A DNA stretch of 63,987 nucleotides from Kiritimatiellia bacterium (lineage in GTDB: Bacteria > Verrucomicrobiota > Kiritimatiellia > RFP12 > UBA1067). Each line of letters starts with the position of its first letter. Within the stretch, counting starts at the first letter, position 1. The DNA lies in the NCBI GenBank assembly GCA_017395505.1, contig JAFPUH010000019.1:1-63987 (forward strand), given 5' to 3'. The translations under genes were made by a program, and so were the position numbers. Of this stretch, positions 1 through 63,987 are shown one piece after another. The notes under the pieces were generated by a model. That model saw nothing but the letters and a program-made list of their open reading frames with translations. It ran no database searches and was not told where the DNA came from.

Positions 1-60
1 ATCTCCAACTCCCGGTTTTCAAAGATCGCGTCCGAACCCTTCCGGGGCGAACGAGGGCAT

Positions 61-90
61 AGTATACCATTTCCGCCCCCCTCCACGCAA
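61..90 (-). promoter_or_regulatory. sigma-70-type promoter firing leftward out of the window
   Basis: Read on the minus strand there is TTGCGT (85-90), an 18-bp spacer and TATACT (61-66), preceded by ATGG. It points toward the left edge, so its gene lies outside the window. Positions 91-176 hold no gene that I can support. Confidence 0.6.
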
Positions 91-176
91 GGGGGGATTT
101 GCATTTATTCCCAACTTTCGTTCGTATCTAACTGAAACAACCGAAATAGCGCAATAAACTGCAATATAAGTTTATG

Positions 177-1937
177 CTATTTCCACTCAAATGGCGTCGA
201 AATTCCCGCATCGATGGTTTTTAGGGACTCAATCGCCCTTTCGCGGACGCCTCCCTGAGCTGTTGCGGCGAGTCGCCTGAGAACTTGCGCGGCTTCTTGA
301 TCTCTGCCGGCGTTGGCGAGCGAGAGCCCGAGATTCAGCATAGTGTAGAGATTTGGATATGACCTGTTCGGCGCCGAGATGGAGGCAGAGTAGAATTGTA
401 CGGCTGAGGGCCAGTCCCCTTCACGCATCGCTACCGTGCCCAGCGCATCCAAGAGCATTCCACCTTTATCAAGGCGATGATCTGTTGCGGCAGGTTTTGC
501 GAGGCGCCTGACTTCGGCGAAGTCGCCGTCCGCGCCACGGCAGGCGAGAAGATATGCGAGAGTATCGACCGTTATCTGGCTTGGGCGTATCTCAAGGCTG
601 CGGCGGATCATCGCTATGCCATCGTCCATGCGGCCCTGGCGCGTCGCGAGGTCGCGTCCGACAGTTCTCAGCGCACGCCAGTTGTCGCCATCGAAAGCAA
701 GGGTGCGCACCGCCATCGTCCGGTCGTTTTCGTACGAGCGCGTTACGGGGAGCGATATTGCGGCTTCGACCGCGACAAAGAGAGCGGTAGGCAAGCAGGC
801 CGCAAAGCGAAGACGCCTACGCGAGATCGAGGCGACGCCATACGCAAGAAGCGCCGCGAAAGCCATCGTCGGCAGATATGTGTAGCGGGGCGCGAGAGCC
901 TTGTCGCCTGTCGAACCGAAGATGCCGAGCACAGGCAGCAGGGAGATCGCGAACCATGCCGCGGCGAAAAGCAGGGTGCGATTCAGGCGCGCGTCGGATG
1001 CGCGGCGCAATGCGAAGGCAAAGGCGGCTATCGCAATGGAGAGCGTCGCCAGGGCCGGGGCGGACCAGAGAGGCCAGCCGCCGGCAATTTCGCGCCAATC
1101 GGTGTAGACGCCGTAGGGAACGAAAGCGTGCAGAATGTAGACGCCCGTAGCGACGGCGGCATTCAAGAGGCGCCACCAGAATGGAGCCGTGTAAAGTTCG
1201 ACGCAGGCCATGCCCTCCGGATGCATCTGAGTCGCAAAGGCGATCACGCCGACAACCAGGGCGACTGTCAGCATGGGAATGTAGCGGACGATTCGTGGGC
1301 GCGAGCCGGCGATGAAGATTTCGGCTGCGGCGGCAAGGAGAGGAAAGCATACGGCGGTCGGCTTGGCGAGGCAGGCGAGAATGAAGAGGCCGAGCGTGAG
1401 GAAGCAGTGAAGACGGCCGCCCTTCTCGATGTGGCGAACCCAGGAGGCGACGCCCAAGAGAGCGAGAAGAGACCAAAGCTCCTCCTTGCGAGAGGCTATC
1501 CAAGCGACGGCTTCGGCGCGTTCGGGGTTGCAGGCCCAAAAGAGCGTGGCCAAGGCGCAGACAAGAAGGTGCGATCTGCGGACTTCCGGCAGAAGGCGCG
1601 CAAGCAAGGCGACAAGCAAGTTGAAGAGAACTGCCGCAGTCAGAGCGTGCAGAGCGACGTTTACGGCATGGTGGGCGGTCCAGCCGGCGCCGAAGAGCGA
1701 AATATCCGCCATGTAGGTAATGGACGTGAGAGGCATCCATATTCCGCCGTGTCCGAAGGTCGAGAAAGCGGAGGCGACGTTGGCGAGGGAGAGTCCATCC
1801 TTGACGAACGCGCAGCCGTATGTGTAGCCCCAGTCGTCGAGGCCGAGGTGGGTCGGGGCTATGGACGGCGCGAAAAGCGCGGCAGCCACCGCGAACACGG
1901 CAATCGACAACAGGAATCGAGCCGTCCTTCCGGTCAT
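177..1937 (-). CDS. TMTC-like multi-pass membrane protein with C-terminal TPR repeats
   Basis: A 586-residue integral membrane protein. After a hydrophobic N-terminal segment comes a conserved-looking loop with LDDWGYTYG and then WMPLTSITYMADISLFG. Further on it has NPERAEAVAWIASRKEELW, the pattern seen in TMTC/O-mannosyltransferase-like membrane proteins of PVC bacteria. About ten hydrophobic segments follow, and the last roughly 150 residues look like tetratricopeptide helices. The ATG at 1937 is chosen because it overlaps the upstream ATPase stop by 4 bp (ATGA); the open frame runs further upstream but only in shadow sequence. The likely role is glycosyl transfer or envelope assembly, which is inferred from fold resemblance only. 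Confidence 0.7.
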   Translation of the reverse strand: MTGRTARFLLSIAVFAVAAALFAPSIAPTHLGLDDWGYTYGCAFVKDGLSLANVASAFSTFGHGGIWMPLTSITYMADISLFGAGWTAHHAVNVALHALTAAVLFNLLVALLARLLPEVRRSHLLVCALATLFWACNPERAEAVAWIASRKEELWSLLALLGVASWVRHIEKGGRLHCFLTLGLFILACLAKPTAVCFPLLAAAAEIFIAGSRPRIVRYIPMLTVALVVGVIAFATQMHPEGMACVELYTAPFWWRLLNAAVATGVYILHAFVPYGVYTDWREIAGGWPLWSAPALATLSIAIAAFAFALRRASDARLNRTLLFAAAWFAISLLPVLGIFGSTGDKALAPRYTYLPTMAFAALLAYGVASISRRRLRFAACLPTALFVAVEAAISLPVTRSYENDRTMAVRTLAFDGDNWRALRTVGRDLATRQGRMDDGIAMIRRSLEIRPSQITVDTLAYLLACRGADGDFAEVRRLAKPAATDHRLDKGGMLLDALGTVAMREGDWPSAVQFYSASISAPNRSYPNLYTMLNLGLSLANAGRDQEAAQVLRRLAATAQGGVRERAIESLKTIDAGISTPFEWK

Positions 1938-2770
1938 AGGCAGGGGCAGCGCGTGAACGAGGGATCGGCGCAAGCCGGCTTCGCGTAGGGGCAGCGCGGA
2001 TGAAACGCGCAGCCCGAGGGCCAGTCCCAAGGCGGAGGAACAGTGCCGGGGATGTCGGAAAGCGGAGCGTCCTTCGGCGCATCGAGGCGAGGGACGGCGG
2101 CGATCAAACCCTTGGTGTAGGGGTGGCGCGGATTGCCCAGCACGTCGGCGACATGTCCGCGCTCGACGATTTCGCCGGCATACATTACGTTCATCTCGCG
2201 GGAGTGCTCGGCGACGAGGCCAAGGTTGTGGGTAATGAGGAGAACGGCCATCGAACGCTCGTCGGCGATTCGGTCGATGAGGTCGAGAACCTCCTTCTGG
2301 GTCGTCACGTCGAGAGCGGTGGTAGGCTCGTCGGCGATAAGCAGGTCGGGCTCGGCGGCCAAGGCCATCGCAATCATCACGCGCTGCTGCTGTCCACCCG
2401 AAAGCTGGCAAGGATACTTCGCCTCGGCGTCAGGCGAAAGGCCGACGCTCGACAGCAGTTCGCGCACAGTGCGCGACGTGCGGCGGGCCTCGTCTATCTG
2501 GCGGCCGGCGCGCATCACGGGATTGAGCGACTGCATCGGATTCTGGAAGATGTAGGCGAGGCGCGGCGAGCCCTCGATCGAGCCGCTTATCTCGGCGCGG
2601 TCCACGAGGCCGCCGATCGCAAGCGCAGTGAGGCTCTTGCCGCTGCCGGATTCGCCGACCAGCGCGACGCGTCCGTTGCGGTCGATCTCGAACGAGACAT
2701 CGCGGACAGGCACGGAGAGGCGGCCCTCCATCCTGAAGGCCACGCGCAGATGTGAAACTCTCAGCAGCAA
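1934..2770 (-). CDS. OppD/DppD-type ABC transporter ATP-binding protein
   Basis: A 278-residue ATPase. Walker A is GESGSGKS (residues 39-46), the signature is LSGGQQQRV, Walker B is LLIADEP, and the C-terminus has the GCAFHPRCPYAKPAC motif typical of peptide/nickel importer ATPases. The start is uncertain: no ATG precedes the first beta strand, but a TTG at 2770 sits behind a GGGGAG ribosome site inside the end of the DedA gene. It overlaps that gene by 10 bp. No permease, substrate-binding protein or second ATPase is next to it, so its partners must be encoded elsewhere. Confidence 0.75.
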   Translation of the reverse strand: MLLRVSHLRVAFRMEGRLSVPVRDVSFEIDRNGRVALVGESGSGKSLTALAIGGLVDRAEISGSIEGSPRLAYIFQNPMQSLNPVMRAGRQIDEARRTSRTVRELLSSVGLSPDAEAKYPCQLSGGQQQRVMIAMALAAEPDLLIADEPTTALDVTTQKEVLDLIDRIADERSMAVLLITHNLGLVAEHSREMNVMYAGEIVERGHVADVLGNPRHPYTKGLIAAVPRLDAPKDAPLSDIPGTVPPPWDWPSGCAFHPRCPYAKPACADPSFTRCPCL

Positions 2771-3435
2771 CGGCGTCTCCCCATGACGAGCTTGGACGCG
2801 AGAAGATATATCGCGACAAGCGCGACGGCCCCGCCGACTACGAGAGGCAGATGGGCCGACGACATCTCCTTGCCGCGAGCGACAAGCTCGAGATACGATA
2901 TGTCGCCGGCGGAGCGTCCCAGCCAGAAGCCGACGACTGCGAGGATGGCCGACCAAATTCCGGCGCCGAGAGCGGTGAAGAGAGTGAATTCGCCGAGCGG
3001 CATGCGCGAGATTCCGGCGGGTATGGATATGAGCTGGCGTATGACCGGCACGAGGCGGCAGACGAAGGTTGTCGCGGCGCCGTAACGGTTGAAGACTTCG
3101 CAGGCGCGGGCGAGAGGTTCAGGCTTGATGAAGAACCACTTGCCGTACTTCTCGAGGAACGGCTTGCCGACCCAGAGCGCGAGATAGTAGTTGGCGAAGG
3201 CACCGGCGAGAGAGCCGAGCACGCCGACGGCGACGGAGATGCAGAGGCAGGCGACGGGGCCGCCGGCGCCAAGCTCGCCGCGAGCTGCAAGAAAGCCGGC
3301 CGGAATCATCACGACTTCGCTTGGGAAAGGTATGAAGCTCGACTCGATGGCCATGAAGAGGAATATGAAGACGTATCCCCATGTCGGGGCGAGCGCCGCA
3401 ATCGCATCGAGGTTGGAGGCTATCGACTCTAGCAT
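2761..3435 (-). CDS. DedA family membrane protein
   Basis: A 224-residue inner-membrane protein of the DedA/SNARE-associated family. Visible features are an N-terminal hydrophobic helix, the ESSFIPFPSEVVMIPAG segment, the arginine-containing CRLVPVIRQLISIPAGISRM segment and a C-terminal hydrophobic tail. Family members act in lipid flipping (undecaprenyl phosphate or phospholipid recycling) and proton-dependent envelope homeostasis. The ATG at 3435 overlaps the end of the upstream PP-loop gene by 7 bp, which supports this start over the longer frame. It lies in an operon with envelope genes (waaA and a sugar acyltransferase), consistent with such a role. Confidence 0.85.
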   Translation of the reverse strand: MLESIASNLDAIAALAPTWGYVFIFLFMAIESSFIPFPSEVVMIPAGFLAARGELGAGGPVACLCISVAVGVLGSLAGAFANYYLALWVGKPFLEKYGKWFFIKPEPLARACEVFNRYGAATTFVCRLVPVIRQLISIPAGISRMPLGEFTLFTALGAGIWSAILAVVGFWLGRSAGDISYLELVARGKEMSSAHLPLVVGGAVALVAIYLLASKLVMGRRRCC

Positions 3436-4400
3436 ATCTGAAACGCCTTGAACTTGTCGCGGTTGTACGGGCGGGGCACGGACAGGGTGCTTTCGCCGAC
3501 CCTCAGGACGATATCGCCTTCGAGCCTGTCGCACTTTGAATACGCGCAGACAAGCTCCGCCGCAAGGTTGAGGTCGCCTTCGCTCTTCACGACAGGTATG
3601 AGAGCCGTCGGCCCTGGGCAGTTCACAGGCGCGACGATTGTGCCGTTCGCGCCCTCGCCCTTCAGGACCGCGTTGTCGTTCATGTCGCGGCCGAGAATAA
3701 CGCCGCTGCCGTCAGGCAACCTGAAGCGGCGGGCGATGAGAAGCAACTCGACGAGACGGCGGTTGCGAAGCCCCTCGTGATCGAGAAGGTCCTTGAGCTT
3801 GCGTCCGAAGCCGTCCTCGGTCAGCTTGCAGCCGCCGGCTGGCGACGGATAGTCTGTTATGCCGAATTCGGCGGCCAGCTTGATCTGCCTTTCGCGGGAG
3901 CGTCCCGATATGTCGAGAAGCGCCTCGCGGTCGAGACGTCCCTCAAGCTCGGGTATGGTCGGCTCGAGCAGCTTCGCGGAAAGCGGACGCACCAGGCGAC
4001 CCTTAAGCCCCGACGACTTCTCGACGACGCCGAGAGACTGCTTGTTCTGGCTCATCGGACGCTGCCCCATCACCTCGCCGGTCGCGACGAAGTCGTAGCC
4101 GAGGCGCGTCATGAGCTCGCCAGCACGGCGGATCATCGTAGCGTGGCAGTCGATGCACGGATTCATCGCCCCGCCAAAGCCATGCGGAGGATTCTCGATC
4201 AGGGCGATTTCGTCGTCGGTGAAATCGATCACATGAAGCTTTATGCCGAGGGCGGCTGCGGCTTTCTTGGCGGCATCGGACGAGAAGAACGGCGTAGCGA
4301 AAGTGACGCCCTCTACTTCGGCTCCGGCCCTCTGAAGCACACGAACTGCAAGCTGGCTATCTAGCCCGCCACTGACGAGACTCAAGCCCTTCGACTTCAT
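3429..4400 (-). CDS. PP-loop thiouridylase-like protein (tRNA 2-/4-thiouridine synthase family)
   Basis: A 323-residue ATP-pyrophosphatase-fold enzyme. The PP-loop motif SGGLDS is at residues 10-15, a Cys pair CIDC is at residues 82-85, and a third cysteine occurs in PSPAGGC (residue 191), the pattern expected of a sulfur-transferring tRNA-modifying enzyme. The C-terminal third (from about residue 200) is a separate domain with ILGRDMNDN, possibly NFACT-related. It is neither a full-length ThiI (no THUMP domain) nor a canonical MnmA. The exact tRNA position modified cannot be told from sequence. Confidence 0.7.
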   Translation of the reverse strand: MKSKGLSLVSGGLDSQLAVRVLQRAGAEVEGVTFATPFFSSDAAKKAAAALGIKLHVIDFTDDEIALIENPPHGFGGAMNPCIDCHATMIRRAGELMTRLGYDFVATGEVMGQRPMSQNKQSLGVVEKSSGLKGRLVRPLSAKLLEPTIPELEGRLDREALLDISGRSRERQIKLAAEFGITDYPSPAGGCKLTEDGFGRKLKDLLDHEGLRNRRLVELLLIARRFRLPDGSGVILGRDMNDNAVLKGEGANGTIVAPVNCPGPTALIPVVKSEGDLNLAAELVCAYSKCDRLEGDIVLRVGESTLSVPRPYNRDKFKAFQIC

Positions 4401-4403
4401 TCG

Positions 4404-5519
4404 CTATTCCTCTGGCTCCGGCGGCATCTGGGCCCTAGCAAGCTCGTCGGCATGCTTGAAGGCGAGATTGGCGATCTCCTCTTCGCCGAGCTGACGCATG
4501 CATATGCCGTAGTTGTAGACCGGCATCGGATCGTTGGGCATTATCTGCGCCATCGTATCGTAGCAACGCGCGGCCATTGCGGCCTTGCCGAGCTTGAGGA
4601 ACGCCTCGGCGTTGACGGAAAGACGGTCGAGCCTCTCAACGAGCATCGTATCGCCGGGACTCCTCAGCGCGGCCTTAGCCCACGATTCGACGGACTTCTC
4701 CTCCTCGCCGCGTTCGGCCTGCATTACGCCGACGAGTATTATGCGCCGCACGATCTGCATCGACCGTATCTCGTGCATTACGCTCTCGCGGATGTCGTCG
4801 TCGACGCCGTCCGTGAGGATCCAGTCCATTTCAGGAACCTTGCGGAGAATGAAGTTCTCAGGCCGCAAGGCGACATCGGGCGACTTACCCTCGAAGGCAG
4901 GCAGAACATCCTCGCGCGTTCCGGCGTAGCTCGCGAAGACGACAGGCAGCGTATCGCACTTGGCGGCCACGATGTCGACGAACGCATCCTCGCGGGTAAA
5001 GAGGTCCATCATATCATCGAGCTCAGGCTTGACGTCGCCGGAACGAGCGGTGACGAGCCAGTCCAGCTCGCCGGGCATCCAGACATGAACGCACTTGCCT
5101 GGCAGAGACGTAAGGACCTTCTTGAATTCGCCGACAGTGCCTTCGCGGGCGTCGACGCATTCGGTCCAGAGTCCGTTACGCTTGAGAACTCGGCGAGCCG
5201 TACGCTCCAGCTTGTCGGGACGAGCGCCAGAAGCAAACACAATGTCGAACTCTCCGCTCGCCTCGGTAGCGCACTCTAGACCGGCGCGTATGAATATGTC
5301 GCTGTATTCTCCGGCGTGTTCGCCTAGCAGGAGAACGCGCTTGGCGCGGGGATTCTCGACGAGAGCCATGTAGGCGGAGGCGATCTTCACGCAAGGATAA
5401 GTCTTCGACTCGGACGACTTGACCTCTTCAGGCTTGAGCCCAAAAAGAGCATTCGCGACTACGCATACGGCAACCGCGAGCGAAACGACGAGCAGCACTG
5501 TCCAGCCGCGATTCTTCAC
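4404..5519 (-). CDS. membrane-anchored protein with methyltransferase-like core and TPR tail
   Basis: A 371-residue protein with one N-terminal membrane anchor (residues about 5-25). A Rossmann-like core (RVLLLGEHAGEYSDIFIRAGLE, then FDIVFASGARPD) resembles a degenerate spermidine-synthase/methyltransferase fold, and the last 100 residues look TPR-like. The GTG at 5519 is preferred over an ATG 10 codons upstream: it forms a GTGA overlap with the waaA stop and has an AGGGAG ribosome site 8 nt away. No catalytic residues are recognisable, so the function is unknown. Confidence 0.6.
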   Translation of the reverse strand: MKNRGWTVLLVVSLAVAVCVVANALFGLKPEEVKSSESKTYPCVKIASAYMALVENPRAKRVLLLGEHAGEYSDIFIRAGLECATEASGEFDIVFASGARPDKLERTARRVLKRNGLWTECVDAREGTVGEFKKVLTSLPGKCVHVWMPGELDWLVTARSGDVKPELDDMMDLFTREDAFVDIVAAKCDTLPVVFASYAGTREDVLPAFEGKSPDVALRPENFILRKVPEMDWILTDGVDDDIRESVMHEIRSMQIVRRIILVGVMQAERGEEEKSVESWAKAALRSPGDTMLVERLDRLSVNAEAFLKLGKAAMAARCYDTMAQIMPNDPMPVYNYGICMRQLGEEEIANLAFKHADELARAQMPPEPEE

Positions 5520-6856
5520 GCGAGGGTCTCCCTGATCTCCGAAATGCACTTGGCCACGACACCCTGACGACGCAACACGGCGGCCGTGGCGCGCTTGCCG
5601 AGGGCGGCGGATTCGGCGGCATCGCCCCAGAGTCGCGAAATCTCACGGGCGAGCGAGGCTTCGTCTGGAACCTGAACAATCGCGCCGCCCTCCTCGAGAT
5701 CGCTCATCACGGGACGGAAATTCTCGGTATATGGGCCGACGAACGTGGGCTTGCCGCAAAGGCAAGGCTCGATCATGTTCTGGCTGCCGTGCTCGCATAG
5801 GGACTTGCCGACGAACACCATGTCGGAGATTCCGTAAAGCCCCATGAGCTCGCCAGTCGTGTCGGCGAGATAGACGGCCTTGGCATCCGGATCGCCGGGC
5901 GCCGAGTCGCCTCTGCTGCGGCGCACGCACTCGAAACCGGCGCTGCGTATGTTGGCCTCGACGGCGTCGGCCTTCTCGAAGTGGCGAGGCGCGATAACGA
6001 GCGTCGCATCGTCGAGGGTCTTTACGATCCTTAGAAGCACCTCGTCTTCGCCGGGCCATGTGCTGCCGCCAAGCAGTATGCGAGTCTTGACGCCGGAGAG
6101 CCAGCCGCGCAGCTCTGCCTCCTTCGCCTCGTTGCGGCGGGCGACATCGAACTTGAAGCTGCCGGTGACCTCGACCCTGTCTGACGGAGCGCCGGCCGCA
6201 ACGAGACGGCTCTTGTCAAGACCGGACTGCGCAAAGATCCGCGCGAAGCAGCTGAAGACATCCTTGAACCATCCGCGAGCGAGCTTGTAGCGCGGGGCGC
6301 TGCGGTCGCTGACTCTCGCGTTTATCAGGAAGAGCGGAACTCCCCTCTTGGCGGCGGCGCGAATGAAGACCGGCCATATCTCGGACTCGGTAAGTATCAC
6401 CGCCCTGGGGCGTATAGTCGAAAGCGCGCTCTTCACGAAGTTCGGGAAGTCGAGCGGATTGTAGATCAGCACGTCGTTCTCGGTCACTTCGCGCTCGGCC
6501 ATCTTCCAGCCGGTAGAGCTCGTAGTCGAGAAGCAGAAGCGAACCGACGGCTCGGCCTTTCGCCACTCTCGCATCAATTGCCCAGCGACCTGAACCTCGC
6601 CGACGGATACGGCATGTATCCACACCCACTCGAGGGGCGGCGCGATTTCATGGCCAGACGAGTCCATCTTGGCCGCGCCGCCTTTGGGCACTGGATTCGC
6701 CGAGCGTATCTTCGCGAGGATTTCGGCGGGATACAGGGCGAACCTGTCGCCCATCCTGGCACGGTACCCCCCGCGCCGGCACATCCTCATCAGGAAGCCC
6801 GGCAGCAGGAAGACCCACACCACTCCGAAGAGCAGGTTATATACGAACCACTTCAC
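5516..6856 (-). CDS. waaA: 3-deoxy-D-manno-octulosonic acid transferase
   Basis: A 446-residue GT-B glycosyltransferase that adds Kdo from CMP-Kdo to lipid A precursor at the inner-membrane face. It has an N-terminal membrane anchor (VKWFVYNLLFGVVWVFLLP), the acceptor-side motif VSVGEV, TESEIWP, and the donor-domain sequence KSLCEHGSQNMIEPCLCGKP. Length is normal for KdtA/WaaA (about 420-450). The GTG at 6856 overlaps the upstream stop (GTGA). Its presence implies an LPS-bearing outer membrane. Confidence 0.92.
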   Translation of the reverse strand: MKWFVYNLLFGVVWVFLLPGFLMRMCRRGGYRARMGDRFALYPAEILAKIRSANPVPKGGAAKMDSSGHEIAPPLEWVWIHAVSVGEVQVAGQLMREWRKAEPSVRFCFSTTSSTGWKMAEREVTENDVLIYNPLDFPNFVKSALSTIRPRAVILTESEIWPVFIRAAAKRGVPLFLINARVSDRSAPRYKLARGWFKDVFSCFARIFAQSGLDKSRLVAAGAPSDRVEVTGSFKFDVARRNEAKEAELRGWLSGVKTRILLGGSTWPGEDEVLLRIVKTLDDATLVIAPRHFEKADAVEANIRSAGFECVRRSRGDSAPGDPDAKAVYLADTTGELMGLYGISDMVFVGKSLCEHGSQNMIEPCLCGKPTFVGPYTENFRPVMSDLEEGGAIVQVPDEASLAREISRLWGDAAESAALGKRATAAVLRRQGVVAKCISEIRETLA

Positions 6857-7485
6857 GCCTTGAGCGAACCGAAGGGCGAAAGCGTGGCGCCAGGCGCGAC
6901 ATCCTTGAGGACGGGTGTACCGGCACAGACGACCGCATCGTCGCCGACAGTCATGTGGGGCGCGGTGCAGCTGTTCGTACCCATCAGCACGTTGTTGCCG
7001 ATCTTGCAGTTGCCGGAGATCGAAACGCCGGGCGAAATCTGGACGAAGTCGCCGACAACGCAATCGTGGCCGACGCCAGCGCGGGCGTTGACGATCACGA
7101 ACTTGCCGAGATCGGTGCCGACAGACACAACCGCCTGAGCGGCGACGTAGGTGCCGTGCTTGAACTCGGTGGTCGGCGAGACCTGGGCCGAAGGATCGAT
7201 GATCGCCGGAAAGTCATGACCGCGAAGCCTGCGGTAAATCTCGGCGCGAAGCTTGTTGTCGCCGATCGCGATGAAGACGGAGGCTCCGGGATAGTCGCGC
7301 GACGCCTTGTCGATGCTGCCGAGCAGAGGATAGCCCTCGAAGTTGCCCTCGGCCTTGGCAGGATCGTCGTCGGCGAAGCCAACCACATTCCAAAGCGGCT
7401 GCTGCGCCGCCTTGTTTATGCGCTCAATCGTCCAGACCGCCTCGCGTCCGAGTCCGCCAGCGCAGCAAATGAACAAGTCTCTCAT
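6853..7485 (-). CDS. sugar O-acyltransferase, NeuD/PglD family
   Basis: A 210-residue protein with an N-terminal PglD-type Rossmann domain (FICCAGGLGREAVW, VVGFADDDPAKAEGNFEGYP) and a C-terminal left-handed beta helix built from hexapeptide repeats (about residues 100-205, including GHDCVVGDFVQISPGVSISG). Such enzymes acetylate nucleotide-activated amino sugars used for glycans. It is the first gene of a leftward overlapping operon that continues into waaA. The ribosome site AAGGAGG precedes the ATG, and TATAAT with an upstream TTGG lies at 7510-7515. Confidence 0.85.
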   Translation of the reverse strand: MRDLFICCAGGLGREAVWTIERINKAAQQPLWNVVGFADDDPAKAEGNFEGYPLLGSIDKASRDYPGASVFIAIGDNKLRAEIYRRLRGHDFPAIIDPSAQVSPTTEFKHGTYVAAQAVVSVGTDLGKFVIVNARAGVGHDCVVGDFVQISPGVSISGNCKIGNNVLMGTNSCTAPHMTVGDDAVVCAGTPVLKDVAPGATLSPFGSLKA

Positions 7486-7509
7486 TTTCTTCCTCCTTTG
7501 TTTGCGATA

Positions 7510-7515
7510 ATTATA
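7510..7515 (-). promoter_or_regulatory. -10 element for the acyltransferase-waaA operon
   Basis: On the minus strand, TTGG followed by TATAAT lies 25 bp upstream of the ATG. No good -35 box is seen, so only the extended -10 is claimed. Confidence 0.45.
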
Positions 7516-7545
7516 CCAAAAATTGCCGTGGTTTGGCGAGAGCCG

Positions 7546-9237
7546 TCACTGATCTTCGGTGACGCGCATTATCTCCTTGACGCTGGTCACGCCCCTGAAC
7601 ACCTTCGCCCAGCCATCCTCGCGCAGCGTCTTCATGCCTTTCGAAAGCGCTATGTTGCGGATCTGCGTAGCGTTCTCGCGGCGAACGATCGCGCCCTCGA
7701 TATCCTCATCGACGTCAAGCACCTCGAAGAGCGCACGTCGCCCCTTGTAGCCGGTGCGCGTGCAAAGGTCGCAACCCACCGGCTCGAACACGGACTGCCT
7801 CTCGGGCGGAACGTCAAGCGTGTAGTACTTCATGTCGAGAGGAACCTCGCGCATGCAGTTCTGGCAAAGGCGGCGGCACAGGCGCTGGCCCATCACGCCG
7901 GCGACTGCGGACGCTATGAGAAACGGCTCCACACCCATGTCGATGAGTCGCGGAAACGCGCCAGCCGCATCGTTGGTATGCAGGGTTGAGAACACCATGT
8001 GACCGGTGAGCGACGCGTTGATCGCGATTTCGGCAGTCTCGCGATCGCGGATTTCGCCGACCATGATGATGTCGGGGTCCTGACGCAGGAAGGCGCGCAA
8101 GGCTCTCGCGAAAGTCATGCCGATATCTGCCTGCATCTGCACCTGGTTGATGCCCGCCATGTGATACTCGATAGGATCCTCCGCAGTCATTATGCGAACA
8201 TCAATCTTGTTCACTTCGGAGAGGAATGAGTAAAGCGAGGTCGATTTGCCGGAACCCGTCGGACCGGTCACGAGGAAGATTCCGTTGGGCCTGTGGATGA
8301 TCTTGCTGACGACAGCATAGTCGCGCTCGTTGAAGCCGAGATCGTCCATCTTTACGAAGTTGCCGCTCTTCGCGAGAAGACGCAGCGAAATGGATTCGCC
8401 GTAGGCGGCAGGCATGGTGGATACGCGGATGTCGATATCCTGTCCGCCGATCCTTATGCCGATTCGGCCATCCATCGGCAGGCGCTTTTCGGCGATATCG
8501 AGGTTGGCCATGACCTTTATTCGCGAGATGATGGCGGACTTTAGACGGTTCAGCTGCGGCGGCACGTCGACCTTGTGAAGCATGCCGTCTATGCGGTAGC
8601 GAATGCGCAGCTCTGTCTCCTGCGGCTCGATGTGGATATCGGTCGCGCCCTGCCTGTCGGCCTCGGCGATGATCTGGTTGACGAAGCGGACGATTGAAGC
8701 CTCTTCGCCCATCTCGTTGACGTCGATCTTCGTCATCGCACCGATATCGTCGTCAACAGAGTAGCGGCCGTCCTCGATCATCTTCTCGATCGCGTCCGCA
8801 CCTACGCCGTAGTACTTCTTTACGGCCTTCTCGACATCCTCCTTAGGCGCGAGGGCAGTCTTTATGACACCGCCCGAGATGAGCCTCAGCCCATCCGTCG
8901 CCTTTGTGTCGAAGGGATCGCTCGTCACGACGGTAAGGGAACCCTCGCCGACAGAGAAAGGCAGCACGTTGTACTGGTAGACAGCACTCGCCGGCAGCTT
9001 TGTCAGAGCATCTGGATTCGGCTGGCGATGCTCGAGATCGACGACCTCGAGACCGAGCACCTTGCCTATCGCCGCAAGGAATTCAAGCTCCTTGTGACCG
9101 CCGAACTTTACGGCGGCTTCGGCGAGCCCCATTCCGGGACTCGAAGCCCGGCCGTTCGCGATACGCTCAAGCTGTTCGTCGGAGTATATTCCGGCGGACT
9201 TCAGCAAAAGGTTAGCAAGTGATGCACTCTCTGCCAT
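7546..9237 (-). CDS. PilB/GspE-type secretion ATPase
   Basis: A 563-residue hexameric ATPase that powers pilus or pseudopilus assembly at the inner membrane. It has an N-terminal MshEN-like domain, a central N2 domain, Walker A GPTGSGKS, the Asp box (TAEDPIEY), Walker B (DIIMVGEIRD), a His box (STLHTNDA) and the tetracysteine zinc site CQNC...CDLC. The pseudopilin at 32732-33457 may belong to the same machinery. The ATG at 9237 begins about where transcription should start from the promoter at 9245-9273, so the mRNA is probably leaderless. Confidence 0.92.
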   Translation of the reverse strand: MAESASLANLLLKSAGIYSDEQLERIANGRASSPGMGLAEAAVKFGGHKELEFLAAIGKVLGLEVVDLEHRQPNPDALTKLPASAVYQYNVLPFSVGEGSLTVVTSDPFDTKATDGLRLISGGVIKTALAPKEDVEKAVKKYYGVGADAIEKMIEDGRYSVDDDIGAMTKIDVNEMGEEASIVRFVNQIIAEADRQGATDIHIEPQETELRIRYRIDGMLHKVDVPPQLNRLKSAIISRIKVMANLDIAEKRLPMDGRIGIRIGGQDIDIRVSTMPAAYGESISLRLLAKSGNFVKMDDLGFNERDYAVVSKIIHRPNGIFLVTGPTGSGKSTSLYSFLSEVNKIDVRIMTAEDPIEYHMAGINQVQMQADIGMTFARALRAFLRQDPDIIMVGEIRDRETAEIAINASLTGHMVFSTLHTNDAAGAFPRLIDMGVEPFLIASAVAGVMGQRLCRRLCQNCMREVPLDMKYYTLDVPPERQSVFEPVGCDLCTRTGYKGRRALFEVLDVDEDIEGAIVRRENATQIRNIALSKGMKTLREDGWAKVFRGVTSVKEIMRVTEDQ

Positions 9238-9244
9238 AGGCGGT

Positions 9245-9273
9245 ATTGTATCATATTCCCCCACCTCATTCAA
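9245..9273 (-). promoter_or_regulatory. promoter of the PilB/GspE-type ATPase gene
   Basis: Minus strand: TTGAAT (9268-9273), 17 bp, TACAAT (9245-9250) with TATGA before the -10. Only 7 nt separate the -10 from the ATG, which predicts a leaderless transcript. Confidence 0.7.
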
Positions 9274-9339
9274 CCGCCTGCGTCTCATCGGAGATTCGCA
9301 TGTCTTTAGTCGCCAGAAGGCGGCAAACCTCCCCGCCAA

Positions 9340-9966
9340 TCAGCTGAAGTGGCGGAGCACCCCGTCTTGAGGACGAAAGGCCAGCAGAATCGAGTTCATC
9401 TTGTCGATCGAATCCGATATCTCGGCCTTGCCTGAGACGGCTATCCGCAGCACGACGACCTCAAACTGGGAATAAAGGAGCGACGTTGCGCGGTTGGGAT
9501 CTATGGCTGAATCATACTCGCCGCGGTGCTTGGCCTCGACGATAAGCGAATGTATGATGCGCTTCAGACCCACGGTATGGCGCATTATGTTGTCGACAGG
9601 TATACGGCCCTTGCGGCGGAATTCGCAGAGGAAATCCACTATGACGCAAAGGAAGTCCCTATTGTCGAAAAGCATGGCGAAAACCGCAATGCAAAGCTGG
9701 CGCAGCTTGGCGTCAGCCGACTGGCGAGACCGCATTATCTCGCGATACTGGGCTTCAACCGACGATGTGGCCTCTCTGACCGCTTCGTTGAATATCGCCC
9801 GCTTGTCCTTGAAATACGTGTATAGAAGAGTACGGGCGATGCCGCACTCCTTTGCGATCATACCGAAGTTGACGGCGGCAAAACCGAGCCGGGCGAAGAG
9901 CCTAAGCCCCACCGCCCGAATCTCGCGCTTGCGCTCCTTGTGGTTTATCGCATGCTTCTTGGCCAT
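9340..9966 (-). CDS. TetR/AcrR family transcriptional regulator
   Basis: A 208-residue regulator with an N-terminal TetR helix-turn-helix (about residues 12-58: GLRLFARLGFAAVNFGMIAK, then GIARTLLYTYFKDKRAIF) and a variable ligand-binding domain. The start codon overlaps the stop of the FadL porin gene (TGATG), so the two are cotranscribed and translationally coupled. It may sense the hydrophobic compound carried by the porin or regulate its own operon. The ligand is unknown. Confidence 0.85.
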   Translation of the reverse strand: MAKKHAINHKERKREIRAVGLRLFARLGFAAVNFGMIAKECGIARTLLYTYFKDKRAIFNEAVREATSSVEAQYREIMRSRQSADAKLRQLCIAVFAMLFDNRDFLCVIVDFLCEFRRKGRIPVDNIMRHTVGLKRIIHSLIVEAKHRGEYDSAIDPNRATSLLYSQFEVVVLRIAVSGKAEISDSIDKMNSILLAFRPQDGVLRHFS

Positions 9967-11198
9967 CAGAACGAATAGCTGATCGTCGTCGAGACGATAT
10001 GCGAGAAGGAGTTGTTGCTCTTGTAGTGCATCTTCGTGGGTGTGGCTGTCACCGTAGGAGGTGTAGGTGTGTACCTCACCACATCAAGCGTACGCTCCGA
10101 ACTGTGCATTATGATGAAGTTGTAGCCGATATCCCAGCGGATATTCTTGGTAATGTTCCAGCCAAGACCAGTGCCGATGATGTGGCGATCGCCGGGAGGA
10201 AGCATCGTCGTACCATACTTGCTGGAAGGGTCGCGGTCATGCACATAGCCGAGGCGGACGGCGACATCGTCAGTAAGATCATATTCGCCGCTCCATCCGA
10301 AGCGCCACGCATTGCGCCAGTTGAGGGGCTCCGTCTTGGAATAGGGATCCATATTGAACTTGATGTCATGCACGCTGTTCCACTGCGTCCACGTTGCTGC
10401 GAAACCGAGGCGGAATCTCTGGGTGACATCCCAGTTGATACCACCAGTTATGGACTGCGGCAGATTCAGATTGGCACCGGCCGGAACATAGGCAAAGCCA
10501 GGACCAAGCAGCGTTCCAGGCATGCTGAAATCACCCTTGATGTCATGCCTGATCTGAGAACGGTACACGAGACCGAAGGTCACATTATCGAGAACCCTGA
10601 AGTCGGTGGCGAAGTTGTAACCCATAGAGTAGTCATGGCCATCCAGCTCTCCTTCGACAGACGAGAACGCGGGCGCGAACGGATGGCTCTTGCTGTTGAA
10701 CGAGATATAGCTCATCTTGATACCGCCGGCGATGCTCCACCAGTCAGTAATCTTGTATGAGATATTCGGGTTGAGCGTATACTGAATTATCGTAGTTTCG
10801 ATCGTATCGTTCTGCAACGCCCAGAAGTTGCCGTAGTTGGTGCCGAGACCATACTCGCTGTAGCCGCCGAGACCGAAGCGCCAATCCTCAGAAATCGGCA
10901 CGATCATATAGAAGGTAGGAACCGCAAACCAGCCGGAGTTCATCTTCTGCTGCTTGACGCCGTCGACATTCATATCGCAGAAAGGATTGATGAATGACGC
11001 ACCAACCATGAATGACACGTTGGTCGTTTCCGTCATATTCGCCGGGTTGTAGTAGACGGCTGAAGCGTCTCGCGTTGAACCGACGAGAGCGCCGCCGAGC
11101 GCGTTACCGCGCGCAGAAGCCTCGTAAATACCAAATCCGGCCGCATACACGGAGCAGACGGATATCATGGCAGCGACTGTGAGGATCAGTTTTTTCAT
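9966..11198 (-). CDS. FadL/OmpP1-type outer-membrane transport protein
   Basis: A 410-residue protein with a signal peptide (MKKLILTVAAMISVCSVYAA) followed by the FadL hatch-like N-terminus GFGIYEASARGNALGGAL and the DASAVYYNPANM motif. The rest is an alternating beta-barrel ending in an aromatic residue (SYSF). FadL homologues carry long-chain fatty acids or other hydrophobic compounds across the outer membrane. A second ATG three codons upstream (11207) is also possible. The ribosome site AAGGAAA lies between the two optima, and the signal peptide favours 11198. Confidence 0.88.
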   Translation of the reverse strand: MKKLILTVAAMISVCSVYAAGFGIYEASARGNALGGALVGSTRDASAVYYNPANMTETTNVSFMVGASFINPFCDMNVDGVKQQKMNSGWFAVPTFYMIVPISEDWRFGLGGYSEYGLGTNYGNFWALQNDTIETTIIQYTLNPNISYKITDWWSIAGGIKMSYISFNSKSHPFAPAFSSVEGELDGHDYSMGYNFATDFRVLDNVTFGLVYRSQIRHDIKGDFSMPGTLLGPGFAYVPAGANLNLPQSITGGINWDVTQRFRLGFAATWTQWNSVHDIKFNMDPYSKTEPLNWRNAWRFGWSGEYDLTDDVAVRLGYVHDRDPSSKYGTTMLPPGDRHIIGTGLGWNITKNIRWDIGYNFIIMHSSERTLDVVRYTPTPPTVTATPTKMHYKSNNSFSHIVSTTISYSF

Positions 11199-11233
11199 GG
11201 TTGACATTTTCCTTTTTTGTGTCAAATGAGGAT

Positions 11234-11262
11234 AGTATACCATATCTATCCGATGAGCACAA
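11234..11262 (-). promoter_or_regulatory. promoter of the FadL-TetR operon
   Basis: Minus strand: TTGTGC (11257-11262), 17 bp, TATACT (11234-11239) with TATGG immediately before the -10. A run of ten G/C pairs follows on the far side (11263-11272), just beyond the neighbouring gene end. Confidence 0.75.
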
Positions 11263-11274
11263 GGGGGGGGGGGG

Positions 11275-11952
11275 CTAGGCGAAAATTATGTCGTCCGGCG
11301 GACGAGCCGCAAAACACATCGTCTTGCCTGTAACCGGGTGGTCGAACTTAAGCTGCACCGCATGCAACAGATGACGCTGCACCTTGAAAGGCAGATGACG
11401 GTCCTTAGACTGATCGCCGTAGAGCGGATCGCCTACTACGGGATGCCCCAGATGTGCCGCATGCACGCGTATCTGGTGCATGCGCCCGGTTTCGATCACG
11501 AATTCTACGATCGCAAGGCCTCCGCGCTTCTCCAGCACCGTCCAATGGGTGACGGCAGGCTTGCCGTCAGGCACATTGACCGCCATGCGCTTTGCATCCC
11601 ATGGCTTTCGCCCGATCGTCGTATTCAGGGTTCCTGCCGGCGGCTTTGGCGCACCATGCAGGACGGCCAAATACGTCTTGCGGATTCCCTTGTGGCTCTC
11701 AAACGACTGCCTCAACTTCAAATAGGCCCGCCTGGTCTTCGCAAAAACAATCACGCCGCTGGTGTCGGCATCTAGGCGATGCACGACTCCGGGACGCTCG
11801 ACACTGCCGACATCACGCATCTGAGGGAAGCGCCTGACGAGTTCATCCGAAAGAGTCCCCTTCTCGTGCCTTGGCGAGGGATGCACATATACGCCAGCCG
11901 GCTTGTTGACGACGACTATATCGTCATCCTCGTATATGACATCAAGCTTCAA
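11275..11952 (-). CDS. RluA-family pseudouridine synthase
   Basis: A 225-residue RNA pseudouridine synthase with the catalytic motif HRLDADTSG (Asp61) and the downstream GRMHQIRVHAAHLGHPVVGDPLYG segment. There is no N-terminal S4 domain, so it resembles RluA/RluE-like or TruC-like enzymes rather than RluD, and the target uridine is unknown. The ATG overlaps the thioesterase stop by 4 bp. It is the last gene of a six-gene overlapping operon that starts at galE. Confidence 0.9.
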   Translation of the reverse strand: MKLDVIYEDDDIVVVNKPAGVYVHPSPRHEKGTLSDELVRRFPQMRDVGSVERPGVVHRLDADTSGVIVFAKTRRAYLKLRQSFESHKGIRKTYLAVLHGAPKPPAGTLNTTIGRKPWDAKRMAVNVPDGKPAVTHWTVLEKRGGLAIVEFVIETGRMHQIRVHAAHLGHPVVGDPLYGDQSKDRHLPFKVQRHLLHAVQLKFDHPVTGKTMCFAARPPDDIIFA

Positions 11953-12686
11953 GACGCAACCGTCCTGGCGACAACGTGGTCCTGTCCGTTGGGAGAGCCG
12001 ACTCTATGGTATCGCTCGCCCGAAGCAGTTCCCCCAGCCACTTCGACAACCACCTCATCGCCAGCAAATGTCTCGCTTCTGAAGACAATCTCCAACTCGG
12101 CGGGGCGAACGCCTGGCAAAGGCTCCATAAGCCACTCGACATAGTGCACGTTGTTCACATGGCCATTGAGGTCGATGTGCGAATTCTGCGCCTTGAAGAC
12201 GAACCTCTCGCCGGCGCCTTCCTGAGGGAAGCGCAAACGAAGCGTCCAGGGATCGGCTCCCAGGACAGGCTCGCGTACTGTATTTGCGAGATCGAACACG
12301 CTCTCAGGTATCGGCACAACCTTTCTGCTCGCAAGATCTATCAGCATCCACTCGGATGTGGCGACGCCAAGCACCCTGCCGTCAGCCGCCTTGATCTCGA
12401 AATCGCGCCAGGCCGTGATTCGACGACCGCCACGCGGAAACGTCAGGACGCTTACGGCATCCTCCCACCTCGGATACTGCGACATCCTGACCCTCATGCG
12501 CGTAAGCACCCACGAGATGTTCTCTCCAGCCGCCTCGAAGTTGGATTTCGAGAACTTGAGGGACTCCGCATTCAGTGATGCGGCCTCCTGCAGATAGTTG
12601 CAGATGGTGGCGAGCGTCGCGTAGCCGTCAGGTCCGCATTCATACGATCTCACCTGGAACGCATATTCTCCAAACGTATCCATCAT
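11949..12686 (-). CDS. acyl-ACP thioesterase (FatA/FatB family)
   Basis: A 245-residue double hot-dog protein that releases free fatty acids from acyl-ACP in the cytoplasm. The N-terminal hot-dog has ATICNYLQEAASLNAESL and WVLTRMRVRM; the second carries DLNGHVNNVHYVEW, with the Asn/His residues expected in the catalytic site. Length matches bacterial acyl-ACP thioesterases. It overlaps birA upstream by 4 bp, so two lipid-metabolism genes are coupled. Confidence 0.88.
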   Translation of the reverse strand: MMDTFGEYAFQVRSYECGPDGYATLATICNYLQEAASLNAESLKFSKSNFEAAGENISWVLTRMRVRMSQYPRWEDAVSVLTFPRGGRRITAWRDFEIKAADGRVLGVATSEWMLIDLASRKVVPIPESVFDLANTVREPVLGADPWTLRLRFPQEGAGERFVFKAQNSHIDLNGHVNNVHYVEWLMEPLPGVRPAELEIVFRSETFAGDEVVVEVAGGTASGERYHRVGSPNGQDHVVARTVAS

Positions 12687-13375
12687 AATCCTCCTATATG
12701 TGCTTCACCGGCGTAGACAGGTCTGCCGCCGACGATCAGCGAACCATCCTCGGCAATCCCGCCGCAAAAGCCGGAAACAGGGGCTGTGTCGTCATCGACT
12801 TGACGCACGCATACAGTCCTGCCCCTAAGGCAGTCTACCGCTGCGAGATCGCCATGAAGAGAGGCGAATCCATCCGCCAGCCACTTGCCGTGCCAACGGT
12901 CGAGCGATTCAAGCACATCGGACAGCACTTCCTCGCGGTTGAACCTTCTGCCGCAAATGGCCGCAAGAGAGGTGGCTCGCGCCGCAATTTCAGGGGGGAA
13001 TGACGTCTGGTTGACATTGATTCCTATGCCGGCTATCACGTTGTCGCCGTTACGCTCGCAGAGTATGCCGGCTAGCTTTCTGCCGTCGCTTAGAACATCG
13101 TTCGGCCATTTCAGGGCAAGCGGCGCAAACCGACCAAGCGCCTTGATGACGGCAAGACCAACGACAAGCGGTAATGTTGCGATTTCTGCAAGCGACCTGT
13201 CGGCACCAGCCAGCACGACGGAAAACGTCAGGTTCTCACCCTTCGCCGAAAGCCATGTATGGTCGAGCCGTCCTCTACCCGCGCTTTGGTGTTCGGCGAC
13301 AAACACATCGCCGGGCACGCCTTCTCTGGCGTCAAGATTGGTCGAAACCGTAGTCTCCTTGCGAAATATCCTCAC
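12683..13375 (-). CDS. birA: biotin--[acetyl-CoA-carboxylase] ligase
   Basis: A 230-residue biotin protein ligase that attaches biotin to the carboxyl-carrier protein. The biotinyl-AMP loop GRGRLDHTW (residues 33-41), KWPNDVL and NVIAGIGINVNQ are visible, followed by a C-terminal SH3-like domain. It lacks the N-terminal helix-turn-helix, so it is a class I enzyme without repressor function. It overlaps dtd upstream and the thioesterase downstream by 4 bp each. Confidence 0.92.
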   Translation of the reverse strand: MRIFRKETTVSTNLDAREGVPGDVFVAEHQSAGRGRLDHTWLSAKGENLTFSVVLAGADRSLAEIATLPLVVGLAVIKALGRFAPLALKWPNDVLSDGRKLAGILCERNGDNVIAGIGINVNQTSFPPEIAARATSLAAICGRRFNREEVLSDVLESLDRWHGKWLADGFASLHGDLAAVDCLRGRTVCVRQVDDDTAPVSGFCGGIAEDGSLIVGGRPVYAGEAHIGGL

Positions 13376-13815
13376 GCTAGAAGCTCCAGCGAGAAAGGTC
13401 CATCGTTCAAAAGCCTTACCTTCATATCGGCGCCGAAACGTCCCGTGCCAACCCTTTCGGAACCCAGTCTTTCGCGGAGCTTCACAACCACACGCTCATA
13501 AAGCGGTTCGGCGAGCTCGGGTCTGGCGGCATTCGAGAAGCCGGGACGCCTTCCGTGTTCGGTATCCGCATAAAGCGTGAACTGCGAGACGACAATTACG
13601 CTGCCGCCGACATCCTCAAGCGACCGGTTGGTGTGGCCTTCGTCATCCTCGAATATGCGCAGAACTGGTATACGCTCAGCGATCTTGTCTGCGGCAGCCT
13701 CGGTGTCGCTGTGCGTTACACCCAACAGCACAAGCAATCCCCTGCCGATCTTGGCGACACATTCACCGTCTATTGCAACCGAAGCCTCGGTTACGCGCTG
13801 CAACCAGGCTTTCAT
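13372..13815 (-). CDS. dtd: D-aminoacyl-tRNA deacylase
   Basis: A 147-residue enzyme that hydrolyses D-amino acids (and Gly-tRNA-Ala) from tRNA. It contains the two active-site motifs SQFTLYAD and NDGPFSLELL (the GP motif). The ATG at 13815 (MKAWLQRVTEASV) is chosen because it matches the family N-terminus and overlaps the upstream stop by 4 bp; the longer frame adds 13 unrelated residues. Family length is about 145. Confidence 0.95.
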   Translation of the reverse strand: MKAWLQRVTEASVAIDGECVAKIGRGLLVLLGVTHSDTEAAADKIAERIPVLRIFEDDEGHTNRSLEDVGGSVIVVSQFTLYADTEHGRRPGFSNAARPELAEPLYERVVVKLRERLGSERVGTGRFGADMKVRLLNDGPFSLELLA

Positions 13816-14360
13816 GCACCTACCCTGTTCAAAACCGACTTTATCGCCGCCCACATATCCTTCTTGATCTTCTGCACAGCCGGAGTGACCTGGGTGAAGC
13901 GCAGAATGTAGCTTGGAGAATATGTGACCAGCACGTTTGGAGCGTCAGACGCCGCAATCCACTGCCCAGGGGCGGCCTTCGTTCCGGGGAACCACTTCTT
14001 CAGCGCCTGCGAACCGAGCACGATGTAGGCTTTGGCGAGAGGCCTTTCGCCATCCACCACAACAGGTGCGGTGGACATCGTCTTGCCAAGTGCAGCAACA
14101 ATCTTCGCCATCATCTCGACGCCTCCGGCGGTCAATGGCTTGTCGTGAAGGAACACGAAATCCAGCTGCGGAGTCTTCTGCGCCGAGATTGGTTCGGGAC
14201 GTGGCTGAGCCGCAGGCGCTGGAGCAGGAATCGGGCTTGGAGAAGCCGCCTCCAAAGGCGAAAGCAGAGACCTGTCGCACTCAACAATACGGACGCCGAG
14301 CTCGCGCTCAAGCGCAAGCTCGGCCTCCAGTCCTTCTACTATGTAGTCGAGTACGTTCAC
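13812..14360 (-). CDS. divergent uracil-DNA-glycosylase-fold protein, probably not a canonical UDG
   Basis: A 182-residue protein. An N-terminal helix (VNVLDYIVEGLEAELALERE) and a Pro/Ala-rich linker (PSPIPAPAPAAQPRPEP, about residues 40-57) precede a C-terminal segment resembling family-4 uracil-DNA glycosylases: KAYIVLGSQALKKWFPG, then NVLVTYSPSYILRF and a helical end. In active enzymes the last motif is normally HPA/HPS; here the His is replaced by Ser, and the first active-site loop (GEAPG) is absent. The GTG at 14360 overlaps the galE stop (GTGA). The call is a fold resemblance only. Confidence 0.5.
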   Translation of the reverse strand: MNVLDYIVEGLEAELALERELGVRIVECDRSLLSPLEAASPSPIPAPAPAAQPRPEPISAQKTPQLDFVFLHDKPLTAGGVEMMAKIVAALGKTMSTAPVVVDGERPLAKAYIVLGSQALKKWFPGTKAAPGQWIAASDAPNVLVTYSPSYILRFTQVTPAVQKIKKDMWAAIKSVLNRVGA

Positions 14361-15394
14361 GCCTTCTTGGGCTTGTTGAATCCGTACGGATTCTTCTTCT
14401 GCCAACGCCAGGCGTCCTTGCACATCTGATCTATGCCGCGCTCGGCCTTCCAGCCAAGCTCCTTGAGGGCGAGCGAAGGATCTGCCCAGCACTCGGCGAT
14501 GTCGCCAGGGCGGCGAGGGCAGATTCTGTATGGAACCTTGCGCTTCGAAGCCTTCTCGAAAGCCTTTACGACCTGCAGCACCGAGTATCCGTTGCCCGTG
14601 CCAAGGTTGTAGATCTTAAGGCCGAGCTTCGGCTCCTTCTCAAGCTTCTCAATGGCCTTGAGGTGGCCGACAGCGAGATCGACGACATGGATGAAGTCGC
14701 GCACGCCGGTACCGTCCACCGTCGGGTAGTCGTTGCCGAACACGTTGAGCTCCGGCAGGCGTCCGACCGCGACCTGGGCGACGTAGGGCAGAAGGTTGTT
14801 CGGGATTCCGGCGGGATCTTCACCGATAAGGCCAGACTTGTGAGCACCGATCGGATTGAAGTACCTGAGAAGGATGACATTCCACTCCGGATCGGCCTTC
14901 TGGACATCCTTGAAGACCTGTTCCATCATGAGCTTCGTCCAACCGTAGGCGTTCGTGCAGCCGGGCGTCGGGAAGTCTTCGCGGATCGGCACGGACGCAG
15001 GATCGCCATAGACCGTCGCGGAGCTGGAGAACACGATGTTCTTGCAGTTGTGGGCCGCGAGGCACTTGAGCAGGGTGAATGTTCCGCCAAGGTTGTTCTC
15101 GTAGTACTTGAGAGGTATCTTCGTGGACTCGCCGACGGCCTTGAGCGCAGCAAAGTGGATCGTCGCGTCGAACGGGCACTCCTTGTCGAGAACGGCATTG
15201 AGCTTCTTCTCGTTGCGGATGTCGACGCAATAGAATTTCGGCTTCTTGCCGGTGATCTTCTTTACGCGAAGCAGCGACTTCTTCGAGCTGTTGCAGAGAT
15301 TGTCGACGATCACAACCTCATGACCGGCGTTGAGCAACTCGACCACGGTGTGGCTTCCGATGAATCCGGCGCCTCCGGTTACAAGAATCTTCAT
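14357..15394 (-). CDS. galE: UDP-glucose 4-epimerase
   Basis: A 345-residue extended SDR enzyme that interconverts UDP-glucose and UDP-galactose. It has the NAD-binding GGAGFIGSH (residues 7-15), HFAALKAVGES, the SSSATVYG active-site serine region, YGWTK (Tyr/Lys catalytic pair) and LRYFNPIGAH. It is full length. It heads the six-gene overlapping operon. An AAAGGA ribosome site precedes the ATG and a TATAAT is at 15424-15429. Confidence 0.96.
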   Translation of the reverse strand: MKILVTGGAGFIGSHTVVELLNAGHEVVIVDNLCNSSKKSLLRVKKITGKKPKFYCVDIRNEKKLNAVLDKECPFDATIHFAALKAVGESTKIPLKYYENNLGGTFTLLKCLAAHNCKNIVFSSSATVYGDPASVPIREDFPTPGCTNAYGWTKLMMEQVFKDVQKADPEWNVILLRYFNPIGAHKSGLIGEDPAGIPNNLLPYVAQVAVGRLPELNVFGNDYPTVDGTGVRDFIHVVDLAVGHLKAIEKLEKEPKLGLKIYNLGTGNGYSVLQVVKAFEKASKRKVPYRICPRRPGDIAECWADPSLALKELGWKAERGIDQMCKDAWRWQKKNPYGFNKPKKA

Positions 15395-15423
15395 TTGCTT
15401 TGAATCCTTTCTTTGATGTCTGT

Positions 15424-15429
15424 ATTATA
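15424..15429 (-). promoter_or_regulatory. -10 element for the galE operon
   Basis: TATAAT on the minus strand, just downstream of the carB stop codon and 29 bp upstream of the galE ATG. No convincing -35 box is seen. Confidence 0.45.
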
Positions 15430-15437
15430 CAAAAATT

Positions 15438-18650
<3,213 letters not shown>

Positions 18651-18690
18651 CTGTCGCCTTTCAAATTACCTTGGCCGCAGCCGGGAGAGT

Positions 18691-18696
18691 ATTATA
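18691..18696 (-). promoter_or_regulatory. -10 element for carB
   Basis: Minus-strand TTTGG followed by TATAAT, 41 bp upstream of the carB ATG. A TTGCGA occurs upstream but at too wide a spacing, so only the extended -10 is claimed. Confidence 0.45.
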
Positions 18697-18733
18697 CCAA
18701 ATCCGTCCGCCTCCGTATAGTCGCAATCGGAGA

Positions 18734-19309
18734 TCAATAGCCGAGATCTTCGTCCACAACTATCGCCAGCGCCGAAACTCCCGTCGGTTTGCGGTCGAAT
18801 ATCGCCGTAACCTTGCATATGCGGTCGGGCGAATCGCAGTCTGCACACTTGCCTGTGGCGGCGCAGGGCGTCTTCTTGCCCAATCTGCGGCAGTTCGGCG
18901 GACACGCCTCGCGTTTTATGCGAGCAATCGCCTCGTCTATGCCGCCTTCGACTATCTTGTTGCGCCCTATTACGTACACGACCCTCTTTGGCCCCGCGAT
19001 GGAAGCCGCAACGCGGTTGCCGCGTCCGTCGATGTTGACGATGCGTCCGTCGGCGGTGAGGGCGTTGGCGCTCAGCAGAAAGAGGTCCATGACCAGCTCG
19101 TGGTCGCGGATCTCCTTGCCAGCCTCGGCAAGCCTTTCGCGCACGCCCAGAGCCTTTACGCTCTCGCTGCCGCCCCAGCCGACGCTTTCGGCCGACTCGG
19201 CCTCCTTCATCACGATTTCGGCGGCTTCCGCCGCAGTCTTCACGAAAACGGACTCGAAGCCACGCTTCTTGAGCCCTTCAACTGCCTTTTTGCAAAGTTC
19301 TTCACTCAT
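18734..19309 (-). CDS. LUD-domain protein (LutC/YkgG-like)
   Basis: A 191-residue single-domain LUD protein. Visible motifs are SVGWGGSESVKALGV and GRNKIVEGGIDEAIARIK, then a Cys-rich stretch (CPPNCRR, CAATGKCADCDSPDRIC) that could bind metal. LUD proteins include LutC, a component of lactate oxidation, but many stand-alone members have unknown roles. It follows dnaB by 15 bp in the same operon. No lutA or lutB genes are nearby. Confidence 0.8.
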   Translation of the reverse strand: MSEELCKKAVEGLKKRGFESVFVKTAAEAAEIVMKEAESAESVGWGGSESVKALGVRERLAEAGKEIRDHELVMDLFLLSANALTADGRIVNIDGRGNRVAASIAGPKRVVYVIGRNKIVEGGIDEAIARIKREACPPNCRRLGKKTPCAATGKCADCDSPDRICKVTAIFDRKPTGVSALAIVVDEDLGY

Positions 19310-19324
19310 AATCGAGTCCTTTCG

Positions 19325-20815
19325 TCACAACATGGGGTCTTCGACATATTCAGGATGGTCCGGCGGCGGCTCGGAGGTCATCATGTTCTCCACGCCCTTG
19401 CGTTCTATTTCGCGGTCGCCGAAGCGTGTGTACTCGCGGAAGAAGTTGACCCTGACCTCTCCCGTCTCGCCGTTTCTGTTCTTCGCGACGTCGATTATCG
19501 CGAGAGTCTCGTCTCCGGCGTCCTTGGAGCTCGCCGTGCGCGACGGACGCCTCAAAAGGAACACGACGTCTGCATCCTGTTCGATGGCGCCGGAGTCTCT
19601 GAGGTCGGACAGCTTGGGCTTCTCCTCCTTGTCGCCGCGCTGCTCGTTGGCGCGCGAAAGCTGCGACAGCACTATCACAGGTATCTTAAGCTCCTTGGCC
19701 ATGGCCTTTATCTGCTGCGAGATCATGCCGACCTCTATCTGGCGGCTACCCTGCCTTGCCGCCTCGTGGCATGTGCAGAGCTGCAGATAGTCGATGACGA
19801 TAAGCTCGATGCCGTACTGCTTCTTGGCGCGGCGAGCCCTGGCGCGAAGGTCCATGATGTCGAGCGCAGCCGTGTCGTCCACATATATAGGCGCGCTTTT
19901 CAGCTCGCTCACCGCCTGAAACAGGTTGTTCGACAGCATCTGCTTCTCGCTCTTGGCGCACAGGTTGCGGTTGAGCCGCCACATGTTTACGCGCGCCCTG
20001 CCCGCGATCATGCGCTTGGTCAGCGCTTCGACCGGCATTTCGAGCGAGAATATCATCACGGGATGCTTCTTGCCGCCGTCGCACTTGACCGGAATGTTGT
20101 TGAGATCCTGTCCCAAGGCGCAGCTTTCGGCTATGTTCATTGCAAGCGACGTCTTGCCGACGGAAGGACGCGCCGCAATGACTATCATTTCGGCGTTCTT
20201 CAGCCCCTGCAGCTTCTCGTCCAGATGGGTCAGCCCCGTAGAAAGCCCCTCGAAAGTGGTGCCGTTCGACTCGAACATGGCGTCGATTCGGCGGAAGCTC
20301 TCCTCTATCGCCGTGGGCCACGGCTTGGTGGCCTCGCCCTTCAGGCCGATTTCGAGGAACGACTTCTCGGCCTCGCCCAGCACGGCCTTGGGATCGGGGT
20401 TCTGCCCCTCGTCGAAGCAGTTCTCGACGACCTTCGTCGCCCGCTCTATCATCATGCGCCTCAGATGCTTGCCGCGCACTATGCCTATGTAGTATTCGGC
20501 ATGCGCCGTGGTCGGCGTCTGGTCGTAGAGCGCCTGAAGATACGCCGCCCCGCCTATGGCCTCCATCTTCCCGGAGACCTTCAGCGTCTCCATCAGCGTC
20601 ACCATGTCCAGCGGCTTCGACGCGCGGTTCATGTCCAGCATTGTCGCGTATATCTCGCGGTTCCTCGGGTCGAAGAACGATTCGGCGGACAGCCCTCCAG
20701 TCAGGCACAGGTCCATCACGCGGTCGCCGTTGCGGCTTGTCGTATCCAGCAGTATCGAGCCCAACACGGCTCTTTCGGCCTCAATGCTGTGAGGCGGCGT
20801 CTTGAAGTCTTGCAT
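19325..20815 (-). CDS. dnaB: replicative DNA helicase
   Basis: A 496-residue replicative helicase. The N-terminal all-helical DnaB domain begins PHSIEAERAVLGSILL; the RecA-like C-terminal domain has Walker A ARPSVGKTSLA, VIDYLQLC as Walker B, and the LSQLSRANEQR and AIEQDADVVFLLRR motifs. The ATG is 2 bp beyond the stop of the lysozyme-like gene upstream, so the pair is cotranscribed. Confidence 0.96.
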   Translation of the reverse strand: MQDFKTPPHSIEAERAVLGSILLDTTSRNGDRVMDLCLTGGLSAESFFDPRNREIYATMLDMNRASKPLDMVTLMETLKVSGKMEAIGGAAYLQALYDQTPTTAHAEYYIGIVRGKHLRRMMIERATKVVENCFDEGQNPDPKAVLGEAEKSFLEIGLKGEATKPWPTAIEESFRRIDAMFESNGTTFEGLSTGLTHLDEKLQGLKNAEMIVIAARPSVGKTSLAMNIAESCALGQDLNNIPVKCDGGKKHPVMIFSLEMPVEALTKRMIAGRARVNMWRLNRNLCAKSEKQMLSNNLFQAVSELKSAPIYVDDTAALDIMDLRARARRAKKQYGIELIVIDYLQLCTCHEAARQGSRQIEVGMISQQIKAMAKELKIPVIVLSQLSRANEQRGDKEEKPKLSDLRDSGAIEQDADVVFLLRRPSRTASSKDAGDETLAIIDVAKNRNGETGEVRVNFFREYTRFGDREIERKGVENMMTSEPPPDHPEYVEDPML

Positions 20816-20817
20816 TC

Positions 20818-21816
20818 CTACCTTCTCTTCTTTTTAAGCTTTGTCTCTATTGGCACGAACATGCTCGGGTTCTCCGCCCGCTTGATGATCTTTGCCGAAT
20901 ACTCGTCGCTGTAGTAGCGGTCGGTGGCCGTCCGGTCGCGCCGTCCGTTGTAGCGCCTGAGGGCCGTGGGCCATCCGTCGAAATAGCCTGCCTTTCGCAT
21001 GGCTGCCGGCTGGCCAGATGCGCCGAAGCCCTTTCGCGCAAGGTACTTTATCGCCGCCCTTATGTTGCCCTCGGCCGTACCCTCGTTGCGGCGGGACGGT
21101 TTCGAGAGCCCGACCTTCTGCTTTTCGGCGCCCCAGTCGCCCGGAACGTTCACCTGCAGAGGATCAACCTTCCATGCGGCGAGCGAGGTAGGTCCGTTGC
21201 CGCCCGACTCCTCGATCATGTGCGCCTTGACCATGGCCGGCGAAAGATCACTTATTTTCGCCGCCTGGGCGGTTGTTCCGCCGCACCACTGCGCCTTGTT
21301 GGCGTTGAATTCGTCGACAAGCCGCTGTATCAGGGCATCATGCCTCTGGTAGCGGGCATCCTCGAAGCCGCGGAACACCGGCACCCCCTGCTTGCCGGTC
21401 GCCGTGCGCGGGACCCTCACCTTGTTCGCCTTGGTCGGGAAATGCCGCCTTATCCAGCGCTCTATCTCGTGGACGACCTTCATTTCGTCGGGCGAAACGA
21501 ACCGCCTGTCGATATACAGTTCTCCCCATTCATCGAACGAAAAGCCGTTCGCGAGCCCGGCCATGTCAACGGTATATCGCTGGGCGCTGCACGGCGGGAT
21601 CTCGACTACGCCCCTCTTCGCCAGTATCGCATTGTGCTCCGCCTCGCGCCTTAGGGCCCTCTGCTGAATCTCAAACGCCTGCAATGCCAAAGGCGCGATC
21701 TCTGCGATCGCGTCCAGGTCGATCCGCACGACGATTTCGTCCGGTTCGGCGCATTCGGCAAACGACACGCAGCACACGGCCGCGACCGTACCAAAGGCTT
21801 TGGCGATGGAATTCAC
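20818..21816 (-). CDS. secreted lysozyme-like (lytic transglycosylase-type) protein
   Basis: A 332-residue exported protein with a signal peptide (VNSIAKAFGTVAAVCCVSFA, cut near AECA). The C-terminal half has the lysozyme-like pattern of AHMIEESGGNGPTSLAAWKV (a candidate catalytic Glu), then NIRAAIKYLARKGF and a later TALRRYNGRRD segment, as in SLT domains. The C-terminus is Lys/Arg-rich. The GTG at 21816 is chosen because it follows the signal-peptide reading and lies at the predicted transcription start of the promoter at 21823-21851. It probably cleaves peptidoglycan. Confidence 0.65.
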   Translation of the reverse strand: MNSIAKAFGTVAAVCCVSFAECAEPDEIVVRIDLDAIAEIAPLALQAFEIQQRALRREAEHNAILAKRGVVEIPPCSAQRYTVDMAGLANGFSFDEWGELYIDRRFVSPDEMKVVHEIERWIRRHFPTKANKVRVPRTATGKQGVPVFRGFEDARYQRHDALIQRLVDEFNANKAQWCGGTTAQAAKISDLSPAMVKAHMIEESGGNGPTSLAAWKVDPLQVNVPGDWGAEKQKVGLSKPSRRNEGTAEGNIRAAIKYLARKGFGASGQPAAMRKAGYFDGWPTALRRYNGRRDRTATDRYYSDEYSAKIIKRAENPSMFVPIETKLKKKRR

Positions 21817-21822
21817 GCGAAC

Positions 21823-21851
21823 ATAATACCAAAATTGCGTCCATTGTTCAA
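21823..21851 (-). promoter_or_regulatory. promoter of the lysozyme-like-dnaB-LUD operon
   Basis: Minus strand: TTGAAC (21846-21851), 17 bp, TATTAT (21823-21828) with TTTGG before the -10. It is interleaved with the divergent uvrB promoter. The GTG start at 21816 is 6 nt past the -10, so a leaderless mRNA is predicted. Confidence 0.7.
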
Positions 21852-21863
21852 TAATGGTATAAT
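21835..21863 (+). promoter_or_regulatory. promoter of uvrB
   Basis: TTGCGT (21835-21840), 17 bp, TATAAT (21858-21863) preceded by ATGG. The uvrB ATG at 21872 is 8 nt past the -10, which predicts an almost leaderless mRNA. It overlaps the divergent promoter on the other strand. Confidence 0.8.
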
Positions 21864-21871
21864 GTTCGTCA

Positions 21872-23839
21872 ATGGAATCGGTGTTCAAGCTAAAGTCGAA
21901 GTTCAAGCCTACCGGCGACCAGCCTGAGGCTGTCGCCGCGCTCTACGACGGTCTGAAACGCGGCGAAAACCGGCTGGTTCTGCAGGGGGTTACCGGCAGC
22001 GGCAAGACGTTCACAATGGCCAACCTCATACAGAAATGGGGACGTCCGACGCTCATACTATCCCACAACAAGACCCTCGCCGCCCAACTCTTCGCCGAGT
22101 TGAAGGAGTTCTTTCCAGAGAACGCCGTAGAATACTTCATCTCCTACTACGACTACTACCAGCCCGAGGCCTACATACCCCAGACCGACACGTACATCGA
22201 GAAGGATGCCTCGATCAACGAGGAGATCGAGCGCTACCGCCTGGCCGCGACAAACGCCCTTATCGCCCGCAGAGACGTCATAGTCGTCGCCTCGGTCTCT
22301 TGCATATACGGCCTTGGCGAGAGCGACGAATACCGCAACCTGGCCGTCGGCTTCAAGAACGGCGAGGCCATATCGCGCTCCGCCCTCATCTCAAAGCTTG
22401 TCGAGGCTCAGTATGCCCGCAACGACTTCGACTTCGCCCCTGGCGCATTCAGGGTGCGCGGCGACATACTGGACATATTCCCCGCCTACGAAACCGAGGC
22501 CATACGAGTCGAGTTCTTCGGAGACGAGATAGACGCCATACACAAGCTCGACCCGCTGACCGGCAAGCTGGGCGTAGCCCTGCCGAGCGCAGTAGTCACC
22601 CCCGCCAAGCAGTTCGTTATGGGCAAGGACAAGCTCGAGGCCGCCTTCACCCGAATCGAGGCCGAGCTTGCGGAGCGCCTCAAGTTCTTCGAGTCGAAGG
22701 GCAAGCTGCTCGAGGCGCAGCGCCTGAGGGAGCGCACCGAGTACGACATCGAGATGATACGCGAGCTGGGCTACTGCAACGGCATCGAGAACTACTCCCG
22801 GCCCCTTACAGGACGCGCCCCTGGCTCCGCACCAGAATGCCTGATCGACTACTTTCCCGACGACTTCCTGACGATAATCGACGAAAGTCACGTCTCGGTG
22901 CCTCAGATTCGCGCCATGTACAACGGCGATCAGGCGCGAAAGACGAAGCTCGTGGACTACGGCTTCCGCCTGCCAAGCGCGAAGGACAACCGTCCGCTCA
23001 AGTTCGACGAGTTCAACGCCAAGGTAAAGCAGATCGTCTACTGCTCGGCCACGCCCGGCGACTACGAATACTCCGAGTCGAAGACCGTCGCCGAACAGGT
23101 CATACGCCCGACTGGACTACTCGACCCCGTAATAGAGCTTCGTCCGCTGAAGAACCAGATCGACGACCTAATAGCCGAAATCGCGAAGGTCACGAAGGCG
23201 AAGGACCGCACCTTCGTCACTACCCTCACGAAGCGTTCCGCCGAAGACCTGACCCACTATCTGCACGATGCGGGGATTCGCGTGGAATACCTGCACTCCG
23301 ACATCGACGCCATTGAGCGCGTCGCCATACTGCAGCGCCTGCGCAAGGGAGATTTCGACGTTCTGGTCGGCATCAACCTTCTGCGCGAGGGCCTCGACAT
23401 ACCGGAAGTCGCGCTTGTCGCCATACTTGATGCGGACAAAGAGGGCTTTCTGAGGTCCACCACCTCGCTCGTCCAGACTGCCGGGCGCACGGCCCGCCAC
23501 GTCAACGGACGCGTCATACTCTACTGCGACCACAAGACGGACGCGATACGCGACCTCCTGCGCATAACGAAGTCGCACCGCGACAAGCAGATCGCCTACA
23601 ACGAGGCGCACGGCATAACCCCGCGCTCCGTCAAGCGCAAGATGAACGAATCCGCCTACGTGTTCAAGGCGGGCAAGGTTTCGGCGGCCCCGGTGCTCGA
23701 GCCGGGCGCGGCGACCCGCGACCAGCTGCTCGAGGAGCTCACGCGCGACATGCTCGTCGCGGCCGACAATCTTGAGTTCGAGCGGGCGGCCTATCTGCGC
23801 GATCAAATTAGGCAGTTGAAGAAGCAGGGCAAACTTTGA
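21872..23839 (+). CDS. uvrB: UvrABC excinuclease subunit B
   Basis: A 655-residue nucleotide-excision-repair helicase-like subunit that verifies damage and recruits UvrC. It has Walker A GVTGSGKTFTMANL, the DNA-clamping hairpin YYDYYQPEAYIPQTDTYIEKD-like region, the DESH box (IIDESHVSVPQ) and the C-terminal UVR motif (EFERAAYLRDQIRQLKK). It is full length. No SOS box is evident. Its last codons overlap the promoter of the downstream tRNA gene. Confidence 0.97.
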   Translation: MESVFKLKSKFKPTGDQPEAVAALYDGLKRGENRLVLQGVTGSGKTFTMANLIQKWGRPTLILSHNKTLAAQLFAELKEFFPENAVEYFISYYDYYQPEAYIPQTDTYIEKDASINEEIERYRLAATNALIARRDVIVVASVSCIYGLGESDEYRNLAVGFKNGEAISRSALISKLVEAQYARNDFDFAPGAFRVRGDILDIFPAYETEAIRVEFFGDEIDAIHKLDPLTGKLGVALPSAVVTPAKQFVMGKDKLEAAFTRIEAELAERLKFFESKGKLLEAQRLRERTEYDIEMIRELGYCNGIENYSRPLTGRAPGSAPECLIDYFPDDFLTIIDESHVSVPQIRAMYNGDQARKTKLVDYGFRLPSAKDNRPLKFDEFNAKVKQIVYCSATPGDYEYSESKTVAEQVIRPTGLLDPVIELRPLKNQIDDLIAEIAKVTKAKDRTFVTTLTKRSAEDLTHYLHDAGIRVEYLHSDIDAIERVAILQRLRKGDFDVLVGINLLREGLDIPEVALVAILDADKEGFLRSTTSLVQTAGRTARHVNGRVILYCDHKTDAIRDLLRITKSHRDKQIAYNEAHGITPRSVKRKMNESAYVFKAGKVSAAPVLEPGAATRDQLLEELTRDMLVAADNLEFERAAYLRDQIRQLKKQGKL

Positions 23840-23845
23840 TATAAT
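23816..23845 (+). promoter_or_regulatory. tRNA-Arg promoter inside the end of uvrB
   Basis: TTGAAG (23816-23821), 18 bp, TATAAT (23840-23845) with TTTGA before the -10. The -35 and spacer are within the uvrB coding sequence. Transcription should start near 23852, about 12 nt before the tRNA. Confidence 0.65.
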
Positions 23846-23863
23846 ACACGCCAACGCACCTGA

Positions 23864-23940
23864 GGGGTTGTAGCTCAACTGGACAGAGCGACGGTTTCCT
23901 AAACCGTAGGTTCCGGGTTCGATTCCCGGCAGCCCCACCA
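23864..23940 (+). tRNA. tRNA-Arg, anticodon CCT
   Basis: A complete 77-nt cloverleaf. The 7-bp acceptor stem pairs GGGGTTG with CAGCCCC (one G-T), the D stem is GCTC/GAGC, the anticodon stem is ACGGT/ACCGT with loop TTCCTAA giving anticodon CCT (positions 34-36), and the T arm is CCGGG-TTCGATT-CCCGG. The 3' CCA is encoded. It decodes AGG arginine codons, rare in this GC-rich sequence. Confidence 0.97.
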
Positions 23941-23963
23941 GAAAAAAGGCGTCGGAGCTCCCC

Positions 23964-25328
23964 ATGGACAACGTACCCTACAAGACATACCTCACCGAGA
24001 ACGAACTGCCTGACGCGTGGTACAACGTGCGCGCCGACATGAAGAAGAAGCCGGCGCCTCTTCTCAATCCCGCGACCCTCAAGCCCGTGACGGCCGAAGA
24101 GCTCGAGCATGTCTTCTGCAAGGAGTGCGTCCGTCAGGAGCTCGACAACGACACCCCCTTCATTCCGATCCCCGACGCGGTGCGCGACTTCTACCGCATG
24201 TACCGTCCCTCGCCCCTCGTGCGCGCGTACTTCCTTGAAAAGGCGCTCGGCACCCCGGCGAAGATCTACTACAAGTTTGAGGGCAACAACACGTCCGGCT
24301 CGCACAAGCTCAACAGCGCCATCGCCCAGGCCTACTATGCGAAGGCTCAGGGCCTGACCGACGTGACGACCGAAACCGGCGCCGGCCAGTGGGGCACCGC
24401 CCTTTCGATGGGCAGCGCGTTCTTCGGCCTCAAGTGCCACGTCTACATGGTGAAGTGCTCCTACGAGCAGAAGCCCTTCCGCCGCGAGGTCATGCGAACC
24501 TACGGCGCCGACGTCACGCCCTCGCCCTCGATGACTACCGACATCGGCCGCCTCATCAACCAGGAGCATCCCGGAACCACCGGTTCGCTCGGCTGCGCGA
24601 TCTCCGAGGCCGTCGAAACGGCGCTCAAGCTGCCCAACGCCCGCTACCTTCTCGGCAGCGTGCTCAACCAGGTCTGCCTGCACCAGTCCATAATCGGCCT
24701 CGAGACCAAGGCCGCGCTGGACAAGCTCGGCGTCAAGCCCGACGTGATCATCGGCTGCGCGGGCGGCGGCTCGAACCTGGCGGGCCTGATGGCTCCCTTC
24801 ATGGGCGAGAAGCTTCGCGGCGAGAACGACTACCGCATAATCGCCATCGAGCCGGCCAGCTGCCCTTCGCTCACTCGCGGACGCTACGCCTACGACTTCT
24901 GCGACACCGGCAGGGTGTGTCCCCTCGCGAAGATGTACACCCTCGGCGCGAACTTCATTCCCTCGGCCTCCCACGCCGGCGGGCTTCGCTACCACGGCAT
25001 GAGCTCGCTGATTTCCGAGCTCTACGACCAGAAGATGCTCGAGGCCAAGAGCGTCGAGCAGTCCAAGGTGTTCGAGGCCGCCACCCTCTTCGCCCGCACC
25101 GAAGGCACCCTGCCGGCTCCCGAGTCGTCGCACGCCATCCGAGCAGCGATCGACGAGGCCCTCCGCTGCAAGGAGGAAGGCCGCGAAGAGACGATCGTCT
25201 TCGGCCTCACCGGCACCGGCTACTTCGACATGACCGCCTACGCCAAGTTCAACGACGGCGAGATGGGCGACGTCATACCTACAGATGAAGATTTGGCAGC
25301 AGGTTTCGCCCTGCTGCCAAAGGTCTGA
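23964..25328 (+). CDS. trpB: tryptophan synthase beta chain, TrpB2 type
   Basis: A 454-residue PLP enzyme that condenses indole with serine. The PLP lysine sits in NTSGSHKLNSA and the phosphate-binding loop is GCAGGGSNLAG. The longer N-terminus and the motif LPDAWYNVRADMKKKPAP mark the TrpB2 (TrpB-like) subgroup, which usually works without TrpA. No trpA or other trp gene is nearby. It begins 23 bp after the tRNA and may be cotranscribed with it. Confidence 0.93.
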   Translation: MDNVPYKTYLTENELPDAWYNVRADMKKKPAPLLNPATLKPVTAEELEHVFCKECVRQELDNDTPFIPIPDAVRDFYRMYRPSPLVRAYFLEKALGTPAKIYYKFEGNNTSGSHKLNSAIAQAYYAKAQGLTDVTTETGAGQWGTALSMGSAFFGLKCHVYMVKCSYEQKPFRREVMRTYGADVTPSPSMTTDIGRLINQEHPGTTGSLGCAISEAVETALKLPNARYLLGSVLNQVCLHQSIIGLETKAALDKLGVKPDVIIGCAGGGSNLAGLMAPFMGEKLRGENDYRIIAIEPASCPSLTRGRYAYDFCDTGRVCPLAKMYTLGANFIPSASHAGGLRYHGMSSLISELYDQKMLEAKSVEQSKVFEAATLFARTEGTLPAPESSHAIRAAIDEALRCKEEGREETIVFGLTGTGYFDMTAYAKFNDGEMGDVIPTDEDLAAGFALLPKV

Positions 25329-25350
25329 GTCGATCTGGATCCGGCTTTTA

Positions 25351-27747
25351 CTACCGACCCTTGCCCGCGGCCTTTGCCTCGCGGGCCTTTTCGATCGCCT
25401 TCTGCGTATCGATGACTGCCGCCGAGCCGGGTATCAGCTTCAGCGCCTTCTGCACGTTTATCTCGGCCGCGTCGAGCTTGCCTAGCGTCAGCTGGATCAT
25501 CGCCAGGTTGTTGTATACGGCGGGCTCGTTCGGCTTGCGGACGAGGCAGCGCTTCAGATACTCCTCGGCGCGTGTCAGCTGGTTCTCCTTGAGATAGTAC
25601 ATGCCCATCGCGAAGTTGGCGTCGGCGTTGTCGGGCTCGGCCGCGAGGATCGTCTCGGCGTACATCTTGCCCATCGAGAAGTCGGCTCGGACGAGCGCCA
25701 GCTGCAGCCCCTCCCGCGTGGTCAGCGTCTGGCTCATGCGGTCGCTCTGCTGGCGGATGTTCTTTATCATGCTCTTGTACGTCTCGTTGACGTCGTTGAG
25801 CTTCGCCGCCAGATCGGACTCCTCGATGGCGGTATTGGCGTCGCCGGCGAGATCGGCCTGCTCGGCGCGGTAGGTGCAGGCGCGCGAAAGGCGCCACAGC
25901 ACGTTGAAGAACGCGCGGCGGGCCTCCTCGTCGGTGCAGTCCTTCAGCCCGTCGCTGCAGATCTCAAGGGCACGCGCCGCCAGGGCATGCGCACGCTCGA
26001 TGCCCGCAAGGCGCTCGTTGTCGTCGGCCCAGCCGGCGGGACGCGACACGATGCCGCCCACGGGAGGCAGCGGCTTGCCGTCGCGCTTCCAAAGGTCGTA
26101 GCCGAGCTGGATCGCGCAGTTCTTGAGCTTCTGCGGCCTGTCGCGTATCCACGACCTGAGGCCCATCGCCGCGTCGAAGTTGAAGGAGAAGCTGTCCTCC
26201 TTGTCGTCCTTGAGTCCGCGCGTACGCAGGTAGACCGTGTAGGGCGAACTGCCGCCCATCATCGAAAGGCACTTCAGCGAGCCGCCGTACTGGTGGCTGT
26301 TCAGTTCGATCGGGATGTCGAGGTTGCCGTCGGAGAACATGTACTCCGCATCGCCAGCCTCGGCGACCATAGCGGCTATCGAATCCCTGATGAGCGCGAG
26401 CACAGCCCTCGTCGAACTCTTGGTGCGCCCGGGCAGCATTAGCAGCACGAGCACCAGGGGAATCACCACCACGCCCGTGCGCCTTATGAGCGTAGAAAGG
26501 CGCGAACCGACCTGCGGCGTCTCCTGATCGTCGTCTTCGACGCCGAACTGGCGAATCGCCAAATGAAGATGATCACGGCAGAGCGAGTCCACACCAAGTA
26601 TCATCACACCACCCGCCACCGTGAAGGCCGCCAGCAACGCGCCCACCTGCAGCAGATAGGGCGATATGTGCCCCGCGTAGCTCCAGAACCAGAGCTCGGG
26701 GATGGGTCCGCTCTGCATTATCGCAACAATGCCGCAGACGAAGAACACCATGCCGGTCGCATACGAAAGGAACACCTCTTCGTCGGATGCCTCGGGGAAG
26801 CGCACAATCGTTATTATGAACGGCGTAAGGCAGGCGCCGATTAGAAGAATCCAGCCAGCGAGGTCGGCGGCCTGCGATATGCGAGCCCAGTAGCCAAGCA
26901 GGTAGTCGAGCGGAATCGACCCCACCGTCGCGCCGATAGCGTCCAGTCCACCGTGCGAAACGTAAGTCCAGCAGTTGAGCAGCACGCCGATTATGAACGA
27001 CGCGATGAAGATGAACGTCATGTACCACTTGCCGACGGCGATCACCTCGGGACGGAAGAACGGCGACTCGAGAATAGGAAGCAACTTGAGAACCACGAAG
27101 TTCAACGCCACGAACACCGCTAGGAAGAAGAAACCCATCGGCGACTCCGCACTGAGAAGGCCCAGCATGACGGCGCAGATGTAGGCGTAGCGGATGAGTC
27201 CCTTTCTCAGGAAGAGGAAGTAGAACTCTATCGCGCAGAGCGTGAGGGCCACCAGTATCGTCGGCTCGGAAAGCGACTGTCCGGCGTTCCATATAGGGTC
27301 GGTGCAGATGAACGCGAACGTGCCGACGACGCTGGCGATCTTTACGACCAGCGAGCGGCGCGGGGAGCGCTGCGGACGCGCACGCATGATGAACACGAGC
27401 ATTTCGCGTATCGTTGCATATACCAGCGTCGCGATAATGGCGAGGGAGATGTGGCCAAGAATGCGCAGAACAGTGGGTGCCGCACCCATGCCGAAGATGG
27501 AGTAGACGAGGCTCGAAGCGAATGTGAAGTAGCCGGGCAGAATGCCAACCGCGGGACGAACCCCGGCCGCAACAGCCGTCTCTTGCCAAAGGTCGGGCAA
27601 TATGGTGGGATAGCCCCAAACCGTCAGGCCGAGGAAGGCCAGAACGCCCAATCCTGCCGCAATAGCGAAATCGCCCAGTCCGAACTTCTCGGCCTGGGCG
27701 ATTTCGGCGGCAATGTCATCAACTGCTACCGCCGTATTCTTGTTCAT
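25351..27747 (-). CDS. large multi-pass membrane protein with C-terminal TPR repeats
   Basis: A 798-residue protein with about ten transmembrane segments in residues 25-450 and a long soluble C-terminal part. TPR-like helices are clearest from about residue 670 (FAMGMYYLKENQLTRAEEYL, then NLAMIQLTLGKLDAAEINVQ). It resembles PVC-type membrane/TPR proteins of unknown function, similar in plan to the gene at 177-1937. The ATG overlaps the stop of the PEP-CTERM gene by 4 bp, so the two are translated together, which suggests a role in surface protein export or glycosylation. Confidence 0.65.
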   Translation of the reverse strand: MNKNTAVAVDDIAAEIAQAEKFGLGDFAIAAGLGVLAFLGLTVWGYPTILPDLWQETAVAAGVRPAVGILPGYFTFASSLVYSIFGMGAAPTVLRILGHISLAIIATLVYATIREMLVFIMRARPQRSPRRSLVVKIASVVGTFAFICTDPIWNAGQSLSEPTILVALTLCAIEFYFLFLRKGLIRYAYICAVMLGLLSAESPMGFFFLAVFVALNFVVLKLLPILESPFFRPEVIAVGKWYMTFIFIASFIIGVLLNCWTYVSHGGLDAIGATVGSIPLDYLLGYWARISQAADLAGWILLIGACLTPFIITIVRFPEASDEEVFLSYATGMVFFVCGIVAIMQSGPIPELWFWSYAGHISPYLLQVGALLAAFTVAGGVMILGVDSLCRDHLHLAIRQFGVEDDDQETPQVGSRLSTLIRRTGVVVIPLVLVLLMLPGRTKSSTRAVLALIRDSIAAMVAEAGDAEYMFSDGNLDIPIELNSHQYGGSLKCLSMMGGSSPYTVYLRTRGLKDDKEDSFSFNFDAAMGLRSWIRDRPQKLKNCAIQLGYDLWKRDGKPLPPVGGIVSRPAGWADDNERLAGIERAHALAARALEICSDGLKDCTDEEARRAFFNVLWRLSRACTYRAEQADLAGDANTAIEESDLAAKLNDVNETYKSMIKNIRQQSDRMSQTLTTREGLQLALVRADFSMGKMYAETILAAEPDNADANFAMGMYYLKENQLTRAEEYLKRCLVRKPNEPAVYNNLAMIQLTLGKLDAAEINVQKALKLIPGSAAVIDTQKAIEKAREAKAAGKGR

Positions 27748-28265
27748 GCAATTCTCCTGTTCTTGCGCTTAAGGCCAAGGAAAGCCGCACCAAAGAGCAT
27801 CAGCATCGCGCTTGTCGGCTCAGGAACAGCCGCGAACGAACCGCCGTGCCATGTTGTAAGAGTTGGTGGGATAACAGACAAATCCGCTGTAATAGGCGCA
27901 TCGTTCACATAGGAGCCCCATTCAGAGGAAGATATCGTCTGACTTTTCGCAATGATGCTACCACTACTATTATACATCTCGATATAATAGGAGTAACCTT
28001 CAACAACTAGTGACGAATAGGATTCGCCAACATACCCCAAAGAAACTACCGACCCTTCAGAATCATAGGTAGTCGACACCATAGTTCCAGCAGCACCTTC
28101 CTGTACAAGCTTAAAATATCCACCAGGAGTGTAGGCAAAACCCTCACCATGATCAGTGGCATTATAGGCCGTAATCTCATCATCCCTAACTTGCCAATAT
28201 AAGTAAGATGCATTGACAGCATACGTTACAATCGCGACAAATGTTGCTATAAAAATCTTCTTCAT
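27744..28265 (-). CDS. PEP-CTERM surface protein
   Basis: A 173-residue exported protein with an N-terminal signal (MKKIFIATFVAIVTYAVNA) and a C-terminal PEP-CTERM sorting signal: VPEPTSAMLMLFGAAFLGLK followed by KRKNRR. This tripartite tail is normally recognised by an exosortase, which is not in this window. The middle is Tyr/Ser-rich with no recognised domain. Base composition is visibly more AT-rich than the flanking genes. Confidence 0.88.
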   Translation of the reverse strand: MKKIFIATFVAIVTYAVNASYLYWQVRDDEITAYNATDHGEGFAYTPGGYFKLVQEGAAGTMVSTTYDSEGSVVSLGYVGESYSSLVVEGYSYYIEMYNSSGSIIAKSQTISSSEWGSYVNDAPITADLSVIPPTLTTWHGGSFAAVPEPTSAMLMLFGAAFLGLKRKNRRIA

Positions 28266-28296
28266 CCTGATTATCCTTTTCTAAAGACGTCCACTC

Positions 28297-29040
28297 TTAG
28301 TTAGCGCTTGGGATGGAATTCCAAGTAATCGTAAGAGCCCCACTATTTGTTTCTGCACGCTGATACCAAAAGCCACGCCCTGCAGGAATCATAGCAGTAT
28401 GTTCAACAGCATACTTTGACCTAGTCCACTTGTATGTCGGCGACTCAGTCGTTCCTACATTCATGTAGGTGAAATAGTTAACGCCATCAACTGTAATCCT
28501 ATCTCCAATGCAATCTCCACTAAATGTTGCATATGTATTGAAATCAACAGCTGACGTAGACGCGCAAGGCGGCGCAAGCAAGAACCATTTCCCTGCACTT
28601 CCTTCCGTTATCACCGTCGCATAAGTAGCGGAGGTTCCAACCTGCCCAACAACATAAACCGTATCAGGCAAATCTCCGGTTGTGGAAAGGACTACCGCGT
28701 TGCCTTGGGGCAATACTTTTGTTGCGGGATCCACTTCAGAGGCTTCTTTCCACTGACCAGCTTCGAGACTCCATGTTTCATACTCCCCAGCACTGGTATT
28801 GTACCATGTGAGCTTCGTAACTCCTGTTCCTGTTGGCAGACCAGCAGTCTTCACAAGGTTGGAAACTGCGATATTCCCACCGGTGCCTTCTGCGACCCAA
28901 GGGATGGAGAGTATCACCTGTTTCCTGCTGGCAGTACTGACCGGCATCACACCGAGGACATAATCGGTATCGACCGTTGTTGTATCAGCAGATACAACCC
29001 CCGCAATCAGAAGCGATGCTACCAAAAATGATTTCTTCAT
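28297..29040 (-). CDS. secreted protein of unknown function with C-terminal AGRGFWYQ motif
   Basis: A 247-residue protein with a signal peptide (MKKSFLVASLLIAGVVSA) and a beta-rich, Thr/Val/Gly-rich body. It contains GKWFLLAPPC and, near the end, IPAGRGFWYQRAE, a motif seen in some Verrucomicrobia secreted proteins (not verified). The ATG at 29040 is chosen for the signal peptide and the preceding ribosome site. It is AT-richer than the core genes. Function is unknown; an extracellular or surface location is likely. Confidence 0.6.
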   Translation of the reverse strand: MKKSFLVASLLIAGVVSADTTTVDTDYVLGVMPVSTASRKQVILSIPWVAEGTGGNIAVSNLVKTAGLPTGTGVTKLTWYNTSAGEYETWSLEAGQWKEASEVDPATKVLPQGNAVVLSTTGDLPDTVYVVGQVGTSATYATVITEGSAGKWFLLAPPCASTSAVDFNTYATFSGDCIGDRITVDGVNYFTYMNVGTTESPTYKWTRSKYAVEHTAMIPAGRGFWYQRAETNSGALTITWNSIPSAN

Positions 29041-29059
29041 TTCAGGGACCCTTTCAAAT

Positions 29060-29863
29060 TTACTTTTCAATCTTGATCGGCTGACGAACAACCTGGAAGA
29101 AGCTCGCATCCGAAGCGGAAATCTCGAATGGCACAGTCTCGCCATCCGCCACAACGGTCTTCGGAGTCTCAAGACTGTAGCTCGTCATCGTGGAGGGCGT
29201 CGAACCCATCTTCACATTGTACTTAAGGCCAGGCACCATATCAGCAACGCTGATCTTCACAGTCGCATTGTCGACAAACTTGAAGTCGACGATACGCGGC
29301 TTCTTGGTATCGGCCGGCACGGCAGACTCGCTCCATGCGCCGACATCCGCATCATCAACGACATCAGACTTCGCAGCCGTGTTCTGACCAAGCGCCGCCT
29401 CGGCGGTGTAGCTACCGGAGACCGACACGCCGTTCAGGCTCGTATCAGGTACGCGAACACCATCGTTGTTGGTCGTAACCTTCGCGACATCAGTACCCTC
29501 GGCGTTGCGAGTATCGAGAAGGTACACGAAGTAGTTGCCGCCCTCCTTCACCAAATCGGAATCGGCCTGAAATACCGTGAACTTGCAACCGACGTTGCCG
29601 TCCTCATAAACCTTGGCGCGAGGCATCATGTCGAAGATGATGTCACCCTCTACCGCAGGCTTGAAGTCATACGTTATGCCGCCAAACTCGGCATTCGGCG
29701 ACCAGCAAAGCGCATACCACTCGCCAGGCAGAACCTTAGTTCCGTCAGCGTATCTATCGTTCGTAGACCAAAATGACACAAGCACGTTGAGCGCGTCACC
29801 AGCGAACGCGCCAGCGGCGAATACAGCCGTAGCTAGAGTAAAACAGAACTTAGAGAACTTCAT
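29060..29863 (-). CDS. secreted protein of unknown function
   Basis: A 267-residue exported protein with signal peptide MKFSKFCFTLATAVFAAGAFA. The mature part is beta-rich with FVYLLDTRNAEGTDVAK and a Fn3-like C-terminal stretch (KPRIVDFKFVDNATVKISV). It ends in the basic PIKIEK. It is the first gene of a small leftward group with the next secreted protein (19-bp gap), driven by a near-consensus promoter at 29895-29924, so high expression is likely. Function is unknown. Confidence 0.6.
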   Translation of the reverse strand: MKFSKFCFTLATAVFAAGAFAGDALNVLVSFWSTNDRYADGTKVLPGEWYALCWSPNAEFGGITYDFKPAVEGDIIFDMMPRAKVYEDGNVGCKFTVFQADSDLVKEGGNYFVYLLDTRNAEGTDVAKVTTNNDGVRVPDTSLNGVSVSGSYTAEAALGQNTAAKSDVVDDADVGAWSESAVPADTKKPRIVDFKFVDNATVKISVADMVPGLKYNVKMGSTPSTMTSYSLETPKTVVADGETVPFEISASDASFFQVVRQPIKIEK

Positions 29864-29894
29864 TGTGCCTTCTCCTTCCTTTACATCAACGTGA

Positions 29895-29924
29895 ATTATA
29901 CCAAATTGGGCGGACGCCTGTCAA
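29895..29924 (-). promoter_or_regulatory. strong consensus promoter for the secreted-protein genes
   Basis: Minus strand: perfect TTGACA (29919-29924), 18 bp, perfect TATAAT (29895-29900) with TTTGG before it. The leader to the ATG at 29863 is about 25 nt. Confidence 0.85.
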
Positions 29925-30120
29925 CGCCCCCAAGGAAGATTTTTTCGGTCAGGCGAAGCGTTGAATCCAGTTGAGTCAAGCGCTTCATTCACCAGATCTG
30001 AAAGGCATCTTCAGCTATGTCACAAAAGCTCCATCTTCGGCAATCCACGACATGGCCTTTGGAGGTTCATCTGCGCCCCACCGACGATGCGAGGTGAGTC
30101 CACCGGGACTTCGCCAAGAG

Positions 30121-30266
30121 GCCAGCGAAGGTTCGCGTTTGGGTCATATGACCCTACAGTGTCGCCACATATGACCCGACACCCTTACCTCATATGAGGC
30201 GACACCCTTACCTCATATGACCCGACAGCGTCGCCTCATATGACCCAAACGCGAAACCTCGCTGGC
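30121..30266. repeat. 23-bp-periodic CATATG array bounded by 31-bp inverted repeats
   Basis: Five CATATG palindromes start at 30145, 30168, 30191, 30214 and 30237, exactly 23 bp apart. Units at 30177-30199 and 30200-30222 differ only in the last two bases, and 30223-30245 resembles 30154-30176. The ends form a 31-bp inverted repeat (30121-30151 against 30236-30266, two mismatches). It lies in the 470-bp gap between two genes (29864-30333). No coding sequence is seen in that gap, and 29925-30120 shows nothing else recognisable. Confidence 0.85.
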
Positions 30267-30285
30267 CTTGGATTAAAACATCAAA

Positions 30286-30311
30286 GGCCACGCTTTTATA
30301 GTAGCGTGGCC
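30286..30311 (-). terminator. rho-independent terminator of priA
   Basis: A 9-bp stem (GGCCACGCT against AGCGTGGCC) with an 8-nt loop, followed on the minus strand by TTTGATGTTTTAAT. It lies 23 bp beyond the priA stop. Confidence 0.7.
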
Positions 30312-30333
30312 TCAAAAACAGCCTTTTCTGACC

Positions 30334-32727
30334 CTACGCCAGATTGTGGGCGTCCATATCGATTGCAAAGCGCAGGTTCTTAGGCGGCGGACGGTGGGCT
30401 AAAATCGTCCGCCAGGAGGATATGATGGCTCTCGCCCCGGGAGCACGAAGCACGATCTGCCAGCGGTACCAGCCGTCCGCCTTCTCGAGCGCGCTAGGCA
30501 CGGCTTCCGAGACGACGAGTCCGAGGGAAGGATTCTTGGCGGCGAATGCCGCAAAAGACTTCGCGTACATGTCGCTCCAAGTCGTGACGAGCCGCAAATC
30601 CTGCGACTTCAGGGCGACGACGGCCAGATGGCAGAACGGAGGAAAAAATCCCTCTTCACGGTCCTTCAGTTCGCGGACGGCGAAAGCCTCGTAGTCGCCG
30701 TTGGCGGCGTCGACTATCGCCGGCGCCGACGGATCGAAGCTCTGCACGATGACTTCGCCGGGCAGCTCGGCGCGTCCCGCGCGTCCCGCGACCTGGGCGA
30801 TGAGCTGGTATGTGCGTTCGGCCGCGCGGAAGTCCGGCATGTTGAGCGAGCTGTCGGCGTTCAAGACGCCGACCAGCGTGACATTGGGAAAATCGAGTCC
30901 CTTCGCGATCATCTGGGTGCCGACGAGTATCTGAGCCTCGCCGCGCCTGAAGGCGGACAGTATGTCGTCGTGCGAACGGCGGCGCGAGGTCGAGTCGGCG
31001 TCCATGCGAAGCACGTTCGCCTGCGGAAAGCACTTCGCGAGCGAAGCCTCGACGCGCTGGGTGCCGATGCCGCGATACGAGAGCGCCGCAGAGCCGCAGG
31101 CGGGACATTTCGCCGGCGTGGGGCGCCACCCGCCGCAGACGTGGCATCTCAAGCAGTCGTCGGCGCGGTGGTAGGTATAGGCGAGGTCGCAGTCGGGACA
31201 GGTGACGACGTGTCCGCAAGCCTCGCAGGTGACGGAGCGCGACCAGCCGCGCCTGTTTAGGAAGAGCATCGTCTGCTCGCCGCGATCGAGCCGCAGGCTT
31301 ATCGCATCCAGCAGCGCGCCCGAGAATATCGAGCGCCCCGGCTCCTCCTGCATGTTCACAAGGCGCACGGACGGCAGCGAGCCGAGGCCGGCGCGGTCAG
31401 TCATCGTGGCGCAGGCGTATTTGCCGCGGCGAACGTTCATCCATGTCTCGAGCGAAGGCGTGGCGCTGCCCAGAACGACGGCGGCGCCTTCGATCGCGCC
31501 GCGCAGCACGGCCGCGTCGCGCGCATGGTAGCGAGGATTGTCCTCCTGCTTGTAGCTTGGCTCGTGCTCTTCGTCGACGACTATCAGGCCGAGGTTCGCG
31601 ACGGGCGCGAAGACTGCGCTGCGGGGTCCGACGACTACGCGGGCCTCGCCGCGGCGTATGCGGTGCCACTCGTCGTAGCGCTCGCCGTCCGAAAGCGCAG
31701 AGTGCAGCACGGCCACGCGGTCGCCGAAACGCGAAGCGAAGCGCTGGACCGTCTGGGGGGTAAGCGCGATTTCAGGCACCATGACTATCGCGCCGCGTCC
31801 CTTCTCCAGTTCGGACGCTATCGCCTGAAGATATACCTCTGTCTTGCCGGACCCCGTGACGCCATGCAGAAGGAGTGCGCTTGGCGAAAGCGCAACACCT
31901 TGAGCGAGCGCACCTTGGGGGCACGCACCTTGGGGGAGTTCATCTTGGGGGGTCGCACCTTGGGGGAGCGGGCGTCTCGCCCGCTCTAATGGAAGATCTA
32001 AACCCTCCTTTGTCGCGGGCGAGGACGCCCGCGCTCCCAGTTGGGTAGTCTCGCAATTCGCAGGCGAGGACGCCCGCGCTCCCAGTTGGGTAGCCTCGCA
32101 AAGGGTTTTTATGGATACCAAAGCGGCAGACTGCTGGGCGTTGAGCGCGAGAGGCTTGGTCGGCAATACGCGGCGGCCTGAAAGCGGATCTCGGCGGCGG
32201 GCGCGGGGGGCGATCGCTACGAGCCCTTTGGCTGCGAGCGCTCGGAGGGAGGCCGGGGTCGTCTTTAGTTCTTCGCAGAGCTGGGCGAGCCATCCGCCGT
32301 CCAGCCGCACTATGTTGTCGTAAAGCCACTTCTGGCGCGCCGTAAGCCCTTCGGCGGGAGCACCTTCGGCAGGCTCGACGAAAAGCTGCTCCTTTGCGCG
32401 GGCGTTGCGCTTAAGCACCGCCGCAGGCAACGCCGCCCGCAGGACGCTTTCGATCGGCGCCGCCGTGTATTCGGCGATGCGCCTTACGAGAGTCAGGAGC
32501 GACGGGGAAAAGAAAGGCGTCTCGTCGACGATGGACGAAACGGACTTGAGCTTGGCGGATGGCGGCGCGGTGCGCTCGCCGATCTCGACCGCGAAGCCTC
32601 GCGCCTCGCGGCGCCCGAACGGAACGGAAAGAAGCTGGCCGACGGCCAGCTTCCCTCTCAGCGCTTCCGGCACTTCGTAGTCGAAGAGCCTGTCGAGCGC
32701 CAGGTCTATCGCGACCCTGACGACCAC
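30334..32727 (-). CDS. priA: primosomal protein N', replication restart helicase
   Basis: A 797-residue DEAH-like helicase that reloads DnaB at stalled forks. It has the N-terminal 3'-DNA-binding domain, Walker A HGVTGSGKTEVY, DEEH box (VVDEEHEPSYKQ), the zinc-binding cysteines (CEACGHVVTCPDCD, CHVCGG, CPACG) and the helicase C motif GTQMIAKGLDFPNVTLVGV. An in-frame insertion of about 70 residues, encoded by 31884-32102 and made of tandem repeats, separates the winged-helix region from Walker A. It starts close after the pseudopilin stop (32732). Confidence 0.95.
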   Translation of the reverse strand: MVVRVAIDLALDRLFDYEVPEALRGKLAVGQLLSVPFGRREARGFAVEIGERTAPPSAKLKSVSSIVDETPFFSPSLLTLVRRIAEYTAAPIESVLRAALPAAVLKRNARAKEQLFVEPAEGAPAEGLTARQKWLYDNIVRLDGGWLAQLCEELKTTPASLRALAAKGLVAIAPRARRRDPLSGRRVLPTKPLALNAQQSAALVSIKTLCEATQLGARASSPANCETTQLGARASSPATKEGLDLPLERARRPLPQGATPQDELPQGACPQGALAQGVALSPSALLLHGVTGSGKTEVYLQAIASELEKGRGAIVMVPEIALTPQTVQRFASRFGDRVAVLHSALSDGERYDEWHRIRRGEARVVVGPRSAVFAPVANLGLIVVDEEHEPSYKQEDNPRYHARDAAVLRGAIEGAAVVLGSATPSLETWMNVRRGKYACATMTDRAGLGSLPSVRLVNMQEEPGRSIFSGALLDAISLRLDRGEQTMLFLNRRGWSRSVTCEACGHVVTCPDCDLAYTYHRADDCLRCHVCGGWRPTPAKCPACGSAALSYRGIGTQRVEASLAKCFPQANVLRMDADSTSRRRSHDDILSAFRRGEAQILVGTQMIAKGLDFPNVTLVGVLNADSSLNMPDFRAAERTYQLIAQVAGRAGRAELPGEVIVQSFDPSAPAIVDAANGDYEAFAVRELKDREEGFFPPFCHLAVVALKSQDLRLVTTWSDMYAKSFAAFAAKNPSLGLVVSEAVPSALEKADGWYRWQIVLRAPGARAIISSWRTILAHRPPPKNLRFAIDMDAHNLA
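31884..32102. repeat. in-frame tandem repeats inserted in priA
   Basis: Two repeat types are adjacent. At 32019-32102 there are two 45-bp copies (period 32019 to 32064) encoding CETTQLGARASSPAT-like peptides. At about 31895-31970 there are about five 15-bp units around CGCACCTTGGGGG encoding PQGAC-like pentapeptides. A palindrome GAGCGGGCG-TCT-CGCCCGCTC (31966-31986) sits between them. Confidence 0.8.
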
Positions 32728-32731
32728 CCTA

Positions 32732-33457
32732 TTAGAGGTCGAGGTACTCGAGCGCGTTCGCGAGAGCCGTGTTGTCGAAGCTCTGGCGGTTGAAGATCAC
32801 GGGGAGCTTCGAATACTTGGCCTTGACGACCTGGGTGCCGCCGCCCTTGCGGACCATGACCCACGCCTTGTTGCCGAACGGCGTGGAATAGTCGCCGCCC
32901 TTCACGCCGCACTTGACGTCGCCGGTCTTGGAGCCGTCGTAGGTCTTGAGGTTGCTGCCGAGCGTATCGAAGTCGACGTTGCGCGTGACGAGCGCGGGGA
33001 CGACGTCGGAGACTTCGCTCGAGAGGTTCTTGACGACAAGCCAGCCGACATTCTTCTTCTGGAGCGTCGAACCCGTCATGCCGGGAACGCCGCCGCCGGA
33101 GAGGCAGCTGATGTCGACATCGACGAACGACTGGCGATCCTTCGCGTCGGTATCGAGGTCGAAGAGATACTTGAAGAACTCGGTAGAGCTGCTGGCGCCG
33201 ATGACGTTCTTGTCGTCGTCATCGAGACCCTCGGTATCGCTCTGGGGCCAGACGGCCTGAAGGCCGGCTCCCTCGCGCTCGGTGTTGCACTGGGTGATCG
33301 CGACGAAGAGGTTGCGGCCGCGCATGGCCATTGCCGACGTGTTCGCCGAAAGCATGGCTGAAGAAATCGCAGGGAATAGAGCGCCCATCAGAATACCGAG
33401 AATACCGATAACGACGAGCAGCTCGACGAGCGTGAAGCCTTTGGACATCTTTTTCAT
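32732..33457 (-). CDS. type II/IV secretion pseudopilin-like protein
   Basis: A 241-residue protein with a class III leader: MKKMSKG followed by FTLVELLVVIGILGILMGALFPA, so prepilin peptidase should cut after Gly7 and methylate the Phe. Glu5 of the mature protein is present. The rest is a globular domain, longer than GspG, typical of the many pseudopilins of PVC bacteria. It may work with the ATPase at 7546-9237. Its promoter is at 33492-33520. Confidence 0.88.
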   Translation of the reverse strand: MKKMSKGFTLVELLVVIGILGILMGALFPAISSAMLSANTSAMAMRGRNLFVAITQCNTEREGAGLQAVWPQSDTEGLDDDDKNVIGASSSTEFFKYLFDLDTDAKDRQSFVDVDISCLSGGGVPGMTGSTLQKKNVGWLVVKNLSSEVSDVVPALVTRNVDFDTLGSNLKTYDGSKTGDVKCGVKGGDYSTPFGNKAWVMVRKGGGTQVVKAKYSKLPVIFNRQSFDNTALANALEYLDL

Positions 33458-33491
33458 TTGTTGTTCCTTGTTGGTTAGGTTTGTTGGGTAT

Positions 33492-33520
33492 ATTATCTCA
33501 CAAATCCCGCTTGCGCGCAA
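33492..33520 (-). promoter_or_regulatory. promoter of the pseudopilin gene
   Basis: Minus strand: TTGCGC (33515-33520), 17 bp, GATAAT (33492-33497) with TGTGA before it. It overlaps the end of the upstream phosphatidyltransferase gene. Confidence 0.65.
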
Positions 33521-34139
33521 GTGCCTTTTTGAGGTAGGGCGAATACGCGGCGGTGTAGGTGACGAGGCTCGCGAGCGTAAGCGCTATGAGCACGGCCTCG
33601 AAGAGGTAGCACGTCGCAAGCCACGGCCCGTGCCACAAATCGGGCACAAGGCGGTGGAAGGCGAGGTAGAGGTATATCCACCCCGCGCCGGGAAACGACA
33701 GGGCGGTGCGAACCTTGCCGAGCCACATCGCGGCGACGTCGGCGCCATACATAGTGCCGACGGTACGCATGAACGTGACCCACGTGTCGCGGAGCATGTA
33801 GAGCAGAGTAAAGCCGAGCAGCGCCATCGTGTGGGCATCGCCCTCGCCCTGCCTCGCGGACTGCCAGACGAGCGCGGGAAACGCCACGATGTAGAACACC
33901 TTGTCCATCAACGGGTCGGCCAGCTTGCCGAGGTCTGAAACCACCCCCCACTTGCGGGCGAGATGCCCGTCGAAGAGGTCCGTCAGCCCCGAAAGCAGCA
34001 TCGCCAGACACGCCGCAGCGCCTAGCCAGAAACCGCCCTGGAACTCCTGGGCGACGGCAAAGCCAAGCCACGCGAATATCAGCGGAACGCGCGCGAAAGT
34101 AAGCCCGTTGACGAGCCTCGACTTCGTCTCTAGACTCAC
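33498..34139 (-). CDS. CDP-alcohol phosphatidyltransferase (PgsA-like)
   Basis: A 213-residue inner-membrane enzyme with several hydrophobic helices. It carries the family active-site pattern DG-x2-AR-x8-G-x3-D-x3-D in DLFDGHLARKWGVVSDLGKL-ADPLMDK. It probably makes phosphatidylglycerol phosphate from CDP-diacylglycerol and glycerol-3-phosphate, but other alcohol acceptors cannot be excluded. It overlaps the zinc-ribbon gene upstream by 4 bp. Confidence 0.85.
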   Translation of the reverse strand: MSLETKSRLVNGLTFARVPLIFAWLGFAVAQEFQGGFWLGAAACLAMLLSGLTDLFDGHLARKWGVVSDLGKLADPLMDKVFYIVAFPALVWQSARQGEGDAHTMALLGFTLLYMLRDTWVTFMRTVGTMYGADVAAMWLGKVRTALSFPGAGWIYLYLAFHRLVPDLWHGPWLATCYLFEAVLIALTLASLVTYTAAYSPYLKKALARKRDL

Positions 34140-34501
34140 TTGAGGCCTTCCGCAACGACAGCCTGCATCACGGTAAGCGCCTCCTGCAGCTGCGACAAGC
34201 GGGTCTTGAGCGACTGAATCTCAAGCTCGGCCTTCTGGAAGTTCTTGCGCGTCGCGAAAAGCTGCTTGAGTATCTCGCCCGGGTCGAGGTCGAGGTCGTT
34301 GAGCTCCATGCCCTCGGGAATCGGCACGAGCACGGACTTTCCGCAGTCGGAGCAGGGAATCTGAAGCCCCGCGCCGCGATAGTCGATGACAAGGCTCTTG
34401 CCGCAGTAGGGGCAGTCGAACACAATGTCGGTGTCGCGAATCTCCGCAGCGAGCGGATCGTTGTTCTCGGCAATCTCCTTGCCCTGCATGTCTTCAGCCA
34501 T
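34136..34501 (-). CDS. zinc-ribbon and coiled-coil protein of unknown function
   Basis: A 121-residue protein. A zinc ribbon at residues about 30-57 (FDCPYCGKSLVIDYRG and IPCSDCGKSVLV: two CxxC pairs) is followed by a coiled coil (KNFQKAELEIQSLKTRLSQL). It shares an operon with the phosphatidyltransferase downstream. The function is not known; the form is that of small PVC zinc-ribbon proteins. The promoter at 34531-34559 lies within the rplT terminator. Confidence 0.65.
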   Translation of the reverse strand: MAEDMQGKEIAENNDPLAAEIRDTDIVFDCPYCGKSLVIDYRGAGLQIPCSDCGKSVLVPIPEGMELNDLDLDPGEILKQLFATRKNFQKAELEIQSLKTRLSQLQEALTVMQAVVAEGLK

Positions 34502-34530
34502 TGTAGAAACCTCCTTGGAGTTTGGATGCT

Positions 34531-34559
34531 ATTATATAATAAAAACCGCCGGAGCGCAA
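34531..34559 (-). promoter_or_regulatory. promoter of the zinc-ribbon/pgsA-like operon
   Basis: Minus strand: TTGCGC (34554-34559), 17 bp, TATAAT (34531-34536). The -35 box falls in the loop of the rplT terminator hairpin and the spacer covers its descending arm and T-tract. Confidence 0.75.
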
Positions 34560-34575
34560 GATGGCCCGGCGGTTT
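34543..34575 (-). terminator. rho-independent terminator of rpmI-rplT
   Basis: Minus strand: AAACCGCCGG (34566-34575), 13-nt loop, CCGGCGGTTT (34543-34552), then TTTATT. It lies 25 bp beyond the rplT stop. Confidence 0.8.
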
Positions 34576-34599
34576 CTGGTCGCTAAGACCGCAAAGCCC

Positions 34600-34947
34600 T
34601 TAGGCGTTCTTCGCGACCTCGACGATCGCCTTGAAGCCCGCGGGATCCTGAATCGCGATCTCGCTGAGCATCTTGCGGTTGAGCACGACGCCGGCCTTGG
34701 TGAGACCCGCGATGAGCTTCGAGTAGCTGATACCCTCGGCGCGGGCGGCGGCGTTGACGCGGGCGATCCAAAGCTGGCGGAAGTCGCGCTTCTTCAGCTT
34801 GCGGTGCTCGGTCGAGAGACGCATCGCGCGATCGACAGCCTCGGTCGCGGTACGGAAGAGTTTGGAGCGGGCGCCATAGAAGCCTTTCGCCAGCTCAAGG
34901 CGGCGACGGCGGCGTTCGCGGGAAGCGGGAGCATTTGTAACACGCAT
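34600..34947 (-). CDS. rplT: 50S ribosomal protein L20
   Basis: A 115-residue early-assembly ribosomal protein with the basic N-terminus RERRRRRLELAKGFYGARSK and the C-terminal fold SYSKLIAGLTKAGVVLNRKML. Length is standard. It is 20 bp downstream of rpmI and followed by a clear terminator. Confidence 0.97.
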   Translation of the reverse strand: MRVTNAPASRERRRRRLELAKGFYGARSKLFRTATEAVDRAMRLSTEHRKLKKRDFRQLWIARVNAAARAEGISYSKLIAGLTKAGVVLNRKMLSEIAIQDPAGFKAIVEVAKNA

Positions 34948-34967
34948 TGTCTTCTACTCCTTATCGA

Positions 34968-35165
34968 TTAGCGACCCTGAAGCGCACGGGCGTAGGTCTT
35001 GGTTACTGTGGTGTCGGCGACTGCACGACCGCGGAGATTGCGCTTGCGCGTACGGCTCTTGCCGTTGTTGAGGTGGGCCTTGCCACCCTGCGAGCGCATA
35101 ACCTTGCCCGTGGCCGACATTTTCATGCGCTTCGTGGCGCACTTCTTCGTTTTCATCTTAGGCAT
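34968..35165 (-). CDS. rpmI: 50S ribosomal protein L35
   Basis: A 65-residue basic ribosomal protein: [20 protein letters not shown] start, [19 protein letters not shown] in the middle. It is the first gene of a two-gene operon with rplT. The usual upstream neighbour infC is not here; a consensus promoter lies directly upstream. Confidence 0.96.
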
Positions 35166-35240
35166 TGCTTTATTCCTTATTTGTCTCCCTTACCGGTCGG
35201 GCAGTCGGTTGAAAGGCCCGATCCAGACGGAAGAGCGCGT

Positions 35241-35270
35241 ATTATACGCTTTTTCGTCCGAACCTGTCAA
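35241..35270 (-). promoter_or_regulatory. consensus promoter of rpmI-rplT
   Basis: Minus strand: TTGACA (35265-35270), 18 bp, TATAAT (35241-35246). Leader to the ATG is about 70 nt. A run of eight G/C pairs separates it from the SDR gene end. Confidence 0.85.
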
Positions 35271-35278
35271 GGGGGGGG

Positions 35279-35911
35279 CTAGAGGGATTGTCCGCCGTCG
35301 ACAGGCACTATGCAGCCGCTCGTACGCTTGGCGTCAAGCAGGAAGGCTACCGCCGCGGCGACATCCTCGGGTGTCGGTCGGCCAAGCGGAGTCTCGCCGG
35401 CCAGTTCATGCACGCCCTCGGGCGGCATCACGGGCCCAGGAGCAACGGCGTTCACCCTCAACATCGAGGCGAACATGGCTGCGCTCCGGTGGGTCCATTC
35501 GAGAAGCGAGCGCTTGCTCTCGGCGTATGCGCCCTTCTGCTGTTCCGCACCCTCGCCGAGCACTCGGCAGTCGAGCACGTTCACTACGCATCCGACGCCC
35601 TCTTCGCGTCCCGCCATCAGCATGGTGAGCTTTCGGGGGCTTTCGAGGTTCAAGATCGACATCGCCGCATCGTCGCCGGTGAATATGGCCGCATTGTTCA
35701 CCAGTGCGTCCGGCGGCCTTCCGCCGAGCTTGGCGCAGGCGGCGGCGAAAAGTCTCGCGGCTCCCATCGGTTCGGAGAGGTCGGCGACGATGTCGGCTCC
35801 AGCGTCTGCGCGGTGGGAGGTCGTAAGCACCTTCCAGCCGTCTTCGCGAAGCCGCGCTGAAATTGCGAGCCCGAGGCGGACAGTTCCGCCGGTCACTACG
35901 ACACTCTTCAT
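35279..35911 (-). CDS. short-chain dehydrogenase/reductase, possibly pteridine reductase-like
   Basis: A 210-residue SDR. The NAD(P) motif is TGGTVRLGLAIS, then NNAAIF, the catalytic YAESK and RVNAVAPGPVMPP; it ends in CIVPVDGGQSL. The Arg after TGG (TGGTVRLG) resembles FolM/PTR1-type pteridine reductases, but the substrate cannot be fixed from sequence. The ATG at 35911 lies 8 bp after the stop of the decarboxylase gene, so they are cotranscribed. Confidence 0.8.
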   Translation of the reverse strand: MKSVVVTGGTVRLGLAISARLREDGWKVLTTSHRADAGADIVADLSEPMGAARLFAAACAKLGGRPPDALVNNAAIFTGDDAAMSILNLESPRKLTMLMAGREEGVGCVVNVLDCRVLGEGAEQQKGAYAESKRSLLEWTHRSAAMFASMLRVNAVAPGPVMPPEGVHELAGETPLGRPTPEDVAAAVAFLLDAKRTSGCIVPVDGGQSL

Positions 35912-35919
35912 GGGCGGCC

Positions 35920-36909
35920 TCAGACTCCGGCGAGACGCCTGAAATACTCGATCGTCTTGGCGAGACCTTCCTGAAGCGGAACCTTCGGCTCCCATCCGAG
36001 AAGCTCCTTGGCAAGCGTTATGTCGGGCTTGCGGCGCTTGGGGTCGTCGGAAGGTATGGGACGGTAGACGAGTTTCGATGTGGACTCCGGCAGCTGGCGA
36101 AGCGTCTCTTCGGCGAGCTGCTTGATGGTGTATTCGCCGGGGTTGCCGGTGTTTATCACGGGGGCGCCGAGCCTGTGCTTCTCGCAGAACGCATCCACGG
36201 TCTCGCGGGGCAGCGACATGTAGCGGCGGATGGCCTCTATGAGATCGTCGCAGTACTGGAAGCTGCGCGTCTGCTCGCCGTCGCCGAAGAGCGTGATGTC
36301 CTCGTTGGCCAGCGCCTGCATTATGAAGTTGGATATCACGCGGCCGTCCTTCGGGTGCATGTTGGGGCCGTAGGTGTTGAATATGCGCACCATCCTGGCA
36401 TCCACGCCATACTCGCGGCGGTAGTCGGCGGCAAGGGTCTCGGCGCAGCGCTTGCCCTCGTCGTAGCAGCTGCGTACGCCGATCGTGTTGACGTTGCCCC
36501 AGTAGCTCTCTACCTGCGGATGCACTAGCGGGTCGCCGTAGACTTCGCTGGTGGAGGTGTGCAGAAGCCGCGCCTTGGTCTTGAGCGCAAGGTCGAGCAT
36601 GTTCATCATGCCGAGAACGCTCGACTTCATCGTCTCGACGGGGTTGTGCTGGTAGTGTATGGGGCTCGCCGGACACGCCAGGTTGTAGATCTCGTCGAAC
36701 TGCCCCCAGAAAGGCTGCGTCACGTCGTGCAGCACGAAGGAGAACCGGCGGTTGTTGAAGAGCTCAAGTATGTTGTTCTTCGTGCCGGTGAACAGGTTGT
36801 CGAGGGCGGTAACTTCATAGCCCTCGTCAAGCAGCCTTCTGCAAAGATGGCTGCCGAGAAATCCCGCCGCGCCGGTCACCAGAGCCTTCTTCGGCAATTT
36901 GAGTTCCAT
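35920..36909 (-). CDS. UDP-glucuronate decarboxylase-like NAD-dependent epimerase/dehydratase
   Basis: A 329-residue extended SDR closely resembling UDP-xylose synthases: [15 protein letters not shown] (NAD motif), [20 protein letters not shown], the [10 protein letters not shown] Ser/Thr region, YDEGKR (catalytic Tyr/Lys) and [17 protein letters not shown]. It should convert UDP-glucuronate to UDP-xylose for surface glycans. The ATG at 36909 follows a GGAG ribosome site. A TATAAT with TATGG upstream is at 36940-36945. Confidence 0.9.
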
Positions 36910-36939
36910 ATCGATTCTCCTTGTGTCGTAGGTTTGGGT

Positions 36940-36945
36940 ATTATA
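36940..36945 (-). promoter_or_regulatory. extended -10 for the UDP-glucuronate decarboxylase-like gene
   Basis: Minus strand TATGG plus TATAAT, 31 bp upstream of the ATG. The -35 region is weak. Confidence 0.5.
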
Positions 36946-36965
36946 CCATATTTTAGCGCGGGGCG

Positions 36966-37003
36966 CCCTGAAAAGCAAAGCCCTGCTCCTCGAGGAGCAG
37001 GGC
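36966..37003 (-). terminator. rho-independent terminator of rpsB-tsf
   Basis: A perfect 24-bp palindrome (36980-37003, arms GCCCTGCTCCTC and GAGGAGCAGGGC) followed on the minus strand by TTTGCTTTTC. It is 33 bp beyond the tsf stop. Confidence 0.85.
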
Positions 37004-37035
37004 CGATATGTAGCGGAAATCACTCCGCCATATGC

Positions 37036-37881
37036 TTAGGTGCCGAGCTGGAGGCGCGCGAAACGCTTGATCGTCAGCGTGTCGCCGAGGTTCTTGGCGA
37101 CGCTGCCGAGATACTTCTCGACGGTCGTGTCGCCGTCGGCGACGTAGTCCTGCTTGGTGAGGCAGATCTGCGTGCAGAACTTGGCGGTCATGCCCTTCTT
37201 GATGCCGACCAGAGCCTGCTCGGGAGGCAGCTTGCCCTTCTGCTCCTTGAGCGCGTTGAGCTTGATCTCAAGCTCGGCGTCGATCTCGGCCTGGGGGACA
37301 TCCTCGGGGTTGACGTACTTCGGGGCGTTGGCGGCGACCTGCAGGCAGATCATGTGCGCGGCCTCGGCGAGCTCGGGGCTCGCGGACGTCTCGGGCTTCG
37401 TGCAAGCGATCTCGACGAGAACGCCGATCTTGCCGCCCATGTGGATGTAGCCGGAGAGCACGCCCTCGCCCTCGAGCACATAGCGCTCGGCGCGGCGGAT
37501 CTTCACGTTCTCGCCGGTCTTGGTGAGGAGCATCTTGTAGTCGTCGTTGAGCGTCTGCTCGATGTCCTTGCCCTCGAGCGCGACCTTGGCCGCGTCATCG
37601 ACGAACTTGACGAACGCATCCGTCTTCGCGACGAAGTCGGTTTCGCAGTTGACCTCGGCGAGAGCCATCGACTTCTTGTCGGCGGCCTCGGCGAGAGCCA
37701 CGATACCCTGCTTCGACTCCTTGTCGACGCGCTTGGCGGCGACGGCGAGACCCTTCTCGCGGAGATACTTGACGGCTTCCTCCATATTGCCGTTGGTCGC
37801 GGTAAGGGCCTCCTTGCAGGCGCCCATTCCGGCGGCGGTGGCCTCGCGGAGTTCCTTGATCTGCTGAATTGTGATAGCCAT
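37036..37881 (-). CDS. tsf: translation elongation factor Ts
   Basis: A 281-residue nucleotide-exchange factor for EF-Tu. It has the N-terminal UBA-like IKELREATAAGMGACKEALT, the TDFV motif (NCETDFVAKTDAF) and the two core repeats. It follows rpsB with a 37-bp spacer, the usual order. No Shine-Dalgarno sequence is seen before the ATG; the spacer is a 7-bp tandem repeat (37882-37918), so translation may be coupled to rpsB. Confidence 0.97.
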   Translation of the reverse strand: MAITIQQIKELREATAAGMGACKEALTATNGNMEEAVKYLREKGLAVAAKRVDKESKQGIVALAEAADKKSMALAEVNCETDFVAKTDAFVKFVDDAAKVALEGKDIEQTLNDDYKMLLTKTGENVKIRRAERYVLEGEGVLSGYIHMGGKIGVLVEIACTKPETSASPELAEAAHMICLQVAANAPKYVNPEDVPQAEIDAELEIKLNALKEQKGKLPPEQALVGIKKGMTAKFCTQICLTKQDYVADGDTTVEKYLGSVAKNLGDTLTIKRFARLQLGT

Positions 37882-37918
37882 TGTAGTTAGTCGTTAGTTG
37901 TTAGTGGTTAGTCGCTAG
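37882..37918 (-). repeat. 7-bp tandem repeat CTAACNA in the rpsB-tsf spacer
   Basis: Read on the minus strand, five consecutive 7-nt units (CTAGCGA, CTAACCA, CTAACAA, CTAACGA, CTAACTA) fill the spacer. Because 7 is not a multiple of 3, the TAA/TAG triplets fall in all three frames. There is no ribosome-binding sequence in it. Confidence 0.8.
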
Positions 37919-38962
37919 TTACTCAGCGGCGGGAGCGGGAGTCTCAGCGGCGGGCGCGGCCTCGACTGCAGGCTCGGCGGCCTCGGCCTTGACGGCGGCC
38001 TCGGCCTCGACGACGGCGGCCTGGCGCTTGGCGGCGAGATCGGCCTTGGCCTTGATCTCGGCGGCCTCCTTGGCCTTGCGGGCGGCGGCCTTCACGCTGG
38101 CGGCGACGGTCGACTTCTTGGCGGGCGCGCTCTTGGCGCCGCCCTTCGCCGCGACGGCCTTCGCCTTGCGCTCGGCGCGGGCAGCCTTCTCGGTCGCCTC
38201 GCGGGCGGCGCGCTCGGCCTCGCGCTTGCGGTTCTCCTCGGCAGCCTTGGCGCTGTACTCGTCGTTGGCCTCCTTGATGACCTTGACGAGACCGCCGATC
38301 ACGAGCTCGACGCCGCGGACGCTGTCGTCGTTGCCGGGGATCACATAGTCGATCGGCTCAGGGTCGGCGTTCGTGTCGACGATCGCGACGACAGGAATGT
38401 GAAGGCGCACGGCCTCCTTGACGGCGTTGGCCTCGCGGACCACGTCGACCACGACGACTGCGCCGGGCAGCTCAGCCATGTCGGCGACGCCGGTGAGGTT
38501 CTTCTCAAGCTTGTTGAGCTCGCGACGGAGCATCGAGGCCTCCTGCTTGTGGGGCGAAAGCTCGCCGCCGTTGGCCTTGGCCGTCGCCTGGAGCTGACGC
38601 ATGCGCTTGACGGAGCTGCGGAGCGTCTTGGAGTTGGTGAGGGTGCCGCCGAGCCAGCGCTCGGTCATGTAGAACTGCTCGACAGACTCCGCAGCGCCCT
38701 TCACGAGCTCGGAGACCTGCTTCTTCGTGGCGACGAAGAGAACCTTCTTGCCGTCGAGAACGGTCTTCTTGAGGAACTCGGCAGCCTCGTCGAGAAGAGC
38801 GACGGACTGGGTGAGGTCGATCACGTGGATTCCGTTGCGCTTGTCGAAGATGTAACCTTTCATCTTCGGATTCCAGCGCTTCGTCTGATGGCCGAAGTGA
38901 AGACCGGCATCAAACATGTCCTTGAGCGTAATACCCGTGAGGGTAGATGTAGGCATTTCCAT
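37919..38962 (-). CDS. rpsB: 30S ribosomal protein S2 with long low-complexity C-terminal tail
   Basis: A 347-residue S2 protein, about 100 longer than usual. The core (residues 1 to about 225) has AGLHFGHQTKRWNPKMKGYI, TLTNSKTLRSS and IPVVAIVDTNADPEPIDYVI. From about residue 232 a charged Ala/Lys/Glu/Arg helical stretch (EENRKREAERAAREATEKAA) continues into an AAPAAETPAPAAE end. The tail looks like a solvent-exposed coiled coil plus linker. It heads the rpsB-tsf operon. Confidence 0.96.
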   Translation of the reverse strand: MEMPTSTLTGITLKDMFDAGLHFGHQTKRWNPKMKGYIFDKRNGIHVIDLTQSVALLDEAAEFLKKTVLDGKKVLFVATKKQVSELVKGAAESVEQFYMTERWLGGTLTNSKTLRSSVKRMRQLQATAKANGGELSPHKQEASMLRRELNKLEKNLTGVADMAELPGAVVVVDVVREANAVKEAVRLHIPVVAIVDTNADPEPIDYVIPGNDDSVRGVELVIGGLVKVIKEANDEYSAKAAEENRKREAERAAREATEKAARAERKAKAVAAKGGAKSAPAKKSTVAASVKAAARKAKEAAEIKAKADLAAKRQAAVVEAEAAVKAEAAEPAVEAAPAAETPAPAAE

Positions 38963-39071
38963 TTTCTGCTTCCTTTCAATCTTTATGTTTCAGATTAATC
39001 CGCTTTGTCCGGGATTGGAGAACCCGAATCATTCGCTTCATCTCCTCCCACTCGGGAAAAGAATGGTGCGT

Positions 39072-39100
39072 AGTATATCATATTCTCCTCCCCCGCGCAA
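39072..39100 (-). promoter_or_regulatory. promoter of rpsB-tsf with ~100-nt leader
   Basis: Minus strand: TTGCGC (39095-39100), 17 bp, TATACT (39072-39077) with TATGA before the -10. The 5' leader to the rpsB ATG is about 100 nt, long enough for autoregulation by S2, though no known motif could be assigned. Confidence 0.8.
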
Positions 39101-39187
39101 GGGGGGAGGAGCGGATTTTCACCTCCTTTCCCCGCCAACACCCCGTTTTTCAAGCTACTGGCGGGGTCCGTCCCCAAACACCTTGTC

Positions 39188-41233
39188 TTATCTTTCATCA
39201 GAATATCGCTTACCATATCGCTTATCCCAGCCTTTTTTATTATGCGGCATCTGTGATAGACTTTCCTGCACGTCGCCAAACATCAATGGCATTAAATGCT
39301 TATGACTGTCTCCCTTTACATAAACAAACTCTCCGTACTGAAAAACCATGTAATAGGAATTCTTGATGTCCTGGCTTTTTTCTACGATCGGATTCAAATC
39401 CTTATGCCGCTCGACAAAATCATTAAACTCTTGTTCTGACGTGACAAACCCCTTGGCATCAATATTCACATCTTCCCGTATGGAAGTACACAACAGCTTC
39501 CATTTGTCGGGCTTGACGCGGCATATCAATTCATGGAAATCTTCATTGCAAGTTGGCTTCATTACCTGCGTATTTATTTTTAGGCGCATGCCAGCCGCTC
39601 GGATATGATCAGACAGTTCATACAATCTCTCGTTAGTCAACACTTCGCCCTTTTCCGTAGCCCGCCCTATCTGCCTATTGATATCCTCGTTTGTGCCGTC
39701 GACGCTGATACCGATCATATCTATCTTACCCTTGTTGCGATCAATGAATTCCGGCGTAAGGCAGAATCCATTAGTGATAATCGAAACCTCAACACCATAC
39801 GACTTGATATGATCTATCAACCCCTGAACAAATGCCGGAGAAGCCAACAACGGCTCCCCTCCCGCGAAATTAAAGCGTTTTACCATTACCGAAGAGACGA
39901 TCTGATCGACTATTCTTTTCCACGACTCCAACTTCAGCATAAACGTGTCGCACGGGAAATAGCATGTCTTGCACTTAAAATTACATGGTCCGATATAATG
40001 GAGATTAACAACGATCCCCTCGGCTTTGTTTTTAATTTTTTGTTTATATTCCGCTGCCCTCTGCCTGAACAGTGTCAGTATTTGTTGCGCCAATTCCGCT
40101 GGGAACCTTGTGTAAAACGACAATGCCTTCTCTATGCGTTCTTTCAACCAATCAACATGCGTTAAAATGTCGGCAAGTCTGTTTTGGTTTGAGGCTAGTC
40201 GCCAATCGGACTTGCTTTCAACACCACATATCTTATGCCCTACGATAAAGCGGTATCCCGCTTCCCGCAGCGTGTCCGCATCGTCCCCCCGCATCAGCAA
40301 CCTTAACGCCAAAGACAAATTGGCATTGCCTTCGCCACAATCAGCGGCACACTTAAGCAGTTCAAGGCTCTTCTCCAAATCCATCGGGACACCATCGCCC
40401 GAAGCAAGCAATTCCGAAAGGTTCAGCATTGCGCAGGCATTGCATTGCTCTGCCGCTTTGCGTAGCCATTGGACTGCTTTGCCAACATCCCTCCGCACCC
40501 CTTCTCCTACATAATACATTCCTGCCAGATCGAATTGCGCCAAACTATAACCAGCCTCTGCCGCTTTCTCCTGCCATTCAAACGCATCTTTGAAAACAGT
40601 CTTCTCTGTCCAAGATTCCAACAAAAGATTTGCGTATTCATTTTGTGCACGAACATTGCCATTCTCAGCTGCCAGCAAATACCACTTTTTTGCTATGGCA
40701 AGACTACTTTTCTTTAGCAGCCTACTTGTGCAGAACCTGGCCATCAGTTCCTGCGCAAGGTTATCTCCATCATTGGCCAATCGCTCAATTCTGCCAATGA
40801 AACTGTCAAGCGGCTCATTACTATAACCGAAATGAGCCATCAACAAATACCGTGTAGCTTTTGACAAATGATCTTTGTAGAAATCCGATTCGATGTATGG
40901 CGCATTGATGATGCGTTGGGCATAATGCTTGGCATCATCCCGATTAGCGCCATTGCTTGCAGCCAAGTCAAACAATATATCAAACAATATACATGTAGCG
41001 TCTATGTTTCCGTTCTCGTCAGCAACCTTCAGCCAATGCAAGGCTTCTTGCATATTGCCCGTTTGCATAAACAAAACAGCTATAATCTTCGCAGCATCCA
41101 CATCGCCCATATTTGCAGCACGGCGCAGTGTGTCAATAGCAACAGGGTTGAACCCACGGCCTTGCTCTTCGGAAAGTATTTGCAACCTAAGGCCCTCAGC
41201 CTTGGCTGAATTATATGCATAAGGGTATTTCAT
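39188..41233 (-). CDS. Sel1-repeat/prokaryotic viperin-like radical SAM fusion protein
   Basis: A 681-residue protein in two parts. Residues about 10-350 are Sel1/TPR-type repeats (ALHWLKVADENGN, AFEWQEKAAEAGYSLAQFDL, YYVGEGVRRDVGKAVQWLRK). Residues about 406-681 form a radical SAM domain with CNFKCKTC (Cys417, 421, 424) and NFAGGEP (458-461 for GGEP). It then follows the viperin order: SVDG, QIGRA, LKINTQVMKP, WKLLCTSI, a central EFNDFVERH, an SYYMVF segment and KRYGKRY near the end. Viperins turn CTP, GTP or UTP into 3'-deoxy-3',4'-didehydro nucleotides that stop viral transcription. The ATG at 41233 has AGGAGC 5 nt upstream and is 16 bp after the kinase stop. The gene is AT-richer than its neighbours. 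Confidence 0.85.
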   Translation of the reverse strand: MKYPYAYNSAKAEGLRLQILSEEQGRGFNPVAIDTLRRAANMGDVDAAKIIAVLFMQTGNMQEALHWLKVADENGNIDATCILFDILFDLAASNGANRDDAKHYAQRIINAPYIESDFYKDHLSKATRYLLMAHFGYSNEPLDSFIGRIERLANDGDNLAQELMARFCTSRLLKKSSLAIAKKWYLLAAENGNVRAQNEYANLLLESWTEKTVFKDAFEWQEKAAEAGYSLAQFDLAGMYYVGEGVRRDVGKAVQWLRKAAEQCNACAMLNLSELLASGDGVPMDLEKSLELLKCAADCGEGNANLSLALRLLMRGDDADTLREAGYRFIVGHKICGVESKSDWRLASNQNRLADILTHVDWLKERIEKALSFYTRFPAELAQQILTLFRQRAAEYKQKIKNKAEGIVVNLHYIGPCNFKCKTCYFPCDTFMLKLESWKRIVDQIVSSVMVKRFNFAGGEPLLASPAFVQGLIDHIKSYGVEVSIITNGFCLTPEFIDRNKGKIDMIGISVDGTNEDINRQIGRATEKGEVLTNERLYELSDHIRAAGMRLKINTQVMKPTCNEDFHELICRVKPDKWKLLCTSIREDVNIDAKGFVTSEQEFNDFVERHKDLNPIVEKSQDIKNSYYMVFQYGEFVYVKGDSHKHLMPLMFGDVQESLSQMPHNKKGWDKRYGKRYSDER

Positions 41234-41249
41234 AACTCGCTCCTGTTCA

Positions 41250-41813
41250 TTAATTAGATTGTCCGCAAAACTCTTGCATGTCCGCATCAGAAACAACATC
41301 TTGATCCTTGTATCCTTTTGCAATGAGGAAATCTGGTAGGCGCAATGTCGAATGGCCTGCGGACTCATCGTAACGTCCGCTCCTGAAATCGCAGAAGACA
41401 ACTTTAAACATTATATGCCGTTCATCTGCAAATTTTTTCACCGCCAGATACTCGGCAGGCACTCTCAGATCGCTTATGCACACATTAGTCCCGTTTGGGA
41501 GGGCATCAATCTCTCTTAACAAGCATTTCACCAAAAATTCATCGTCGTACTTCCTGATACCTTCAGCACCAAGTTTTTCAATCATCATCTTGCCGGTCAC
41601 AGCCCTATCGCCATCTTTGAATATCACCGTTTTACGCAGTTCATCATACCGCTTATTTCCCTCTTCTTCAGACAACCCGATCATACTGAAGAAAATGGAT
41701 CGCAATGGATCAGCGAATGCCAGTTTCTTGTATCCACGCTTTTCGACAAGCTGCTTGGACTGATGATCTTTTCCGGACCCATGACGTCCGACGAACGCCA
41801 CAATCTCTTTCAT
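41250..41813 (-). CDS. deoxynucleoside monophosphate kinase-like P-loop kinase
   Basis: A 187-residue P-loop kinase. GRHGSGKD (residues 9-16) has the Lys-Asp ending of phage-type dNMP kinases, and KKLAFADPLRSIFFSMIGLS and NVCISDLRVPAEYLAVKKF match the nucleotide-binding and lid-side layout of that family. Its gene precedes the viperin-like gene by 16 bp with its own AAGGAG ribosome site. Nucleotide kinases commonly accompany prokaryotic viperins, where they are thought to supply or finish phosphorylation of the modified nucleotide. The preferred base here is unknown. Confidence 0.75.
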   Translation of the reverse strand: MKEIVAFVGRHGSGKDHQSKQLVEKRGYKKLAFADPLRSIFFSMIGLSEEEGNKRYDELRKTVIFKDGDRAVTGKMMIEKLGAEGIRKYDDEFLVKCLLREIDALPNGTNVCISDLRVPAEYLAVKKFADERHIMFKVVFCDFRSGRYDESAGHSTLRLPDFLIAKGYKDQDVVSDADMQEFCGQSN

Positions 41814-41875
41814 TTTGCCGCTACTCCTTTTTATAGTGAAATTAAAATTTCAAGTAACCACAAACAACAATGGGC

Positions 41876-41905
41876 ACTATAGCAAATGGGAGCCCACACA
41901 GTCAA
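41876..41905 (-). promoter_or_regulatory. promoter of the kinase-viperin operon
   Basis: Minus strand: TTGACT (41900-41905), 18 bp, TATAGT (41876-41881) with TTTGC before the -10. Its sequence is nearly the same as the promoter at 43737-43766. Transcription should start near 41869, giving a leader of about 55 nt. A weaker TTACTT-16-TATAAA is at 41830-41857. Confidence 0.65.
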
Positions 41906-41977
41906 GCAACCATACCCCTCGCACCACCTTGGCTGACAAGAGGCAGTGGTTGCAAGTTTGCGAGCGCAAGGGGTGGA

Positions 41978-42655
41978 TTATTGCAGTTGCTGCTGCTTTA
42001 TCTTCTCGACGAGGTCCTTTACGACAGAGTCGGCGTTGTCTGTGTAAGCCGTGAGCCAAGTACCGTCGTCTGCCGCCATCGAACGACGCTTCGACTCTAC
42101 AAGCGACGACACATCGCCTGTTTTCGTTCCGTAACTGATGGTGAGCCTCATGTCCGAGCGCACAGTGACCGACACAGTCCAGAATCCAGGCGTGAACCAT
42201 CCCCAGAACTGCGACACTTCAACCCGGACCGGCACTACGCCATCTTCGAGCCTGCCATTCTTCACCACCTCGCAACCGGCCTTGATGAACGACTCCTCCA
42301 CCAATTTGCCAATGTGCCCGGCGACGGTAAAGCCGTTGCGCGCTGCGACGGCGCCCATTCCCATGCCATAGCTGTTGCGCTGCCGCCCTATCAGGCATGC
42401 CTTGTCGAGATCATCAGCTCCCCAGCCCACGGAGGGCTGGGACGGATCGCTTGGCGACTCCCCGAACACGCGTTTGTCGACTACCGTGATGGAAACGCGA
42501 AGTTTGCCATCGCCCTTTTTGACACTGGCTTTTGCATTCGACAGTTCGGCGGAATGTATCTTAGAAATGTCGATCTCCCGCAATCCCGTCACACAGCCTC
42601 CGCAGAGGCATGTGACGGCAAGAGCTGCAATGGACGCACAAAGTAGGCTTCTCAT
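41978..42655 (-). CDS. lipoprotein of unknown function
   Basis: A 225-residue protein with a lipoprotein signal peptide (MRSLLCASIAALAVTCLCGGC, lipobox LCGGC). The mature domain contains KLRVSITVVDKRVFGESP and ends in an alternating acidic/basic helix (VVKDLVEKIKQQQ). The overall plan recalls YajG-like lipoproteins but I cannot confirm it. It is 14 bp after the stop of the gene upstream on the minus strand, so it is probably cotranscribed with it. Confidence 0.65.
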   Translation of the reverse strand: MRSLLCASIAALAVTCLCGGCVTGLREIDISKIHSAELSNAKASVKKGDGKLRVSITVVDKRVFGESPSDPSQPSVGWGADDLDKACLIGRQRNSYGMGMGAVAARNGFTVAGHIGKLVEESFIKAGCEVVKNGRLEDGVVPVRVEVSQFWGWFTPGFWTVSVTVRSDMRLTISYGTKTGDVSSLVESKRRSMAADDGTWLTAYTDNADSVVKDLVEKIKQQQLQ

Positions 42656-42669
42656 AGCTTGAACCTAGA

Positions 42670-43401
42670 TTAGAAGTGACCGTTGACGACAGGAAGGATC
42701 GGCGCCCAGCCGTTATCGGCGATTATGTTTATGATTCCGACTTGAACTCCCTTGTCGACCCTAGTGGCGTAGTTGATCAACCCTATCTGGCAGCCAGTGA
42801 CAGAGCCGGCGATGTTGCCGCAGAAGATTCCATAAATGATTCCGAGCTGAACTCCATGCAACTCATTGGCATGGTTGACAATGCCAAACTGTGCTCCATA
42901 CATTTTATCGGCCCCGTTGAAAAAGCTCGTCTGGACGCCTTCGAACGAGCCGACCGAGGCATTCAGAAGTCCATCCTGCCATCCACGAAAAGAACCCGAG
43001 AGATTGACAAATCCCTTCTGAACGCCAATGGAGCACGAGCCCGGGGTCGTCTGATCGGACAAACTCCCATTGAACAGACCGACCTGCAAACCATATAGCC
43101 GCCCCCGAGTGAGGTTCATGCCGCCCAAAGCGATGCCGGAGAATTTTCCGTCGGTGCCGTTCAGGAGGCCGACATCAATACCTGCAAAATCATTGCAGAG
43201 TCCATAAATCAGCGAAAGGCGCAAACCGGCAACATCATAGTCGTCAGATGGCAACTGGACGGGATTGCAAATCGAAATCATTAATGGCGTCGTTCCAGCA
43301 GAGGTGCGGCCATAGTCGTTGTCATAGCCATAGGCATTTGCCTGCATTGCAACACCGCAGACTGCGAGCTCCGCAATGGTGGCCATCATTAATCTCTTCA
43401 T
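42670..43401 (-). CDS. exported repeat protein, LA_2272-like surface repeat type
   Basis: A 243-residue exported protein (signal MKRLMMATIAELAVCGVAMQ, cut after ANA). The body is a series of short strands with the recurring pattern G-x-Q-x-G-(L/I)-x-N, as in GVQLGIIYG, GCQIGLINYA and GVQVGIINII, the pattern of LA_2272-type surface repeats in PVC bacteria and Leptospira (assignment not verified). The ATG at 43401 follows AAGGAAA. A beta-solenoid or barrel is expected. Confidence 0.65.
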   Translation of the reverse strand: MKRLMMATIAELAVCGVAMQANAYGYDNDYGRTSAGTTPLMISICNPVQLPSDDYDVAGLRLSLIYGLCNDFAGIDVGLLNGTDGKFSGIALGGMNLTRGRLYGLQVGLFNGSLSDQTTPGSCSIGVQKGFVNLSGSFRGWQDGLLNASVGSFEGVQTSFFNGADKMYGAQFGIVNHANELHGVQLGIIYGIFCGNIAGSVTGCQIGLINYATRVDKGVQVGIINIIADNGWAPILPVVNGHF

Positions 43402-43485
43402 TTGTGTTTTCCTTTTTCTGCCGGGCCTTGTCGTGTTGGATGCGGCGCCTGGGTCCGACAAAGAAAGGTGACGCATCCTGTCTGT

Positions 43486-43800
43486 TCACATCTTTGGGAG
43501 GCATCGCCAAACGCCTGGCAGAAAACATGAATGAAGAATGCGCCACGCGATTACACGTAGCGACTCTTCGTACTTCACTTTCTGCCTGAAAATTTGGCGA
43601 TTTTCCCAAAAGCTCCGTACGCGAGTTGCGTACTCTCCATTTCGAAGGCAGGCGGCGAACCGCCGAACTTTCGCAGGAGTCGCGGCCGGTCTTACAACCG
43701 GGCCGCGCCCATGGATTTCTCCCAAGGGCGATGTGTAGTATAGCAAAAGCCAGCCCACACGGTCAACCGCGTCGAGAGAAACCCATGTCGCGTGGCGCAA
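43486..43800 (-). CDS. possible small gene with TTG start (doubtful)
   Basis: A 104-codon frame starts with TTG at 43800 exactly 6 nt after a strong AAAGGAG, and a -10-like TATACT lies just upstream (43830-43835). The product has a hydrophobic patch (VGWLLLYYTSPLG) and an Arg-rich second half (EYATRVRSFWENRQIFRQ) that matches nothing I know. Against it, a good promoter (43737-43766) lies inside the frame, and the codon use is plain. The rest of the 467-bp gap (43402-43868) has no other candidate. Confidence 0.25.
   Translation of the reverse strand: MRHATWVSLDAVDRVGWLLLYYTSPLGEIHGRGPVVRPAATPAKVRRFAACLRNGEYATRVRSFWENRQIFRQKVKYEESLRVIAWRILHSCFLPGVWRCLPKM
43737..43766 (-). promoter_or_regulatory. 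promoter upstream of the surface-repeat gene, twin of the viperin promoter
   Basis: Minus strand: TTGACC (43761-43766), 18 bp, TATACT (43737-43742). The spacer begins GTGTGGGCT and ends TTTGC as in the promoter at 41876-41905. The leader to 43401 would be about 330 nt and contains several short hairpins, none of which I can assign. Confidence 0.6.
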
Positions 43801-43868
43801 GAAATACTCCTTTCATGATTTCGGAGCATAGTATACCAAAGCGCCGCGGCAAGAAATACCCACGTTCT

Positions 43869-44828
43869 TCAGGAAATTCTATAGAGCGACTCGGCCTCTT
43901 CGAGGAATGCCTCGTAGTGCTGTAGCGCCATATCGCGAAAGTCTATCTTATGCAGCTCCTTCGCCTGATCCATGGCAAATGCGGAGACTCCCACAAAGCA
44001 TAGCATGTTCCCCGCAAAGTCCTTGTAGTATTTTTTCGTAGCCTCGATGTCGTCCTTGCTTGCCCCTGCCGGAATCTTCTTCTCCATCTCCGGCCACAAG
44101 ACGATATCAAACAAGACTCCTGCAATGCGACGCAGAAACTCTGGCTGTATGAACCTTGTTGGAACTAGAATGCGCGCCTCAAAATCCTCCCGCGTCATTT
44201 TAAGACTTATGATCAACTCTTCTATCTTATGGCTGCGCTTCTTGAATCCATTGCGGACTAACCTGGAAACCGACCGCACAAGCGAGCTGGAATCGTCATT
44301 CAGTATATCGCGAAACGGACGGCTCTCTCTGGCGATTTGAGGGCACGCATCAAACAGCGCCAACGCATAGAGAAAGAACAAACACAAAATCTCAAACTTC
44401 GGCTTCTCAGCGGCAGACTCTATTATCGACTGCAACTGCGGCAACAGGTAACTGCCAGCGGAGCCTCTCCTTAAAAACCGCATAATGTCTTGATCCACGA
44501 ACCGCACCATATCTGCGTATTCGGGGAACCAACCCATCCTGTCCCTGAACGTCTTTGCAAACAGTTCGTGCCAAGTCTCGTCATTATTGGCGGAAAACGC
44601 CTGCCAAGCCTCTTGCAGAAAAGTTCCTGCCCCGCCATAGTAACCATCGCGCATGCGTTGCAACGTTCTTTTTGTGGGCGAGCTTTTGCCATCCCTCCAT
44701 TTCCGCGCAAGCTCCAGGCACTTCTTTTCGTCATCGCTTGCGGGGCCAAAGCCCATCATAAGGCCAGTCTTTCCTTTACGCTTCTGCGTAAGGAAAAGCA
44801 GCAAGAGAAATGAAGAGACTTCAAGCAT
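43869..44828 (-). CDS. helical protein of unknown function
   Basis: A 319-residue mostly alpha-helical protein with no motif I recognise. The first 20 residues (LEVSSFLLLLFLTQKRKGK) could be a short anchor, or translation may begin at the ATG at 44759 (MMGFGPASDDEKKC), which has a better upstream GGAAAG. The helical body includes LPQLQSIIESAAEKPKFEIL. Base composition is lower in GC than the core genes, like the viperin locus nearby. No partner or function can be inferred. Confidence 0.45.
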   Translation of the reverse strand: MLEVSSFLLLLFLTQKRKGKTGLMMGFGPASDDEKKCLELARKWRDGKSSPTKRTLQRMRDGYYGGAGTFLQEAWQAFSANNDETWHELFAKTFRDRMGWFPEYADMVRFVDQDIMRFLRRGSAGSYLLPQLQSIIESAAEKPKFEILCLFFLYALALFDACPQIARESRPFRDILNDDSSSLVRSVSRLVRNGFKKRSHKIEELIISLKMTREDFEARILVPTRFIQPEFLRRIAGVLFDIVLWPEMEKKIPAGASKDDIEATKKYYKDFAGNMLCFVGVSAFAMDQAKELHKIDFRDMALQHYEAFLEEAESLYRIS

Positions 44829-44838
44829 TCCAAAAACA

Positions 44839-44865
44839 TAGACAGGCGCATGGGGCGCCTGTCTA
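44839..44865 (-). terminator. rho-independent terminator of the porin-phosphoribosyltransferase operon
   Basis: An 11-bp perfect stem (TAGACAGGCGC against GCGCCTGTCTA) with a 5-nt loop, followed on the minus strand by TGTTTTTGG. It ends 11 bp before the next start codon. Confidence 0.8.
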
Positions 44866-44888
44866 CAATGTCCAAACCTGGCAAAAGA

Positions 44889-45446
44889 CTACTTGTTGGC
44901 CTTCTTGACGAGATCCGCCAGGACGGGATCCTTCTCGACGATCTCCTCGTCGGTAAGGCCCTCGATCTCGTGGGGAAAGACTATCCAGTCCAACCCGACA
45001 TCCCTTACGAAATAGTCGGGCTTGAGCTCGGTCTGGTTCTTCTCCGGCTTCCAGTAGACGCAGGCCATGCGCATTTCTGCGCCAGTGGATTCGATGCGCT
45101 GCTTGACCGCCGCGGCTGTCTTGCCCGTATCGAACACGTCATCGACGACAAGAACCTTGTCGCCCGGCCTGAGCATTCCGAAGATGAGGTCGCCGTGGGT
45201 GAACACGACGCCGCCCTTGTTTTCGCCGATGCCGGTGTAGCTGACGGACTTGAGCGGGATGTGCTGCACATTCCAGCCCGTCACCTTGAAGAACTCGTGC
45301 ACGGAGATGCCGACGGGGGCCCCTCCGCGCCAGAGAGCTATAAGGATGTCCGGCTTCCAGCCGGACATCCTGACCTCTGCGGCGAGCTTCCAGGTATCTT
45401 GATGATACTCGTTCGCCGTCAGGTAATGCTTGTCGTTGAGACCCAT
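44889..45446 (-). CDS. purine phosphoribosyltransferase (hypoxanthine type)
   Basis: A 185-residue type I phosphoribosyltransferase. The PRPP-binding loop VLVVDDVFDTGKTAAAVKQR and the flexible-loop region YTGIGENKGGVVF are clear. It probably salvages hypoxanthine or guanine, or a related base, but the base-specific residues do not settle which. The ATG shares one base with the porin stop (TAATG). It is the last gene of a two-gene operon closing the nucleobase-salvage cluster. Confidence 0.8.
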   Translation of the reverse strand: MGLNDKHYLTANEYHQDTWKLAAEVRMSGWKPDILIALWRGGAPVGISVHEFFKVTGWNVQHIPLKSVSYTGIGENKGGVVFTHGDLIFGMLRPGDKVLVVDDVFDTGKTAAAVKQRIESTGAEMRMACVYWKPEKNQTELKPDYFVRDVGLDWIVFPHEIEGLTDEEIVEKDPVLADLVKKANK

Positions 45447-46441
45447 TAGAAGTTGACCGTCACGCCAGCACCACACCAGACAAAGTCCTTATAGGAGCCA
45501 TAAGCGGCACCATGGCTGTGGTCGGAAGCATCACGAAGGTCCTTGTCCATCGTCGTGCAGTAGGCGATCTTGGCGAAGAGACCGAAGTTCTCGGTGAGCT
45601 GGTAGTTGGCATCGAGCTGCAGCTTGGCAGTGGCGAGACCTCCGTTGTGGAACTCGTTGAAGCCGGCAGTCGGGAAGCACCAGTTGTACTTGTGATCGCG
45701 ATAGACGAACACGAGAGCCGGGGTAAGAGTGAGCTCGTCGGTAACGGCGAATGCACGACGGACACCAAACTGGAGAAGGTCGGCATTGTTCTCATGATAC
45801 TCATGCACCCAATCGAGGAACGGCACGAGGAACGGGTTGACGAGCGCGAAGCTGTGGTTCCAGTCCATCGTGGTCGAGGTCGAACGACGACCGCCCCAGG
45901 GGGTGTTGATGCCGTTGTGGCGGCGGTGGGGGTAGTAGTACCATACGAGTGAAGTGCGATAGTCGAGACCGATCGTCTGGTCATCATCGAACCAGAAGGT
46001 CTTGCCCCAGTGAACATTGTAATCCCACTCATTGAACGCCTTGCCATAGGAGGCGCGACGCTTATCAGTGAGGTCGGTGTTCGACCAGATGCCCACACCG
46101 ATGTAACCGAGGTTGGTGTCATCCCAGTTGAGGTTCATGTTGCCCTCGATGTAACCCTGAGCCGTCGGCTCGGAATTGACGAGCGAACCGTAGAGCTGGT
46201 AGCCCGAGTAGACGCCGTAGTTGCCGAAGCCCCAGAAGAGGGTGTCGACAGGCTCGGAAGCGGGAGCGGCCTCGGCGACGGGCGCCTCTTCGACTACGGG
46301 AGCAACCTCAACGGGCTGTTCAACGGGAACGGACGCTTCAACCGCGACAGGAGCGGCCTCTTCCACCACAGGAGCGGTGGCTTCTTCGGCGAACGCGCAG
46401 AAAGTCGCTGCCGAGCAAAGTGCAACCATAAGTTTCTTCAT
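45446..46441 (-). CDS. outer-membrane porin-like protein with acidic Ala/Pro/Glu spacer
   Basis: A 331-residue protein with a signal peptide (MKKLMVALCSAATFCAFA), a 50-residue linker rich in Glu, Ala, Val and Pro (APVVEEAAPVAVEASV), and a beta-barrel with alternating aromatic strands ending GVTVNF, typical of C-terminal outer-membrane insertion. It is cotranscribed with the phosphoribosyltransferase and adjacent to permeases, so a nucleoside or nucleobase channel is plausible (inference). Its promoter is at 46499-46527. Confidence 0.75.
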   Translation of the reverse strand: MKKLMVALCSAATFCAFAEEATAPVVEEAAPVAVEASVPVEQPVEVAPVVEEAPVAEAAPASEPVDTLFWGFGNYGVYSGYQLYGSLVNSEPTAQGYIEGNMNLNWDDTNLGYIGVGIWSNTDLTDKRRASYGKAFNEWDYNVHWGKTFWFDDDQTIGLDYRTSLVWYYYPHRRHNGINTPWGGRRSTSTTMDWNHSFALVNPFLVPFLDWVHEYHENNADLLQFGVRRAFAVTDELTLTPALVFVYRDHKYNWCFPTAGFNEFHNGGLATAKLQLDANYQLTENFGLFAKIAYCTTMDKDLRDASDHSHGAAYGSYKDFVWCGAGVTVNF

Positions 46442-46498
46442 TTGATTAATCCTTTTTAGTTGTCATTGTCTCTGGTGGTTCCAGAAAACAAGTGCGTT

Positions 46499-46527
46499 AG
46501 TATATCATTTTCCGGGGTACTTTACAA
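46499..46527 (-). promoter_or_regulatory. promoter of the porin-phosphoribosyltransferase operon
   Basis: Minus strand: TTGTAA (46522-46527), 17 bp, TATACT (46499-46504) with AATGA before it. It overlaps the end of apt. Confidence 0.7.
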
Positions 46528-47035
46528 GTGACGTGACGTCATATTTCGAAAGAATGGTTTTAACTGCACCAAATCCCTCGAGTTCTATCGCAAACATCAT
46601 CTTAACGACCTTGCCCCCAAGCCTTTCCACGAGCCGTGCGCTGGCAAGCGCAGTGCCGCCGGTCGCGAGCAGGTCATCCACAACCACGATCCTCTCTCCT
46701 TGGGAGATGGCATCCTTGTGCATGTGTACGGTCGCCCGCCCATATTCAAGATCGTATTCTTCGCTGATCGTTTCGCGCGGCAGCTTGCCTGGCTTGCGGA
46801 TCGGCACGAACGCACACCTCAGGCGGTCCGCCAAGGCGGCGCCGAAGATGAACCCGCGAGAATCAGGGGCGGCGACCTTGTCGACGTGAACCCCAGACAG
46901 CGCGCGCTCCATCTCGATCATGGCTAGACGGAAACCCTCGCCCGAGTCGAGGATTCCCGTCACGTCGCGGAAAAGGACGCCCGGCTTCGGAAAGTCCGGG
47001 ACGACCTTTATGTACTTTTCAAGCTTGTTTTCCAT
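46505..47035 (-). CDS. apt: adenine phosphoribosyltransferase
   Basis: A 176-residue enzyme that salvages adenine to AMP. It has VPDFPKPGVLFRDVTGIL near the start, the adenine-pocket AAPDSRGFIFGAALA and PRPP loop VVVDDLLATGGTALA. Length and start match the family. It is 16 bp after the uracil-type permease gene in the salvage operon. Confidence 0.95.
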   Translation of the reverse strand: MENKLEKYIKVVPDFPKPGVLFRDVTGILDSGEGFRLAMIEMERALSGVHVDKVAAPDSRGFIFGAALADRLRCAFVPIRKPGKLPRETISEEYDLEYGRATVHMHKDAISQGERIVVVDDLLATGGTALASARLVERLGGKVVKMMFAIELEGFGAVKTILSKYDVTSLVKYPGK

Positions 47036-47051
47036 GGCAATGGAATTCCGC

Positions 47052-48689
47052 TTACTTCTCCTTCACGCCGCCGAAACGGTCCGCATCCTTGATGGATGGC
47101 GCGGTCTCGGAGAACGAGAAGTCCTTCCCAGGCAGCACGGCGTTCAGCACTATGCCCATGAGCGCACCGACCGCAAGGCCGGAGAGCGATATGTTGAGCG
47201 AACCGACGCTGAACTTGATCGCGCCGGCGCTCGAGAACGAGATGCCGAGCGTGAGCACGAGGATGAGCGCGGCGATGAGCATGTTGCGGCTCTTGCCGAG
47301 GTCGACCTGGCTTTCGACGAGGTTGCGGACACCAACTGCGGAAATCATTCCGTAGAGGATGAAGCTGACGCCGCCGATCGTCGCCGCAGGAATCGTGCCG
47401 ATGAATGCAGAGAACTTCGGGCAGAACGAGACGAGAATCGCGAGGCACGCCGCAATGCGGATCACGCGCGGATCGTACACCTTCGAGAGGGACAGCACGC
47501 CGGTGTTCTCGCCGTACGTCGTGTTCGCCGGAGCGCCGAAGAGCGAGGCGAGGAACGTCGCAAGGCCGTCGCCGAGCATCGTGCGGTGCAGACCAGGCTC
47601 CTCGAAGAAGTTGCGCTTGACCGTCGAGGAGATCGCCGACACGTCGCCGACATGCTCCATGATCGTCGCGAACGCCAGCGGGAACACGATGGCGATAGCG
47701 CTGACGATGCGGCCCCAGTCGTGGTTCGCCAGGATCGGGAACACCGTGTTCTCCATCTTGACGGGCAGGCCGATCCACGGCGCCGCCGTGACAGCCGAGT
47801 AGTCGATCGCATCGCCGACGCCGATACCGCCGAGAAGCACGGCGACGAGGTAGGAGGCTATGACGCCCATCAGGATCGGGATGATCTTGAACATTCCCTT
47901 GCCGAAGATCGAGAACGCGATCACCGTGATGATGGCGACGAGCGCGACCGGCCAGTTGGACGTGCAGCTGTTGATCGCGACAGGCGCGAGAACAAGGCCG
48001 ATGCCGATGATGATCGGGCCCGTCACGACCGGCGGGAAGAACTTCATGACCTTCTTGACGCCGCAAGCCTTGACGAACCATGCGACGATGAAGTAGATCA
48101 GCGAGGACGACGCGACGCCCAAGCAGGCGTACTGGAGCATCACCGTCTTCGAGCAGTCCTCGAATCCGGCAGTGCCGGCCATTCCGGCGAGCGCGAAGTA
48201 TCCCGCGAGATACGCGAAGCTAGAGCCCAGGAATGCGGGGACGATGCGCTTCGTCACGAGGTGGAAGAGCAGCGTGCCAACGCCAGCCCAGAGCAGCGTC
48301 GCGCTCGTGCTGAGGCCCGTAAGTATCGGCACGAGAATCGTCGCGCCGAACATCGCGAACATGTGCTGCACGCCAAGAAGCCCCATCTTGGGCAGACCGA
48401 GCGTACGGGCGTCGTAGACGGCATCCGCAGACTGGTACTTCCTGCGAAGCGTCTCGATGGCCCTGGCGAGCGCATACGACTCCTCGCTGGTTACGACGCC
48501 GTCCTCGGCGATGTCAACGAGCATCTTCTCGAAGGCCGCAAGGTCGGCATCGTCCTTGGTGAACGGATGCACCATGCCAATCAACGCACGGGTCTCCGCC
48601 ATGTCGGCCCGTCCGTCCTCGAACGTGAACCTCTCGGCAGCCAGAAGCAGCTGCGAGACGGCCCAGATTCCGGAATTCTTTGTTGCCAT
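47052..48689 (-). CDS. NCS2 uracil/xanthine permease with N-terminal regulatory-like domain
   Basis: A 545-residue nucleobase:cation symporter-2. The transport core (residue ~100 on) has GVQHMFAMFGATILVPILTG, VVTGPIIIGIGLVLAPVA and the GENTGVLSLSKVYDPRV motif, resembling UraA. Residues 1-90 are an extra soluble domain with EDGRADMAET and AEDGVVTSEES. The same type of domain precedes the neighbouring permease, which is unusual for this family. It is likely to import uracil or a purine across the inner membrane. Confidence 0.88.
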   Translation of the reverse strand: MATKNSGIWAVSQLLLAAERFTFEDGRADMAETRALIGMVHPFTKDDADLAAFEKMLVDIAEDGVVTSEESYALARAIETLRRKYQSADAVYDARTLGLPKMGLLGVQHMFAMFGATILVPILTGLSTSATLLWAGVGTLLFHLVTKRIVPAFLGSSFAYLAGYFALAGMAGTAGFEDCSKTVMLQYACLGVASSSLIYFIVAWFVKACGVKKVMKFFPPVVTGPIIIGIGLVLAPVAINSCTSNWPVALVAIITVIAFSIFGKGMFKIIPILMGVIASYLVAVLLGGIGVGDAIDYSAVTAAPWIGLPVKMENTVFPILANHDWGRIVSAIAIVFPLAFATIMEHVGDVSAISSTVKRNFFEEPGLHRTMLGDGLATFLASLFGAPANTTYGENTGVLSLSKVYDPRVIRIAACLAILVSFCPKFSAFIGTIPAATIGGVSFILYGMISAVGVRNLVESQVDLGKSRNMLIAALILVLTLGISFSSAGAIKFSVGSLNISLSGLAVGALMGIVLNAVLPGKDFSFSETAPSIKDADRFGGVKEK

Positions 48690-48715
48690 TTCTACTCCTT
48701 ATGTTTTTATTTGGC

Positions 48716-50401
48716 TTACATGAGCGCGTACTTCGCGATGAAGAGCGCAGTCAAGATGTACATGATCCAGTGGATGCGCTTGAAGTTGCAAGCGAGCGCA
48801 TTGATCACCGTATAGGATATGATACCGAACATGATGCCGTCGGAGATCGAGTAGCAGAACGGCATGGCGGCTATCGCAAGAAACGCAGGGACCGCCTCGC
48901 CCGCATCGCGCCAGTCGACATCGGCGCACGAGGAAAGCATCATGTAGCCGACGATGATGAGCGCAGGGGTCGTGGCGAAGCCGGGAATCGCGAGGAAGAT
49001 CGGCGCGAACAGGATCGCGAGGGCGAACAGGGCGGCGGAGGTGACGGCCGTAAGACCGGTCTTGCCGCCGGCCATCACGCCGGACGCCGACTCGACGTAG
49101 GTCGTTGTCGTCGACGTTCCGAGCACGGCGCCGATCGAAGTCGCTATCGAGTCGGCACAGAGCGCGCCGGAGATTCGGGGCAGCTTGCCGTCCTTGTCGA
49201 GGAAACCACCCTTCATCGAAACGCCGATCAGCGTGCCGAGCGTATCGAAGAGATCCACGAAGAAGAACGCGAACATCACGACGAAGAAGTCGAGCGTCTT
49301 GATGAGCGTCCAGCCGCTCTTGACGACCACTCCGTCCTGGGTGTGCGTCCAGCCCTCGGGGTTGAAGAGCGCGCCGACCGTCTGGCCGAACTCGCTGAAC
49401 GTATTCGCGATGTCACCCATCGTGAAGCTGGGATAGGTGGAGAAGTATCCCGCCGCAGGATCAGGCACATACACGCCGGTCGCCTGGGCGATCATGCCGA
49501 GCACCCAGGTGGCGATGATGCCGAGCAGGATCGCGCCCTTGAGCCCCTTGACGAGCATGAAGCCGGTCAGCAGCGTGCCGGCGAGCGCCAGAACTGCGGT
49601 CACGCCCTGGGTATGGAAGTCCACCGACTTGAAGTTGACGAGCGCAACGAGCGTCGCCTGGTTGTCGACGATGATTCCGGCGGTCTTCATCGCGATAAGG
49701 CAGATGAAGAGGCCGATTCCCGCCGCAACGGCACGCTTGAGCGTAAGAGGAATCGCATTGAATATGCCCTCGCGGACAGGCGTCAGCGAAAGCGCCAGGA
49801 ACACTATGCCCTCCACGAACACAGCCAGCAGCGCGAACTGCCAGCTGTAGCCCATGCCCAGCACGACGCCGAACGTGAGGAACGCGTTGAGGCCCATGCC
49901 TGGCGCCAGCACGAACGGATAGTTCGACATGAACGCCATGAGCAGCGTACCGACTACAGCCGAGACGGCCGTCGCGAGGAATACGCCGCCGCGCGGGATT
50001 CCGGCGATGGAAAGTATGTTGGGGTTCACGGCGAGGATGTACGCCATCGTCATGAACGTCGTGATGCCGGCGACGACTTCGGTCTTGACCGTCGTGCGGT
50101 TGCCGTTCAGCTTGAAGAGCCTGCCGAGGAACGTAGTCTCGGGCGCCGTTTCGCCGGTCTCCCTGACGAGCCACTTCAGGTGGGCGCCGATCCTGATCGA
50201 CTCCTCGCCGGTTATGACGCCGTCTTCGCGAACCTCTTCGAGCGCACGGACGAACTCCGCCATCTCGGGGCTGCTCGCGGCCAGCGGACGGGTGAAGTTG
50301 AGCAGCAGTTCGGTTTCGGCCTTGTCGACCTTGCCGTCCTCAAGGATGCCCCTCTCAAGACTCCTCACCGCATTCAATACTTCTGGGCTTAGTGTTGCCA
50401 T
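48716..50401 (-). CDS. NCS2 purine permease (AzgA/PbuG type) with N-terminal regulatory-like domain
   Basis: A 561-residue permease. The family mark is VVAGITTFMTMAYILAVNPN (residue ~109 on), followed by typical membrane segments and ATSIGAVLGTSTTTTYVESASGV. It should import guanine, hypoxanthine or adenine. Residues 9-82 form a soluble domain matching the one in the adjacent uracil-type permease (EDGKVDKAET, REDGVITGEES). It lies 26 bp before that gene in the same operon. Confidence 0.9.
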   Translation of the reverse strand: MATLSPEVLNAVRSLERGILEDGKVDKAETELLLNFTRPLAASSPEMAEFVRALEEVREDGVITGEESIRIGAHLKWLVRETGETAPETTFLGRLFKLNGNRTTVKTEVVAGITTFMTMAYILAVNPNILSIAGIPRGGVFLATAVSAVVGTLLMAFMSNYPFVLAPGMGLNAFLTFGVVLGMGYSWQFALLAVFVEGIVFLALSLTPVREGIFNAIPLTLKRAVAAGIGLFICLIAMKTAGIIVDNQATLVALVNFKSVDFHTQGVTAVLALAGTLLTGFMLVKGLKGAILLGIIATWVLGMIAQATGVYVPDPAAGYFSTYPSFTMGDIANTFSEFGQTVGALFNPEGWTHTQDGVVVKSGWTLIKTLDFFVVMFAFFFVDLFDTLGTLIGVSMKGGFLDKDGKLPRISGALCADSIATSIGAVLGTSTTTTYVESASGVMAGGKTGLTAVTSAALFALAILFAPIFLAIPGFATTPALIIVGYMMLSSCADVDWRDAGEAVPAFLAIAAMPFCYSISDGIMFGIISYTVINALACNFKRIHWIMYILTALFIAKYALM

Positions 50402-50430
50402 TTGCTTGTTCCTTTGTTGTTCTTCAGTTT

Positions 50431-52128
50431 TCAGATTTCAAAAGCGTTCCTGTTGTAGCCGGTCGTCATCATATTGCGCCGCGCAGGTATCGCGATCATC
50501 AGATTAGAAACCATGTACGAGCGGAGCGACGATATCCTGGCATCGGCGTCGGTTATGTCGAATATCTCGCCGTCGTCCCGCATAATTATGCGTATGTTCT
50601 TGCTGAAGTCAAGCGTGACCTCCGCGGATATCCGGCGCCCCTTGTTGTGCTCCTTTACGAGCATCAGAGTCTCCTCTATGAGAAGCGAGATGAAATTGGC
50701 CTTGTTTTCGACCGAGCAGTGGCGCACGACGAGAAACTTGTAGATACGCTCGGAAAGCTTGCATATCTCGCTCGGCTCAAGCGCCAGATCGAAGACTCGC
50801 GAGCGCCTCAGCTTTTCGCGATGCAGAAAATGCGGCAGCGCCTTAGAACCATAGCGAACGGTTATGAATGCCGCAATAGCCGCGATCGCCGCATAGGGCG
50901 CAATCGCCAGGGCGGACCAGACGCCATTCACCCCGAAAGCCACGCCGAGCGCCGGAAACAGCACTATCGGCATGACGAACAGGGCGAGCAGAGTCAGCAC
51001 AAAGGCGAGGTTTTCCCTCGATATGAAGGTGAAGTAGGAGTTGAAGAGCGAAACGGTCGCCATGCCTACGAGCCCAAGCGACACCAGCCGCACCGCTGTC
51101 TTGGCCGGCCCCACCAGCGCCGGGTCATTGATTCCAACCATCATTAGGATAAGCGAAGGGAACGCGCAAAGGACGAGCGTAAGGAATGTGCCGGAAGCGC
51201 CGGCGGCCACTTCGCCGTAGCGGAGGATGCGCCTCGTAAGCCTGTCGTTGCCCTCTCCTATATATACGCTGGCGATTGGCTGCATGGCCCTCGGAATGGC
51301 GTCGAAGACCTCTATTAACCCCAGCACCGCCACGACAGCAGCCAACACCGGCAGCACCCCCTCGCCGAAGCGCGTTATGACGAACACGTTGAGCGCAAGA
51401 ATGAGAAGCGCGTCAAAAAGCTTGCTCGACGCGTCGCCTATCGAGCATTTGCAGATGCTGAGCGTATCCTTGAGCGAGAAATGGCGCACGAAGCGCAGCG
51501 AATTCGTCTTGCGCCTGAAGTGCAGCGAAAGGACGCCGAGCGAAAGGATGTGCCCCAGAACCATGGCTAGCGCGCACCCCGCGAAGCCGGCAGCCGTCGT
51601 AAGCAGAAACGCCAGCACGAAGTTGCTGAATATCTGCACGACATAGGCCCATACGCAGATCCTGCCGTCGCCGTCCGCATAGCAGATGGACGACAAATAG
51701 AAGAATAGCGGCTCCAGAACCGCACACGGCGTAAACCAGAGCCAGTATTCCTTAAGACCCGCCAGCACAGGGCCCGTCACCCCAAAAGACTCGGCCGCCC
51801 TCACCCTGACCATAAGCAGGATTGCGGCGGCCGCGAACCCAAGCATCAGCGCGCTCCATAGTCCCTGGGTAAGGAACTCGCTAGCGCGCCGCTTGTCGAA
51901 CCGCCCCATCTCGACCGAGTAGAGCACGCTCGTGCCGGTTCCGACCAGCAGCGCCAGGAATGCGACTGCGTTCGTGACGGGCTGGATCAGGCCGATGGAC
52001 GAAAGACCGTCCTCGCCTATGACATGGCCGCAGACAATGCTACCCGAGATGCCCGTCAGGAACTCCGCAACCATGGCAAAGGCTGCGGCTGGCAGGAACC
52101 TCAGGAACTTGTCCAGGGCAAACGTCAT
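50431..52128 (-). CDS. MATE transporter fused to a C-terminal HATPase-like domain
   Basis: A 565-residue membrane protein. Residues 1 to about 430 form a 12-segment MATE transporter (start AMVAEFLTGISGSIVCGHVI, middle FDAIPRAMQPIASVYIGEGN). The remaining ~135 residues resemble a GHKL/RsbW-like ATP-binding domain: ISLLIEETLMLVKEHNKG (N box with Glu), IRIIMRDDGEIFDI (Asp-Gly box) and GYNRNAFEI at the end. Both halves are in one frame. The substrate is unknown; its place between upp and two nucleobase permeases hints at nucleobase-related export. Confidence 0.75.
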   Translation of the reverse strand: MTFALDKFLRFLPAAAFAMVAEFLTGISGSIVCGHVIGEDGLSSIGLIQPVTNAVAFLALLVGTGTSVLYSVEMGRFDKRRASEFLTQGLWSALMLGFAAAAILLMVRVRAAESFGVTGPVLAGLKEYWLWFTPCAVLEPLFFYLSSICYADGDGRICVWAYVVQIFSNFVLAFLLTTAAGFAGCALAMVLGHILSLGVLSLHFRRKTNSLRFVRHFSLKDTLSICKCSIGDASSKLFDALLILALNVFVITRFGEGVLPVLAAVVAVLGLIEVFDAIPRAMQPIASVYIGEGNDRLTRRILRYGEVAAGASGTFLTLVLCAFPSLILMMVGINDPALVGPAKTAVRLVSLGLVGMATVSLFNSYFTFISRENLAFVLTLLALFVMPIVLFPALGVAFGVNGVWSALAIAPYAAIAAIAAFITVRYGSKALPHFLHREKLRRSRVFDLALEPSEICKLSERIYKFLVVRHCSVENKANFISLLIEETLMLVKEHNKGRRISAEVTLDFSKNIRIIMRDDGEIFDITDADARISSLRSYMVSNLMIAIPARRNMMTTGYNRNAFEI

Positions 52129-52135
52129 CGGACGT

Positions 52136-52762
52136 TCAGAGCGTGCCGAAGATACGGTCGCCGGCGTCGCCCAGGCCGGGCACTATGTAGTAATGGGAGT
52201 TGAGGCGCTCATCCTTCGCCGCCGTGTAGACCGGCACGTCGGGATGTTCGCCCTCGAACTTGGCTATGCCTTCGGGAGCGGAAATGAGGTTGAGGAACTT
52301 TATGCGCCTGTAGCCCAGCTTCTTGAGCTGCATGACCGCGTCGCAGGCGCTGCCGCCGGTCGCGAGCATGGGATCGATCACAAGGGCCAGCTCCTCGCCG
52401 TCCTTTGCCGGCGGAACCTTCGCGTAATAGGGAATCGGCTCGGCGGTAGCCTCGTTGCGCTGCATGCCGAGAACTCCGACCTTCGCGTAGGGCAATACAT
52501 TCAGCATCGCGTCGAGCATGCCCATTCCGGCGCGAAGTATCGGCACGAGTATGATGCGAGGCTCGTCCACCTTTATGCCTTGGGCCTTGGCGACGGGCGT
52601 GGTGACGTCTACCTTCTTGACGCGGACGTCCTTGAGCGCCTCGTATGCGAGAAAGGTCGTTATCTCGTTCACTAGCTCGCGAAACAGTTTGGGCGGGGTT
52701 GCATGATCGCGCATAAGCGTGACGCGGTGGCCTACCAGCGGATGTTCAAGTACGACGTGCAT
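52136..52762 (-). CDS. upp: uracil phosphoribosyltransferase
   Basis: A 208-residue enzyme making UMP from uracil and PRPP. Markers are LVPILRAGMGMLDAML, the PRPP loop VIDPMLATGGSACDAV and the C-terminal YIVPGLGDAGDRIFGT. Of two adjacent ATG codons, the second is chosen because it is 5 nt after AAGGAGG. It heads the five-gene salvage operon (upp, MATE, two permeases, apt). A -10 TATAAT with TATGA upstream is at 52791-52796. Confidence 0.95.
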   Translation of the reverse strand: MHVVLEHPLVGHRVTLMRDHATPPKLFRELVNEITTFLAYEALKDVRVKKVDVTTPVAKAQGIKVDEPRIILVPILRAGMGMLDAMLNVLPYAKVGVLGMQRNEATAEPIPYYAKVPPAKDGEELALVIDPMLATGGSACDAVMQLKKLGYRRIKFLNLISAPEGIAKFEGEHPDVPVYTAAKDERLNSHYYIVPGLGDAGDRIFGTL

Positions 52763-52790
52763 CATCTCCTCCTTGGGTATTTGAAGAAAT

Positions 52791-52796
52791 ATTATA
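52791..52796 (-). promoter_or_regulatory. extended -10 for the upp operon
   Basis: Minus strand TATGA followed by TATAAT, 28 bp upstream of the ATG. The -35 region is poor (TTGAGC is at 25 bp), so the -10 is the only firm part. Confidence 0.5.
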
Positions 52797-52864
52797 TCAT
52801 ATTTTCCGTCGCCGCACCACGGCTCAACTTGCCGAGCACGGCAAAACCATCACCGGACAAAAAT

Positions 52865-52890
52865 CCCGGCACCTAAGCCAAGGTGCCGGG
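52865..52890 (-). terminator. rho-independent terminator after the porin-like gene
   Basis: A 10-bp stem (CCCGGCACCT against AGGTGCCGGG) with a 6-nt loop and ATTTTTG following on the minus strand. It lies 33 bp after the 52923 stop. Confidence 0.85.
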
Positions 52891-52922
52891 CCCTGAACAA
52901 CCAAAGAACAGGATTAATCAAA

Positions 52923-53813
52923 TCAGAACGATGCCGTGAGTGCGAGGCCTCCGACGAAATTGGCGGAATCGCGATAGCGGTCGGCCGCGCTGCCGCTGCT
53001 GTCGGCATTGTGCTGGCGTGCTCCGTCGCGCATCGTGCCGTCGAAGAGATAGTCGTAGTAGGCGACATAGCCCGAGAGCGTCAGGTTGTCGCAAAGCGTC
53101 CACTCGGCAGTCAGCGAGAGCGAAGTATCCATCAGCCCACCGTGGTCCAGCGGCTCGTCAGAGCCGGGACGCTTATTGAAGTAGCCGCGCACGCGTTGGG
53201 TGTTGCCGAAGCCCTGTCCCACGGCCGGACGCAGCGAAAAATCGTCGGTAAGCGCGAAAGTATGGCCGATTTCGAAGTTTACGTAGGTTCCTTCGTCCGC
53301 CATTAGATCACGCTCGACCGCGAGAGTCGGCTCGAGCCAGAGATCGCCGAGCGAAAGCTCGAGGTTCACATACTGGGTGTCGTCAACATCATACTTGCTT
53401 GTCTCATCGTTCCAGTTGCGGCGAGGAATGAACTCGTAGATGTAGTTTACGTCCACCGAGAGCGCGCCGAGCGTCTCGCCGAGATCGAAGTCGTGGCGAA
53501 GGCCGACTATTGCGTCGAGCGTGGAGTAGCGTCCCGCGCGGCCACCATTGCCCCTCGTGATGTCGAAGATCGACTCCACGCCGAAATAGAGCGTGTCGAA
53601 GAACGAAATCTCGGCGGACGGGGTGACTATCGGGTCTTTTCCGTCAACCACGCCGTAGGTCATGTACTTCGAGTCGAACGCGAGGCCGAATTCGGCGGAG
53701 ACCGGAATCTCGTCCTTCGCCTCCACCAGCACTTCGGGTTCAGTGTCGGCGTCGGCGAAAACGCTTGTGGCGAGCGCCGCTACTGCGGCCATTGTCATAA
53801 GTTTTGTCGTCAT
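52923..53813 (-). CDS. outer-membrane beta-barrel protein
   Basis: A 296-residue exported protein with signal peptide MTTKLMTMAAVAALATSVFA and a beta-barrel of alternating aromatic strands (VDVNYIYEFIPRRN, LTLSGYVAYYDYLF) ending in LALTASF. Acidic loops are prominent. It resembles porin-like proteins of PVC bacteria; no substrate can be named. It is followed by a strong terminator. Confidence 0.75.
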   Translation of the reverse strand: MTTKLMTMAAVAALATSVFADADTEPEVLVEAKDEIPVSAEFGLAFDSKYMTYGVVDGKDPIVTPSAEISFFDTLYFGVESIFDITRGNGGRAGRYSTLDAIVGLRHDFDLGETLGALSVDVNYIYEFIPRRNWNDETSKYDVDDTQYVNLELSLGDLWLEPTLAVERDLMADEGTYVNFEIGHTFALTDDFSLRPAVGQGFGNTQRVRGYFNKRPGSDEPLDHGGLMDTSLSLTAEWTLCDNLTLSGYVAYYDYLFDGTMRDGARQHNADSSGSAADRYRDSANFVGGLALTASF

Positions 53814-53856
53814 TTTATGTATTTCCTTTATTGAGTTGGTTTAGCATATGTATAAA

Positions 53857-54009
53857 TCATTTATCGCATCCACAGCTGCACGCGCCGCCTCCGCAGCATT
53901 TGCGGTTGCCGCCGCATTCGCAGGGAGCACCCTTCTTGTGCGTGCGCCATGCTGCGAAGGCCGCAAAAGCAACCACTACGGCAAGGACTATCGCGGAAGA
54001 AAGGTTCAT
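53857..54009 (-). CDS. FeoB-associated Cys-rich membrane protein
   Basis: A 50-residue protein. One N-terminal transmembrane helix (SSAIVLAVVVAFAAFAAW) is followed by a basic turn (RTHKKG) and a Cys-rich tail with CECGG, CCGGG and CSCGCDK (8 Cys in ~20 residues). It starts 1 bp after the feoB stop. This matches the small Cys-rich proteins that follow feoB in many bacteria, where they are thought to aid ferrous iron handling at the membrane. Its mechanism is unproven. Confidence 0.85.
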   Translation of the reverse strand: MNLSSAIVLAVVVAFAAFAAWRTHKKGAPCECGGNRKCCGGGACSCGCDK

Positions 54010-54010
54010 A

Positions 54011-56392
54011 TTACGCAACCTCCTTGCGAGCGGGACGAACTATGAACCAGATTGCGACCAGGTCCGCAAGAATCGCGACTGCCGACCAGAACCCAAACGA
54101 GCCGCCTGCAATCAGCATGCCGATCTGATAGACCGAGAGCGACAGCAGGTAGCCGACCATAAGCTGGAAGCCCAGAGCAAGCCATCCCCACGCCCTTGAG
54201 CCCATTTCGCGGAAGGTCACGGCGATTGCGACCATGCAGGGCGGAATGAACAGGTTGAACATCATGAACGAGAGCGCGGCGAGCTTCGGGAAATCGCTCA
54301 TCGACCCGAAGAGAGCCGTCACATTCGAGGCTGTCGTAGCGCCGTCGAATCCGGCGGAGACGAGCCCAAGCGTCGCAGTCGCCTGTTCCTTGGCGATTTC
54401 GGCAGAAACTGTCGCCGCCGCGCCCTGCCAGGATCCGAAGCCGAGCGGCGCGAAGAGCCAGGCGATCCAGCCTCCGACGGTCGCAAGGATGGACTGGTCG
54501 ATCTGCTCGTCAGAAAGCAGGTTGAAGCCGAAGTCGAAGTGCATTATGAACCAAAGGAACACGCACGCCGGAAAGATTATCATGCCGGCCTTGAGCATAT
54601 ATGCCTTTACGCGGTTCCAGGTGTGGTGCCAGATGCCGCCTAAAGTCGGCATGTGATAGGCGGGCAGCTCCATGACGAATGGCGCGGGCTCGCCGGCGAA
54701 TGCGCGGGACTTCTTGAGCGCAATGCCGCCCAAGACGATTATGGCGATGCCGACGACGTCCATAAGGGGCGCCACATACCACATTTCACGGAAGAATACG
54801 GCGGAGAACATCGCAATGATCACGGTTTTCGCACCGCACGGAATGAATGTCGCAAGTATGATCGTCATGCGCTGGTCGCGCTTGTTCTCGATCGTCCGGG
54901 CGGCCATTACGGCAGGCACGCCGCAACCCTTGCCGACAATCATCGGTATGAAGCTCTTGCCGCTCAATCCAAACTTGCGGAAGAGACGGTCCATGATGAA
55001 CGCAACGCGCGCCATGTAGCCGCAATCCTCCAGGAAGCCAAGGAAGAGGAAGACTATGAAGATGACCGGCACAAAGCCGAGCACCGTCGCGACGCCACCC
55101 CACGCACCGTCGTTCACAAGGCTTGCGACAGTATCGCTGACGCCCAGCTTTTCGAGCGCCGCGCCCAGCATGGACCCGATGCCCGGCACCCAAACGCCGT
55201 ATTTCGCGGGATCCGGCTCTTCGATCTCCTTGGCCGCATTGTAGACGGCCTCGTCAATCTGCCACTCGTCGGCAATCTCGCCGGTTTCCTCGTCCTCGAT
55301 AGATGCGGATGTCTCGCCGGCCTCCCATGCGGCTATCGTGGCCTCGGCCTTCGCGAAGTCTTCGCTGGCGGTTGCGTAGTCCTTGCCGTCGACCTCGTGG
55401 GTCGTGAACGGCAGATGCCATCCATCGGAGAGGAATTCGTCGTTGGCCCAGTCGGTCAGCAGAGTTCCGGGACCGTTCTCGGCCACTGCGAGCCACCACA
55501 TGACGCAAAGCGAAACGAGAAAGATCGGCAGAGCAAGAATGCGGTTCGTGACAATCTTGTCGATCCGGTCAGAGACAGTCAGCTTGTTCTTGCGCTTCTC
55601 GCTTCTCGTGAGGGATCTGTCCATCAGATTCTTGATGAACTCGTAGCGCTGGTTGGTGATTATCGACTCCGCATCGTCGTCAAGCTCCCTCTCGCAGTCG
55701 CGGATGTGCTCTTCGATATGCTTCATCTCGCCGACGCCAATCTTGAGATCTTTGATGATCTCGCGGTCGCGCTCGAATATCTTTATCGCATACCAGCGAA
55801 TTGCGGACTTCGGCACCTGTCCCTGTATGGACTCCTCGATGTGGGCGATGGCGTGTTCGACGGATCCGCTGAACACGTGCGCCACCTCGCCCTTGCGGCC
55901 GGCCTTGGCCATTTCGACCACCTTCTCCGCCACCGCAACATCGCCATCCTTCTTGAGGGCCGAAATACCCATCACCTCGCAGCCGAGAGCCTTGGCGATC
56001 TTCGCGAAGTCGATGGTGTCGCCGTTCTTCTTGACGACATCCATCATGTTGACCGCCATGACCATCGGCAGGCCAAGCTCCGCGAGCTGCGTTGAAAGAT
56101 ACAGGTTGCGCTCGATGTTGGTGCCGTCCACGATGTTCAGTATGGCGTCGGGCTTCTCCTCGACGAGGAATTTGCGCGAAACCTTCTCCTCCAGCGAATA
56201 GGGCGAGAGCGAGTAGATTCCGGGCAGGTCCTGGATTACGACATCCTTGTGTCCGGCAAGGATGCCGTCCTTCTTCTCGACCGTAACGCCCGGCCAGTTG
56301 CCGACGTACTGGTTGGACCCCGTAAGCGCATTGAATAGCGTCGTCTTGCCCGAGTTCGGGTTGCCGGCGAGCGCGATCTTAAGATTAGCCAT
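54011..56392 (-). CDS. feoB: ferrous iron transport protein B
   Basis: A 793-residue iron(II) transporter with an N-terminal GTPase domain (GNPNSGKT at 10-17, DLPGIYSLSPYSLEEK as G2/G3), a helical coupling domain and a membrane core with two Gate motifs (GYMARVAFIMDRLFRK). A roughly 80-residue acidic loop lies between the first membrane segment and the next (about residues 320-400: DYATASEDFAKAEATIAAWE), larger than in typical FeoB. The ATG at 56392 matches the family start. Confidence 0.95.
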   Translation of the reverse strand: MANLKIALAGNPNSGKTTLFNALTGSNQYVGNWPGVTVEKKDGILAGHKDVVIQDLPGIYSLSPYSLEEKVSRKFLVEEKPDAILNIVDGTNIERNLYLSTQLAELGLPMVMAVNMMDVVKKNGDTIDFAKIAKALGCEVMGISALKKDGDVAVAEKVVEMAKAGRKGEVAHVFSGSVEHAIAHIEESIQGQVPKSAIRWYAIKIFERDREIIKDLKIGVGEMKHIEEHIRDCERELDDDAESIITNQRYEFIKNLMDRSLTRSEKRKNKLTVSDRIDKIVTNRILALPIFLVSLCVMWWLAVAENGPGTLLTDWANDEFLSDGWHLPFTTHEVDGKDYATASEDFAKAEATIAAWEAGETSASIEDEETGEIADEWQIDEAVYNAAKEIEEPDPAKYGVWVPGIGSMLGAALEKLGVSDTVASLVNDGAWGGVATVLGFVPVIFIVFLFLGFLEDCGYMARVAFIMDRLFRKFGLSGKSFIPMIVGKGCGVPAVMAARTIENKRDQRMTIILATFIPCGAKTVIIAMFSAVFFREMWYVAPLMDVVGIAIIVLGGIALKKSRAFAGEPAPFVMELPAYHMPTLGGIWHHTWNRVKAYMLKAGMIIFPACVFLWFIMHFDFGFNLLSDEQIDQSILATVGGWIAWLFAPLGFGSWQGAAATVSAEIAKEQATATLGLVSAGFDGATTASNVTALFGSMSDFPKLAALSFMMFNLFIPPCMVAIAVTFREMGSRAWGWLALGFQLMVGYLLSLSVYQIGMLIAGGSFGFWSAVAILADLVAIWFIVRPARKEVA

Positions 56393-56417
56393 GTCTAATA
56401 CTCCCTTCAAAAAAATG

Positions 56418-56639
56418 TCAGGCGACCTCGATTGTCGCCGCTTCGCTCTTGCGGATCGACAGCTCGTAGCCGCGGACCGTCAGTTCTATAGGATCGCCAA
56501 GCGGCGCAACCTTGCGAACCGTGACCCCGGTGCCTTTGGTGAGGCCCATATCCATCATGCGGCGCTTGACAGCGCCTTCTCCGTTGAGGCGGACGATTTT
56601 GCCCGTCTCCCCGACCTTCAGTTCGTTCAGTGTCTTCAT
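56418..56639 (-). CDS. feoA: FeoA-domain protein (second)
   Basis: A 73-residue SH3-like protein (MKTLNELKVGETGKIVRLNG, MMDMGLTKGTGVTVRKVAPLG). It is thought to interact with FeoB and tune transport. It is located between the other FeoA gene and feoB. Confidence 0.92.
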   Translation of the reverse strand: MKTLNELKVGETGKIVRLNGEGAVKRRMMDMGLTKGTGVTVRKVAPLGDPIELTVRGYELSIRKSEAATIEVA

Positions 56640-56662
56640 ATCGTGTTGTCCTCTCGAAATCG

Positions 56663-56881
56663 TTATGCGGCTTTGACAATTATGCGCCTCGCGAGATCGT
56701 CATTGACTGCGATGCGGCTATCCTGCAGACCGAGAATCATGCTGCCGTTCGCAACCTGCACGACACTTATGACAACGCCAGGCACGAAACCCAAAGACCC
56801 CAGGTGCTTGCGCACCGTGTCGGTTCCTGTTATGGCCGTCACTCTCGCCTTCTCTCCTACTTTCAGCATCGCCAGTGGCAT
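56663..56881 (-). CDS. feoA: FeoA-domain protein (first)
   Basis: A 72-residue SH3-like protein (MPLAMLKVGEKARVTAITG, LGSLGFVPGVVISVVQVANG). It is the first gene of the operon; the two FeoA copies differ in most positions, so they are likely specialised rather than a recent duplication. No clear Fur box is visible near the promoter. Confidence 0.9.
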   Translation of the reverse strand: MPLAMLKVGEKARVTAITGTDTVRKHLGSLGFVPGVVISVVQVANGSMILGLQDSRIAVNDDLARRIIVKAA

Positions 56882-56926
56882 ATCTCTCCTTAGTTACAAA
56901 TGCTAGTCTCGGCTAACATGGCGCAT

Positions 56927-56956
56927 AGTATAGCACATCTTCGCCGAAGTTAGCAA
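56927..56956 (-). promoter_or_regulatory. promoter of the feo operon
   Basis: Minus strand: TTGCTA (56951-56956), 18 bp, TATACT (56927-56932) with TGTGC before it. The leader to the first feoA is about 40 nt. Confidence 0.75.
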
Positions 56957-57002
56957 GGGGAAATTTTACAAATCTAACTTATCTTCACGAAAGCAACAAA
57001 AA

Positions 57003-57020
57003 GGGCGGCCAAAGCCGCCC
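57003..57020 (-). terminator. terminator of the secreted-protein gene at 57047
   Basis: A 7-bp GC stem (GGGCGGC against GCCGCCC) with CAAA loop and TTTTTGTTGC following on the minus strand, 27 bp past the stop. Confidence 0.75.
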
Positions 57021-57046
57021 CTTATCTTCCGCATCTATGCGATTGT

Positions 57047-58072
57047 TTACTTCGTAATCTTGATCTTGATCTTGTAGTACTTGACGCCGCTAGGTGCTGT
57101 TACTGTAGCCGTTTCGCCGGCAGCTACATTGTTCGCAGTCTCACCGGCTATAGCTTGCTCATTGGAACCATCGCTATTGCACTCTACCACATCAAAGGTT
57201 ACTGTGGCACCAGTTGCGCCATACTTAGCTGTGTCAACATTGCCGATTGTAAAGCCAAGGGCATCGCCAGATGTCTGAACCGGAGCCGTGTAGGGCTTTG
57301 TGGACGGACTTTCGAGCCCAAGAACAATGCTCTCCCATACGGTAAGGCCGTTAGATCCCTTAGTATTGAGAGTCTCCGAAGTGATCTCAGATATTTGCAT
57401 AGCTTCCTTAACGGCATCAACATTCGCCGCAGGGACAACTACTTCAAATTCCTCGTAGCCAATCGCGGCGAAATCACCAAAGCTACCATACCCGGCAAGA
57501 CCAACATAGGTTAGTGTAGGAAGCGCAGACTCGCTTGTGGTTACTGTTTGAGATTCATTGCCAACAATATACTTGATCTTCAACTGCGAACTCTCAACAA
57601 AGAACTCAATGGCAACATTGTACGAAGTGCCCTCTGCAGGCGCGGTCGTTATTCCCGACGAAAGATCTACCCACGAATCTCCATCCCAGCCATACCACTT
57701 ATTATTCGGGCTACCAGCTACGGCAACGAGTGCAGCCTTGGGTAAAGTCTCTCCAAAGACAGTGTTATCCGGGACGCTCGCATTGAGCGTCACCGTCATA
57801 TTGCCCTTTACGCGATACCTTGTGGCGCCAGAGAAAGTTCCTGCATACTTGAGAGGATCTGAAGCCGCAGTATCCACATCGATTGTAGATCCTGTACGGC
57901 TTGCCGTTCCACTCGTCGGAGAAGTCCAAGGGGTTCCAGAGATTGTAGCGCTAGACGCTGTAACGCTGAACAGCAAGTTAGTGGATTCAACAGTGGTGGT
58001 CGTGCCATCCGCCCCCGCCGTTGCGACGAGGAGACCTGTCATCGCAAGTGAAAAAAGAAATTTGTTGCTCAT
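57047..58072 (-). CDS. secreted protein of unknown function
   Basis: A 341-residue exported protein (signal MSNKFLFSLAMTGLLVATAG). The mature part is Thr/Ser/Ala-rich and beta-rich, with DNTVFGETLPKAALVAVAGS, a sandwich-like run to the end and a basic C-terminus (YYKIKIKITK). The overall plan is like the secreted proteins at 28297-29863. The ATG at 58072 follows an AAGGGT ribosome site; the longer frame is not needed. No known domain is recognised; a surface or extracellular role is likely. Confidence 0.6.
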   Translation of the reverse strand: MSNKFLFSLAMTGLLVATAGADGTTTTVESTNLLFSVTASSATISGTPWTSPTSGTASRTGSTIDVDTAASDPLKYAGTFSGATRYRVKGNMTVTLNASVPDNTVFGETLPKAALVAVAGSPNNKWYGWDGDSWVDLSSGITTAPAEGTSYNVAIEFFVESSQLKIKYIVGNESQTVTTSESALPTLTYVGLAGYGSFGDFAAIGYEEFEVVVPAANVDAVKEAMQISEITSETLNTKGSNGLTVWESIVLGLESPSTKPYTAPVQTSGDALGFTIGNVDTAKYGATGATVTFDVVECNSDGSNEQAIAGETANNVAAGETATVTAPSGVKYYKIKIKITK

Positions 58073-58104
58073 TGCTATTACCCTTTCCCTAGTCTTTGCA
58101 ATAA

Positions 58105-58133
58105 ATTGTATCATATCCCGCCAGAATTAGCAA
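58105..58133 (-). promoter_or_regulatory. promoter of the secreted-protein gene at 57047
   Basis: Minus strand: TTGCTA (58128-58133), 17 bp, TACAAT (58105-58110) with TATGA before the -10. Confidence 0.75.
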
Positions 58134-58172
58134 GGGGGTTTTTTCAACTGGAAACCCAAGGGGCTATGGCAA

Positions 58173-59537
58173 TCACCCCTTGCGCAGCAGGACTGGTTTG
58201 AACGGATCGTCGAATTCGCGGCAGAGGGCGTTGAACCAGTAGGCGCCCGACTTGTCCTGCGAGATTCGCGCAATCGTCTGCACATAGCGCTGGAGCGAAC
58301 TCGCTCCCGCGCCTGCGAAACACAGCTTTTCGTTGGCGCCCGACTTCGGCGTGTGGTGAAGTATCACCGTCGCCGCGTCGAACTCGGCCAAGGTCCGCCT
58401 CACCTTCAGGAAGTAGGCCGAGACGAGGGCGTTGCTCGATTCGTCCTCGACCCCGTCGCCCGCGATGAGAAGCCCCCAGCAGTCGATGACGAGCACATCC
58501 ACCTTGCCGATCTCGCGCATCGCGGACGCGATATAGTCGATCGTCGGCGAATAGCGGCAGTCGAGGTAGTGCAGGTTGGCGAGCATTGAGGTGTCGCCCA
58601 ACTTGGAGAGCCGGTGCCAGAAGAGGGCGGGTCCGTTCTCGAAGTCTGCGTAAAGGCAGGTGAGCCCTTCCGCCGCCTTCTTCGCGCAAATCTTCAGCGC
58701 GAGGGTGGTCTTGCCCGCCTTCGGGTCGCCCGAGACCAGCGCAAAACTTCCCCGTCGGCAGAAGTTCAATACCGGCTCCGCGAGCGGCGGACTCTCCTTC
58801 GCGAGATCCGCCGCGCTCACGATCTGCGGCGCAGGGGCGTTTGGCGGCTCCTGCATGGTCGTCGAGAACATCTTCAAGGTCGAGCCGTCGGCGCTTATCG
58901 CCGCCGTCTTGGAGCCGTTCGTGAGAGAGAACCATCCGTTCGAGGCGCGCGAGCCGACCTGCCAGCCGGCGGACTTGAGGGTCGCCAAAAGGCTGGAGCC
59001 GCCAGCTGCTCTAGTAGTTCTAGAACCACTAGCGCCGCTAGAACCGCTAGAAAACTCCGGCAGCTCCCCCGCCCAATCTATCAGGCAGCGCGGGTCGCAG
59101 AGCCTGACGAAACTGCCCCACGTGAGGTAGTCGATCTTCGCCTCGTGGTCGTGCTCGATCCTGGCGTTCTCGTCGCAGCGGTAGAACTCGTGCCATCCCT
59201 TGGCGCTCTCCTCCCAAACCACATTGGATATTGGCTGTTGGCTATTGGATACTTCCACATTTTCACATTTGCATGGCATTCCCTCCTTCGTATCGTGGTC
59301 GATGCAGAGCTGTCCCTTGTGGAGGACGACCCCGCCGCGCCTCGGCCTGGGGCCGAACCACCCGACGAGCTCGGCGTCTGTCGGCAGCCGCTCCGAGAAG
59401 TCGCGCCAGCTCTTCGCCGTCGCGAAATGCGCCTTGGGGCGCTTCTCCTCGTTCGTCTCCGTCGGCACAACGCTCCACCCCCGCGCCACCAGCGCGCGGG
59501 CGGTATCAAGGTCGATAAACACATTTGTATCTGACAT
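58173..59537 (-). CDS. prim-pol-like/RepA-like ATPase replication protein of a mobile element
   Basis: A 454-residue protein. Residues 1-160 resemble a degraded N-terminal bifunctional primase-polymerase domain (ALVARGWSVVPT, SWRDFSERLPT); the residues normally catalytic are not obvious. Residues about 255-440 form a RecA/RepA-like ATPase with Walker A GDPKAGKT (270-277), DVLVIDCWG and LHHTPKSG. Between them, residues 163-177 are encoded by a 9-bp CTAG repeat (59011-59050). A role in starting replication of the element is likely. Confidence 0.65.
   Translation of the reverse strand: MSDTNVFIDLDTARALVARGWSVVPTETNEEKRPKAHFATAKSWRDFSERLPTDAELVGWFGPRPRRGGVVLHKGQLCIDHDTKEGMPCKCENVEVSNSQQPISNVVWEESAKGWHEFYRCDENARIEHDHEAKIDYLTWGSFVRLCDPRCLIDWAGELPEFSSGSSGASGSRTTRAAGGSSLLATLKSAGWQVGSRASNGWFSLTNGSKTAAISADGSTLKMFSTTMQEPPNAPAPQIVSAADLAKESPPLAEPVLNFCRRGSFALVSGDPKAGKTTLALKICAKKAAEGLTCLYADFENGPALFWHRLSKLGDTSMLANLHYLDCRYSPTIDYIASAMREIGKVDVLVIDCWGLLIAGDGVEDESSNALVSAYFLKVRRTLAEFDAATVILHHTPKSGANEKLCFAGAGASSLQRYVQTIARISQDKSGAYWFNALCREFDDPFKPVLLRKG
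59011..59050. repeat. 9-bp CTAG-periodic repeat inside the prim-pol-like gene
   Basis: CTAG begins at 59011, 59020, 59029, 59038 and 59047, five copies exactly 9 bp apart. It keeps the reading frame (three codons per unit) and encodes a Ser/Gly/Ala/Arg linker. Confidence 0.85.
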
Positions 59538-59554
59538 GGTCTTGTCTCCTGTAA

Positions 59555-59581
59555 TGGGAGCCCCCTTGAAGGGGCTCCCCT
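59555..59581. other. hairpin in the leader of the prim-pol-like gene
   Basis: Near-perfect inverted repeat GGGAGCCCC...GGGGCTCCC within 20-45 bp of the start codon; no T-tract follows on the minus strand, so it is more likely a translation or mRNA-stability element than a terminator. Confidence 0.45.
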
Positions 59582-59592
59582 TGGTTGGGTTG

Positions 59593-59637
59593 CTAGGTTT
59601 ACTAGAGTTGCTAGAGTTTCTAGAAGTTCTAGGGTTG
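59593..59637. repeat. 9-bp CTAG-periodic repeat in a non-coding gap
   Basis: CTAG begins at 59593, 59602, 59611, 59620 and 59629, again exactly 9 bp apart, with unit consensus CTAGAGTTN. It lies between the prim-pol-like gene and the left inverted repeat at 59647. Confidence 0.85.
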
Positions 59638-59646
59638 GGTTTCTAT

Positions 59647-59665
59647 CTATACTACTCGTTTGAGG
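59647..59665. repeat. left copy of a 19-bp inverted repeat
   Basis: CTATACTACTCGTTTGAGG, perfectly inverted at 62262-62280. Similarity continues about 15 bp inward (an A/G-rich stretch), giving terminal-inverted-repeat-like ends around three genes. Confidence 0.8.
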
Positions 59666-59686
59666 GGGCTCGAAAAGAAAAACTTT

Positions 59687-60268
59687 TTACCCGCGGCGAA
59701 TGAATTTTACATAAGCGAGGGCTTCGCGCATTTCCTCGACTAGAATCGGCAGATATCTCGTCTCCGCCAGATACTTGCTGGTGCCAAGCCCGGCGGCGAA
59801 GCCCGCCATCAAGCCACCAGCCCTCTTCCAGGCGCGCCAGATCTGCTTCGCCCTGGGCGAAACCATCATAAGCGCCGCCTTGAAGTCGCTCCTCGAGCCC
59901 CCAGCCATTATTTTCGTGTCGTCGTTCACCAGCCGCATGTCGCGGTAGTCTTCGCGGCGCTGCAGATCGGCGAGCCGGCTTCTGACGGCGCGCTTCACAT
60001 AGGCCTCGACATTGCCGCCCTTTCGCTCGGCATCCATTCCGGCCTTTATCGCGGCGCCTACCGCCTCCTGGAACATGTCCCTCAGCGCCTCGTCGCGGGT
60101 TATCCCGCGAAACCTGCCGAAGCTTCTCACCACCTTTACTATCCATTGCCCCTCAAGCTCCGGCGGCAGCTCGGCCGCTATCGCATTGAGGTTGACGCGT
60201 CCGATCGTGGACTCCTCGGAATACGTTTCGCTGATTCGCCTTGTCGTTACCCTTGTCGTCTTGTTCAT
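59687..60268 (-). CDS. sigma-70-like protein of a mobile element
   Basis: A 193-residue protein. Residues about 60-110 (RDMFQEAVGAAIKAGMDAER, then VEAYVKRAVRSRLADLQRRE) look like sigma region 2, and residues about 130-180 (MMVSPRAKQIWRAWKRAGG, then a helix pair) could be a region-4-like helix-turn-helix. The fit is partial. The ATG follows AAAGGAAA. It stands alone between two terminators upstream and the prim-pol gene downstream, so it may direct element transcription. Confidence 0.45.
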   Translation of the reverse strand: MNKTTRVTTRRISETYSEESTIGRVNLNAIAAELPPELEGQWIVKVVRSFGRFRGITRDEALRDMFQEAVGAAIKAGMDAERKGGNVEAYVKRAVRSRLADLQRREDYRDMRLVNDDTKIMAGGSRSDFKAALMMVSPRAKQIWRAWKRAGGLMAGFAAGLGTSKYLAETRYLPILVEEMREALAYVKFIRRG

Positions 60269-60365
60269 TGCTTGTGTTTCCTTTGTTTTGCCGCCGGGTC
60301 AATTCCCGGTTCGGACAACACAAGCTCGGTCCAGGTGCGATTTTTACAGGTTTCAAAGCCGCAAA

Positions 60366-60391
60366 AAACCCGCAGGAGAATCTGCGGGTTT
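60366..60391 (-). terminator. rho-independent terminator (second of two)
   Basis: A 9-bp stem (AAACCCGCA against TGCGGGTTT), 8-nt loop, TTTTTTGC following on the minus strand. Confidence 0.75.
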
Positions 60392-60408
60392 CAATAAGAC
60401 GGCAAAAA

Positions 60409-60432
60409 GCCGATTCCCTTGCGAGAATCGGC
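60409..60432 (-). terminator. rho-independent terminator (first of two)
   Basis: An 8-bp stem (GCCGATTC against GAATCGGC), 8-nt loop, TTTTTGCC following on the minus strand. It is 42 bp past the 60474 stop; the pair should block read-through fully. Confidence 0.75.
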
Positions 60433-60473
60433 CAATTAACTTTTTCCTAAATTATTTTTGCCCTTGCGGCTTT

Positions 60474-61487
60474 TTACAGGTTTTCGCGGCGTCTTGCGAG
60501 TTCCGCCTGCATTCCGCCGCGCATCCTGTGGAGCGACTCTTCGCTCTTGTAGCGAATCTTTTGCGCGTTCTTTATTCCGTCCTTTACGGCGCGGGTCGAT
60601 CTGAAGCGCTCGATTATGGCGGCGAGGATCGCCTTGTTCTCTGGCGTCGGATGTTCGCGCAAATCTGCGGTATAGACGACCGCCCTGCCGCCGTACATCC
60701 CCTCGGGCGGGGTCGAGCCGCGCCGTCCTTCGGTGCGCGCGAAAGACTCCCAGTTGGAGACCATGCTCTCGTTGCAAACCTCGCCGCCGCAGGCGGCGTT
60801 GAACATGACGGCGACTTCCTGCTGCGTCATGTAGTCCGCAGCGCGGCCTTTCTTGCGCGGCCTTCCGCCCTTGTTCTTCACGGCCTTCGCGACTTCCTTG
60901 CCCAGAGCCTCCTTGACGCTTTCTTCAATCGCGACGATCTTCACCTCGGCAGGCTCCGGCTTCTGCGCATCGTCAGGCAGAACCTTCGCGCATTCGTCGA
61001 CTAGGGTGCTTTTTAACAGGCTTTTCAAGAGCTTGATGTGATCGGAATGCAGGAACTGGAGCTTCGTGGCAAGTCCCCTTCTGTCCTTGCCTTCGTTGCT
61101 CAGTTTCACCAGCGCAAGCATCTCGTTGCGTAACCATCGCCAGAAATCGGAATCGCGGTCGTCCCACTGCTCGCGCACAACCTGATCGTGCGCAGCCGCA
61201 TTTTTCTGCGCAACGGGACCCTTCTTCTCGCCGCTTTTGGCGGACTCTTCGCGCATCCTCCTTATGAATTCCTCGACACCGTGATCGAAGATATCCTGCT
61301 CGATTTCGCCGACCTTCTCGAACGCACTCGATCCCATGGTCGCCAAGGTGGCGTCTATGCTTCTGGCCATCTCCTCCGCCGCGTCGGCTTGATCGCGCAT
61401 TGCAAGCCGCATGTGCGACTCGAATGTCAAGCCGATTGCCCCGAATATCTTCTCGACATCGCCAAGATCCGGCTCTACCACCTTCAT
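60474..61487 (-). CDS. putative DNA-binding protein of a mobile element
   Basis: A 337-residue protein. The N-terminal 200 residues are helical and charged (VKLSNEGKDRRGLATKLQFL). A basic NKGGRPRKKGRAADY stretch (AT-hook-like) leads into MTQQEVAVMFN, which looks like a helix-turn-helix, and a compact C-terminal domain (GMYGGRAVVYTADLREHPTP). The ATG at 61487 overlaps the upstream stop by 4 bp; the longer frame is shadow. Terminase-small-subunit-like or partition-like roles are both possible. Confidence 0.5.
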   Translation of the reverse strand: MKVVEPDLGDVEKIFGAIGLTFESHMRLAMRDQADAAEEMARSIDATLATMGSSAFEKVGEIEQDIFDHGVEEFIRRMREESAKSGEKKGPVAQKNAAAHDQVVREQWDDRDSDFWRWLRNEMLALVKLSNEGKDRRGLATKLQFLHSDHIKLLKSLLKSTLVDECAKVLPDDAQKPEPAEVKIVAIEESVKEALGKEVAKAVKNKGGRPRKKGRAADYMTQQEVAVMFNAACGGEVCNESMVSNWESFARTEGRRGSTPPEGMYGGRAVVYTADLREHPTPENKAILAAIIERFRSTRAVKDGIKNAQKIRYKSEESLHRMRGGMQAELARRRENL

Positions 61488-62227
61488 TTCCCACTCTCCA
61501 ATCCAGCGTGGCGAAGCCTCGCCTTCAATGCGGCGATTTCGCGCCTGAGGCTGGCGTTCTCGGCCTTTAGCGCCGCGATCTCCTCGTTCTGCGTCTGGCG
61601 GCGGCCAAGACGCGCTGCTGTCATGCGCTCGCGGATTCCGCCGTTTTCGGTGAAATCGGACTCCTTGTTCTTGAGATGCGTCGCCATCATCCTGTCGACC
61701 ATGTGGCAAAGCGTGTTCGCGCAGTTCGCAAGCTCCTCGTCGGTCCACTTCTCGAAGAAAGGCTCGTATTCGGCGAGCTTGTTGTGAGCCCTGCAGAACT
61801 TCAGGAGCCCGTCATAGCGCGGATGCTTCGCGTCCCAAAGCTCGAGGCCCCGCGAGCGCAAGTAGTCGACGTAGTCCTCTTTCAGCTCCTTGAGGCTCGC
61901 ACGCGCTACGTTGAGAAGCTTCAGCTCCATCTCGGTCGAAGTGACGCCGTCCGCGAAGCCCTCGACGATGTTCTGCTTGCCGCTGCGCGCGGCCTGAACC
62001 ATCTGATCGACTGTTCGGTCGCCATGCGCCGGCAGGAAGCGCCGGCAAAAGACGTATGTCATCTGATACAAGACAACGGCCTTCTGGTAGAAATAAAGGT
62101 TTTCCCAGTTGGTCTGGGGCCTGAGAATCTTCGGCGGCTGGCCAGACCCGCCAGCTTCTCTGGAATCTCTAGAGCCCCTAGAATTTCTAGCTCCGCCAGT
62201 TGAAAAATCGTCTTTCATCATCATCAA
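61484..62227 (-). CDS. four-helix-bundle suffix-domain protein
   Basis: A 247-residue protein. Residues about 40-150 are a four-helix bundle of the 23S-rRNA-intervening-sequence family (WENLYFYQKAVVLYQMTYVF, then MVQAARSGKQNIVEGFADG and SLKELKEDYVDYL), followed by the suffix region (GGIRERMTAARLGRRQTQNE) and a coiled coil. The N-terminus (STGGARNSRGSRDSREAGGS) is encoded by a 9-bp CTAG repeat. Relatives include diversity-retroelement Avd proteins; no reverse transcriptase is in the window. Function is unknown. Confidence 0.8.
   Translation of the reverse strand: MMMMKDDFSTGGARNSRGSRDSREAGGSGQPPKILRPQTNWENLYFYQKAVVLYQMTYVFCRRFLPAHGDRTVDQMVQAARSGKQNIVEGFADGVTSTEMELKLLNVARASLKELKEDYVDYLRSRGLELWDAKHPRYDGLLKFCRAHNKLAEYEPFFEKWTDEELANCANTLCHMVDRMMATHLKNKESDFTENGGIRERMTAARLGRRQTQNEEIAALKAENASLRREIAALKARLRHAGLESGK
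62160..62195. repeat. 9-bp CTAG-periodic repeat inside the four-helix-bundle gene
   Basis: CTAG begins at 62169, 62178 and 62187, with a degenerate CTGG unit at 62160, all 9 bp apart, matching the repeats at 59011 and 59593. Confidence 0.8.
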
Positions 62228-62230
62228 AAT

Positions 62231-62236
62231 ATTATA
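62231..62236 (-). promoter_or_regulatory. extended -10 for the four-helix-bundle operon
   Basis: Minus strand TTGC plus TATAAT, only 3 bp before the first of four ATG codons; translation may start leaderless or at a later ATG of the run. No -35 box is clear. Confidence 0.4.
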
Positions 62237-62261
62237 GCAAATATTTTTTCTTTTTGGGCCT

Positions 62262-62280
62262 CCTCAAACGAGTAGTATAG
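62262..62280. repeat. right copy of a 19-bp inverted repeat
   Basis: Exact inverse complement of 59647-59665. It lies in the divergent intergenic region between the leftward four-helix-bundle gene and the rightward genes from 62389. Confidence 0.8.
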
Positions 62281-62388
62281 ATGTGCAGGCGATGCGGCTG
62301 GCACCCGGACGCAATGATTTACGCGATTCGATGTGTGCCCCCATCGCCCTTTCATTCCTCACAACAAACCAAGAAAGGAAAAAAAACA

Positions 62389-62610
62389 ATGACAAAGACA
62401 GAGATCAAGGAGAAGCGCACGGAGCTCGTGAAGGTGCTCCTGGAGCTGAAGTCCGCGAACAACCGCAAGGTCGCGCTCGTTAAGGCGCTCACGCCCGACT
62501 TCGAGGAGAACGAGGCCGAGTACCGCAACGGCATCAAGACCGACGCGGGCGTGCTCATACGCAAGCCCTCGTGGAACGTCGAGGCCAAGCCCATCGTGGA
62601 GGTCGCGTGA
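62389..62610 (+). CDS. small helical protein of a mobile element
   Basis: A 73-residue protein with a charged N-terminal helix (MTKTEIKEKRTELVKVLLEL) and a short C-terminal strand segment. It follows AAAGGAAA and is overlapped by the lipoprotein start (TGATG). I do not recognise it. It begins a rightward operon that faces away from the rest of the element. Confidence 0.6.
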   Translation: MTKTEIKEKRTELVKVLLELKSANNRKVALVKALTPDFEENEAEYRNGIKTDAGVLIRKPSWNVEAKPIVEVA

Positions 62611-62741
62611 TGAAGAAGCTGATCGCCGCCGCCGCGCTTGCTACGCTCGCCGCCGGCTGCTACATCGGAAAGGCCGAGTTCTCCGGCGAGGAGATGAAGA
62701 TGTACCCGCTCTTCGGCATGGCCGCCGAGCCTGCGGAATGA
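62610..62741 (+). CDS. tiny lipoprotein
   Basis: A 43-residue product: MKKLIAAAALATLAAGC is a lipoprotein signal with lipobox LAAGC, leaving a 27-residue mature tail (YIGKAEFSGEEMKMYPLFGM and a short acidic end). The ATG overlaps the previous stop by one base. Size recalls phage Rz1-type spanin lipoproteins, but no partner with a membrane anchor is seen, so that is only a thought. Confidence 0.65.
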   Translation: MKKLIAAAALATLAAGCYIGKAEFSGEEMKMYPLFGMAAEPAE

Positions 62742-62836
62742 CCCATAGGGGTGATGCGCCGCTACCCTTAGGGGTAACGACCTCTTACCCCTAGGCATGA
62801 GAAGCTCTTACCCCTAAGGGTGGCGGAAAAGCCGCC
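62742..62836. repeat. cluster of CCCTAGGGG-like palindromes with a 14-bp inverted repeat
   Basis: Four near-palindromes (CCCATAGGGG at 62742, ACCCTTAGGGG at 62764, TTACCCCTAGG at 62785, TTACCCCTAAGGGT at 62808) lie within 80 bp. The second and fourth form a perfect 14-bp inverted repeat (62764-62777, 62808-62821). A short GGCGG-AAAA-(G)CCGCC hairpin follows at 62822-62836. Confidence 0.75.
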
Positions 62837-62888
62837 CCCGGGGGTGGCAAACAAACACAACAACAAACAAAAGAAAGGAAAACACGAC

Positions 62889-63608
62889 ATGGCAGAAAAG
62901 CCAACAGTGAAGTACGAGGTCCGCGCCCAGCGCGACCCCATCAACAACGTCACGATCTACGTTCCGGCGATCGTCGACAGGAACGCCGCGAAGAGCCTCG
63001 CGACCGTCATCGAGAACGCGATCGACCGCGGACTCATCGTCGGCGTCAAGCCCTCCGCCGCAAACGGCATCGCGACAGGACTCTGCGAGCAGCTGTTCAA
63101 GGAGTTCAAGGACGGCAACTCCGTCAACTTCGACGGATACTTCTACGGCCGCCTCTACCTCGACGGCACGGTGGGCGCCGACGGACGCGTCACCGCCGCG
63201 AACTCCATCAACATCCGCCTCGTCAAGGGCGTCAAGTGGGCGCTCGCCGCGAACGACTTCTCGTTCACGAACATCGCCGACGACAAGACGCCGGTCGTCG
63301 AGTTCCTGATCTCCGCCGCGACGGGCGCGGTGCGCGGCAGGCTCATCAAGGGCCAGGCGATACTCGTCAACGGCTCCACCTTCGGCAACGACGCGGAGAG
63401 CGTGTCCGCGAGGTTCGAGTACGAGGACGGCGCAACCGTCGAGGCCACGGTCACGAGCTGCGGCGAGAACCTCATCACTGTCGCATGGCCCGACGGCCTG
63501 AGCGGAGTCGCGGACGGCACGGAGGTTACGCTCACCGTCACGCGCACCGACGGCGACATGGAGTACGTCTCCATGCCCAAGACGGCGACCATCGTAAGCG
63601 CATCGTAA
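62889..63608 (+). CDS. HU-like DNA-binding protein with DUF4469/Ig-like C-terminal domain
   Basis: A 239-residue protein. Residues about 5-115 look like an HU/IHF-type fold (AAKSLATVIENAIDRGLIVG, VNFDGYFYGRLYLDGTVG, ANSINIRLVKG), and residues about 130-239 a beta-sandwich (VRGRLIKGQAILVNGSTFG) as in DUF4469. The ATG at 62889 follows GAAAGGAAA; a GTG at 62820 would add 23 residues but lies in the palindrome cluster. It may organise element DNA or be a structural protein. Confidence 0.65.
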   Translation: MAEKPTVKYEVRAQRDPINNVTIYVPAIVDRNAAKSLATVIENAIDRGLIVGVKPSAANGIATGLCEQLFKEFKDGNSVNFDGYFYGRLYLDGTVGADGRVTAANSINIRLVKGVKWALAANDFSFTNIADDKTPVVEFLISAATGAVRGRLIKGQAILVNGSTFGNDAESVSARFEYEDGATVEATVTSCGENLITVAWPDGLSGVADGTEVTLTVTRTDGDMEYVSMPKTATIVSAS

Positions 63609-63625
63609 GGCAAGGGAGGTGTGAC

Positions 63626-63987
63626 ATGCTGCAGCTTACATTCAAGGTCAAGGCAAGCACGCCTCAGCCCGACCACGAGATACTGCTCGTGAAGCACGGG
63701 GAGCGCGCCGACAACGAGATCGCGTTCGACGAGACGAATCCCGTAGTGTGTACGGTCGCGCACCACAACGGAGCGGGCTACGAGCTTAAGGCCGAGAAGC
63801 CTGTAAAGGTCGTGCTCGACTACGAGAACCAGCGCCACGTCTACGCAGTACTCGACACGCAGACCATCGTGAACGCAACCGAGACGACCGTCTCGTTCAT
63901 GAACGATGAGAACGACACCGAGGAGGTCGACGGCAGCTTCTGGAACCACGACGTCGAGCTTACGCTCTACTTCGCGGATGGCGGCTC
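63626..63987 (+). CDS. beta-rich protein, truncated by the window edge
   Basis: 120 codons are visible after a strong AAGGGAGGT ribosome site (MLQLTFKVKASTPQPDHEIL at the start; later SFMNDENDTEEVDGSFWNHD). It is cotranscribed with the preceding HU-like gene (17-bp gap). No domain is recognised. The 3' end lies beyond 63987. Confidence 0.6.
   Translation, partial: MLQLTFKVKASTPQPDHEILLVKHGERADNEIAFDETNPVVCTVAHHNGAGYELKAEKPVKVVLDYENQRHVYAVLDTQTIVNATETTVSFMNDENDTEEVDGSFWNHDVELTLYFADGG

Follow-up and report, generated by a model that had tools for sequence, protein, structure and literature searches.

A compact helical module on two neighboring NCS2 permeases recurs on other transport and salvage proteins of one gut Kiritimatiellae family

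Introduction

TerB (PF05099) and DUF533 (PF04391) contain helix-loop-helix units with loops of the pattern ADGx(I/V)xxxE, and in TerB these loops lie about 70 residues apart within a domain of 118 positions. EF-hand proteins likewise pair two helix-loop-helix units; here, the pattern DGx(I/V)xxxE corresponds to loop positions 5 to 12, and positions 1, 3, and 5 are acidic. A linker domain of the same pattern is present in PHROG 3989 and in DnaQ-type exonuclease/BRCT proteins. Among transporters, SulP/SLC26 proteins combine the UraA fold with an added, folded cytosolic STAS domain, which is alpha/beta, C-terminal, and tied to one transporter family. Whether permeases hand an imported base directly to a phosphoribosyltransferase has long been asked in the field of nucleobase salvage.

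Here, we describe a domain (hereafter, the module) at the N-termini of two adjacent NCS2 permeases of a gut bacterium. It consists of two helix-loop-helix units whose loops read DGx(I/V)xxxE, as in TerB and DUF533, but only 38 residues separate one loop from the other. Like SulP/SLC26 proteins, the permeases are UraA-fold transporters with an extra, probably cytosolic domain; unlike STAS, however, the module is all-helical, mostly N-terminal, and also found on soluble enzymes. PHROG 3989 proteins, in turn, are DNA-related and contain a BRCT domain, whereas the carriers in our window are transporters. In the literature searched, we found no TerB-like fusions with transporters and no nucleobase metabolons of such kind, and the spread of the module over transporters and salvage enzymes appears to be undescribed. 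The module is a domain unnamed in Pfam in its compact form that has, within a single bacterial family, come to be attached to unrelated transporters. Its presence on permeases and an enzyme of one operon, together with bare homologues in sister genomes and one case of attachment at the opposite end, provides a natural experiment.

Results

The window, i.e. the whole stretch of 63,987 nucleotides that was analyzed, comes from the 1.8-Mb genome of a gut Kiritimatiellae bacterium and contains a nucleobase-salvage cluster on its minus strand. This strand encodes uracil phosphoribosyltransferase (upp, 52136-52765; PF14681, E 2.7e-68), a MATE transporter (50431-52128), a purine-type NCS2 permease of 561 residues (48716-50401; PF00860, E 2.8e-32, 112 bits; no NCBIfam match), a uracil-type NCS2 permease of 545 residues, the membrane part of which starts at residue ~104 (47052-48689; PF00860, E 3.4e-81, 273 bits), adenine phosphoribosyltransferase (apt, 46505-47035; PF00156), an outer-membrane-like protein, judged from sequence only (45446-46441), and a further phosphoribosyltransferase of the cluster (44889-45476; PF00156, E 2.2e-13). 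Both permeases exceed the PF00860 cut-off of 27 bits, with the match starting at residue ~104 in each, and therefore belong to NCS2 (Xan_ur_permease). The uracil-type protein also matches the PRK10720 uracil permease model (2.2e-83), although below the cut-off of that model, and the 561-residue permease is a member of what we take to be the purine/AzgA-like branch. The upp, apt, and further phosphoribosyltransferase genes of the window are without the module. The MATE transporter extends ~130 residues past its membrane part, where Pfam assigns only MatE; to our eye, this C-terminal stretch resembles a GHKL/RsbW-type ATPase domain.

The two permease genes are separated by 26 bases. The ATG of the uracil permease is preceded by AAGGAG (48695-48700, minus strand, read from the sequence) and, given that this ribosome-binding site and the ATG both lie ahead of the module, the module belongs to the translated protein. 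Pfam and NCBIfam scans returned nothing over cut-off in the first ~100 residues of either permease, and Pfam gave no STAS match in the two proteins. Compared with each other by BLASTP, however, the N-termini align without gaps at 24 of 66 identical positions (36%; E 1e-13 as a single comparison). The local alignment of the modules scores 120, against a mean of 26 (SD 4.9) and a maximum of 56 for 5,000 shuffles, and a search of the genome with one copy recovers the other at E 5e-10. An earlier note on this DNA, made from the sequence alone, had proposed that permeases of two different NCS2 branches start with the same domain, and both halves of this proposal hold: the domain, of ~70 residues, is common to the two, and the membrane cores are only ~24% identical (87 of 362 aligned residues, score 118). 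The paired motifs it had read are present (FEDGRADMAET and LEDGKVDKAET, followed by AEDGVVTSEES and REDGVITGEES), and its residue ranges agree with our profile boundaries at 48435-48656 in the uracil permease (E 2.8e-29) and 50159-50374 in the purine-type permease (E 6.1e-30), both on the minus strand.

That the likeness arose by chance, or that it was simply inherited from an NCS2 ancestor of both proteins and reflects no distinct module, might be suspected since both proteins are NCS2 members encoded side by side. The modules are more alike than the cores, however, and no shuffle reached their score, which refutes this explanation; bare homologues are also the rule, and unrelated proteins carry the module, leaving such an origin with next to no probability. 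Comparison of the uracil-permease modules of the window and of assembly L007 gave a dN of 0.23 and a dS of about 3.2 (saturated), pointing to strong amino-acid constraint. The purine-permease module pair gave a dN of 0.26 and no usable dS.

Eight residues are invariant over 21 rows of permease and Apt modules, namely D-G-x-x-D-x-x-E in loop 1 and D-G and E-S in loop 2. At the (D/T/S) position of the pattern DG-x-(I/V)-(D/T/S)-x-x-E, loop 2 takes T, S, or D. AlphaFold models of the two window modules show the same order of four helices each, with moderate support for the uracil-permease copy (mean pLDDT 74.9) and good support for the purine-permease copy (mean pLDDT 83.3; helices at residues 6-20, 27-41, 45-60, and 65-82). 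Fold searches of both models against the PDB recovered generic helical bundles without a clear relative, and neither TerB nor EF-hand proteins were among the significant matches; the lack of a clear PDB relative does not argue for a new fold. Between the module's own two units the likeness is low (scores 23 and 32), as might be expected of an old internal duplication.

The earlier note was reminded of TerB-like or calcium-binding motifs. The comparison with TerB stands for one helix-loop-helix unit only. Set beside TerB sequences, the module alignments show the DGx(I/V)xxxE loop within a helix-loop-helix twice, and in a profile comparison the first unit matches TerB with 73.7% probability over 28 columns; over its whole length, however, the module matches the TerB profile weakly (42.7%). 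Some module rows match PF05099 at best with E 6.4e-4 and DUF533 with 4e-4, but the curated cut-off of PF05099 was reached neither in whole-protein scans nor by single rows, the loop spacing is about half that of TerB, and a profile search of the window's genome was negative for TerB. By these tests, the module resembles half of a TerB domain and is probably not a TerB member. Likeness to EF-hands is also limited: the profile matches calcineurin B-like proteins and troponin C weakly (best E 4e-4, a sum of several weak stretches). Of the acidic EF-hand loop positions 1, 3, and 5, only position 5 (D) is kept, whereas hydrophobic or varying residues occupy positions 1 and 3 (in loop 1, F and F in the uracil copy, G and L in the purine copy). 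The loops are therefore not canonical calcium-binding loops, and the tolerance of loop 2 for T, S, or D likewise makes it unlikely that calcium is bound in the canonical way. Each of the 13 module rows has a match to PHROG 3989 (best 6.4e-8). L097 is a full-length PHROG 3989 relative (1.6e-40), and L097 and L142 both have the two loops at similar spacing.

In a contig search, nine Kiritimatiellae-type assemblies (L007-L015) proved to have the module on their uracil permease, and in every readable case the adjoining purine-type permease carries it as well. In one assembly, the purine-type permease (L008:4228-5922) is split into two frames by one in-frame stop, which may be real or an assembly error. 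As the earlier note had stated, NCS2 permeases usually do without the module: it is absent from 66 of 91 distinct uracil-type cores, the bare ones coming mainly from other phyla and some from the window's own genus, and the uracil permease homologues examined from Bacillota, Actinomycetota, Bacteroidota, and Spirochaetota are without it. When 387 genomes of the phylum were searched with the profile, transporter fusions were confined to the window's genus; a broader profile, run on the genus (61 genomes) and the order (162 genomes), brought in further genera of this family. With two contig breaks taken into account, 24 of the 34 genus genomes with an NCS2 permease over cut-off have every such permease fused to the module, nine have none fused, and one is mixed, an all-or-none pattern that is confounded by common descent.

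The window's genome contains two further copies, both C-terminal, on an NhaC-type antiporter (contig 31) and a GlnQ-type ABC ATPase (contig 20). The former answers the earlier question of whether other membrane proteins of this genome have the domain. This antiporter (L087:3714-6143) also displays a putative signal sequence and an N-terminal thioredoxin-like domain with a CHYC motif. Two weaker matches in the same genome were discarded as spurious, one (C45) within the frame of the RNA polymerase alpha subunit and one (C19) antisense to elongation factor G, and phylum-wide matches in GroEL were rejected. Overall, the transporter carriers include uracil, purine-type, xanthine-type, and NupG-like nucleoside permeases, NhaC, and GlnQ-type ATPases. 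Further carriers are adenine phosphoribosyltransferase, a soluble enzyme, a HIT-family hydrolase, a class II aldolase, exonuclease proteins, of which one has BRCT, and small standalone proteins. The module is N-terminal on NCS2 permeases and Apt, and C-terminal on NhaC, ABC ATPase, HIT, and aldolase proteins.

Module-fused Apt was found in L013, L154, L156, L159, L160, L161, L166, L288, and L294. Apt has the module only where the adjoining permeases do, and bare permeases are accompanied by bare Apt (L211, L217, L218). In L288 (4117-5007), Apt is preceded by one and a half modules (profile matches at residues 25-53 and 58-119), an arrangement suggestive of a partial duplication. Domains of the module's pattern also occur in exonuclease, BRCT, and nuclease-like proteins (L142:940-2091, L293:1636-2889, L097, L098), apparently reflecting an older and wider use of the domain.

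Identity between modules is 0.54-0.65 within the large carrier classes and about 0.26-0.41 between classes, and a module tree, although built on few columns, groups by carrier with the fewest possible changes (7). Given that the modules cluster by carrier protein, the two copies of the window are old fusions. The suggestion of the earlier note that the domain was copied between the genes thus survives only in a deep sense, and recent gene-to-gene copying within this genome is ruled out. The tree of uracil-permease cores requires at least three changes of module state and places L150 among N-terminal carriers; in the purine-permease tree, the number of module gains is inflated by truncated rows. 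The L150 uracil permease starts at the usual core (MDSNKEAVYDARTLG...) with no N-terminal module; its module is C-terminal and groups with those of xanthine permeases (SH-aLRT 97). On these trees, L150 is one clear case in which a relative re-acquired the module later.

Discussion

In one family of gut Kiritimatiellae, many transport and salvage proteins have come to bear the module at one of their ends in the course of evolution. Judged by its occurrence among homologues, it does not belong to the standard make-up of NCS2 permeases, and it looks more like a reusable tag than a resemblance by chance. Both termini of UraA are cytoplasmic (PMC5539350), so that by extension the module on NCS2 permeases should face the cytoplasm; on Apt, HIT, and ABC ATPase proteins it must be cytosolic. 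Given that the tag sits at either end of its carriers, and on membrane as well as soluble proteins of one operon, an interaction module is the best explanation, and we tentatively favor a cytoplasmic protein-interaction tag that would gather transporters with salvage enzymes. We are more doubtful about the specific form of this proposal, a lineage-specific docking tag that would gather nucleobase and nucleoside permeases and phosphoribosyltransferases in a membrane-bound uptake-and-trapping complex and was extended to other transporters. In the favored reading, contacts between modules, or with one common partner, would hold permeases and salvage enzymes such as Apt at the inner face of the membrane, where the held enzyme could convert an imported base to its nucleotide before the base leaks back out. 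The sequence pattern DG-x-(I/V)-(D/T/S)-x-x-E is what a tight turn leading into a helix-capping box would look like, and it suggests that the invariant D-G and the (D/T/S)-x-x-E would chiefly hold both turns in shape and cap the helices after them, instead of binding calcium.

A docking or metabolon scaffold domain would be expected on several proteins of one pathway, and the permeases and Apt of one operon share the module. In favor of docking, fused Apt is encoded in the same operon as fused permeases and its module tracks theirs, five nucleobase or nucleoside carrier types (uracil, purine-type, xanthine-type, and NupG-like permeases plus Apt) have the module, as does a HIT hydrolase, and genomes of the genus divide into 24 of 34 with all and 9 of 34 with no permeases fused. 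Counting against it, Apt of the window's own operon is without the module, and the Na+/H+-antiporter-like protein, the amino-acid ABC ATPases, and the aldolase stand outside nucleobase salvage. The main rival, which the earlier note had raised and which is nearly as likely as the interaction tag, is a regulatory sensor: a domain akin to TerB or an EF-hand would bind a cation or another small ligand and thereby tune transport or enzyme activity. Acidic residues are kept in both loops, there is the weak profile likeness to TerB, DUF533, and EF-hand proteins, and most carriers are transporters, which are typical targets of regulation. On the other hand, the non-acidic EF-hand positions 1 and 3, the T, S, or D of loop 2 where a fixed metal ligand would be expected, the failure to reach the TerB cut-off, and the different substrates of the carriers all speak against a sensor. 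Less probable still is an aid to folding, stability, or membrane targeting of the carrier with no specific partner or ligand: such a part could well sit at either end of unrelated proteins and tolerate about 60% sequence difference between carriers, as observed, but it would not readily account for specific polar residues that are strongly constrained across all carriers, nor for enrichment on one pathway and operon.

If the module is an interaction tag, the standalone module proteins are possible soluble partners of the fused copies. One of these (L286:9013-9345) is nearly all module, while the small standalone proteins of L149 and L172-L176 are of a diverged type starting MLTREE...EFW(L/M)LTK. 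Phage collections contained weak module matches only (best E 0.1), and plasmid collections none. Among phage regulators of the YmfL and CII-like types, the C-terminal part is weakly similar to the module's second unit (e.g. 48435-48540 of the window; NF041471, E about 1e-3; PHROG 6499 and 101).
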